From: Gammaproteobacteria bacterium
GTDB taxonomy: Bacteria; Pseudomonadota; Gammaproteobacteria; GRL18
Direction: 5' to 3'
Assembly: GCA_026196615.1 (NCBI GenBank)
Contig: JAPHSW010000185.1
Coordinates: forward strand, 1 to 36,190
Length of the DNA stretch: 36,190 bases
The notes beneath the pieces were generated by a model. That model ran no database searches. It was given only the letters and a program-made list of their open reading frames with translations, and had not been told where the DNA came from. Made by a program: the position numbers and the translations under genes. Within the stretch, counting starts at the first letter, position 1. Every line of letters starts with the position of its first letter. Of this stretch, positions 1 to 36,190 are shown piece after piece.

Positions 1-1723
1 AGTTTAAATCAATTAGATCTTCTTTTGCCTGATCGGCCAATGAAACCAAGTCTTGATCATTTAGATTTAATTGTGGTGTATATTGACGCCATAATTTAAC
101 GGACCGCTGTCTCCAATTTTCAGAGTCACTATTTTTTTCAATAACATCCGTCAATTCATTTGATAAACTACTAATCGCATGCATTTTTTCTTCTTCATTG
201 AGCTGCAAACGCTTACTATTAACTTTAGTATTATATGGATTGATTGTATTAACAATGTAATGCGGCAATTCCCATTCTTTTGCAATGGCAGTACCTAGTG
301 TAGGATAAGGAACGCCAAGAACTTGAGTGGCAGCATCTTCTTCACTAAGACCTTCTTCTTCAACAAGCTTTTCAACTTCCATTGACTCTTCATTAAAATA
401 AAATATGGCTAATAATTTTCCAAGATTATGAAATATACCACTAAGAAAAACTTCTTCCTTATTTATTAATTGTGATTTGTCTGCAAGGTTCTTAGCAAAA
501 ACACCACTGTATAGCGAAGAAACAACACTATCTTTCAATTGCTTTGCCTGAGATTTATCATGCAAATGATCGATTAAAATTAAACTAACGGCAATGGAAC
601 GAATAGCATCAAAGCCTAGCATCATAACTGCCCTGGAAATGGTTTTAACTTCACCACCACTACGGCGATAATAAGCAGAGTTAACAATTTTTAAAATCTT
701 ATTGGTTAAAGCAAAATCTTCAACAATAGCACCTGCCAATGCATCAAAACCTTTTTCATCTTCATCCACAATTTTATTAATTTTAAATAATGATTCTGAC
801 AGCGCAGGAAAATCTTTTTTGCGCTTCATTCGCCTGAGCAAAAATTCAACCGTAGCATCCTGTGCCTTACTTGATTGCTTAATACCAGAACCTTGAGTTT
901 CAAGATATTCATCAATAGCCGCATTAAACTCTGTTGTACTGTGATATCGGTTTTCAAGTTTTTTATCAATTGCTTTTAAAATAATATTTTCAAAATGAAC
1001 ATCAATATCTGAATTAATTCTTGAAGGAGGGGGCAATGAATCATTAAGAACTTTGTTAATAATTTGTTTTAAATTATTTCCAACAAAAACAGACTTGCCC
1101 GTTAACATTTCATAAAGAATTATTCCCAGTGCATAGGAGTCATTACTAGCCGTGACCGTTTGTTTACGAATATACTCTGGGGGCATATAACGAGGTGTCC
1201 CAAAAAAACCATCTGTTTTTGATTTTTGTTTTGAAAGCACACGAGCAATACCAAAGTCCATTACTTTAGGAATGTTATCATCATTGATTAATATGTTAGC
1301 AGGCTTTAAATCACAATGAATAATATTTTGTTGATCGGCATGACTGATTGCTTCTATGACGGGTTTTAATAGTGCTAAAGCATCTTTTACTAACATGATG
1401 CCTTTCTGTTTCATTACATCAGAGAGTAACTGTCCACTCACGTACTCAAACACAAGGTAGGGGTTTTTCTTTTCGTCTTCTCCAGCCTCATAAATAGAAA
1501 CAATGTTAGGATGGATCATTTTACTAATCGTGCGAGCTTCTTTGAGCAGCATTTCTTTAGTATCACCCACATTACTCACATCAGAAAAATGCAGTGATTT
1601 TATGGCAACATTTCTTTGAAGTACAGGATCAACTGCAAGGTGGACAACACCTTGAGTTCCTTTACCTAACTCTTTGATCTGATTAAAACGTCCAATTTTT
1701 TTTGCCACGCTTGTTAACAACAC
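1..1723 (-). CDS. Serine/threonine protein kinase with C-terminal HDOD domain (partial)
   Basis: The minus strand is open from the left edge to about 1723. The N-terminal half is a Hanks-type kinase: glycine loop LGKGTQGVV, lysine motif NVAIKSL, catalytic loop IIHCDLKPANILI, magnesium motif VMDFGIARV, and GTPRYMPPEY in the activation segment. The second half resembles an HDOD domain (FPALSESLFKINKIV, then ILKIVNSAYYRRSGGEVKTISRAVMMLGFDAIR), so phosphorylation is probably coupled to an HDOD output; no membrane segment is seen. The catalytic loop has HCD where HRD is usual. The start is uncertain: GTG 1723, TTG 1720 and GTG 1708 are in frame; an AGGA lies 4 nt before the first and 7 nt before the second, and none is well placed for the third. 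The C terminus is outside the window. Family assignment is confident; substrates are unknown. Confidence 0.85.
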   Translation of the reverse strand, partial: MLLTSVAKKIGRFNQIKELGKGTQGVVHLAVDPVLQRNVAIKSLHFSDVSNVGDTKEMLLKEARTISKMIHPNIVSIYEAGEDEKKNPYLVFEYVSGQLLSDVMKQKGIMLVKDALALLKPVIEAISHADQQNIIHCDLKPANILINDDNIPKVMDFGIARVLSKQKSKTDGFFGTPRYMPPEYIRKQTVTASNDSYALGIILYEMLTGKSVFVGNNLKQIINKVLNDSLPPPSRINSDIDVHFENIILKAIDKKLENRYHSTTEFNAAIDEYLETQGSGIKQSSKAQDATVEFLLRRMKRKKDFPALSESLFKINKIVDEDEKGFDALAGAIVEDFALTNKILKIVNSAYYRRSGGEVKTISRAVMMLGFDAIRSIAVSLILIDHLHDKSQAKQLKDSVVSSLYSGVFAKNLADKSQLINKEEVFLSGIFHNLGKLLAIFYFNEESMEVEKLVEEEGLSEEDAATQVLGVPYPTLGTAIAKEWELPHYIVNTINPYNTKVNSKRLQLNEEEKMHAISSLSNELTDVIEKNSDSENWRQRSVKLWRQYTPQLNLNDQDLVSLADQAKEDLIDLN

Positions 1724-1858
1724 CTATTCCTAAAATAAAGACCCAATATCAATCACTAACCTATCATTAACTATAGATAACTTTAGACAAAAGTCAAAGC
1801 CTCCTCCTGCCTCACTTATAAGATATTTCTTACAATTAAAAATCTTCCAAATATTCTC

Positions 1859-2137
1859 TTGACAGCAATCAAATTTTGACGCACTCTACAGTCATGAACA
1901 TCATTAACGCACATTTATTTAGAGTTAAGCTCAAACCTACATCACGACGACTTATCAATGTGAGACGCTGGTGTGTGTATAACTCAACTATCAATTTCTC
2001 AATTAGAAACTATATGTTTCTAAGAAAAGATCTGTGCACTTTTCTCTTTAATGGTTCATCTTTAGCTTATACATAATATCTAAAATAACCATATTTCAAA
2101 AAAAAGCCACAGACAAAAAATCTGTGGCTTTTTTTTT
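1859..2137 (+). ncRNA. Possible small RNA ending at a strong terminator
   Basis: Between the kinase gene and the permease gene (1724-2227) I see no convincing protein gene. A TTGACA sits at 1859-1864, but the -10 candidates (TCTACA 1885, TACAGT 1887) have poor spacing. Downstream is an 8-bp hairpin TTAGAAAC/GTTTCTAA around 2003-2024, then the terminator at 2098-2137, which no recognised upstream plus-strand gene needs. A transcript of about 240 nt is one explanation. The 66-codon frame at 1876-2076 has no recognisable features or ribosome site. Low confidence. Confidence 0.25.
2098..2137. terminator. Bidirectional intrinsic terminator
   Basis: A perfect 9-bp stem AGCCACAGA (2105-2113) / TCTGTGGCT (2121-2129) has a 7-nt loop, an A-run on the left and a T-run on the right (to 2137), so it can end transcripts in both directions. 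It lies upstream of the permease gene. Confidence 0.85.
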
Positions 2138-2227
2138 GCTTAAAGAATGGCCTTATATTCTTTAGCACATAGGTGTGTATCCAAGAACATTTCTTACGGA
2201 TGCAAATAATAATTGGCAATACGAAAC

Positions 2228-3136
2228 ATGAAAACTAAAAATACAACACTTATTATTACCTCTTATTTGTTGATGATCATTATCTGGTCTACAACACCAC
2301 TTGCCATCAAGTGGAGTTCTCAAGGCATTGACTTTATCACTGGCTTATCAGTGCGTATGTTTATTGGTACAGGCTTGGCTTTAATACTTGCTTTATTTGT
2401 ACATAAGGGACTTCCTATGCACAAAAAAGCACGCCATGTGTATTTTGCTTCAGCCATTGCAATCTACGGTGCAATGATGATGGTTTACTGGGGAGCACAA
2501 TTCATTCCATCGGGATTAGTCTCAGTATTATTTGGGCTCACTCCCATTCTTACGACTGGATTTGCACTATTTCTTTTAACTACAGAACAATTTAGCTGGA
2601 ATAAATTAATTGGTGCTCTTATGGGTATTCTGGGCTTAGCCATTATTTTTATTGATAGGATTAATTTGGGTGAACAGGCATTATTAGGTATTGCAGCAGT
2701 CTTATTATCAGTAACCTTACATTCTGGCAGTGCTGTCTGGATTAAACGTCTGAATGAACCACTACCAGCTTTGGTTATCACAACAGGCGGGCTAATTTTT
2801 TCAATCCCCCTGTTTGTCATAAGTTTAATTTTATTTGGTGACCCACTACCAGAACAATTGCCCTCTAAAACACTCTGGTCTATTATTTATCTGGGTGTAA
2901 TGGGCTCAGTTGTTGGCTTTGTTAGCTATTATTATGTGCTATCAAAATTATCACCTTCAACCGTTGCATTAGCGACATTGATTACACCAATTTCAGCATT
3001 ATTTTTGGGAAAATGGTTTAATCATGAAACCATTACGGTCTCAATATTTATTGGTACGTGCTGTGTATTACTAGGCTTAATCATTCATCAATTTTATGGT
3101 ATTTTATTGACGCAATTAAAGAAAATAGCACGTTAA
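2228..3136 (+). CDS. EamA/DMT-superfamily permease
   Basis: A hydrophobic protein of 302 residues with about ten membrane segments in two halves, the EamA (DUF6) layout. The N-terminal motif IIWSTTPLAIKWSSQGI and the paired GALMGILGLAIIFI segment in the first half are typical of the family. It belongs to the inner membrane and probably exports or exchanges a small metabolite; the substrate cannot be read from sequence. The open frame reaches back to a TTG at 2213, but the ATG at 2228 begins the natural MKTKNTTLIITSYLLMI start of the first membrane helix. No strong ribosome site is seen for either. It follows a strong terminator and is probably transcribed alone. Confidence 0.85.
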   Translation: MKTKNTTLIITSYLLMIIIWSTTPLAIKWSSQGIDFITGLSVRMFIGTGLALILALFVHKGLPMHKKARHVYFASAIAIYGAMMMVYWGAQFIPSGLVSVLFGLTPILTTGFALFLLTTEQFSWNKLIGALMGILGLAIIFIDRINLGEQALLGIAAVLLSVTLHSGSAVWIKRLNEPLPALVITTGGLIFSIPLFVISLILFGDPLPEQLPSKTLWSIIYLGVMGSVVGFVSYYYVLSKLSPSTVALATLITPISALFLGKWFNHETITVSIFIGTCCVLLGLIIHQFYGILLTQLKKIAR

Positions 3137-3172
3137 TAATAATTTAGTGATTATTATGTTAATAACGAGTAA

Positions 3173-3217
3173 GAGATGCATATGCTAAATCTCTCATAGT
3201 TTAGCTATAAGCATCTC
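3173..3217 (+). other. Imperfect hairpin in the leader of the cupin-Rof gene
   Basis: GAGATGC (3173-3179) pairs with GCATCTC (3211-3217), and inside it GCTAAA (3184-3189) pairs with TTTAGC (3200-3205). There is no T-run after it, so it is not a standard terminator. It lies about 50 nt before the ATG of the cupin-Rof gene. Could be an operator or a leader RNA structure. Confidence 0.45.
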
Positions 3218-3268
3218 CTAAAGGCTTAACATTCCTATCTACCTATGATTACAACTTAAGAACTCAAT

Positions 3269-3994
3269 ATGAATTACATAAATCAATATAATTCCAACAA
3301 GCAATTTTCCACAGTTGAACGATGTAACATTAATGAATTACTAAACAATGTTGAAAATGAAGATTGCTCCATTGCAAGAGCTTCTGTTGCCCCGGGAGTT
3401 TGTACACAATTACATGCTGTAAATAACACAGTAGAAAGATATGTAATTATTGAAGGTGAAGGAAAAGTCTACATCAACAATAAATCCCCTAAAAACGTTA
3501 GCTATTTAGATGTCGTGATTATTCCTGAAGGCATTCCACAAAAAATAGAAAATTGTGGCCAAACCGATCTAATCTTTCTATGTATTTGCACACCTAGATT
3601 TGAACAAAAAAATTATATCAATCTTGAAAGTGGTAACAGTCCTGAACTTTTTAATAGTCCTGAACTTATTAACAGTCCTGAACTCGCCAATAGTCCTGAA
3701 CTTGTCAACAACCCTAAAGGTGATACGCTGACACATGAGGAAAATAATATAAAAGCTCCTGATCACTATGTCGTCGTTTCATGTGAAATGCACAGTGAAC
3801 TTGAACTCGCAATAATGCATGGAAAACATCTTAAAATATTCTATGACAATGAACAAATTGTTCAGTTAAAACCCAATGATGTTATTACGCGAGGAAAAAA
3901 TGAAAAAAAAGGAGAATTTTTAGTGGGCTTCGATGAAACTGGAAAAAGGATGGAGATCCGACTTGATAAAATTAAGCGATTTATAACAGAATAG
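3269..3994 (+). CDS. Cupin domain joined by NSPEL repeats to a Rof/YaeO-like domain
   Basis: 241 residues in three parts. Residues about 35-112 form a cupin beta-barrel (VAPGVCTQLHAVNNTVERYVI, then IEGEGKVYIN and DVVIIPEGIPQKIEN). Residues 123-146 are four copies of a six-residue repeat NSPELx plus a decayed fifth. Residues about 165-240 resemble Rof (YaeO), the small E. coli protein that binds and inhibits Rho: both have an N-terminal cysteine before a LELA motif, a mid-domain D..(S/T)R, and a G..RE.RLDKI..F-type ending (here MEIRLDKIKRF). The cupin keeps only some of the usual metal-ligand positions, so metal binding is doubtful. A protein that senses a ligand through the cupin and modulates Rho is a reasonable inference but unproven. 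ATG 3269 has only a weak AAGAA ribosome site. Confidence 0.75.
   Translation: MNYINQYNSNKQFSTVERCNINELLNNVENEDCSIARASVAPGVCTQLHAVNNTVERYVIIEGEGKVYINNKSPKNVSYLDVVIIPEGIPQKIENCGQTDLIFLCICTPRFEQKNYINLESGNSPELFNSPELINSPELANSPELVNNPKGDTLTHEENNIKAPDHYVVVSCEMHSELELAIMHGKHLKIFYDNEQIVQLKPNDVITRGKNEKKGEFLVGFDETGKRMEIRLDKIKRFITE
3635..3724 (+). repeat. 18-bp in-frame tandem repeat (NSPELx)
   Basis: Units begin at 3635, 3653, 3671 and 3689, each reading AAYAGTCCTGAACTY plus a variable codon; a fifth from 3707 is degenerate (NNPKGD). Four near-identical units suggest recent slippage expansion; the repeat forms a proline-containing acidic linker between two folded domains. Confidence 0.9.
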
Positions 3995-4000
3995 ATAATA

Positions 4001-4351
4001 TTAATTTGATAACAGCTTTTTATAAGCAGTATCATGTTGATTAATGAACCACTGTTTTTTAGTTTCATCTAGTTGGTCAATAAAATCATTAATCAATTCA
4101 ACATAAACTGCTTTTCTATCCGCAACATCTTTCCACAAATTAATTTCCAGCTCCATCTCAAATGAATTACCATCTTTTAATACTATTCCATTTTCATCCG
4201 TTTGATCAAAAGAAAGTCTTACCTTGTTTTTGTTATTATCCATTTCTTCTATTGAGCCATCATAAAAATAGGAATGTAATACAAAGTATTTTTCATGATC
4301 GGTAAAATGTACAGATGATTGATCATTATTCAAATTCATAGTAACAGACAT
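4001..4351 (-). CDS. Hypothetical protein, 116 residues
   Basis: I do not recognise the family. The protein is soluble and acidic with no signal peptide: a probable beta-rich first half (YFVLHSYFYDGSIEEMD, VRLSFDQTDENGIV) and a helical C terminus (YVELINDFIDQLDETKKQWF). It is convergent with the cupin-Rof gene, the stop codons being only a few bases apart. It lies downstream of dsrA on the same strand but behind a terminator, so it is probably a separate unit. The position directly after dsrA, where dsrB is normally found, does not make it DsrB: it has no cysteine cluster and is far too short. Confidence 0.65.
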   Translation of the reverse strand: MSVTMNLNNDQSSVHFTDHEKYFVLHSYFYDGSIEEMDNNKNKVRLSFDQTDENGIVLKDGNSFEMELEINLWKDVADRKAVYVELINDFIDQLDETKKQWFINQHDTAYKKLLSN

Positions 4352-4442
4352 AATTGGCTCTCGATTTTAATAAATCCTATCAATTTTTAGGGATACTTCA
4401 AATAGTATAAACTAGTTTATTTTTTATGTTTAATAATAAACA

Positions 4443-4477
4443 TAAAAATACCCAATAAACTTTCATCTATTGGGTAT
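4443..4477 (-). terminator. Intrinsic terminator of dsrA
   Basis: Read on the minus strand, a perfect 10-bp stem ATACCCAATA/TATTGGGTAT (arms 4468-4477 and 4448-4457, 10-nt loop) is followed by a run of U. It lies about 70 nt past the dsrA stop and shows that dsrA is the last gene of its transcript. Confidence 0.85.
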
Positions 4478-4547
4478 TCAGTTTTATTAAGAATAAATTT
4501 CAAATAAAACTTATCCTAATGACACATCATATTAAAGCGATAAACAA

Positions 4548-5807
4548 CTATGCCATAGCAGCTTCGGCTTTTTTGTCATACCACTTCTTCACTTCTTCGT
4601 CCCAACCGTCCATACGAACATATGAACATTGGCGAGGTTCACTCACCATATTTGGATCTAACTCAAGACCAATACCTTCAAGATAATTAACCAGGCCAAT
4701 ACGTTCAATCATTTCACCAGTACGCTCATGCTCAAGTGCATTTTCAGCGAAGAAATCAATCATCTCACCAGTCAATTCAACCAGATACTCAATCTCTTCC
4801 ATGGTATCAACTTTCAAGAAAGGTGCTACTACAGTACCCATCATGTCACCAATTTTCAGAGTACGCTTACCACCAATAAGGATAGTTACACCTGTGTCAT
4901 CACCTGGAGCCAAAGCTTTGGTCATAACATTGATACAATGCATACAACGAACACATTCTTTGTTATTCACATCCAGAGTATTGTCATCATTCAGTTTAAT
5001 GGCATTGGAAGGGCAACGATTAGTCACGTTATCAATGACATAATCACGACCTTTATCGTCAACAAATGCCTTCACTTCATCTTGATCAACCTTCATATCA
5101 TCACGCCAAATACCAATAACGGCCATATCAGCACGTTCAATCGCATTGGTACAATCATTTGGACAACCAGAGACTTTAACCTTAAATTTATAAGGTAAAG
5201 CAGGTCGGTGTAAATCATCCTGGAATTCATTCACAAGGTGACGCATGATACCATGTTCATTCGTACAAGAATGTTCACAACGCGCTGCACCAACACAAGC
5301 CATTGCAGTACGAACACATGGACCCGCACCACCCAAATCAAAACCGTAAGCATTAATTTTGTCAAAGAAAGGTTGCATTTCTACAGTACTTGAACCAATA
5401 AACATGATATTACCAGTCTGACCATGGAAGGTTTGCAGACCCGAACCATGAGCTTCCCAGTCATCCGCTAGCTGGTTCAAAATATCAGCGGTATAGAAAT
5501 TACCTGCTGGTGGTTGGACTCGCACTGTGTGAAATTCTTTTGACTCAGGGAAGTGTTCAGCTACTTCAGAGAAACGCGGGATAATACCACCGCCATAACC
5601 GAAAACAGAAACAGTTCCGCCTTTCCACCAACCCATACGAGTTTCATAAGAATGCTCAAGTTGTCCCAACAGTCCATTGACCATTGAGTTGATACGTTTA
5701 TCCGGATGGTCATCTCTTAAACGCTTAATTGATGAAATAAAGCTAGGCCATTCGCCATTTTCCAGCTCATCCAGCATGGGTGTATCATAAATTGTTACCT
5801 TAGACAT
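4548..5807 (-). CDS. dsrA: Dissimilatory (reverse-type) sulfite reductase alpha subunit DsrA, solitary
   Basis: 419 residues, close to the usual DsrA length. The sirohaem-[4Fe-4S] ligand set is complete: C171 and C177 in CVGAARC, C215 and C219 in GCPNDC. An inserted ferredoxin-like domain follows with C265 and the cluster CVRCMHC (C285, C288, C291). The N terminus (TPMLDELENGEWPSFI) and WWKGGTVSVFGYGGG are typical DsrA. In sulfur oxidisers DsrAB runs in reverse, oxidising sulfane sulfur delivered by DsrC to sulfite in the cytoplasm. The start is ATG 5807, chosen for the ideal AAGGAGG 6 nt upstream; a longer frame to 5831 is open but has no such site. There is no dsrB, and no other dsr gene within the window. 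The promoter region carries an FNR-type palindrome. Either a full dsr operon lies elsewhere and this is an extra copy, or the subunits are encoded apart. Confidence 0.93.
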   Translation of the reverse strand: MSKVTIYDTPMLDELENGEWPSFISSIKRLRDDHPDKRINSMVNGLLGQLEHSYETRMGWWKGGTVSVFGYGGGIIPRFSEVAEHFPESKEFHTVRVQPPAGNFYTADILNQLADDWEAHGSGLQTFHGQTGNIMFIGSSTVEMQPFFDKINAYGFDLGGAGPCVRTAMACVGAARCEHSCTNEHGIMRHLVNEFQDDLHRPALPYKFKVKVSGCPNDCTNAIERADMAVIGIWRDDMKVDQDEVKAFVDDKGRDYVIDNVTNRCPSNAIKLNDDNTLDVNNKECVRCMHCINVMTKALAPGDDTGVTILIGGKRTLKIGDMMGTVVAPFLKVDTMEEIEYLVELTGEMIDFFAENALEHERTGEMIERIGLVNYLEGIGLELDPNMVSEPRQCSYVRMDGWDEEVKKWYDKKAEAAMA

Positions 5808-5933
5808 AATGTCCTCCTTGTCGTTATTCATTCGACTGACCAGACCTGAAATATCAAAAGGCAGGTTTTTTTTAGGTCAATACAAAAATAACCTTGTAGA
5901 AAATATGGTTATAAAACAATGATTTATGGTAAT

Positions 5934-5990
5934 ATTTAAGATTATTTTTAAGGGAAAGTCAAATTTAATTGATCCAGATCAATTAAATTT
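5934..5990 (-). promoter_or_regulatory. Predicted FNR-type promoter of dsrA
   Basis: A perfect palindrome with 14-bp arms (5961-5974 and 5977-5990, 2-bp centre) contains TTGATCCAGATCAA at 5969-5982, an exact match to the FNR/ANR consensus TTGAT-N4-ATCAA. If the site is centred at -41.5, as at class II FNR-activated promoters, transcription would start at about 5934 and the -10 element would fall on 5946-5941, which reads AATAAT (five of six matches to TATAAT). This gives a leader of about 127 nt. The fit of box, spacing and -10 is seen; FNR control is inferred. Confidence 0.7.
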
Positions 5991-6294
5991 ATTCCAAATA
6001 AAGTTGTGAAGTTTGATTTTTCAAAGAGATTATGATGAATTATCAAAAGTTTAGATTCAAATCAGAATTTAAACTGGACAACAATTCCTTCCAGCCTGTC
6101 TAACAAATGCTCTAAACATTACTCCAAATTCTGCACTTTCATGATTTTGTCAGTACATTTCTTTGTGTCGTATAAGTTGATTTGAATTTTTCAATAAGAT
6201 TAAGCTGATGCTCAGAAGCCTATTCAACTTTCTTATTCATTGAATAATTTCATAAAAAAATGGATTTATTCAATACTTTATTGATAAATATCTC

Positions 6295-6315
6295 TATAAT
6301 AAAAGTGTCATGACA
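6295..6315 (+). promoter_or_regulatory. Promoter of the sigma-54 activator gene with overlapping palindrome
   Basis: TATAAT at 6295-6300 is a perfect -10; the -35 region is weak. The predicted start, near 6307, falls inside the perfect palindrome TGTCATGACA (6306-6315). The same half-sites recur upstream of both predicted sRNA promoters at 8.0-8.4 kb, so this looks like an autorepression site. The rest of 5991-6391 is AT-rich with no gene; it contains a leader hairpin (GACAA/TTGTC at 6312-6329) with an AGGAGG in its loop, followed by a three-codon frame GTG TTA CCG TAA. Confidence 0.5.
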
Positions 6316-6391
6316 AAAAGGAGGTTGTCGTGTTACCGTAAAAAGCAGTCATATTCTAAATAAAACAGCTCAATAATTTAAAGCGGTCTCA

Positions 6392-7843
6392 ATGAAAAAC
6401 TCATTCCCAAAATATAAGCCCTCAGAGCCTCATATTCATCTAAAAGATGATGATATATCAAAACCTTCCTGTGATGACCTAATTAATATATTTAATGATC
6501 CATTTGTCATTATTGATCGACATTATCAAATTGTTGCTTCTAATAAGGCCTACCGAAGTTCTTTCCATGTCCATAACACTATAGAAGGGAAATTCTGCTA
6601 TGAAGTCTCCCATAGTTATGATTCCCCTTGCAGTCAGCATGGCGAACATTGCCCTTTAGAAACAGTAATGCGCACGGGAAAATCCACCAGCGTTCTACAT
6701 ATTCATAAGCATGGTGATGAAGAAGAGCAAGTTCAGATCAGTGCCAGCCCTATTCACAATGATAGTGGCGAAATCCATTACATGGGTGAAACCATGGTAA
6801 CCATTCCTCAAGAGGAAAAAGACCCACAATTAATCGTTGGTCGAACACCAGCAATCTTACGCTTGATCAACATCCTGCACCGTGTCGCACCAACTCAATC
6901 AACAGTGTTCATTGAAGGTGAAAGTGGAGTTGGAAAAGATTGTGTTGCCAATTACATTCATCATTACTCTAAACGCAGTAGTAAACCAATGATTGTTGTT
7001 GATTGTGGAGCAATTGGTGAAACATTAATTGAGAGTGAATTATTTGGTTATGAAAAAGGGGCTTTCACCGGCGCTTTAAAACAAAAAATTGGCTTGATTG
7101 AATCGGCTCATGGCGGCACTCTTTTTATTGATGAAATCGGTGAACTATCATTAGATTTACAAACAAAACTACTCAGAGTGCTGGAGAGTAGTACTATCCG
7201 CCGTATTGGTGGTACACATTATTTTGAAGTGGATGTCCGTATTATTGCAGCCACCAATCAGGATGTAAAAAAAATGGTAAAAGAGGGAAAGTTTCGTCAG
7301 GATCTCTATTACCGCCTGGCAACCTTTCCAGTTCATGTACCGCCATTAAGAGAACGTAAAGCGGATATACCCGCCATTGCAGAACACTTTTTACGCATAT
7401 TAGATGATGGCGCCCAACATATTCCATTACCATCCGATATTATTGAAATACTTTCATCTTATGACTTCCCAGGTAATATCAGAGAATTGCGTAATATCAT
7501 GGAGCGTGCTGTCATTTTGTCAGCAGGAGACTTCATTTCAGAAGAACATCTCACCATTGATAAAACCATTCATCATGCTGCAAGTAATGAATATGATCAC
7601 GTTGATGTTGAAGACTTTCCAACACCATTTCATTCAAAGCATCCGACTCAAACAGATGAGAATATATCAACACCTATTTATAAACCAGGCACAGGTAAAT
7701 CTCGCAAGCCCAACCTGGCCACTGTAAAACAAACTCTTGAACGCCATAATGGACACCGTTTATCTGCAGCACAGGAACTGGGTATAAGTGAACGAACGTT
7801 ATATCGTTATTTACAAAGAATCAGCAAAATGGAACAAGAATAG
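6392..7843 (+). CDS. PAS-domain sigma-54-dependent transcriptional activator
   Basis: 483 residues. Residues about 25-140 are a PAS-type sensor with three cysteines in CYEVSHSYDSPC and CPLE (C69, C80, C87), a pattern seen in PAS domains that may bind a metal, haem or redox signal. Residues 148-385 are the AAA+ domain: Walker A GESGVGKD (K182), GAFTGA loop for sigma-54 contact (223-228), Walker B GGTLFIDE (D247), and the arginine region FRQDLYYRLATFPVHVPPLRER. The C terminus holds a Fis-type helix-turn-helix (TLERHNGHRLSAAQELGISERTLYRYL). There is no receiver domain, so the signal is sensed directly. The gene is divergent from dsrA and followed by two minus-strand sRNA candidates with sigma-54 promoters, its most likely targets. 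ATG 6392 has no strong Shine-Dalgarno. Confidence 0.92.
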   Translation: MKNSFPKYKPSEPHIHLKDDDISKPSCDDLINIFNDPFVIIDRHYQIVASNKAYRSSFHVHNTIEGKFCYEVSHSYDSPCSQHGEHCPLETVMRTGKSTSVLHIHKHGDEEEQVQISASPIHNDSGEIHYMGETMVTIPQEEKDPQLIVGRTPAILRLINILHRVAPTQSTVFIEGESGVGKDCVANYIHHYSKRSSKPMIVVDCGAIGETLIESELFGYEKGAFTGALKQKIGLIESAHGGTLFIDEIGELSLDLQTKLLRVLESSTIRRIGGTHYFEVDVRIIAATNQDVKKMVKEGKFRQDLYYRLATFPVHVPPLRERKADIPAIAEHFLRILDDGAQHIPLPSDIIEILSSYDFPGNIRELRNIMERAVILSAGDFISEEHLTIDKTIHHAASNEYDHVDVEDFPTPFHSKHPTQTDENISTPIYKPGTGKSRKPNLATVKQTLERHNGHRLSAAQELGISERTLYRYLQRISKMEQE

Positions 7844-7865
7844 TAGTAACAAAAAGCGAGCATGC

Positions 7866-7911
7866 AAAAAAAAAGCCCAACCAAAAACCTTTACATAAAG
7901 GGCGGTTGAGC
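7866..7911 (-). terminator. Intrinsic terminator of predicted sRNA B
   Basis: On the minus strand GCTCAACC (7911-7904) pairs with GGTTGGGC (7882-7875), enclosing a second perfect hairpin CCTTTA-TG-TAAAGG (7901-7888), and is followed by nine consecutive U (7874-7866). The U-run shows the direction is minus, opposite to the activator gene that ends at 7843. Confidence 0.85.
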
Positions 7912-8023
7912 AATCCTGACAACATAAAAATGTTAAATCCTGAGTTAAGCCAAGCTGACTTACTACAGGTTACCGACAAAAACGAAACTAAGAGCTATAA
8001 CTCAGACACATTCCGTTCATACT
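7866..8023 (-). ncRNA. Predicted sigma-54-dependent small RNA B (about 158 nt)
   Basis: Bounded by a -24/-12 promoter (predicted start 8023) and a strong terminator (7866). An internal 8-bp pairing CTGAGTTA/TAACTCAG (arms at 8005-7998 and 7947-7940) would close a large loop that displays UUUUGUCGGU (7981-7972), a 10-mer shared with sRNA A. No ribosome site or recognisable protein is seen on this strand; the plus-strand frame 7906-8088 is antisense to it and has a TTG start. Promoter, length and terminator are visible; expression is untested. Function by base pairing is inferred from similarity of layout to Qrr- and CrcZ-type RNAs. Confidence 0.68.
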
Positions 8024-8033
8024 TTTACTATAT

Positions 8034-8051
8034 AGCATTGTCTATGCCAGT
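8034..8051 (-). promoter_or_regulatory. Sigma-54 (-24/-12) promoter of sRNA B
   Basis: On the minus strand: CTGGCATAGACAATGCTA. The GG (8048-8047) and GC (8036-8035) are separated by exactly 10 nt, and TGGCA-N6-TGCT fits the sigma-54 consensus TGGCAC-N5-TTGCW with mismatches at the last -24 base and the first -12 base. Predicted start 8023. Confidence 0.65.
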
Positions 8052-8123
8052 TATTGATAAAATCAATAACCAACTCTTTTCTATTTAAATTCTTGAATCA
8101 TTTCTATATAAAAATGTTCAAAT

Positions 8124-8177
8124 CGTCATGACATAAAAGCAGGTAAAAAATAATAATGACATGTCACTGTCATGTCA
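8124..8177 (-). promoter_or_regulatory. Probable activator sites upstream of sRNA B
   Basis: Three palindromic motifs of one type lie together: CGTCATGACA (8124-8133), TGACATGTCA (8157-8166, perfect palindrome) and TGTCATGTCA (8168-8177). They sit about 105 and 135-150 nt upstream of the predicted start 8023, the usual range for enhancers of sigma-54 promoters. They match TGTCATGACA at the activator's own promoter. Confidence 0.6.
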
Positions 8178-8250
8178 GATAGGTAAATAAAAGAATAAGA
8201 AAAGGCTATCTTTGAATTATGAAAACAGGATGAATTAAAACAGAGGGATT

Positions 8251-8287
8251 AAAAAGGTACGGTAAAACGGAGGGTCGTTTACCGTAC
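8251..8287 (-). terminator. Intrinsic terminator of predicted sRNA A
   Basis: On the minus strand GTACGGTAAA (8287-8278) pairs perfectly with TTTACCGTAC (8266-8257), and five U follow within two bases (8255-8251). Confidence 0.75.
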
Positions 8288-8374
8288 AAGAGCTTACACC
8301 GACAAAAGAGAAAGTTGTTGTTACCACCATTTCAACAAAAAGTATGATATACAACTCGCTCTATTTTGTTTGTA
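8251..8374 (-). ncRNA. Predicted sigma-54-dependent small RNA A (about 124 nt)
   Basis: Runs from a near-perfect sigma-54 promoter (predicted start 8374) to a hairpin plus U-run ending at 8251. It carries UUUUGUCGGU at 8307-8298, identical to sRNA B, in a region flanked by complementary AGAGC (8362-8358) and GCTCT (8293-8289), as in B. A second hairpin TTGTTG/CAACAA is possible near the middle. No open frame with a ribosome site is seen. The two RNAs otherwise differ, so they look like diverged paralogues or convergent members of one regulon. Confidence 0.72.
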
Positions 8375-8384
8375 CTATACATAT

Positions 8385-8401
8385 AGCAACAGCTGTGCCA
8401 A
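8385..8401 (-). promoter_or_regulatory. Sigma-54 (-24/-12) promoter of sRNA A
   Basis: On the minus strand: TTGGCACAGCTGTTGCT, a complete match to the sigma-54 consensus TTGGCAC-N5-TTGCW. GG is 8399-8398 and GC is 8387-8386. Predicted start 8374. This is the strongest sigma-54 promoter in the window and lies in non-coding sequence beside a sigma-54 activator gene. Confidence 0.85.
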
Positions 8402-8525
8402 TAAATCATTATTTAATAAAAGTCTAATACTTATTTTTATCTTATTGTTTTTAAAAGAATATTTGTTTTTTAAATATTAAATCATTTTTAGATTAAATTA
8501 GTCAGAAAGCAATATGTGCCGTATG

Positions 8526-8543
8526 TGTCATACAAAAATGACA
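8526..8543 (-). promoter_or_regulatory. Probable activator site upstream of sRNA A
   Basis: TGTCAT (8526-8531) and ATGACA (8538-8543) form an inverted repeat with a 6-bp spacer, centred about 160 nt upstream of the predicted start 8374. The half-sites are those of TGTCATGACA at 6306-6315 and of the sites upstream of sRNA B, with a wider spacer. The remaining sequence 8402-8525 and 8544-8594 is AT-rich and shows nothing further. Confidence 0.5.
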
Positions 8544-8594
8544 TGAAGTGCCATAGTTGACAATCATTGTTTAATAAATAATCAATTATGACTT

Positions 8595-9488
8595 TTAATT
8601 TGATGGGATATTAGCTGTCACTTTTGTTTTTGAGCACTGTTCAAGGGTATGTAATAAAGAATACAAGGCTTTTTCTGTATATTCTAAATTAAGAGGGATA
8701 GCATCAAATGAATGTCCCTGGATGCAAGCAAGTACTTCAGGCTGGTTATTAGTAAGTCGGGTTATTTTTTTCATTTCTGAAAAGCTCATATAACGATTTT
8801 TTAAATAAGGATTAAATTGAGCAAATAGTATTTTTTGCTCAACAGAAAGCTGTTTAAAGAGTAAAAGCATCTTTTTTTCAATTTTTTTCAATTGATCCTT
8901 GAGAATGATTTCATTATCCAGATATTCTTCCTGATGTTCTGGATCCATTGCCACCAATCTTGGAGCAATATAAATAGCTAACATTTTGACCAGGCGTGGA
9001 TCCATCCAGAAACGTAGGTCACTTTTTTCTTGCCTATTGCTGGCCAGAACATCATCCGAGCTATCTTCTTTATCTAATAACGGAATGTATTTTGATAAAG
9101 TAATCGTTTTATTTTCCAGCTCTTTCCCCTGTAGTTTCAGATATTCATCCAGTACTGGCTCAAAACCTTCTCCTGCTCGAATAATAATATCTGCTGAATT
9201 AATTAATTCTTTTTGCCAGTTAGAAAGCACTTTATATCGATCATTAAAATTTAAATAAATAACCTGAGGTTTCACAATACCATGCGATAAAGTCGAAACA
9301 ATCTCATATAGCGGCTCAACACTCACTACAATTCTAGGAGGTGCAGGGGGAACAGATTGGGCATTCAATGAAGCGACAAGTTCATCGGCTGAGGCATTCA
9401 TTATTACAAAGGAAAAATAAATTGTTACAAAAGTAACATTAAGCATTTTTTGCTTAAACAACAGTATAAAATTCATTTCATTCAACAT
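8595..9488 (-). CDS. Degenerate ZnuA-like periplasmic protein
   Basis: 297 residues with a hydrophobic N terminus (MLNVTFVTIYFSFVIMNASA) that looks like a signal peptide. The rest follows the cluster 9 metal-binding (ZnuA/TroA) pattern: RIVVSVEPLYEIVSTLSHG at the start of the first lobe, INSADIIIRAGEGFEPVLDEYL, then DLRFWMDPRLVKML. The histidines that usually bind zinc or manganese are missing: NFNDRYKVLSNWQ stands where a His-Asp.. segment is expected and LRFWMDP replaces the usual DPHIWLDP. No ABC permease or ATPase gene is adjacent. It may have lost metal binding, or may bind something else. The start could also be at the internal ATG near 9446 (MLNVTF). Confidence 0.6.
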   Translation of the reverse strand: MLNEMNFILLFKQKMLNVTFVTIYFSFVIMNASADELVASLNAQSVPPAPPRIVVSVEPLYEIVSTLSHGIVKPQVIYLNFNDRYKVLSNWQKELINSADIIIRAGEGFEPVLDEYLKLQGKELENKTITLSKYIPLLDKEDSSDDVLASNRQEKSDLRFWMDPRLVKMLAIYIAPRLVAMDPEHQEEYLDNEIILKDQLKKIEKKMLLLFKQLSVEQKILFAQFNPYLKNRYMSFSEMKKITRLTNNQPEVLACIQGHSFDAIPLNLEYTEKALYSLLHTLEQCSKTKVTANIPSN

Positions 9489-9575
9489 AATAAGATTAAG
9501 TAAAATAGAATCACTATTTTAACAAGTGGCGTTACCTCTTACCTTGTCCTTTATCATAGAGAGTATTAACTCTCA

Positions 9576-9827
9576 TTATTTATTTTTTGACGCCCAAATA
9601 GCCAATTTATGCTGCATTGATTTCTGAGAGATTTGATCTTCTGGAATAGGCTGTATCACCTTATCATGAACAAGCAATCGATAAATATATTCAATTTTTT
9701 CTTTTGCTGAATCAGTCGGCTCAAATTCTACCACTCCTCGACCTTCGCCATATTTAACGCCATCAAGAATTGCCTTTTTTAATAATTCTTTTTCATTTTT
9801 AAGTTTTTTCACATTATTCCCTGACAA
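9576..9827 (-). CDS. Hypothetical protein, 83 residues
   Basis: Not recognised. A lysine-rich helical N terminus (VKKLKNEKELLKKAILDGVKYG), a glycine turn (GEGRGVVEFEP) and a second helical part (AKEKIEYIYRLLVHDKVIQPIPEDQ). No signal peptide and no cysteine. Same strand as the ZnuA-like gene about 90 nt downstream, possibly co-transcribed. Composition looks like a real small cytoplasmic protein. Confidence 0.55.
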   Translation of the reverse strand: MSGNNVKKLKNEKELLKKAILDGVKYGEGRGVVEFEPTDSAKEKIEYIYRLLVHDKVIQPIPEDQISQKSMQHKLAIWASKNK

Positions 9828-10025
9828 ATTTAAGGTATTTTTTTTCTACTGTGCGAGTAAAATAGTGATTCTATAAATGACATAGTAGCGACATACAGTA
9901 CGACATTCAATAAATGTAAAAATAAACAGTGAAACTAAGACAAATCCAAAAAACAGCATTTATTGGTCCACTTATTCAATCCAGCTCAATAAAAGACTTT
10001 AAAATTAAAGAATTCGGAGAACAAT

Positions 10026-10220
10026 ATGACACTAGAAAGAGCAAGAGAACTGATTAGTATTCAAGTTGATATGGGCGGTGGATATAATCGAAACTCAGTC
10101 AGAGTTTTACTATCTGAAGTCAGTCGTGAACATGGACAAGTAGGAGTTGATCAACTCATCAGAGAATTTTCTTTAGATGAAAAATTTGGCTTACAAATAG
10201 GTCAAACAATCCAACCATAA
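10026..10220 (+). CDS. Small hypothetical protein, 64 residues
   Basis: Not recognised by name. ATG 10026 has a good ribosome site (CGGAGAA, about 7 nt upstream). The protein is a short helical soluble domain (MTLERARELISIQVDMGGGYNR..., then VRVLLSEVSREHGQVGVDQLIREFSLDEKFGL) without cysteines or a signal. It stands alone before a terminator. Confidence 0.65.
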   Translation: MTLERARELISIQVDMGGGYNRNSVRVLLSEVSREHGQVGVDQLIREFSLDEKFGLQIGQTIQP

Positions 10221-10266
10221 TTACAAAATTCCCTAAAAAATTGAAATCTTTGGCATAAAAAAGAAC

Positions 10267-10288
10267 ACTCTCATCAGGTGATGAGAGT
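10267..10288. terminator. Terminator between convergent genes
   Basis: Perfect 10-bp stem ACTCTCATCA/TGATGAGAGT with a 2-nt loop between the small plus-strand gene and the minus-strand spondin-domain gene. The better U-run (GUUCUUUUUU) is on the minus side, so it mainly serves the spondin gene. Confidence 0.7.
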
Positions 10289-10312
10289 TTAAAATAAAAA
10301 AACATTATAAAA

Positions 10313-11074
10313 TTAACGACATTTTTTTCCATAATGATGACGTTTATTACAACTCACAGTAACTTCCATTTTAACAACCGGATTTAACCAGCGATGAATC
10401 GCTGAATCCAAATCACTTTTTCCCCCCTCAGTTATATCATCACCCACAATACCACGATGTACATGAACCATCTGATTGCTTTCTATTGTGGTCACACCGG
10501 TAGCACCTGTACCACCATCACCTCCAGGTGCTGCTGGAATACCCAATGTATTTGGAGCGCCACCACCATTAATAATTTCATTATTTACTTCAGTACCTGC
10601 ATCATATCCATTTAAGTAATAAGTATAAGTACCCGCTTTATTTGGAATTTTTATAGCATCTGCACCAACAAATCCATCGTTAGTCGGTAACAACATTGCT
10701 ACAATAGACAGATACTTATTTTTTCGCTGAAGCTTATTGATTTCAGCAGTTGCTGAATGTCCAGGTGCCAACAAGCCTTCAGCAGGGTTTTCTACAATAT
10801 CAGCGCCAAATGCACCTGCAATCGAACTTAGTTCACTGATATTTCCACCTTCAGCCATAGCTTGCAACTCTTCACTTGCAGGTTCACCTAAGTTATAAAA
10901 ATCAACCTCTTTACTATGAGCAGAAACTAATATAGGTGTAAAATATAACCCATTCGTCAAGTTAGTTATTTTGACTGAAATATCCTTGGCTTGCACACTC
11001 AATGGTAAAACCAGTGCCGCAACGAATACTGATGTTTTGATACCACCTAAGCACTTATTTAATTTTAAACTCAT
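10313..11074 (-). CDS. Secreted spondin-domain protein
   Basis: About 253 residues. The start is the internal ATG 11074, which has AAGGA and GAGA upstream and begins a good signal peptide (MSLKLNKCLGGIKTSVF, hydrophobic core VAALVLPLS, cleavage after VQA); the frame is open to 11134 but that ATG has no ribosome site. The mature part fits the bacterial spondin N-terminal family: ISVKITNLTNGLYFTPILVSAH near the start, ending in LDSAIHRWLNPVVKMEVTVS. A glycine/proline-rich loop (GGGAPNTLGIPAAPGGDGGTG) lies in the middle. Probably periplasmic or surface-exposed; ligand unknown. A basic, cysteine-containing tail (CNKRHHYGKKC) may form a disulfide. Confidence 0.75.
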   Translation of the reverse strand: MSLKLNKCLGGIKTSVFVAALVLPLSVQAKDISVKITNLTNGLYFTPILVSAHSKEVDFYNLGEPASEELQAMAEGGNISELSSIAGAFGADIVENPAEGLLAPGHSATAEINKLQRKNKYLSIVAMLLPTNDGFVGADAIKIPNKAGTYTYYLNGYDAGTEVNNEIINGGGAPNTLGIPAAPGGDGGTGATGVTTIESNQMVHVHRGIVGDDITEGGKSDLDSAIHRWLNPVVKMEVTVSCNKRHHYGKKCR

Positions 11075-11320
11075 TCTCTTTTTCCTTGTTATTAACGGTG
11101 TATTAAACGAGCTTCTATTATTCTTATTTTTCATGGCTAAGTTATCACATAAAAATCACGTTTTTTTAACATTTTTTCATAATTACTAAGAGAGTATTCA
11201 CAATCAATCAATTGATAACCCCATCCAGTAACGCTACATTTTTTATTTTTTCTGCTATTATAAAAATAAAGAATATAATTCTTTGCTCAATTTCACCCAT
11301 ACATTAACTTAGAATAAACA

Positions 11321-12085
11321 ATGAATTTTAAAAACCTGTTTTATGTTATGTTGATAACATTTGTGGTAAGCACGGTTTCAGCAAAAGAGATAAGCATTTG
11401 TTCAGATGATAATTTCTGGTATCCATTTTCATATTCTGAAAATGGCACAGCCAAAGGCTGGCACATTGATATCATTACAACCGCACTAAAAAACCTTGGT
11501 TACCAATACAAAATAGTTCCTCTATCCTGGAAGCGCTGTCTTGAGGATGGCGGAAAAAATGGTCAATTTGATGCTGTTGCCAACGCATCGTATAAGCCAT
11601 CTCGTGCTGAATACTTATCCTATCCTCCTGAAAATCCTCGCCAGGAAAAATCAGACTGGCGCATTATGCAAGTCGAATATGTTGTTGTTAGTGATATTTC
11701 TGAAACATATCGTTATCAAGGTGATCCATTAACGTTACCATTACCTGTCAGAGGCACTATGGGCTATTCTATTGTAGATGACTTGAAAGAGAGTGGTGTT
11801 AAAGTAGATATCGGGCACAATTCTGAACAGAACATTAAAAGCTTAGTACGTGATAAAAAAGGAGTCGTAATTACAGTACCGCAATTGGCCAAATTTATTG
11901 CCAAAAAACATCACCTGGAAAATAAAATCATCATCCATAGTGATCCCATAAAATCAAAGTCTTACTTCTTTGCCTTCTCCCAAAAGAGCAAAGTATCAGA
12001 GAAAGAAAAATTAGAGATATGGCAAGAAATTGTCCGTATCCGAGAAAATGAATTCTTAATGAATCAATTCAGTAGTCAATATTAA
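11321..12085 (+). CDS. Family 3 periplasmic solute-binding protein
   Basis: 254 residues with a signal peptide (MNFKNLFYVMLITFVVSTVSA, cleavage before KEIS). The mature protein follows the extracellular solute-binding family 3 pattern (amino-acid-type): WYPFSYSENGTAKGWHIDI, GYQYKIVPLSWKRCLED, then GQFDAVANASYKPSRAEYLSYP. No ABC permease or ATPase is adjacent, so it may be an orphan sensor or binding protein. It is divergent from the spondin gene (187 nt of shared AT-rich upstream DNA from its own start to 11134) and convergent with algR. Confidence 0.8.
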   Translation: MNFKNLFYVMLITFVVSTVSAKEISICSDDNFWYPFSYSENGTAKGWHIDIITTALKNLGYQYKIVPLSWKRCLEDGGKNGQFDAVANASYKPSRAEYLSYPPENPRQEKSDWRIMQVEYVVVSDISETYRYQGDPLTLPLPVRGTMGYSIVDDLKESGVKVDIGHNSEQNIKSLVRDKKGVVITVPQLAKFIAKKHHLENKIIIHSDPIKSKSYFFAFSQKSKVSEKEKLEIWQEIVRIRENEFLMNQFSSQY

Positions 12086-12111
12086 TAGTTCTATGTTACA
12101 AAGTGATAAAC

Positions 12112-12855
12112 TTAAGCTTTCATTAACTTCCTCACACTAGATAAATGACGGCGACTAACCTCAAATCCATCAGAGAGACCTTTTAGTTTGAGTAAAACTC
12201 GACCATCATCCTGCTTTTGTAATGCTTCTATTTTGTCTTTTCTTATTAAAGCATTTCTATGAATACGCAAAAAAATACTCTCAAACTCTTCTTCTAAAGA
12301 CTTGAGCGTATCTTCTATAATGGTTTCAGCGACTTCATTCTGTTTATTGTATTTAATTGTGATGTACTTATGATCAGCCAGAAAGCAGTATATATCTTTT
12401 ATTGGTATGAGTAATATTGTGCCCCGGATTTGGGCACTGATATGGGTTCTATAGGCAATTTCCTGATTTTGCTTACCTAATTGTTCCAGCTGAAGTTTAT
12501 TGAGCTTACTGCAATTACCCAAAGCTTTTTCCAGTCGTTCTTTACGAATGGGCTTAAGTAAATAATCTACAGCTTGAGACTCAAATGCCTGCAATGCATA
12601 CTCATCATAAGCCGTTGTAAAAATAATCGCAGGAGGATTTTCACTTGCTACCAGATGATGAGTTGCTTCCAAGCCGCTCATACCCGGCATACGAATATCC
12701 ATTAGTACAATGTCAGGCTCTTCCTGATTCACCTGCTCAATAGCTTCCAGACCATTGCCAGCTTCAATTAATTGATAGTCACAATTAATTTCTTTGATAA
12801 TATGGAGCAATCTCTCACGAGCCAGAGGCTCATCATCAGCAATAAGAATTTTCAT
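12112..12855 (-). CDS. algR: LytTR-family response regulator AlgR
   Basis: 247 residues. Receiver domain 1-120 with the acidic pair at DDEPLAR and the phospho-acceptor in DIVLMDIRMPGMSG, plus FTTAYDEYAL. Residues about 140-245 are a LytTR DNA-binding domain (IPIKDIYCFLADHKYITI, FLRIHRNALIRKDKIEAL). It starts 3 nt after the stop of the upstream kinase gene, so the two are one operon, the algZ-algR arrangement of pseudomonads. AlgR controls alginate and pili in Pseudomonas; no alginate or pilus gene is seen here, and hemC, which follows algR in Pseudomonas, is absent. Confidence 0.9.
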   Translation of the reverse strand: MKILIADDEPLARERLLHIIKEINCDYQLIEAGNGLEAIEQVNQEEPDIVLMDIRMPGMSGLEATHHLVASENPPAIIFTTAYDEYALQAFESQAVDYLLKPIRKERLEKALGNCSKLNKLQLEQLGKQNQEIAYRTHISAQIRGTILLIPIKDIYCFLADHKYITIKYNKQNEVAETIIEDTLKSLEEEFESIFLRIHRNALIRKDKIEALQKQDDGRVLLKLKGLSDGFEVSRRHLSSVRKLMKA

Positions 12856-12858
12856 ATT

Positions 12859-13947
12859 TTAAGTACTGTTTATAGTTTGGTAAGGCATTGATACAATAGC
12901 AAAATATTCATCATTTTTATCCTGACAGATTATTGAAGCCTTACCCTGAAAGTGGACTTTCAGCCTTTCCTCAATATTAGCCAATGCCATTTTATTGCCC
13001 TGACGATGAACCAGATTTTTGCTATTAGAATTCTGAACCGTAATAACTATACGATTATTTTCAAATTCTCCCTTAACCACAATACGCCCACCTTCAATTT
13101 CAGGTTCAATGCCATGAAAAATTGCATTTTCAAGTAAGGGTTGGAGTATCAGTGCTGGAATCATTGCATCATTAGGAATTAAATCAACATCCCATGTAAT
13201 AGATAAACGTTGATCCAGACGTTGCTTCTCAATATTAATATAATGTTCGCTAAGTGTGAGTTCTTTGGACCAGGGTATCATTTCATGATCTTCTCGAAAG
13301 AGCATACGAAACAACTCAGCAAGATCTTCTGTAATATGTTCAGCAACTTCAGGCCGTGTTCTCGTTAAGCTGGCAATGGTGTTCATACTATTAAAGAGAA
13401 AATGTGGTCGTATTCTAGCTTGCAGCAGTTGTAGTTTTGTACAGCTCTCAGATTGTATTTTTATTCGCCACTGATGTTGAATGTAGAAATAGTGTAATGC
13501 CAAGGCACTGATAATTCCTCCAATGAGCAAATTGTGTATCAAAAACTCCCAATGAGAGGCAAATGATAATGTCTCGGTGACCTGATATTTTTCGGCAATA
13601 TAAAAAGTCAGTTCACTGAGAAAAGTGATCATTAAAAGCAACACAAGATAACTACTCACAGCAACAAATTGATTGGAATAATGTTTGAAGACAGGACGCA
13701 ACAAGCATAGAGCACTACTACACATCAAACCATTCCATTGAATAAAAAGAGAGATTAATGCCAGATCACTCCATAATTGCTGATCCATTCTCAATGGTGC
13801 CAGTGTCAGAATAAATGCCAGCAATTCACCAATAATCACCACAGAAAAGACCATTCTTAGAGAGCAAAAATCAGGTAAAAATAATGAGTTTTGCTCCATA
13901 TTATTTTTAATCTGCTCAACTGTATGTGGTGTAGGGTCGTTTTTCAT
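12859..13947 (-). CDS. algZ: LytS/YehU-type sensor histidine kinase AlgZ (FimS)
   Basis: 362 residues. Several N-terminal membrane segments (from MVFSVVIIGELLAFILTLAPL to IHNLLIGGIISALALHYFY) precede a His_kinase domain with the RIRPHFLFNSMNTIASL motif holding the candidate phosphohistidine, and an ATPase module (ILQPLLENAIFHGIEP, then MALANIEERL). It lacks the classical DHp H-box, as do AlgZ and LytS. Its immediate partner is the AlgR gene downstream. Divergent from argH, as in Pseudomonas. Confidence 0.88.
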   Translation of the reverse strand: MKNDPTPHTVEQIKNNMEQNSLFLPDFCSLRMVFSVVIIGELLAFILTLAPLRMDQQLWSDLALISLFIQWNGLMCSSALCLLRPVFKHYSNQFVAVSSYLVLLLMITFLSELTFYIAEKYQVTETLSFASHWEFLIHNLLIGGIISALALHYFYIQHQWRIKIQSESCTKLQLLQARIRPHFLFNSMNTIASLTRTRPEVAEHITEDLAELFRMLFREDHEMIPWSKELTLSEHYINIEKQRLDQRLSITWDVDLIPNDAMIPALILQPLLENAIFHGIEPEIEGGRIVVKGEFENNRIVITVQNSNSKNLVHRQGNKMALANIEERLKVHFQGKASIICQDKNDEYFAIVSMPYQTINST

Positions 13948-14088
13948 TTTCAGTATTTAGACTTCTAGACAACTTTAAGTTTAACTAAAGGCTTTGAATT
14001 ACTGACCAGCTTAGTATACACACACTAAAAAGTCTGTGAAAAGAAGCATAAATTAATGATTTCATGATTATTTTATTGTATTTCAGTT

Positions 14089-14094
14089 TATAAT
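14089..14094 (+). promoter_or_regulatory. Candidate -10 element for argH
   Basis: TATAAT, 50 nt before the argH ATG in the algZ-argH divergent region. The -35 candidate (TGATTA at 14065, 18-bp spacer) is poor, so only the -10 is supported. Confidence 0.4.
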
Positions 14095-14143
14095 GGTCGT
14101 TTTTTAACCTGAGCTAATACTTAAAACGGACGAATAAATCACC

Positions 14144-15571
14144 ATGTCTGATACCAATAATGATTCACCTAACACCTCTCAAAAAGTAAATCAGGCAGAA
14201 AAGCCGTGGAATGGCCGTTTTACTGAACCAACCGATGCTTTTGTTGAGGCTTTTACTGCATCCGTAACCTTTGATCAGCGCATGTATAAACAAGACATTG
14301 CAGGCTCAGTAGCACACGCAAAAATGCTAGCCCATGTGGGTGTTTTAACTGAAAGTGAGCGTGATCAGATTATTGATGGCCTTGGAAAAGTGAAATCAAG
14401 CATTGAAGCAGGTGAATTCAATTGGTCAATTACACTTGAAGATGTTCATATGAATATCGAAGCTGCCCTGACAGACTTAATTGGGATAACAGGAAAAAAA
14501 CTACACACTGGTCGCTCCAGAAATGACCAAGTAGCCACTGACATTCGTCTTTATCTACGTGATGAAATTGATCTCATTGTCAGTGAACTGAAACGCCTGC
14601 AAAGCGCATTAATCAACCTTGCTGAAAAAGAAGCTGATACCATTATGCCTGGCTTTACTCATCTACAAACGGCACAGCCAGTTACATTCGGCCATCATAT
14701 GCTGGCCTGGTTTGAAAACCTTGAACGTGATCGTGCTCGTTTTATTGACTGCCGTAAGCGCGTTAATATCATGCCCCTTGGTGCTGCTGCACTTGCCGGG
14801 ACAACCTACCCAATTGATCGTGAATTTACTGCCCGTGAATTAGGCTTTGAAGGTATCTGTGAAAATTCACTGGATGCTGTCAGTGACAGAGATTTCGCCA
14901 TTGAATTAACAGCCAATGCCGCTCTGCTAATGACCCACTTGTCACGCTTTTCTGAAGAGTTAGTCTTATGGGCTTCCGCACAGTTTAATTTTGTTGAGTT
15001 AAGTGACAGTTTCTGTACCGGTTCATCCATTATGCCTCAAAAGAAGAATCCTGACGTACCTGAACTTGTCCGAGGCAAAACAGGCCGTGTTAATGGCCAC
15101 CTTATAAGCCTTCTTACACTCATGAAAGGGCAGCCTCTGGCTTATAACAAAGACAATCAGGAAGATAAAGAACCTTTATTTGATACTGTTGATACACTTA
15201 AAGGCTCTCTCAAAGTCTATGCAGATATGATGCAACATGTTTCTGTGAATAAAGACATCATGCGAGAAGCTGCTATTCGTGGCTTTTCAACTGCTACTGA
15301 CTTAGCCGACTATCTGGTTAGAGCTGGCGTGCCATTTCGTGATGCCCATGAAGTTGTTGGAAAAGCCGTACGTTTAGGTGTAGAGAGTAAGCGAGATTTA
15401 GCTGAAATATCATTAGAGGAATTACAAAGCTTTTCAGACCAGATACAGGCTGATGTCTTTGATGTACTCACATTAGAAGGCTCTGTTTCAGCTCGTAATC
15501 ATCTGGGTGGTACAGCACCTGAACAAGTGCGTGCTGCTGCTGAACGAGCAAAAACAAGAATTAAAGAATAA
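14144..15571 (+). CDS. argH: Argininosuccinate lyase
   Basis: 475 residues. It cleaves argininosuccinate to arginine and fumarate, the last step of arginine synthesis, in the cytoplasm. The superfamily signature [20 protein letters not shown] is intact, including the catalytic-loop serine, as are [12 protein letters not shown] and the [13 protein letters not shown] region with its catalytic histidine. The N terminus has about 18 extra residues ([19 protein letters not shown]) before the conserved [17 protein letters not shown]. Monocistronic here; it ends before an inverted repeat shared with the convergent gene. Confidence 0.97.
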
Positions 15572-15622
15572 TATTTTTTAGCTTCTAAATTTATTTTAGT
15601 CATATGAACGGGGTGAGAGGAG

Positions 15623-15686
15623 ATAAGTGGTGTGAAGATTGTTAGGTAACTCTCAATCTTGCAATTGTTTTTACAACACCACTTAT
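15623..15686. repeat. Nested inverted repeat between argH and the PAS/GGDEF-like gene
   Basis: ATAAGTGGTGT (15623-15633) and ACACCACTTAT (15676-15686) are perfect 11-bp arms; inside them AAGATTG (15635-15641) pairs with CAATCTT (15654-15660). No T-run follows on either strand, so it is not a standard terminator. It lies exactly between convergent genes, where it could block read-through or be a short repetitive element. Confidence 0.6.
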
Positions 15687-15699
15687 TCAAACAAAAGTC

Positions 15700-16542
15700 T
15701 TAAGCAACTTCTGAATTAAGTTCTACTGCAGCTCTTTCCATAAACATTTGAATATCATCACCTTTTTTCCACTGACTAATGCCATATTTGATATGTTTGG
15801 CATCCAGAGCAACGTTGTGCATACTTTCATTTAACTTTTTAATCAGTACTTCTGCTGATTGATAGGCCGTTTCAGGTAAAAGTAAAACAAAGTCATAGTC
15901 TTCAAGGTGACCCACAATATCTGCCCAACGCATTTGATCTTTCAATAATTGACTGATCATTAAACGCATTTGCTCAATTTTTTCACTAGAGGGTGTTTTT
16001 TGATCAACCGTGTCACCAAGCTGATAATTCACATTCATAAGCACTAAAGACAGGGGATTATTGTATCGACGACTCCTGGAAACCTCTGAGCTTAATGTTT
16101 GAAACATACTATGGTGATTCAACATACCTGTGACTGAGTCATGTGACATTTTATGAGTCAGAGTACTTTCCAATTGCATAAGCTGTTTTTCTGACTGAAC
16201 TTTTTTGCTAGCGTCCGCATAATAACAAACGGTCAAATTCTGATTTTCCTGGCCAAATTGTTCGCCATTGAAATTCATAACATCCTGTAATTCAATCCAT
16301 TTATCTAAAATACCAGCAAAAATTTCTACTCGTACGGTCGCATTAAGCACTTGCGCCAAGCAAGGCTCTTTTATATCATTTTCTGATAAACCAATCAGAG
16401 ACTCTCTCTCCAACCCAATAAAATCACAAAAAGCCTGGTTCAACCAAAAAATACGCTTCTGCTCATCAACGATGATGATAAAAGAAGGACTGTTTTCTAA
16501 CAAATTTAAGCACAGTGATGAGTTGATATCTGGAATTGGCAT
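15700..16542 (-). CDS. PAS domain protein with degenerate GGDEF-like domain
   Basis: 280 residues from ATG 16542, chosen because AGGTG lies 7 nt upstream; an in-frame GTG at 16551 overlaps that site. Residues about 10-110 are a PAS domain (NSPSFIIIVDEQKRIFWLNQAFCDFIGLE). Residues about 130-280 have GGDEF-domain topology: HDSVTGMLNHHSMFQTL at the entry and RWADIVGHLEDYDFVLLLPET in place of the catalytic strand. The GGDEF/GGEEF signature is replaced by LEDYD, so cyclic di-GMP synthesis is unlikely; it may be a receptor or regulatory protein. No membrane segments. Convergent with argH. Confidence 0.75.
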   Translation of the reverse strand: MPIPDINSSLCLNLLENSPSFIIIVDEQKRIFWLNQAFCDFIGLERESLIGLSENDIKEPCLAQVLNATVRVEIFAGILDKWIELQDVMNFNGEQFGQENQNLTVCYYADASKKVQSEKQLMQLESTLTHKMSHDSVTGMLNHHSMFQTLSSEVSRSRRYNNPLSLVLMNVNYQLGDTVDQKTPSSEKIEQMRLMISQLLKDQMRWADIVGHLEDYDFVLLLPETAYQSAEVLIKKLNESMHNVALDAKHIKYGISQWKKGDDIQMFMERAAVELNSEVA

Positions 16543-16845
16543 TATTAACACCTGTTTTTCTATAATAAAGTTTGCAATAATTCATTAATAATGACTCAAG
16601 TATAACACTTAATTTGACTTTTTTTTATTCAAGCACTTCATATTCAGTGTTACATCGCAAATGTTTACTTTTCCCAACAATTTAGATATATCCAAACTGC
16701 CTCACATAATGCCTTAAATTCATTGGCCTTGAAATGTACATTTTATTATTTACTGCTATAATTTTGTGTAACAAATGTCGCTCTAGCAGTAAATTTCTAT
16801 AGGTTTAAACCAATACAATGACTGTTCTACAAAAAAACTTTTTTT
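16543..16845. other. Divergent intergenic region before cyaA
   Basis: Shared by the PAS/GGDEF-like gene and cyaA. AT-rich, no clear promoter or CRP palindrome recognised. A 12-codon frame (ATG 16818 to TAG 16856) overlaps the cyaA start codon in another frame, without a visible ribosome site; it could act as a leader peptide but is not well supported. Confidence 0.35.
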
Positions 16846-19824
16846 ATGACTCCTAGAACAAAAACACACCATCAGAAAACAACAGACAAGTTTTATCTTG
16901 AAAACCTTGATCATAAAAAAATATTACGTAAATTTTTACGCCTTAACAATTTAAAACTTCAACGAACCCAAGAATCACTCAAGCAACGACAGGCCGAATT
17001 TTTACAATTATTGCCACTCTTATTCCATGTAAATCATCCCTCTTTACCAGGCTTTGTCTCCACACAATGCCCTTCCGGTATTTCTAAATTTACACCCGAC
17101 AAAGACAGCATTCGCTATGCAAGAAAAATATCTAAGTCTTTTGAATATAAACGCCGTGCCTATCGACAATATGATATTCATGCACTCTACTTAATGGGCA
17201 GCACTGGAACAATTGCTTATTCAGACAAGAGTGATTTTGATATCTGGGTATGTCATCGAGAAGATCTCACTCAAATTGAACTCAAAGAATTACAAATAAA
17301 AACAGAACATCTCACACAGTGGTGCCTGGAGTTCCACCTTGAGGTTAATTTCTTTTTAATTCATACGGACAATTTTCGTCAGGGAAAAATTGACAAACTG
17401 TCTTCGGAAAGCAGTGGTACTACACAACATTTACTTTTGTTGGAAGAATTCTATCGAACATCGATGCTTTTAGTTGGTCGCTATCCTATTTGGTGGATAG
17501 TCCCCCCTCAATTTGAAAAAGAATATGATGAATATGTAGAAAATATTATCCACAAACGTCTACTCAATGAACATGATTTTTTGAATTTTGGCTCAATTAA
17601 TCACATTCTAGCAGAAGAATTTTATGGTGCAACTTTATGGCACATCTACAAAGGAATTGACTCTCCCTATAAATCAATCTTAAAACTATTATTAATGGAG
17701 TGCTATGCCAAAGAACATCCTAATATTAACCTTCTTTGTTTTCAGTTTAAGCAACTAATCTACGAAAAAGAAACACCAGATATCAATGAACTTGATCCTT
17801 ACATCATGATGATGGATAAAATCACGACTCATCTAATCGCTGAAAACAGTTTAAATCGTCTCGATCTTGCCAGGCAATGTTTATATTTGAAAGTAAATGA
17901 ATCTTTAACTGAATTAAAAACAGCACCATCACATAGCTGGCGCCATACAATCATGAACGATCTGGTATCACAATGGCAATGGAAACAACCTAAACTTTTA
18001 TTACTCGATGGACGAAATCAATGGAAAATTGATGAAGTCAGTAAAGAACATAGGAACATAATTGAATCTCTAACCTATAGCTATCGAAAGTTATCAGATT
18101 ACTTTCGTTATCAAAATAAAGACATACGTATTAGTAAACGAGATTTGCATATTTTGGGTAGAAAACTCTATGCTGCATTTGAAAACAGAGCGGGGAAAAT
18201 TGAAGTCATAGGCCATGATACTGAAATTGATCTCTATGAACCACATGTCTCATTACACACTATTAGCTCAAAATCTAAATCTCATTCAAACAAAGATACT
18301 GGATGGGCCATGTATGTTGGAGCATTTAATAGCCTAAGTAAAACGTCACCTCCACCAATAAAAAAATCAACACATTTGCTCAAATTATTATGCTGGGGAT
18401 TTTTTAATCGAGTCATAAATAACCAGACAAATTTTATATTAAGCAAAGACATCGAAGTACTTAACGCACGTGAAATTAAACAAATCATAGAAACTTTAGA
18501 GAATGTATTTCCTGAAGCGACACCAGGTCGTGCTGGCATGGAAGAACTTGTGAAACCCGCACAACTGAACTTAAATATTTTATTCTTAAATATTGGTATA
18601 GATCCATTTTTAAAATATCATTCAAGTGGCACCCAAATTACAACGAAGCAAACTAACGCACTCAACTACAGTTCAATGCATGAAAACCTTCTTATTACAA
18701 TTGATCAAGTCTTATTAACCAGCTGGCGTGAGGTTATGACTCAACATTTTGAAGGTGAAACAGGTTTGTTGGAATGCCTTTGCCATTATTTAAAATGGAA
18801 TCATGAAACTGAAATAGCTCAAAACTCATCCATTCCAAAACGTCCGACTCTAGTGTGTTGTTTTTCATCAGTTCGTGGTGACGCCATATCCAGATGCATT
18901 AGTGAATTATTCAATAATGTCTTAGATGCATTTCACGGTGATGATAAAGCATTTAATACACGTTACTTATTTTCAGTCGAAGAGAGCTTTTATATCCTAT
19001 GGCAAGATGAGAGTGGAACCAAATATCAAAAAATTCCCGATCAAAAAGAATTATTGAGAGAACTATCTTACCCACTGGCAAAATTTAACTCTCTAACAAT
19101 TGATCCTGATTTCTCAGATTTTAAAGTATTAAAGCTTATTTATAGTAAAAATAAAGAAAACCATATTCAATTGTTTTATCAAAATCATCGTAAAACAGCA
19201 GATATTTATATTATTGACGAGCGTGGTAGTTTGTATCACCAAACAACAGACATTGAAAGTAATAGTATTCACATCAATCATTTTGTATTATTTTTAGATT
19301 CCGTAGTGAATCGACTGAGTTACAGCAGTAGTTATTTTGATAGCTCATATGATAATGTTATGGACAGTACATTTGAGGATTCACTCACCTTATCATTGGC
19401 TGCTCTTAATTTAGATGAACCAGAAATAGACCTCCAGTTAGAAGTTTTTGAAATACAAAAGCAATCTCCAGGTCAGCTAATTCTTGAAGAACAATTTTCA
19501 AAGCTGCAAAGCATGCCTGCCCAGTTTTTTAGAATTCAGGTCATTGCTGATTTAAATAAAGATGGCAGTCGACGGTATGTCATTTATGCTAACGACAAAG
19601 AATTTAACTCATTTGAGTATGGCCGAGACATATACAAAAAAGTAGCTGAAGAAGTGATTACAACCAGACAAAGCAAACAACGTTATCCTATTTACATTAC
19701 AGATATTGATTTATCTCCTGAGCTTAGAGAGGCTGAAAGCAGTCATGGTATTCAGTCAACTCAATTGCTTAAATTTAAGCATGAAATTGAGCGTCGATTA
19801 AATCAGGCAATAAAAAATCTTTAA
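16846..19824 (+). CDS. cyaA: Class I adenylate cyclase
   Basis: 992 residues, somewhat longer than the E. coli enzyme of about 850. It makes cyclic AMP from ATP in the cytoplasm, feeding CRP-type regulators. The catalytic nucleotidyltransferase motif is clear near residue 122: YLMGSTGTIAYSDKSDFDIWVC, with the GS and DxD (SDFDIW) features of class I cyclases. Further family landmarks are WWIVPP, FLNFGSINHILAEEFYGATLWHIYKGIDSPYKS and LLMECYAKEHP. ATG 16846 has no Shine-Dalgarno; class I cyclases are often weakly translated (E. coli cyaA starts with UUG). It is near cyaY as in enterics and pseudomonads, but here two DUF302 genes lie between them. Confidence 0.95.
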   Translation: MTPRTKTHHQKTTDKFYLENLDHKKILRKFLRLNNLKLQRTQESLKQRQAEFLQLLPLLFHVNHPSLPGFVSTQCPSGISKFTPDKDSIRYARKISKSFEYKRRAYRQYDIHALYLMGSTGTIAYSDKSDFDIWVCHREDLTQIELKELQIKTEHLTQWCLEFHLEVNFFLIHTDNFRQGKIDKLSSESSGTTQHLLLLEEFYRTSMLLVGRYPIWWIVPPQFEKEYDEYVENIIHKRLLNEHDFLNFGSINHILAEEFYGATLWHIYKGIDSPYKSILKLLLMECYAKEHPNINLLCFQFKQLIYEKETPDINELDPYIMMMDKITTHLIAENSLNRLDLARQCLYLKVNESLTELKTAPSHSWRHTIMNDLVSQWQWKQPKLLLLDGRNQWKIDEVSKEHRNIIESLTYSYRKLSDYFRYQNKDIRISKRDLHILGRKLYAAFENRAGKIEVIGHDTEIDLYEPHVSLHTISSKSKSHSNKDTGWAMYVGAFNSLSKTSPPPIKKSTHLLKLLCWGFFNRVINNQTNFILSKDIEVLNAREIKQIIETLENVFPEATPGRAGMEELVKPAQLNLNILFLNIGIDPFLKYHSSGTQITTKQTNALNYSSMHENLLITIDQVLLTSWREVMTQHFEGETGLLECLCHYLKWNHETEIAQNSSIPKRPTLVCCFSSVRGDAISRCISELFNNVLDAFHGDDKAFNTRYLFSVEESFYILWQDESGTKYQKIPDQKELLRELSYPLAKFNSLTIDPDFSDFKVLKLIYSKNKENHIQLFYQNHRKTADIYIIDERGSLYHQTTDIESNSIHINHFVLFLDSVVNRLSYSSSYFDSSYDNVMDSTFEDSLTLSLAALNLDEPEIDLQLEVFEIQKQSPGQLILEEQFSKLQSMPAQFFRIQVIADLNKDGSRRYVIYANDKEFNSFEYGRDIYKKVAEEVITTRQSKQRYPIYITDIDLSPELREAESSHGIQSTQLLKFKHEIERRLNQAIKNL

Positions 19825-19833
19825 AATTAGTTT

Positions 19834-20337
19834 TTATTCTAAAGCTGAAACACTTTCTATAATTAACTCAATATCATGCTGCCAACGCTGGAAAATTTCA
19901 TGTAACTCAGCATCTTTTTGATCAGGATCAGGTGCATAAGTTTTTTCAATAAAATGAGGAGACATGGCGGTTAGAATAGTTTCATTCTCTTCTGCAAAAA
20001 TAGCAATAGCTAATGGCAAATAGGGCGTTAGCTGCGGGTATTTCTTAGGAAGCATCTTAATTTCTTCTGCTTTACCAAAAAATACAACTCGATATTTATC
20101 TGTCTGAAAGCCCATACCAGTAAGTCCAATATCAACTCGCTGTACAATACTGATTGTATAACCTGCTTTTTTTATAGCCTCCTGTAAAGCACTCATGGTT
20201 TCCGGAAAAGCCTCGGTTGAACGTCCCATAATTAATTGCTGATGCTCAGCCTGTACACTTGTTGACATGAGCATAAAGGAAGCTACTAAAATAAAGAGTA
20301 TGCGGTTTATAAGTTGTCTTAATTTATAGTGTTTCAT
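19834..20337 (-). CDS. Secreted DUF302 protein
   Basis: 167 residues with a signal peptide (INRILFILVASFMLMSTSVQA, cleavage before EHQQL). The mature protein fits DUF302: a short helix-strand unit (ETMSALQEAIKKAGYTISIVQRVDIGLTGMGFQ) and KYRVVFFGKAEEIKMLPKKYPQLTPYLPLAIAIF. DUF302 proteins are common beside cytochromes in sulfur oxidisers but have no settled reaction. The ATG directly follows the stop of the cytochrome-DUF302 gene, so both belong to one operon and both end up in the periplasm. Confidence 0.8.
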   Translation of the reverse strand: MKHYKLRQLINRILFILVASFMLMSTSVQAEHQQLIMGRSTEAFPETMSALQEAIKKAGYTISIVQRVDIGLTGMGFQTDKYRVVFFGKAEEIKMLPKKYPQLTPYLPLAIAIFAEENETILTAMSPHFIEKTYAPDPDQKDAELHEIFQRWQHDIELIIESVSALE

Positions 20338-21453
20338 CTATAGAGTACTTTCTTCAAGCATTGCTTCATATTTTTCTGACATAAATTCACAACCCTGTTT
20401 TAATTCATCATTATTAAACAATGAACAAAGATAATCAGGATTCACAGTCATAACCATAACAGTATCGTCTTTTTTAACAATGGTGGCCCGAAAAGGCAAA
20501 AACATACCAATACGAGGATCGACTGAAAGTGCCTGATTTAGAAAAGTAAAGTTGCAAAAATAAATTAAATATTCTTCATTGCTTTCATCAGCCTTATCAA
20601 CAAAGCCCTGATTCAAAGTTTGCTCACGGATATAGCGGAAATTATAACCTAATGCAGCTTGTTTTATATTTTCGATTGTTTCTTCTATAGGATAGGAGGA
20701 CTCAAAAACCAGAACAGCATTTTTATTTTTCTGTCCAACACTTTGCTTTTTCGTATCCTTAACTTCTAAAGAACGCAAATAACTCACGACATTATTCACA
20801 TCAACTTCTTTTAGGCCCATTTCAACGGCTGAAACCATAGGCGTTGAATCACGCCCTGTCATAATAATATTTTTTATCATTTGATCAGAAGCAGAAGCTA
20901 AAAATTCGTGATTACCAATAGCAGGCGCAATCAGTTCTGCATCTCTTGGTCGTGAAAAAGTCACTCCTGTTCCTTTACCACCAATGCCTTTTTCACGATG
21001 ACAATTAATACACACTGCTTCATATACAGCCAAGCCCTTCTGAGCATCACCTTCAATTAAATCGTTAGAGTATACAGGCGCTTTTATTTCAGGCTTCCAA
21101 CTTCGTATATAATGAATAATACCCTCAATTTGTCTTTCTGTCAGTGACGTGAATGCAGGCATAATACGACCAGGACGTCCCATCTTTATGGTTTGATGCA
21201 AATAGTGATCTGATGTGGTCCTTAAAAAATCAGGTAAATTTAAAGGAACACCAACACCACCTGCACCTTCACTACCATGACAAACAGCACATTTTTTTTG
21301 GTAAAGTCGTTGCCTTGAATTTTTGTTATTATTTTCATTTTTTGCTGCCAATGCGGTTAGACAAACAACTGAAAAAAAACATGCCAAGACGATCACAACA
21401 AAAGTCTTGTGAAAAGCTCCTGAGATTTGAAATTTAGGCAAAGAATACAGCAT
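20338..21453 (-). CDS. Dihaem cytochrome c with C-terminal DUF302 domain
   Basis: 371 residues. A signal segment (FVVIVLACFFSVVCLTALAA) is followed by two class I cytochrome c domains with haem motifs CAVCH (C55, C58, H59) and CINCH (C148, C151, H152); candidate distal methionines are in GRIMPAF and DSTPMVSAVEM. Residues about 245-371 are a DUF302 domain (YPIEETIENIKQAALGYNFRYIREQ, DPRIGMFLPFRATIVKK). The protein would be periplasmic and pass electrons, plausibly from sulfur oxidation. It starts 3 nt after cyaY and abuts a stand-alone DUF302 gene, so these three genes form one operon. The fusion indicates that DUF302 works directly with the haems. Confidence 0.85.
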   Translation of the reverse strand: MLYSLPKFQISGAFHKTFVVIVLACFFSVVCLTALAAKNENNNKNSRQRLYQKKCAVCHGSEGAGGVGVPLNLPDFLRTTSDHYLHQTIKMGRPGRIMPAFTSLTERQIEGIIHYIRSWKPEIKAPVYSNDLIEGDAQKGLAVYEAVCINCHREKGIGGKGTGVTFSRPRDAELIAPAIGNHEFLASASDQMIKNIIMTGRDSTPMVSAVEMGLKEVDVNNVVSYLRSLEVKDTKKQSVGQKNKNAVLVFESSYPIEETIENIKQAALGYNFRYIREQTLNQGFVDKADESNEEYLIYFCNFTFLNQALSVDPRIGMFLPFRATIVKKDDTVMVMTVNPDYLCSLFNNDELKQGCEFMSEKYEAMLEESTL

Positions 21454-21456
21454 GAA

Positions 21457-21810
21457 TTATCCCAAATCTAACTCAATTTTTTCATCTGATTGTTCGGTTA
21501 AACACCGGTTCAGAGCATCAAAAAATGATTCACCTGTTCTATCATTTTTCCAATCGCGCTGTCCAGTATTGGCATCTTCAACATAATCAAAATGGTAGCC
21601 ACCTGACTTTGCTGCTAGCCATATCTGCAATGCTGCAGTTTGCCGATTAATAATGATTTGCGATTTATTTGCCATAAAAATAGTCAAAATTCCATCTGAT
21701 GATTCATAATCAATTTCATTATCAAGTTCTTCTATTGCATCTTCAATTTCAATGATGACATCTTCAACAAGCTCCTTGAGTTCCGTTTCTGTTATGTTTA
21801 CTTTTGTCAT
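21457..21810 (-). CDS. cyaY: Frataxin-like iron-sulfur assembly protein CyaY
   Basis: 117 residues from ATG 21810, which has TGGAAC upstream and matches the usual CyaY N terminus; an ATG at 21825 is also in frame. CyaY binds iron and modulates cysteine desulfurase in Fe-S cluster assembly. The family core is clear: acidic first helix (TELKELVEDVIIEIEDAIEE), DGILTIFMANKSQIIINRQ, IWLAAKSGGYHFDY and the end segment RTGESFFDALNRCL. It is the first gene of an operon with the cytochrome-DUF302 and DUF302 genes, an unusual pairing. Confidence 0.93.
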   Translation of the reverse strand: MTKVNITETELKELVEDVIIEIEDAIEELDNEIDYESSDGILTIFMANKSQIIINRQTAALQIWLAAKSGGYHFDYVEDANTGQRDWKNDRTGESFFDALNRCLTEQSDEKIELDLG

Positions 21811-21872
21811 ATTTGTTCCAGTCATATTTCTAAACTTTTACCATTAATTTTCATGAATGCAATAATTTTATC

Positions 21873-21915
21873 ATAAAAAAAAGGGCGTAACGGGATTTTC
21901 TCCTGTTACGCCCTT
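21873..21915 (-). terminator. Strong intrinsic terminator of soxYZ
   Basis: On the minus strand AAGGGCGTAAC (21915-21905) pairs perfectly with GTTACGCCCTT (21891-21881), partly extended into the loop, followed by a run of at least six further U. It separates soxZ from cyaY; an open run of G at 21934-21941 lies beside it. Confidence 0.9.
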
Positions 21916-22023
21916 CGCATTACCAACTCAAGATGGGGGGGGATTATCTTTGTGCCGGTAAATTTTTTGCTGACATCCTTTATTTACATAAATGAGATAA
22001 AGGATACCTTTTTTACACTAGAC

Positions 22024-22338
22024 TTACTTAACTTTAGTTTCCAATGTATCACTCTTACCTGTATTATCTTTCCAGGTTAATTTAACTGCATCACCAGAAG
22101 CGCCAGCAAATTTGAAAGAAAGGTATGGGTTTTTAGAGATTGCAACACCCCATTCTGCGTTCATAACAGCAGTGCCATTATGCTCACAATCAACTGCTTC
22201 AATAAAATGAGCTGGGATTACCTTACCGGTTTTCTTATCTTTACGTAATCCAGTTTCCATTTTATGACTGATCAGTGCTTTTACTGTTACTACGCCGTTT
22301 TTCGCTTTTGCGCGTACTTTAATTGAGCTTTTTGCCAT
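22024..22338 (-). CDS. soxZ: Thiosulfate carrier subunit SoxZ
   Basis: 104 residues, the usual size. SoxZ pairs with SoxY to form the periplasmic carrier on which thiosulfate sulfur is held during Sox oxidation. Landmarks: IKVRAKAKNGVVTVKALISHKMETG at the N terminus, AHFIEAVDCEHNG, and WGVAISKNPYLSFKFAGASGDAVKLTWKDN. There is no signal peptide, as expected since SoxZ is exported with SoxY by Tat. It follows soxY by about 95 nt and precedes a strong terminator. Other sox genes (soxXA, soxB) are not in this window. Confidence 0.95.
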   Translation of the reverse strand: MAKSSIKVRAKAKNGVVTVKALISHKMETGLRKDKKTGKVIPAHFIEAVDCEHNGTAVMNAEWGVAISKNPYLSFKFAGASGDAVKLTWKDNTGKSDTLETKVK

Positions 22339-22433
22339 TTTTATTTACCTGTTCGTTTTTTGCACTTCAATCTAAACTGTTCAGATTAAAAGCGTCTTAT
22401 AAACTATTTGTTATGAGCCTAATCTTAGATTGA

Positions 22434-22898
22434 TTAACCGCCACAACCACCGATAGTTACTTTAACTTCTTTTCTGGCACTGTAGAATTTGCCACCAGAT
22501 TCACAAATTGCAATCACATTAGATGTTTTACCCATTTTAATACGAGTAGCAACAAATGCTTCCGCTGCACCTTTCAGGTTAAATTTGCCAATTAGTGGTG
22601 TACCATTTTTCTCTGAAAGAATGGTAATTGATGTTACACCAGCTAAAGTTGAGCTGATAGTTACAGGGACAACTGCACCGTTTTCAGCAATATCAGGAGC
22701 TTTAATATTAATTTTATCACTTGCTTCAGTTAGTTCTGTACCGATAGAGCCTTTCATAGCACTTTGTACATCTTTTGCATCAAAAGCAGCTTTGTTCCAC
22801 GCTAGAACCTGAACAGGTACTAACAAACCACTTGTAGCGGCTAAAGCAACAGCACCAGTGGCCATTGTGTTTTTCAGGAAATGTCTACGTTGCATCAT
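22434..22898 (-). CDS. soxY: Thiosulfate carrier subunit SoxY
   Basis: 154 residues. A twin-arginine signal (MMQRRHFLKNTMATGAVALA, cleavage after VLA) directs Tat export. The C terminus is the flexible GGCGG arm, whose cysteine covalently carries the sulfur substrate. The body shows the SoxY pattern (APDIAENGAVVPVTISSTLAGV, KNGTPLIGKFNL, ARKEVKVTI). ATG 22898 has AAGGA upstream. First gene of the soxYZ pair, with its own -24/-12 promoter candidate 47 nt upstream, just downstream of a histidine kinase / NtrC-type regulator module on the same strand. Confidence 0.96.
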   Translation of the reverse strand: MMQRRHFLKNTMATGAVALAATSGLLVPVQVLAWNKAAFDAKDVQSAMKGSIGTELTEASDKINIKAPDIAENGAVVPVTISSTLAGVTSITILSEKNGTPLIGKFNLKGAAEAFVATRIKMGKTSNVIAICESGGKFYSARKEVKVTIGGCGG

Positions 22899-22954
22899 AT
22901 CATCCTTAGTAGTAATTAATGATTATTGTTTTTTATCATACGATGCATATCTAA

Positions 22955-22972
22955 TAGCATGCATCATGCCAA
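22955..22972 (-). promoter_or_regulatory. Sigma-54 (-24/-12) promoter candidate of soxYZ
   Basis: On the minus strand: TTGGCATGATGCATGCTA. GG (22970-22969) and GC (22958-22957) are exactly 10 nt apart. The -24 part TTGGCA is perfect and the -12 part is ATGC instead of TTGC, as at the sRNA B promoter. Predicted start 22945, giving a 47-nt leader to soxY. Confidence 0.6.
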
Positions 22973-23064
22973 CAATATTATTTCATTAAAATTCAATTAG
23001 ATAGTTAATTTAAAGTCTGATTTTTATATTTTTTATTTTCAGGATGAAAGCAGTTTGCAAGTTT

Positions 23065-23099
23065 CAGTATGCAAATTGCAATTTACTTTTGCAATACTG
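23065..23099 (-). promoter_or_regulatory. Probable activator site upstream of soxYZ
   Basis: CAGTATGCAAA (23065-23075) and TTTTGCAATACTG (23087-23099) form an inverted repeat with one base inserted, centred about 137 nt upstream of the predicted start. Further TTGCAA palindromes and an outer AAGCAGT/ACTGCTT pair surround it. The motif differs from the TGTCATGACA sites, so a different activator, plausibly the NtrC-type regulator next door, is implied. Confidence 0.5.
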
Positions 23100-23129
23100 C
23101 TTGCATGTCTTGTTTATTTTGATAAAAAC

Positions 23130-24617
23130 TTATGATTGCGGAAAAATAACAATAAAAATAGCACCACTATTCACTTCATTATCATTGGCATCTTCAACCC
23201 AAATATCTCCCTTATGGAGTTGCATAATTTGTGCACAAATAGCCAAACCAAGGCCAGTACCACCTGCACCGGTTCGAGTCCGACTGGATTGACTGAATTT
23301 ATCAAAAATGGACTCTTTGTCTTCATCTGGTACACCCATACCCTGATCTTCAATTTCCAAACGAATATTATGACTGCTCTTATAAATACGGATAAAAATT
23401 TGAGAGTTCTCAGGAGAAAATTTTATGGCATTCCCAAGTAAATTACGTAAAAGCTGTGCTATTTTATTTTCATCACCATTCACAATGGCGACTTCATCTG
23501 GCTTATTAAGGGAGATACTAATACTTTTCTCTTCATACAAACTACTTAATTCTTCAATAACACGATCAGTAATTTTCAATAAATTATAATTCTGGAAAAA
23601 TAAGGCTTCTTTTTTAAATTCCATGCGAGATAAATCTAACAAGTCATTAACTAAGTTAAGCTGTATTTCACCTGAATAATTAATTTTCTCAAAATAGTCT
23701 CGAATTTTTGCCTCATCCACTTGTCCTAAACGAGTTAAACCAAATTGACTGAAACTTAATATTGAATGCAATGGTGTTCTCAATTCATGAGACATATTGG
23801 CTAAAAACTCACTTTTTGATCTATCTGCCTGTTCCGCTTTTTCTTTGGCCTCTATTAAGTCAATGGTTTTTTCATCAACCATTTCCTGTAAATGATCTCG
23901 ATGCTTTTTCACCTCATCTTGCTGCTTTTCTATAGTTTTTATGGCGTGACTTAGTTCATCACTACGTATTTCCAATTGTATTTGGCGCAAAAAACTGGTT
24001 TGATTTTCAAGAGCAATACTTCTGCCTTGACTGAAAACGAAACCAAGCATCAGAATAACCATAAATAGAATCAATGAAGCATCCTGAACATTTAAATAAG
24101 TCATTATGAACAAACAAACCAGCATCGGTGTCCATTTAATAATAATAAATTGGGTTATTGTTCTCACATAAGAAGACATCGTACCAATTGCCCCGGCTGT
24201 CGTTGCAACATTGAGGGATAACATTAAATAGCTAAAACTCTGCAGTTGATCTGCCCATAGCATCATTGAAATGATGACATTCCATACAAAAGCAGCACAT
24301 AAGCTCAAAAGATAATAATTATTTAAATAAAATGTGTAGTTATGTTTTTCCGAATGAACCAGTTTTTTTATAAAAAACATTCGCCCAATGGTAAGTATCA
24401 GTAATAGTAATTCAAGATACCAGTATTGTTGAAAGTATGACCATCCCTCATCCGTTGCAATAGCCAAACTGATGAGTAATACAATATAGGCAATAGGCGA
24501 TAAACCTGCTCGAACACCAAAATTACAGGCAATACGATAACGAGCATTCTCCATTTGCTCATGATTCATCACATCCACCGATATGGTATTTATGTGAAAA
24601 GGATAAAGATTCAACAT
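23130..24617 (-). CDS. Membrane histidine kinase without receiver
   Basis: 495 residues. About six N-terminal membrane helices (residues 38-200) form the sensor, followed by a coiled coil (about 205-265), a HisKA domain with H277 in FLANMSHELRTPLHSI, and an HATPase with N, G1 and G2 boxes (LLRNLLGNAIKF, DQGMGVPDEDKES, RTGAGGTGLGLAI). No periplasmic ligand domain is seen, so the signal is in or near the membrane. It begins 17 nt after the NtrC-type regulator, so they are probably co-transcribed; two kinases flank that one regulator. The frame starts at ATG 24617, but ATG 24569 (MNHEQMENARYR) has GGTGG upstream and may be the true start. Confidence 0.88.
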   Translation of the reverse strand: MLNLYPFHINTISVDVMNHEQMENARYRIACNFGVRAGLSPIAYIVLLISLAIATDEGWSYFQQYWYLELLLLILTIGRMFFIKKLVHSEKHNYTFYLNNYYLLSLCAAFVWNVIISMMLWADQLQSFSYLMLSLNVATTAGAIGTMSSYVRTITQFIIIKWTPMLVCLFIMTYLNVQDASLILFMVILMLGFVFSQGRSIALENQTSFLRQIQLEIRSDELSHAIKTIEKQQDEVKKHRDHLQEMVDEKTIDLIEAKEKAEQADRSKSEFLANMSHELRTPLHSILSFSQFGLTRLGQVDEAKIRDYFEKINYSGEIQLNLVNDLLDLSRMEFKKEALFFQNYNLLKITDRVIEELSSLYEEKSISISLNKPDEVAIVNGDENKIAQLLRNLLGNAIKFSPENSQIFIRIYKSSHNIRLEIEDQGMGVPDEDKESIFDKFSQSSRTRTGAGGTGLGLAICAQIMQLHKGDIWVEDANDNEVNSGAIFIVIFPQS

Positions 24618-24634
24618 TTATGTTCTATACAGTC

Positions 24635-25990
24635 TCATTCACTGTATTCCTTTAATTTACGCCATAATGTTGATTTATTTACACCAAGAATAGTGGCCGT
24701 TTTTTCACGATTATCATTATTGGCTTCTAAAAGCTTAAAAATATAGCGTTTCTCTAATTCTGCTAATGTTGGCTGATCACTATCAATTTGATTACTATCA
24801 TCTTGCTGTCCTGGTGCTTGAACAGAAATAGGAATTTCATCAAGGTGCAATAATTTATTATCAGAAAGTGCAACAGCCCGTTCAATAATATTACTCAATT
24901 CACGAACATTTCCTGGCCATTGATAGTGACTTAACAATTGTGAAGAGCTTTGATCAAAGCCATCAATTTCACGATTGTATTTTTTCGCAAAACGTTTCAC
25001 CATCACATCCGTCAATAACGGGATATCTTCCAGACGATTTCGTAATGGTGGTACTTGAATATTGATAACATTCAAACGATGGTACAAATCATGTCTAAAT
25101 TTATTTTCCTGTACCATTTTATCCATGGGCTGATTAGTAGCCACGACAAAGCGTACATCAATATCAATGGGCTCAAGTCCACCCACTCGAATAATTTGTT
25201 GTTCCTGTACAACCCGTAGTAGCTTTGTCTGCATATTGTCAGAGATATTACAAATTTCATCCAGAAAGAGTGTGCCACCCGATGCAGTTTCTAATAAACC
25301 TTTCTTTTGTTTATTAGCACCAGTAAAAGCACCTTTTTCATAACCAAACAACTCACTTTGCAATAAACTGTCAGTCAACGCACCGCAATCAATCACAATA
25401 AAAGGTTTCTCTGATGACTGACTTTGAAAATGTATTGCCCTGGCAACCAGTTCTTTACCTGTACCTGATTCACCCTCTATGATCACATTACAGCGAATAT
25501 CGGCAATTTTATTAATGATGTCATATACCTTTTGCATATTTCCACCCGTTCCAATCAAGCGATACCGATCATCTTGAGCTTGCTGTGCTTTTAAGCGTTC
25601 TTTAAGACGAGAATTTTCAGCTTTAAGAATTGAAACATTCAGTGCTTTGCCAATAGTTATTTTTAATTCTTCAATATCAAATGGTTTTTTAACAAAATCC
25701 GTAGCACCCAGGCGTAATACTTCAATCGCATTATCAACATTTGAATAAGCAGTGATCACAATAACAGGGATTTGTTTGTCCATATCTCGAATTTTTTCAA
25801 GTACTTCAGCCCCCGTCAGATTGGGCATTTGCATATCGGTAATCACCAGATCAGCACTTTCTCGAGAAAAATAATCAATCGCCTCAACGGGATCGACAAA
25901 AACATGGCAGTTGTAGGTATCATCAAGATAACGCGCCATTAAACGTCCTGCTTTTGGCTCATCATCAATAATAATCAGTTCTTGCTTCAT
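24635..25990 (-). CDS. NtrC-family sigma-54 response regulator
   Basis: 451 residues. Receiver 1-120 with acidic patch IIDDE and phospho-acceptor D52 in VITDMQMPNL; lysine in FVKKPFD. AAA+ domain about 142-375 with GESGTGKE, GAFTGA and GGTLFLDE. Fis-type helix-turn-helix at the end (NDNREKTATILGVNKSTLWRKLKEYS). It activates sigma-54 promoters from upstream sites when phosphorylated. It sits between two histidine kinases (53 nt from one, 17 nt from the other), all upstream of soxYZ, where a -24/-12 promoter and inverted repeat are visible. Control of soxYZ is the simplest inference. Confidence 0.93.
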   Translation of the reverse strand: MKQELIIIDDEPKAGRLMARYLDDTYNCHVFVDPVEAIDYFSRESADLVITDMQMPNLTGAEVLEKIRDMDKQIPVIVITAYSNVDNAIEVLRLGATDFVKKPFDIEELKITIGKALNVSILKAENSRLKERLKAQQAQDDRYRLIGTGGNMQKVYDIINKIADIRCNVIIEGESGTGKELVARAIHFQSQSSEKPFIVIDCGALTDSLLQSELFGYEKGAFTGANKQKKGLLETASGGTLFLDEICNISDNMQTKLLRVVQEQQIIRVGGLEPIDIDVRFVVATNQPMDKMVQENKFRHDLYHRLNVINIQVPPLRNRLEDIPLLTDVMVKRFAKKYNREIDGFDQSSSQLLSHYQWPGNVRELSNIIERAVALSDNKLLHLDEIPISVQAPGQQDDSNQIDSDQPTLAELEKRYIFKLLEANNDNREKTATILGVNKSTLWRKLKEYSE

Positions 25991-26042
25991 TTTATTTTTC
26001 TACTGCTCTATATTTAACATATGGTTTTTTACAGGTGTTACT

Positions 26043-28037
26043 CTAAGTATTTTCATGAATGGGTAACCTCATATGAACAATTGCACCACCATCACTGGCA
26101 TTTTCAATGTTCAACTGACCTTTGTGGTTTTGCACAATTCCTAATGAAATAGACAAACCCAGCCCAGTCCCTTGACCCACTGCTTTGGTCGTAAAAAATG
26201 GATCAAAAATTTGATCTATAATTGTATCATCAATACCCGTGCCATGATCCCTAACCTCCAGAATCATGTAAGGTTCGACACCTGAAGAGTCTAATTTTAA
26301 AGACAACTCAACCTGACTCTGCTGTTCTGTTGCTGAACTGGCCTGAATCGCATTCAGGAGAATATTGACCAAAGCCTGTTGCAGCTTACCCTGATCACCG
26401 CAGATCATCACCGTATCATGCGCTATTATTTCATCAATGCCTACAACTCTCACTTGTGCACGTTTTGCTTCTTGCTTCACCAGACCTTCAAGATTTTTTA
26501 ATAATTCAGATAGATAAAATGTTTTAAATTCCTTATCAGGAATTTGTCTGGAAAAACTCAACACACCTTGTACAATTTCCGATGCTCGGAGCACTTCTTC
26601 ATCAAGTGAATGGATATCTTCTAACATAGCTTCTAAAGTCTGTGTTGAAACATTTTCATGCTTCTGCGCTTGTTCAATATTTCGTTTTAAATCCCTATGG
26701 ATTAAACGAGATAAAGAACGAATGTTATTCAAAGGATTATTAATTTCATGACCAATACCCGCTGCCATTTGCCCCAGGCTGGCTAATTTAGCATTTTGAA
26801 TCATCATATTCTCAGCCTTAATCCTTTCCTGTAATGCCTGTTCCAATTTTTTGGCCATATAGTTAAATGATTCAGATGATTCTTTCATTTCATCAATATC
26901 ACTTTTTATCGCAATGGCCTTTTTACCATCAGCAAAGGTTTTTAAATTTTCTGCCAAATGTGTAATCGGTGTTGATATTGCTCTAGAGGCAAAGTGTGCA
27001 AGAAATAAACTGGTGAGTGCAGCAATACCTGCCAACACCCATATTCCTTTACGAATACTATCAAACGGTGTACTGAATTCACTATCTTCAACTTCATTAA
27101 CAATCACCCATGATGTCAGAGAGTCCGGATAAGGGAAGTATTCAACATAATAGTAGTGTTTGTCTTTCTCAGAATTGGCTACCGAACCAAAAGGCTTTTC
27201 CTGATAAGCTTCCCATAGTGCTCCATTATCCAGGGTTTGTAGCTTTTCCACTGCCGATTTCAGGTGTGCAAAACGTAACAATGTATTATCGTCATAGAGA
27301 ATTTGGCCATTACGAGCAACATTTTCTTCATCAATTTCTGCAATGAGTAACTTTCCATCATAGAGACGAGGTGCTAATTCAAGAACCTGATCAATATTTT
27401 CCCCCTTAATCGCTACAGCCAGATAACCAACTCTCTTTCCTTCAAATGTTAAAGGAACAACTCCATCCGGTATCACAAGATTATTCTCTTGTCCCATTTC
27501 ATCACGAGTTTGAGGTAATTCAATAAAACTCACACTTTTATCCGGTAATTCAGATAAAAGTTTCAGTTGATCAGACTGAATAATCTCTTTATCCATAATC
27601 GCATAAGGTTCAAAGCCTTCATAACGAGTAATACTTTCTTGTCCTGAACGTATTTTGAGTAATGTATTGCCTCGAATATCTAATATGCGGAAGGTATCAA
27701 ACAAAGATATAACCGATTGATATTGCTGGAGAAATCGACTTAGAATATAAAGTTTTGAATCATAATCAATATGTCGCTCATTGAAACGAGCTTCATCCAG
27801 AACCGGTAGAAATTGCTTTATGGCCAATGATTCAGGTAATTTAAGGATCAGACCTTGATCTTCTCTCAGACTGCGGGCAATTTCGACAGAAATATTCTCC
27901 AGACTATTCTGGATGTCTTCAGTGGCATCTTCATGATAGAGGTTTTGCACATAATAAGTCGCAAATAGCCCCAAAGCAGTTGCTGGAAGTAAGGTCGCCA
28001 GAGTCACCCAACGAAAAATATAGGATTTTAATTTCAC
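26043..28037 (-). CDS. Membrane histidine kinase with large periplasmic sensor (NtrB/DctB type)
   Basis: 664 residues. One helix (11-31), an extracytoplasmic sensor of about 300 residues (32-330, probably PDC/Cache-like), a second helix (331-350), a HAMP segment (350-405), HisKA with H430 in LGQMAAGIGHEINNPLNNI, and HATPase (VNILLNAIQAS, DHGTGIDDTIIDQIFDPFFTTK, GTGLGL). The H-box with HEINNPLNNI is typical of kinases that partner NtrC-type regulators, and the next gene is one. Start is GTG 28037 without a clear Shine-Dalgarno; the divergent lptM gene begins about 120 nt away. The sensed ligand is unknown; a sulfur compound is plausible from the soxYZ neighbourhood. Confidence 0.9.
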   Translation of the reverse strand: MKLKSYIFRWVTLATLLPATALGLFATYYVQNLYHEDATEDIQNSLENISVEIARSLREDQGLILKLPESLAIKQFLPVLDEARFNERHIDYDSKLYILSRFLQQYQSVISLFDTFRILDIRGNTLLKIRSGQESITRYEGFEPYAIMDKEIIQSDQLKLLSELPDKSVSFIELPQTRDEMGQENNLVIPDGVVPLTFEGKRVGYLAVAIKGENIDQVLELAPRLYDGKLLIAEIDEENVARNGQILYDDNTLLRFAHLKSAVEKLQTLDNGALWEAYQEKPFGSVANSEKDKHYYYVEYFPYPDSLTSWVIVNEVEDSEFSTPFDSIRKGIWVLAGIAALTSLFLAHFASRAISTPITHLAENLKTFADGKKAIAIKSDIDEMKESSESFNYMAKKLEQALQERIKAENMMIQNAKLASLGQMAAGIGHEINNPLNNIRSLSRLIHRDLKRNIEQAQKHENVSTQTLEAMLEDIHSLDEEVLRASEIVQGVLSFSRQIPDKEFKTFYLSELLKNLEGLVKQEAKRAQVRVVGIDEIIAHDTVMICGDQGKLQQALVNILLNAIQASSATEQQSQVELSLKLDSSGVEPYMILEVRDHGTGIDDTIIDQIFDPFFTTKAVGQGTGLGLSISLGIVQNHKGQLNIENASDGGAIVHMRLPIHENT

Positions 28038-28160
28038 AAGTTATCGATGACCCATTCCTTAGTGATATCAGTTATAATATCGAATTAGTTTAGAGTATGG
28101 AATACATTTCAACTCTAACTGATTTAAACTTAATTATAAAATAACTTAACGGGTGAAACT

Positions 28161-28298
28161 ATGAAATGGTGCCGTGCTGAGCTTGCACTTTATCTGATTA
28201 TTACAATTTTAGGTATTGGCAGTATGATCACAGCCTGTGGACAAAAAGGTCCACTGTATCTTCCCAGCGAAAAAAATTCCCTGGAACAAAACAAGTAA
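28161..28298 (+). CDS. lptM: LptM-type small lipoprotein (YifL/LppL)
   Basis: 45 residues, found by reading the sequence before lysA. It has a hydrophobic signal (LALYLIITILGIGSMITA) ending at a lipobox with lipidated cysteine, followed by the diagnostic CGQKGPLYLP. In E. coli LptM assists LptD folding in the outer membrane. It precedes lysA by 80 nt on the same strand, the conserved lptM-lysA order of gammaproteobacteria. A GGGTG lies upstream of ATG 28161. Confidence 0.9.
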   Translation: MKWCRAELALYLIITILGIGSMITACGQKGPLYLPSEKNSLEQNK

Positions 28299-28378
28299 CC
28301 ACTGTTATTTATTCAGCTTTTATCCCCACTCACAAAAGGGGAAACAAAAGAACCACCAACTAGAAAGCAAAGTATCTT

Positions 28379-29635
28379 ATGGATTATTTTAATTACCAAA
28401 ACGGCCAACTAATGGCTGAAGGAAATAACGTTGCAAAATTGGCTAACCAATATGGTACGCCACTTTATATTTATTCACGTGCAACCTTTGAACGTCACTG
28501 GACTGCCTTTGATACAGCTCTTGGCGATCAGGATCATCTGATTTGCTATGCGGTCAAAGCCAATTCTAACTTAGGTGTTTTGAATCTTCTGGCTCGTCTT
28601 GGCAGTGGCTTTGATATTGTTTCCCTTGGCGAACTTGAACGAGTTTTAGCCGCTGGCGGCTCCCCGGACAAAATTGTTTTTTCCGGTGTTGGCAAACGCA
28701 ACGATGAAATCAAGCGTGCACTGGAAGTGGGTATTCATTGTTTTAATATTGAATCCGAAGCAGAAATTGAGCGTATAAATACTGTCGCAGGTGAACTAGG
28801 CCTAGTGGCCCCTATTTCAATTCGAGTCAATCCAGATGTCGATGCTAAAACTCACCCCTACATTTCAACTGGTCTTAAATCCAATAAGTTTGGAATTCCT
28901 ATTGAAAATGCTCGGGCAGTTTATCAACAGATCACGCAGCTAGAACACCTGAAAATTGTCGGTGTGGATTGTCATATCGGCTCTCAATTATTAGAAATTT
29001 CCCCCTTTATTGATGCACTCAAACGAGTTTTATCTCTGGTTGATGATTTACGTAAAGATGGCATAAAGTTACAACACATTGATTTGGGTGGAGGTTTAGG
29101 TATCCCATATCAAGATGAAACACCACCTTCACCAGAAGAATATACACAGGCAATCAAAGAAGTCATGGCAGGGCGTTTACAAAAAATCATTTTGGAACCT
29201 GGCCGTGCAATTGCTGGAAATGCCGGTATCCTGGTGACTCAGGTAGAATTTCTAAAATATACTGATTCAGAAGATGGTAAGAATTTTGCAATTATTGATG
29301 CCGCAATGAATGATCTTATGCGTCCTGCTCTGTATCAATCCTGGCAGGACATAGTACCTGTCATGGAAACATCAGATGCTGAAAAACACGTCTACGATTT
29401 GGTAGGACCTGTCTGTGAAACGGGTGATTTTTTAGGCAAGGATCGTCGGTTAGCAATCAAAGCTAATGACTTATTAGCGGTTCGCTCTTCAGGGGCTTAT
29501 GGTTTTACCATGAGTTCTAACTACAATTCTCGTCCCAGAGCCGCTGAAGTCATTGTTGATGGTGAACAACATTATCTGGTTCGGGAAAGGGAATCTATTG
29601 CCTCACTATTTAGCAATGAATCTGTCTTACCATAA
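28379..29635 (+). CDS. lysA: Diaminopimelate decarboxylase
   Basis: 418 residues. PLP enzyme that converts meso-diaminopimelate to lysine, the last step of the pathway, in the cytoplasm. The PLP lysine is in CYAVKANSN, GSGFDIVSLGEL follows, the phosphate-binding glycines are in IDLGGGLGIPY, EPGRAIAGNAG is conserved, and the active-site CETGDFLGKDR is intact. ATG 28379 has only weak ribosome-site similarity. lptM precedes it; dapF, which follows lysA in many relatives, is replaced here by the YchJ-like gene. Confidence 0.97.
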   Translation: MDYFNYQNGQLMAEGNNVAKLANQYGTPLYIYSRATFERHWTAFDTALGDQDHLICYAVKANSNLGVLNLLARLGSGFDIVSLGELERVLAAGGSPDKIVFSGVGKRNDEIKRALEVGIHCFNIESEAEIERINTVAGELGLVAPISIRVNPDVDAKTHPYISTGLKSNKFGIPIENARAVYQQITQLEHLKIVGVDCHIGSQLLEISPFIDALKRVLSLVDDLRKDGIKLQHIDLGGGLGIPYQDETPPSPEEYTQAIKEVMAGRLQKIILEPGRAIAGNAGILVTQVEFLKYTDSEDGKNFAIIDAAMNDLMRPALYQSWQDIVPVMETSDAEKHVYDLVGPVCETGDFLGKDRRLAIKANDLLAVRSSGAYGFTMSSNYNSRPRAAEVIVDGEQHYLVRERESIASLFSNESVLP

Positions 29636-29648
29636 TTAATCATCTCAC

Positions 29649-30095
29649 ATGGGCACATCTCGTACTAAAGAAAAACAGAACAAAATCGATAGCAAGTCAG
29701 ATTGCCCATGTCAATCAGGCTTATTATTTCAGCAATGTTGTCAGCGTTTTCTCGCTCCTTCATCAACTCAAACAGCCACTCAACCAGCAAAGACTGCCGA
29801 ACAACTCATGCGTTCTCGTTATTGCGCCTATGTTTTGGGTAATGAAACCTATTTATTACAAACCTGGCATCCAAAAACACGCCCAGCTCACTTGAATTTA
29901 AATGACTCCCCAAATCGATGGATTGGTTTAAAAATTAAAACCACTACATTGGGACAAGAGAGTGATTCCATTGGAACAGTGCATTTTATTGCCCGATATA
30001 AAACAAATGGCAAAGCCCATAAACTGGAGGAAAATTCTCAGTTTGAAAAAATCAATGATCATTGGCTTTATGTAAAAGGCGATTTTCCTTCATAA
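29649..30095 (+). CDS. YchJ/UPF0225-family protein with SEC-C motif
   Basis: 148 residues, 13 nt after lysA and probably co-transcribed. The N terminus carries the zinc-binding SEC-C type cluster DCPCQSGLLFQQCCQRFL; then AEQLMRSRYCAYVLGNETYLLQTWHP is the family signature of YchJ (UPF0225). The remainder is a cystatin-like fold (GTVHFIARYKTNGKAHKLEENSQFEKINDHWLYVKGD). Function is not established; E. coli YchJ has no defined substrate. Confidence 0.88.
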   Translation: MGTSRTKEKQNKIDSKSDCPCQSGLLFQQCCQRFLAPSSTQTATQPAKTAEQLMRSRYCAYVLGNETYLLQTWHPKTRPAHLNLNDSPNRWIGLKIKTTTLGQESDSIGTVHFIARYKTNGKAHKLEENSQFEKINDHWLYVKGDFPS

Positions 30096-30223
30096 AAAAG
30101 TTCATTATGCTAATTTAAACGTTTATTTTGGCTTAAAATTTGACAAAAACTCTAAAATTGATAAATTAGGCTCTGTATTTCCACTTTTTTCCGTTTATTT
30201 ATTGATATTTAAGAGTTTTCTAT

Positions 30224-30664
30224 ATGTTTAATACTAAAAATCTAATCATTCTATTCATTTCAGGTACACTTGCTGCATTTATTACCCAGGCAACATCATT
30301 AACAGGACTCAGCGCACTATTACTCAGTAGCTTTCTAGCCGTTATTATTATGTTGATTTCACAGAGCATTAAAACTGAATCCATCAAGCAATTTTTCTCA
30401 GCTCGCAAAGCAAGTAAAGCTGCTTCTAGAAAGGCCAATAGTTCAGCATCTGATCCTAACCGTGAGAATGGTACCGTCAAATGGTTTGACAGCAATAAAG
30501 GCTATGGCTTCATTACTCGTTCAATGGGAGAAGACATTTTTGTCCATTTTCGCTCCATTAAAGGCAATGGTTATCGCTCTCTTTATGAAGGACAATCTGT
30601 TGAATTCTTAGTGACACAAGGTTCAAAAGGACCACAGGCTGAAGACATAAAAATCGTCAGCTAA
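30224..30664 (+). CDS. Cold-shock domain protein with N-terminal membrane anchor
   Basis: 146 residues. Two hydrophobic helices (about residues 6-25 and 30-48) lead into a basic linker ([17 protein letters not shown]) and a complete cold-shock domain: [35 protein letters not shown], with both RNA-binding motifs KGYGFI and DIFVHF. Ordinary Csp proteins are about 70 residues and soluble; this one would hold its nucleic-acid-binding domain at the cytoplasmic face of the membrane. A three-way-junction RNA and a DUF599 membrane protein gene follow on the same strand, so the region may be one cold- or stress-related transcript. Confidence 0.9.
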
Positions 30665-30690
30665 CGTGCTTCATTTTATCTGATTTAGCT

Positions 30691-30736
30691 TCCTCCTTCT
30701 TTTGCCTAAGGGCACCTGTCTCAGGTAGAAGGAGGA
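30691..30736 (+). other. Three-way-junction RNA structure that hides a Shine-Dalgarno
   Basis: TCCTCCTTCT (30691-30700) pairs perfectly with AGAAGGAGGA (30727-30736). Between them lie two further hairpins with no unpaired base between them: GCC-TAAG-GGC (30704-30713) and ACCTG-TCT-CAGGT (30714-30726). The 3' arm holds AAGGAGG, so folding would mask it. It lies between the cold-shock gene and the DUF599 gene and has no following T-run, so it is not a simple terminator. Likely a cis-acting leader or 3' element. Confidence 0.65.
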
Positions 30737-30752
30737 GACAGGGAGATTATAA

Positions 30753-31394
30753 ATCAATAACTTACATCCAGAATTTTTATTATTTATTGCCTCATTTATC
30801 GTTTTTTTTGGCTATCACGCCTGGCATTTTTTCCAAACAAAGCGTACTCCTTTATTAACGTCAACGGGCTTTAACAATCAAGCACGCTCTATTTGGATAA
30901 AACATATACGAGACAAGTCTCTTGATATATTGGCTGTTCAGACATTACGCAACTGGACTATGGCAGCCACCTTTCTTGCTTCAACAGCCATATTGCTTTC
31001 TTTAGGTATATTAAGTTTCGCTTTAACCACTGATGGTCTTAATGAAATTGCTCATGAATTTAACTTTATGGGCTCAGAAGCTCACTCTATTCTTTTAGTC
31101 AAAGCCCTTTTATTGGGAATTGATTTTATGTTTACCTTCATTTCTTTTGTACTGGCTGTTCGCTTTTATAACCACGCTTCTTTTTTAATCAATATCCCAG
31201 AAAATTATGATTTATCAATTAATTCAAACAATATTGTGACTGCAATTAACCAGGGAGCTCAATGCTATAATCTAGGTATGAGAGGCTATTACTTATCATT
31301 ACCTCTTAGCTTTTGGTTATTAGGCCCAATATGGATGTTTTGCTGTACACTGCTTGTCACCTTCGTAGTTTATAAACTGGATCACGGCGTCTAA
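30753..31394 (+). CDS. DUF599 family membrane protein with non-standard start
   Basis: Up to 213 residues. The membrane segments FLLFIASFIVFFGYHAWHF, MAATFLASTAILLSLGILSF, ILLVKALLLGIDFMFTFISF and LPLSFWLLGPIWMFCCTLLV, with the NNQARSIWIKHI and NLGMRGYYL motifs, fit DUF599. The frame opens right after a TAA at 30750 and contains no ATG, GTG or TTG before TTG 30930, which would delete the first helix and the conserved N-terminal region. Likely starts are ATC 30753 (7 nt after GGGAG) or ATT 30786. Either a rare initiation codon is used or a base is wrong or missing upstream. Function of the family is unknown. Confidence 0.75.
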   Translation: MNNLHPEFLLFIASFIVFFGYHAWHFFQTKRTPLLTSTGFNNQARSIWIKHIRDKSLDILAVQTLRNWTMAATFLASTAILLSLGILSFALTTDGLNEIAHEFNFMGSEAHSILLVKALLLGIDFMFTFISFVLAVRFYNHASFLINIPENYDLSINSNNIVTAINQGAQCYNLGMRGYYLSLPLSFWLLGPIWMFCCTLLVTFVVYKLDHGV

Positions 31395-31411
31395 TCTCAA
31401 CAGGATAAAAT

Positions 31412-31783
31412 ATGAAACACTTTCTAGTATTCACACTTCTATTTTTTACTTCTTCTATTGTGCTTGCATCTGACAACACTGCTGAAACAAAGAAAGAGGG
31501 CACTTCATGGGAAGAAGTAGGGGATAGTATTAAAACCACATCAGGAAAAGCATGGAATGCCACAAAAGAGACTTCAAGTGATGCCTGGGATGCAACTAAA
31601 GAGGGTTCGGCTAAAGCATGGGATGCAACTAAAGAAGGTTCCGGTGAAGCATGGGACGCAACCAAAGAAGGTTCCGGTAAAGCCTGGGATGCAACCAAAG
31701 AAGGTTCCGGTGAAGCTTGGGATGCCACCAAGAAGTTTTCTAATGAAACATGGGAAAAAACTAAAAAAGCCGTTTCAGATTAA
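31412..31783 (+). CDS. Exported 11-residue-repeat protein (LEA-like)
   Basis: 123 residues with a signal peptide (MKHFLVFTLLFFTSSIVLA). Residues 47-117 are an exact 11-residue tandem repeat of type AWDATKEGSGx with tryptophans at 48, 59, 70, 81, 92, 103 and 114. Eleven-residue periodicity with A, K, E, D and T is the pattern of group 3 LEA-type and apolipoprotein-like amphipathic helices, though the regular tryptophan is unusual. Likely a periplasmic or envelope protein that coats membranes or protects under stress (inference). It starts about 18 nt after the DUF599 gene and may share its transcript. Confidence 0.8.
   Translation: MKHFLVFTLLFFTSSIVLASDNTAETKKEGTSWEEVGDSIKTTSGKAWNATKETSSDAWDATKEGSAKAWDATKEGSGEAWDATKEGSGKAWDATKEGSGEAWDATKKFSNETWEKTKKAVSD
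31550..31762 (+). repeat. 33-bp in-frame tandem repeat
   Basis: Six to seven units encode AWDATKEGSGx. Units from about 31616 to 31714 are the most alike (GCATGGGAYGCAACYAAAGAAGG-type), pointing to recent duplication; the outer units have diverged (AWNATKETSSD, AWDATKKFSNE). Confidence 0.9.
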
Positions 31784-32103
31784 GTCTCTGCCATTTCTGC
31801 TCTTTTCATTAAAATTCTCTTAAAACGAGAAAAATCAATGCATCATATGACGTAAACATAAAAAAAAGCAGCTAATTGTGAAATTATGCACAAAATGTCA
31901 TTTTTTTTGCACAAATCGTCAAGACATTATTTCTAGTTCCTTTATACTCAATTCATAAATAAGAAGAAGAAAAATAATAAGAAAAATAAAACTGCACACA
32001 ACTTTTAGGGGCGTAATATAAATCGCAATGATTTTTTCATGAGGTACGATTTTGTTTACCCCTAACCATATTCCTTTAAAATAATAACCTATAACGACAC
32101 ATT
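31784..32103. other. Gene-free region with an extended hairpin
   Basis: AT-rich spacer between the repeat protein and the convergent AraC-type gene. It holds two TGCACAAA direct repeats near 31886 and 31910 and, at 32005-32065, an extended imperfect hairpin: TTAGGGG/CCCCTAA outside, AAATCG/CGATTT in the middle, ATGA/TCAT at the tip. No U-run follows it, and no protein gene is seen. Confidence 0.4.
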
Positions 32104-33117
32104 TCAGCTTTTTTTATACTGTCCTGGCGACACACCCGTCCATCGCTTAAACGCCCTGGAAAATGAACTGACTTCTGAAAATCCCAACAAAAAAGCAATT
32201 TCACTTAAGCATAATTTTTGCTCAATTAAATATTCTTTTGCCAAGTTGGAACGAATTTCATCCAATAAACTTTTAAAACGCACATTTTCATCAGCAAGTT
32301 TGAGCTGTAGCTTCCGCTTACTCATATTCAAATGCCCTGAAATATCTTCTTCTGTTACTTTTCCACAGGAAAGCTGTTCCAATACAACGGATTTGACCTG
32401 AGAAACAATATTATCCGTTTCTAGTTTATTCAGAGCTTTAATAATGGATTGATCCATCATTTCAGCAAAAATATGATTAGCACTGGGTAATTTTTTTCTT
32501 ATATCTTCCATGCTAAAAGTAATGCTGTCAGACGATGCACTAAATTCAGGCTGGCAATTAAAAACATTTAAATATTTATCAATCTTCTCAGGTGCACTAT
32601 GAACAAAAGACACCCCCTGCGCTTCAAGATTGTTACCAAAATTCATTCGGCTCATACATAATAATGTACTAATAATCGATTCTGAGCGAGCCTGGAAAGC
32701 AGGATTTTGTTTAGAATAGCGAATGGATACCTTATAAAGGGTTTCTGTTCGATCAATGTCTACTTCGTATGCATTAGTCACCAAGTGCTGAAAACGACTC
32801 AATCGATGGAATGCACTCTCTAAAGTTGAACTGGCCAACCAGGCATATCCCAAAGTCCCCAATTGCGATGGGTGCCAGGTATCTCGCCCAGCACTCAGAC
32901 CCAAACAAGGTTCTTGAATAATATTTTGAGCATGATGCCACAGTGCTATTTCAATATAGGCATGACAACGCATGCTGGTATCTTGTAAGTCTTTCTCATG
33001 CAAACCAAAGTTTTCAAAAATGGGTCTTGGATCAACGCTAAATTTTTCCATAACATTCCATACCGCATTCAGCGTTGGAACATAAAAGTGATCAAGCTCT
33101 GACAAATGAAACCTCAA
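32104..33117 (-). CDS. AraC-family transcriptional regulator (arabinose-binding-domain type)
   Basis: 337 residues. The N-terminal 200 form the PF12625-type domain (HHAQNIIQEPCLGLSAG, QLGTLGYAWLASSTLESAFHRLSRFQHL) found in regulators such as OruR or ArgR-like activators. The C-terminal AraC DNA-binding domain has two helix-turn-helix units: VTEEDISGHLNMSKRKLQLKL and the signature LSEIAFLLGFSEVSSFSRAFKRWTGVSPGQYKK. Start is TTG 33117 without a strong ribosome site; the conserved domain begins within ten residues, so a later start is unlikely. Effector and target genes are unknown; the zinc-ribbon gene is divergent from it. Confidence 0.9.
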   Translation of the reverse strand: MRFHLSELDHFYVPTLNAVWNVMEKFSVDPRPIFENFGLHEKDLQDTSMRCHAYIEIALWHHAQNIIQEPCLGLSAGRDTWHPSQLGTLGYAWLASSTLESAFHRLSRFQHLVTNAYEVDIDRTETLYKVSIRYSKQNPAFQARSESIISTLLCMSRMNFGNNLEAQGVSFVHSAPEKIDKYLNVFNCQPEFSASSDSITFSMEDIRKKLPSANHIFAEMMDQSIIKALNKLETDNIVSQVKSVVLEQLSCGKVTEEDISGHLNMSKRKLQLKLADENVRFKSLLDEIRSNLAKEYLIEQKLCLSEIAFLLGFSEVSSFSRAFKRWTGVSPGQYKKS

Positions 33118-33295
33118 GTGATATTGTTGTTTTCTCTATCTTGAATAGTATAGAGTGTTTTCCCCATTTTTATACGTTATTACAGTAATAAATACGAATA
33201 AGTATTATCATAAATAAGGTTTAATGCGTAAAATTAAGTTTAGTATGACAAAGTAATTAATAATACTCACTTTTTATTAATAAAAAGGAAAATGT

Positions 33296-33670
33296 ATGAC
33301 AGTACAATCTTTAGATGTACAGTGCCAACACTGTCACTCTAAAACACAGTTTAAAATTGGACATGATGATAATCAAGAAACCATTGAGAAGGCCATTGAC
33401 AACCTCCAGGGTAAAACCCAAATTCAGGTTCGTTCTATTATAAAAAAACATACGATAGATGCAGCTGAATATGGTTTTGCACTCTTTGCCTGTCCAGAAT
33501 GCAAAATTTTATATAATCCATATTCTGTCAAAGTTGAATACGACAATATTATGTTGTTTCAGCCTTTTCATAAATGCAGTCGTTGCAATACAACATTAAT
33601 AAAAGCCACCGAAGCAATTGAAGCCTATGCCTGTAAGCAATGTGGTGAAAAAAAGTTAACTTCAGCTTAA
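33296..33670 (+). CDS. Zinc-ribbon protein with four CxxC motifs
   Basis: 124 residues. CxxC pairs are CQHC, CPEC, CSRC and CKQC, at the start, middle and end, consistent with two zinc ribbons. Between the first two is a helical segment (NQETIEKAIDNLQGKTQIQVRSIIKKH). ATG 33296 has AAAGGAAA upstream at good spacing. I do not recognise the family. It could be a nucleic-acid- or protein-binding adaptor. It precedes the NhaD/ArsB-like gene by about 110 nt. Confidence 0.65.
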   Translation: MTVQSLDVQCQHCHSKTQFKIGHDDNQETIEKAIDNLQGKTQIQVRSIIKKHTIDAAEYGFALFACPECKILYNPYSVKVEYDNIMLFQPFHKCSRCNTTLIKATEAIEAYACKQCGEKKLTSA

Positions 33671-33782
33671 ATTCAGCTGCTTTTTTCAAATATTAACTTT
33701 ATATCTTTTTAAGCTTAATATTGTACTCAGCAATATAACCTCCTATAGTGGGAGTAATTCTCCAAATTGATTGCCGACTGCT

Positions 33783-35123
33783 ATGCATCCAAATGAACTG
33801 ACATCACAAGTTATTTTTGGTTGGGACCCCTTCTGGGTCTCAACGATTCTATTTGCAATAACCTATCTGGTTGTCATTAGTGAAAAAGTAAACCGTGCAA
33901 TCATTGCCTTATTGGGTGCATCTTTAATGATCATGCTGGGTGTACTGACTCAGGAAGCAGCAATTAATGGTGTTGATTTTAATACCATTGGCTTACTCAC
34001 TGGTATGATGGTCATTGTTGCAATTACCCAGCGCAGTGGTGTCTTTCAGTATATTGCCATCTGGTCAGCAAAAAAAGTCAAAGCTGATCCATGGGGTATT
34101 ATGCTGATGCTCTCTGTAGTAACGGCTGTCTTTTCAGCATTGCTTGATAATGTGACCACGGTTTTATTAATTGCCCCAATCACACTTTTAATCACTCAGG
34201 AATTAAAACTCACTCCCTTCCCATTTTTATTTTCTGAAATATTTGCTTCAAATATCGGAGGTGCGACAACCCTGATTGGCGACCCTCCTAATATTATGAT
34301 TGGCTCAGCAGTCGGCTTAGGCTTTAATGATTTTGTTTATAATCTAGCTCCCATTACTTTGATTGTTATGATTGTTAATCTGGGTTTAATTTATCTCATT
34401 TGGGGTAGAAAACTGCATGCCTCTGAAGATAAACGTTTACACGTTATGAATTTTAATGAACGTCAGGCTTTACAGGATATTCCACTATTAAAGCGCTCAT
34501 TATTTGTTCTATTTCTGGTGCTTGTCTTATTTATAAATGCTCATGATCTGCACCTGGAACCAGCAACCATTGCAATGGGTGGTGCAGCATTATTAATGTT
34601 ACTGGATAATATTGGCAAATCTTCTGAAGCTCAATCACTCAATGTTGACAAATGTTTCAAAGAAGCCGAATGGATCACCATTTTCTTTTTTGTTGGTCTA
34701 TTTATTATCGTAGCAGGTGTTGAACATTCAGGTGTACTGGATCTCTTAGCTGAACAAATGCTAGAACTGACAGAAGGTGATTTTAATACCACTACCTTGG
34801 TTATCTTATGGATGTCCGCCATTATTTCAGCTCTGGTTGATAACATCCCTTTTGTTGCGACCATGATCCCCATGATTAAATCCATGGCCCCCACCTTTGG
34901 AGGTGCAGATATGTTAATGCCCATTTGGTGGTCACTCGCATTAGGTGCTTGTCTTGGTGGCAATGGTTCTTTAATTGGTGCCAGTGCAAATCTAATTGTC
35001 GCAGGCTACGCTGAGCGTGCCGGTTTTCCAATCGTATTTTTAAAATTCATGGCTTATGCATTCCCTCTAATGCTTATCAGTATTGCTATCAGCCATGTCT
35101 ATATTGTCTGGCGTTTTCTATAG
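33783..35123 (+). CDS. NhaD/ArsB-type sodium-proton antiporter (ion transporter superfamily)
   Basis: 446 residues with about twelve membrane helices in the two-fold pattern of the IT superfamily. Motifs: FSALLDNVTTVLLIAPITLLI and the related ISALVDNIPFVATMIPMI are the paired unwound-helix regions, with GDPPNIMIGSAVGLGFNDF and GGNGSLIGASANLIVAG as the conserved loops. These fit NhaD-type Na+/H+ antiporters, and also ArsB/Citrate-type carriers. ATG 33783 is chosen; the frame reaches TTG 33771, and neither has a clear Shine-Dalgarno. The CBS-domain gene follows at 9 nt, so the two form one operon. Confidence 0.88.
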   Translation: MHPNELTSQVIFGWDPFWVSTILFAITYLVVISEKVNRAIIALLGASLMIMLGVLTQEAAINGVDFNTIGLLTGMMVIVAITQRSGVFQYIAIWSAKKVKADPWGIMLMLSVVTAVFSALLDNVTTVLLIAPITLLITQELKLTPFPFLFSEIFASNIGGATTLIGDPPNIMIGSAVGLGFNDFVYNLAPITLIVMIVNLGLIYLIWGRKLHASEDKRLHVMNFNERQALQDIPLLKRSLFVLFLVLVLFINAHDLHLEPATIAMGGAALLMLLDNIGKSSEAQSLNVDKCFKEAEWITIFFFVGLFIIVAGVEHSGVLDLLAEQMLELTEGDFNTTTLVILWMSAIISALVDNIPFVATMIPMIKSMAPTFGGADMLMPIWWSLALGACLGGNGSLIGASANLIVAGYAERAGFPIVFLKFMAYAFPLMLISIAISHVYIVWRFL

Positions 35124-35132
35124 GATAAGCAA

Positions 35133-35633
35133 ATGGAAATAAATGTTGATATAAGTGATATTATTGTTCCAACCGCAACCATGAAAACAGGGGAGACGGT
35201 TCAGGATATGTTTAAATGCTGCATTAAGGACAATGTGCCAGCATTACCTTATCGAGATAAAGATGGACTGATACAAGGTTTTGTTTCATTAAAAAGAGTC
35301 ATGGGCAAAGACTGCCTTCCTAACTATCTGGTCGAGCTGGCTGGCATATTACACAATGATATGAATTGTACATCACAGGCTATGGAGAAAATTCACACCC
35401 TATTTGGTAAGCCGGTTGATGATTATATTGAAAATCCTTTCCATTTTATCCCATCCGATACCATTCTTATTCGTGCGGTTGCTTTAATGGAGCAACACAA
35501 TGCCAGCTTCTTGTTTGTTGCTGACTGTGCGGATGATATAGACAAATCACATTGTGATTACAAAGGTATTATTACTCGTTTATCTGTCGCTAAAAAAATG
35601 CTGCAAATCGAACATTTAGAGAATCCTTCTTAA
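35133..35633 (+). CDS. CBS-domain protein
   Basis: 166 residues with two CBS motifs: VQDMFKCCIKDNVPALPYRDKDGLIQGFVSLKRVM at the N-terminal half and FIPSDTILIRAVALMEQHNASFLFVADCADDIDKS in the C-terminal half, ending KGIITRLSVAKKML. CBS pairs bind adenosyl ligands and gate partner proteins. It lies 9 nt after the NhaD/ArsB-like gene and probably regulates that transporter. Soluble; ribosome site AGGATAAG precedes ATG 35133. Confidence 0.88.
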   Translation: MEINVDISDIIVPTATMKTGETVQDMFKCCIKDNVPALPYRDKDGLIQGFVSLKRVMGKDCLPNYLVELAGILHNDMNCTSQAMEKIHTLFGKPVDDYIENPFHFIPSDTILIRAVALMEQHNASFLFVADCADDIDKSHCDYKGIITRLSVAKKMLQIEHLENPS

Positions 35634-35639
35634 AATTAA

Positions 35640-36190
35640 CTAGACATCACTTCCTTTTCTAAATTTTGCTTTAGAGAAAAAAATAAACAAACAGGGTAAA
35701 ACAAATAAGGTTAAAAAAGTTGCACTAATTAGTCCACCTTCAATCACAGTGGCTAAAGGTTTTTGGATTTCAGCTCCCACACCTTGTGACATCAAAACTG
35801 GTATCAAACCTAATGCAGATGTTAAAGCTGTCATCAATACAGGACGAAGCCTGGAAACTGCCCCTTCAAAAACAGCCTCTTGCATAGCATAACCATCTTT
35901 AATGCGTTGATTAATACTCTCAACCATAACCACACCATTGAGCACAGCCACGCCAAAAAGGGTGATAAAACCCACTGAACTGGGCACCGACAAATATTGT
36001 CCCGTTAAATATAATGCAAAAATACCGCCGATCAAAGCCAATGGAACATTAACCATAATTAATAAAGCTTGTCCCACAGAGTTAAAAGCAAAATACAATA
36101 GCAATGCAATTAAAGCGATAGAGATTGGCACCACAATCATTAAACGATGTTGTGCACGTTTTTGGTTTTCATATTGACCACCAATATCAA
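35640..36190 (-). CDS. RND efflux transporter, heavy-metal (CusA/CzcA) type, C-terminal part
   Basis: The reading frame continues past the right edge. The translated part starts DIGGQYENQKRAQHRL, followed by VVPISIALIALLLYFAF, NVPLALIGGIFALYLTGQYLSVPSSVGFITLFGVAVLNGVVMV and the terminal helices EGGLISATFLTLFVLPCLFIFF, the last membrane domain of a CusA-type RND pump. Such pumps export metal ions or organic compounds with periplasmic and outer-membrane partners. Convergent with the CBS gene. Fragment of about 183 residues. Confidence 0.92.
   Translation of the reverse strand, partial: DIGGQYENQKRAQHRLMIVVPISIALIALLLYFAFNSVGQALLIMVNVPLALIGGIFALYLTGQYLSVPSSVGFITLFGVAVLNGVVMVESINQRIKDGYAMQEAVFEGAVSRLRPVLMTALTSALGLIPVLMSQGVGAEIQKPLATVIEGGLISATFLTLFVLPCLFIFFSKAKFRKGSDV

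Follow-up and report, generated by a model that had tools for sequence, protein, structure and literature searches.

The stretch of DNA analysed here (the window, 36,190 nucleotides in its entirety) contains a gene for a sigma-54-dependent activator that is followed, on the opposite strand, by two predicted small RNA genes, B and A, each with its own promoter, upstream sites and terminator (Table 1). The initial annotation had read the protein-coding gene as a sigma-54 activator without a receiver, and this agrees with the Pfam search, in which the protein matches PAS_4 and gives no match to a receiver domain. Comparison with NCBIfam yields 29 matches, and the 25 that are shown (NifA, NorR, LuxO, GlrR and others) all lie below their curated cut-offs, the scores being for example 264 bits against a cut-off of 800 for LuxO and 233 bits against 763 for GlrR. 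Four cysteines, at positions 27, 69, 80 and 87, are invariant in the alignment of 14 orthologues (14/14); the last three lie within the PAS_4 domain and Cys 27 just N-terminal of it, and these invariant residues suggest that the signal is a redox or sulfur cue, with a metal as a further candidate. The predicted structure of the activator is poor (mean pLDDT 38) and was left out of all readings.

Table 1. Features of the activator-RNA locus, in window positions
Feature	Position	Strand	Description
TGTCATGACA palindrome	6306..6315	.	presumed autorepression site, 5 nt past the TATAAT -10-like element (6295-6300) of the activator promoter
Activator gene	6392..7843	+	PAS_4, sigma-54 AAA+ with GAFTGA, Fis-type HTH; Pfam and 14-orthologue alignment
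RNA B, predicted	7866..8026	-	about 158 nt from a start near 8023; one hairpin at the 5' end, two in the middle, then the terminator
RNA B terminator hairpin	7875..7911	-	GCUCAACC...GGUUGGGC, then U-run (T-run to 7866)
Sigma-54 promoter B, putative	8034..8049	-	TGGCATAGACAATGCT; 9/11 scored positions, 9-10/11 in 15/15 loci
RNA B second enhancer site, putative	8124..8133	.	TGTCATGACG
RNA B enhancer site, putative	8157..8177	.	TGACATGACAGTGACATGTCA
RNA A, predicted	8250..8375	-	about 125 nt; a variable hairpin at the 5' end, then the invariant linker and the terminator hairpin
RNA A terminator hairpin	8257..8287, tail to 8250	-	C-rich apical part CGACCCUCCG, then UUUUU
RNA A linker	8288..8299	-	GUGUAAGCUCUU; conserved (alignment and fold)
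Sigma-54 promoter A, putative	8385..8400	-	TGGCACAGCTGTTGCT; 11/11 scored positions, 10-11/11 in 15/15 loci
RNA A enhancer sites, putative	8526..8562	.	TGTCAACTATGGCA (8562-8549) and TGTCATTTTTGTATGACA (8543-8526), TGTCA/TGACA type

The circuit had also been described as lying next to dsrA (4548-5831, minus strand; TIGR02064, 582 bits), which is correct for the window and for most loci of the same genus, g1, where dsrA is the direct neighbour in nine of ten (the window and L031-L038), but adjacency is not intrinsic: in two g3 loci (L039 and L041) dsrA lies 2.7 kb off, the gap in L039 being occupied by what appear by eye to be a chemotaxis receptor gene and a cytochrome-like gene, and dsrA is absent from the 14 kb covered in G013. 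L040, L042 and L043, whose contigs end early, were left out of this count. The activator, RNA A and RNA B remain together while the flanking genes differ between loci, and since adjacency to dsrA varies we therefore take the unit to be the activator plus the RNAs. The dsrA gene of the window stands without dsrB alongside, and no dsrB was recognized among the scanned window proteins. Further along, on the ZnuA side, is a LytTR response regulator and histidine kinase pair (12112-13947, minus strand), 76-87% identical in L031, L033 and L034; in L032, at a contig end, the response regulator alone is present.

Related contigs found in the protein scan include a metagenome-assembled genome (MAG) titled as a symbiont of the lucinid Bathyaustriella thionipta, isolate L181_T1. 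Passages of the paper on these symbionts assign them to Thiohalomonadales, family SZUA-152 (PMC9938160); we infer the same placement for the window at that strength only, because sample L181 also yielded a Sedimenticolaceae MAG (PMC9938160). We take the organism to be an uncultured sulfur oxidiser related to vent, seep and clam-symbiont lineages.

Conservation and co-occurrence

A BLASTN search with the 706-nt stretch gives matches in 20 of 57 genomes, the window's own included, of which the weakest are short AT-rich segments or, in G003, the upstream region of a pilin-like gene. A protein scan identified 13 loci with the activator, 68-88% identical and one of them cut by a contig end; with the G013 locus added and the window included, these make up a set of 15 loci. 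All 15 have their elements in the same order, activator - RNA B - RNA A, and promoters and terminators are retained in every one. The initial annotation had named as evidence against itself the case of relatives that keep a protein frame and lose the promoters and terminators; we looked for this case, and it does not occur in the set.

The 15 sequences were aligned and compared with the window in bins of 20 nt. The RNA A core has an identity of 0.79-0.94 and the RNA B enhancers one of 0.59-0.71, and six of the eight RNA B bins lie at 0.83-0.92, with 0.38 and 0.68 in two variable parts of that RNA. Identity falls to 0.26-0.37 in the segment that separates RNA A from the B enhancers and to 0.19-0.47 within the 5' part of RNA A. 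Conservation islands are thus formed by the core of RNA A, by enhancer B and by most of RNA B. Over the RNA A enhancer identity is 0.34-0.44, and this region does not form an island because its sites shift position between species.

Covariance models of the RNA A core (R1) and of full RNA B (R2) were searched in 24 genomes of the family, with thresholds of E <= 0.01 for the RNAs and E <= 1e-120 for the activator. RNA A is found in 15 of the 24 and RNA B in the same 15, beside the orthologous activator. A full activator is present in 14, and the fifteenth carrier (G022) has a copy cut by a contig end (L043). The other nine genomes, six of which are at least 93% complete, have none of activator, A or B at the thresholds used. 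The chance of such an overlap is 7.6e-7 assuming independent genomes, which they are not, and co-occurrence alone is no proof of regulation because the cassette is inherited as a block. Across a class sample of 369 genomes, run with stricter filters, A and B are each found in two, both of the window's family and one of them its own genome. RpoN is found in 21 of the 24 family genomes and in 14 of the 15 carriers (it was not found in the carrier G023, a MAG), and Hfq in 22 of 24 and in all 15 carriers; the window's genome encodes the two proteins. Neither RNA matches Rfam at E <= 5, and the two are mutually unrelated, in that R1 found no B and R2 no A. The 16-mer of RNA A occurs in 11 stretches of viral contigs, the best model match among them having E 0.08, and RNA A has no match in plasmids.

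Promoters and structure of the two predicted RNAs

Two minus-strand -24/-12 promoters had been proposed, and both were recovered, as were the two predicted RNA lengths, about 124 and 158 nt in the initial annotation and about 125 and 158 nt here. Promoters were first located with patterns already containing TGGCA and TGC, and they were hence recounted with a pattern in which only GG and GC are fixed, over the 900 nt after the activator stop codon of each locus. In each of the 15 loci the RNA strand has exactly two sites that score 9/11 or more, each preceding one of the RNAs, and the opposite strand has no sigma-54-like site of that score, so that all 30 promoters score 9/11 or better; in the first location step, promoter B of L036, L037 and L038 had required a relaxed pattern. 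In 1.59 Mb of the relative G004 the frequency of sites with 9/11 or more is 1.2e-4 per position and strand, so that about 0.08 would be expected in 700 nt of one strand. A and B are predicted to be transcribed, and in a manner that depends on sigma-54 (RpoN).

Both terminator hairpins with their U-runs lie where they had been predicted; a simple terminator scan lists neither, presumably because of loop size and bulges, yet both are visible on folding. In RNA A, the linker is invariant in alignment A3 save for one C-to-U change in L044 and the first G in L037, and the segment UAAGCUCUU within it (8296-8288) is unpaired in the predicted fold, which makes it a candidate seed. The terminator hairpin has 98% of its cells paired and two pairs with compensatory change; there are five two-sided cells against 1.6 in shuffled alignments (2 of 500 reach this number), and the number of pairs with two-sided change, two, is not above that of the shuffles. 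The 5' part differs in sequence between copies, forms a hairpin in each of eight copies folded singly, and has no shared pairs in the consensus fold; whole RNA A folds of the eight single copies have z scores of -3.2 to -7.6. The RNA A of L037, only 50 nt long and for this reason omitted from alignment A1, begins at the conserved linker, which points to the linker and the terminator hairpin as the probable core of RNA A. Elsewhere in genome G011 are two divergent RNA A-like hairpins (L074 and L075; 45 and 39 bits), one with a GAACCCUCCG loop and a U-run. Neither has a good sigma-54 site, the best scoring 7 and 8 of 11, and they are possibly decayed copies of RNA A.

The evidence for a conserved fold is stronger in RNA B. 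Its 41 pairs, which include a 5' hairpin (GAACGGAAU..AUUUCGUUU at 8018-7980), have 95.6% of cells paired and two-sided change in ten of 41, with 28 two-sided cells where shuffled alignments give 10.1 +/- 2.7 (none of 500 reaches this number), far above slid controls; the fold z score is -2.8. In the terminator, 99% of outer-stem cells are paired, with a compensatory C-G to U-A change in three loci.

Upstream sites, probable autoregulation and a third promoter

TGTCAT/ATGACA palindromes had been noted upstream of both units, and TGTCA/TGACA sites are indeed present before each (Table 1). The pentamer TGWCA occurs 146 times in 9.0 kb (the 30 upstream regions of the 15 loci), a count that includes a tandem array in L034, against 17.6 +/- 4.0 in base-shuffled sequence. 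The region before A often has TGTCA-N4-TGRCA, and that before B often has TGACATGACAnTGACATGTCA together with TGTCATGAC; promoter A of L044 has a single TGTCA upstream. In L034 the RNA B enhancer is expanded to a tandem TGACATGACAG array of six to seven units with an 11-bp period (7864-7945 of that locus), which is one half-site pair per helical turn. The sequence TGACATGTCA occurs three times in the window's own genome, two of these without a sigma-54-like site within 1.5 kb.

A palindrome of this kind is also found in the promoter of the activator gene, where TGTCATGACA is exact in 13 of the 14 loci with a readable upstream region (L043, which is cut off, was omitted) and degenerate in L038; no sigma-54 site was found before the activator in the 13 loci scanned. 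As the palindrome falls just after the -10-like element, near the start site, the activator probably represses its own gene. On these grounds the activator very probably switches on RNA A and RNA B: a redox or sulfur cue would act on the PAS activator, a one-component bacterial enhancer-binding protein, which would bind the TGTCA/TGACA palindromes about 80-160 nt upstream of the A and B promoters and, with RpoN, drive transcription of both, and would bind TGTCATGACA near its own start site in autorepression.

A scan of 1.59 Mb (31%) of G004 revealed exactly three sites scoring at least 8/11 that have four or more TGWCA at a distance of 50-230 nt upstream. These are A, B and a third promoter, C; only C is an independent find, because A and B were already known when the cluster criterion was chosen. 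Promoter C was looked for in G004, G007, G012, G009 and G013. It is present in G004 (L219, C35:815838, minus strand) and in G007 (L243:5868, minus strand), in both with two TGTCATGACA copies 18 nt apart, and from the promoter on 131 nt are 70% identical between the two (E 1e-7). It was not seen in the covered stretches of G012, G009 and G013, which says little because these stretches are without the sulfide dehydrogenase gene. Driven in the same manner, C would give a structured, C-rich RNA, with a predicted long hairpin and a GCGUCCCCCC stretch, and with two-sided change in two of 22 pairs in this two-sequence comparison. Downstream of C in G007, in the same orientation, lie four genes, encoding a NapC/NirT cytochrome, an ankyrin-repeat protein, a c-type cytochrome and flavocytochrome c sulfide dehydrogenase, which may form one operon with C as its leader; in G004, C points at the 3' end of the convergent sulfide dehydrogenase gene.

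The window has a further sigma-54-like promoter, TGGCATGATGCATGCT at 22971-22956, before soxY-soxZ (22434-22898 and 22024-22338, minus strand). The sequence TTGCAATTTGCA and a further TGCAA site lie about 155-235 nt upstream of soxY in all five genomes compared (the window, L244, L222, L245 and L251), and these TGCAA-type sites are distinct from the TGTCA sites of A and B. This promoter is probably activated by the NtrC-type response regulator encoded at 24635-25990, and the arrangement resembles that of Thiohalomonadales symbionts, in which, as described in passages of PMC11237559, soxYZ lies beside sigma-54 regulator and histidine-kinase genes.

Probable mode of action, alternative readings and known systems

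RNA A and RNA B most likely act by Hfq-assisted base-pairing with mRNAs, RNA A presumably through the linker segment UAAGCUCUU and the C-rich, anti-Shine-Dalgarno-like part of its hairpin. Searches by linker complement, 5' UTR, duplex and motif found no conserved mRNA or protein target for either RNA. The exact linker complement AAGAGCTTAC is hardly enriched: it has eight matches in the window's genome, RNA A being one, where the reversed control has 14, and 110 (14 of them RNA A) against 84 over the 24 genomes. The 64 carrier sites outside RNA A include four clusters of shared context, one of three sites and three of two (one of the latter being a pair within a single genome), and the only shared 5' UTR site, that of G012 and G004, precedes a gene identified by eye as STAS/sugar-transferase. 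Pairing of A or B with the activator gene or with sulfur genes nearby is unconvincing, the best z score among 24 tests being -2.7. The activator 5' UTR of the window (6306-6345, GGAGGTTGTCGTGTTACCGTAA) has a striking complementarity to loop and stem of RNA A, at -36 kcal/mol, a value taken without a shuffled control; this segment falls mostly outside the stretch given to the shuffled pairing test. The complementarity is missing in 13 other loci, and the pairing is a possible species-specific feedback. Duplexes between A and B were also considered and rejected, none differing from shuffles by more than 2 sd (the best, in L036, has -51.0 against -41.9 +/- 4.9).

It is improbable, in our judgement, that A and B are sigma-54-driven under another enhancer-binding protein with the neighbouring activator merely linked to them. 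Such a protein is encoded in the window (24635-25990), and binding of the activator to the sites is a prediction, but the presence of all three elements in 15 genomes and of none in nine argues against mere linkage of the activator, the activator's own promoter bears the same palindrome, and the soxYZ promoter of the window has TTGCA sites and no TGWCA upstream, a contrast tempered by one to three scattered TGWCA upstream of soxYZ in two of four relatives. A known parallel is GlmY of Enterobacteriaceae with QseE/QseG/QseF, which passages of PMC6075780 and PMC8745638 describe as a sigma-54-dependent small RNA whose gene lies beside the operon of its activator QseF, with conserved synteny and three upstream sites of TGT/ACA type, the QseF consensus being TGTN12ACA or TGTCN10GACA. 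The layout here is alike, with a sigma-54 small RNA beside an activator, kept synteny and several TGT/ACA sites upstream, and TGTCATTTTTGTATGACA of the window fits TGTCN10GACA. That A and B are decoys of the GlmY/GlmZ type acting on RapZ, under a relative of QseF/GlrR, is nonetheless scarcely credible: neither RNA matches these families in Rfam (E <= 5), the TGTCN10GACA spacing is found in only three of 15 A regions, spacings being mostly N4, the commonest, or N0, there are two (with C, three) unrelated RNAs here, and the activator has a PAS domain in place of a receiver and a GlrR score far below the cut-off, QseF being a phosphorylated response regulator with a kinase whereas the window activator is a one-component PAS protein.

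We consider it very unlikely that RNA B or A is the mRNA of a small protein such as MNGMCLSYSS, read from an ATG near the RNA B 5' end. Frames were compared from ATG starts (GTG and TTG frames being counted only), and 13 of the 15 RNA B copies contain one that starts MNGMCLS; most contain a second, starting MLSG or MLSE, and eight of 15 RNA A copies have some ATG frame of at least eight codons. However, the MNGMCLS frame lacks its ATG in two of 15 copies and runs for 10 to 43 codons to unrelated ends, the second frame lacks its ATG in L036 and L038 and has differing ends, and seven of 15 RNA A copies are without such a frame, so that no ATG frame is conserved throughout in either RNA. Moreover, differences in the RNA B hairpin loop alter amino acids while the GAGU/GCUC or ACUC pairing persists, and the MNGMCLS ATG of the window is only 3-4 nt from the predicted start, so that there is no room for a Shine-Dalgarno sequence. 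Titration of a protein, either CsrA/RsmA as by RsmZ or Hfq as by CrcZ, is a somewhat less remote prospect, and still an unlikely one. Sponges of the CsrB/RsmZ kind have several A(N)GGA motifs in loops; 14 of 15 RNA B copies contain two to four such motifs, but that of L038 has none, the most constant one (ACGGAA) sits in the 5' stem, and none is present in any of the 15 RNA A copies, so neither RNA has the arrangement of such a sponge. Passages of PMC4063720 describe CrcZ as an RpoN-dependent RNA whose A-rich motifs titrate Hfq. The A-rich CA motif occurs at most once in RNA A and not at all in RNA B, which is not the repeated pattern through which CrcZ works.

Several features expected of a sigma-54-dependent small RNA in general are present here in putative form, namely -24/-12 promoters, upstream sites with an enhancer-binding protein, a conserved non-coding structure and a terminator of its own, and the kind is already known from GlmY-QseF, CrcZ-CbrB and Qrr-LuxO. 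The Qrr RNAs of Vibrio are several sigma-54-dependent paralogues under LuxO, which has a receiver, and act with Hfq. The present system likewise has several predicted sigma-54 RNAs under one activator and an encoded Hfq, but the activator is without a receiver and far below the LuxO cut-off, A and B are not detectably alike, and neither matches the Qrr family in Rfam. RNA A also bears some likeness to small RNAs with C-rich loops, such as RsaE, whose hairpin loop carries a CCCUCC-type anti-Shine-Dalgarno motif; the likeness is one of description, to RNAs of another phylum with other promoters. CrcZ of Pseudomonas is an RpoN-dependent RNA under the NtrC-family activator CbrB, as set out in passages of PMC4063720, and with it the system shares an NtrC-family activator and RNAs whose RpoN dependence is here predicted; there is no match to CrcZ/CrcY in Rfam.

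The reading we prefer, and hold to be very likely, is that a one-component PAS/sigma-54 activator drives two unrelated regulatory RNAs and probably represses itself, with base-pairing to mRNAs as the likeliest mode of action. A new activator-small RNA circuit was the principal proposal of the initial annotation, and the co-occurrence, the palindrome in the activator promoter and the third promoter all lend it support. What appears to be new is the combination of unrelated RNAs, a one-component PAS activator and an apparently small, RNA-rich regulon. No description of the system was found in the titles and abstracts returned by a literature search, in which passages of papers such as PMC9174799 were included, and a full-text search on post-transcriptional control in chemosynthetic sulfur oxidisers yielded one genome paper. 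To the well-studied enteric, Vibrio and Pseudomonas systems the locus thus adds two predicted RNA families and, with C, a candidate for a third; their dedicated activator does not belong to a two-component system, and the organisms are uncultured marine sulfur oxidisers. It offers precise testable coordinates (start sites, operators and a candidate seed) for post-transcriptional control in chemosynthetic members of this group. More tentatively, and with rather more doubt than belief, we raise the possibility of a nearly RNA-only sigma-54 regulon, in which a cysteine-bearing PAS activator sensing redox or sulfur state would have three unrelated structured RNAs as its main outputs, A and B standing alone and C apparently standing alone in one species and serving as a leader in another, and would in this way tune sulfur oxidation. 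If this is true, lithotrophic sulfur oxidation in this family would be tuned post-transcriptionally.
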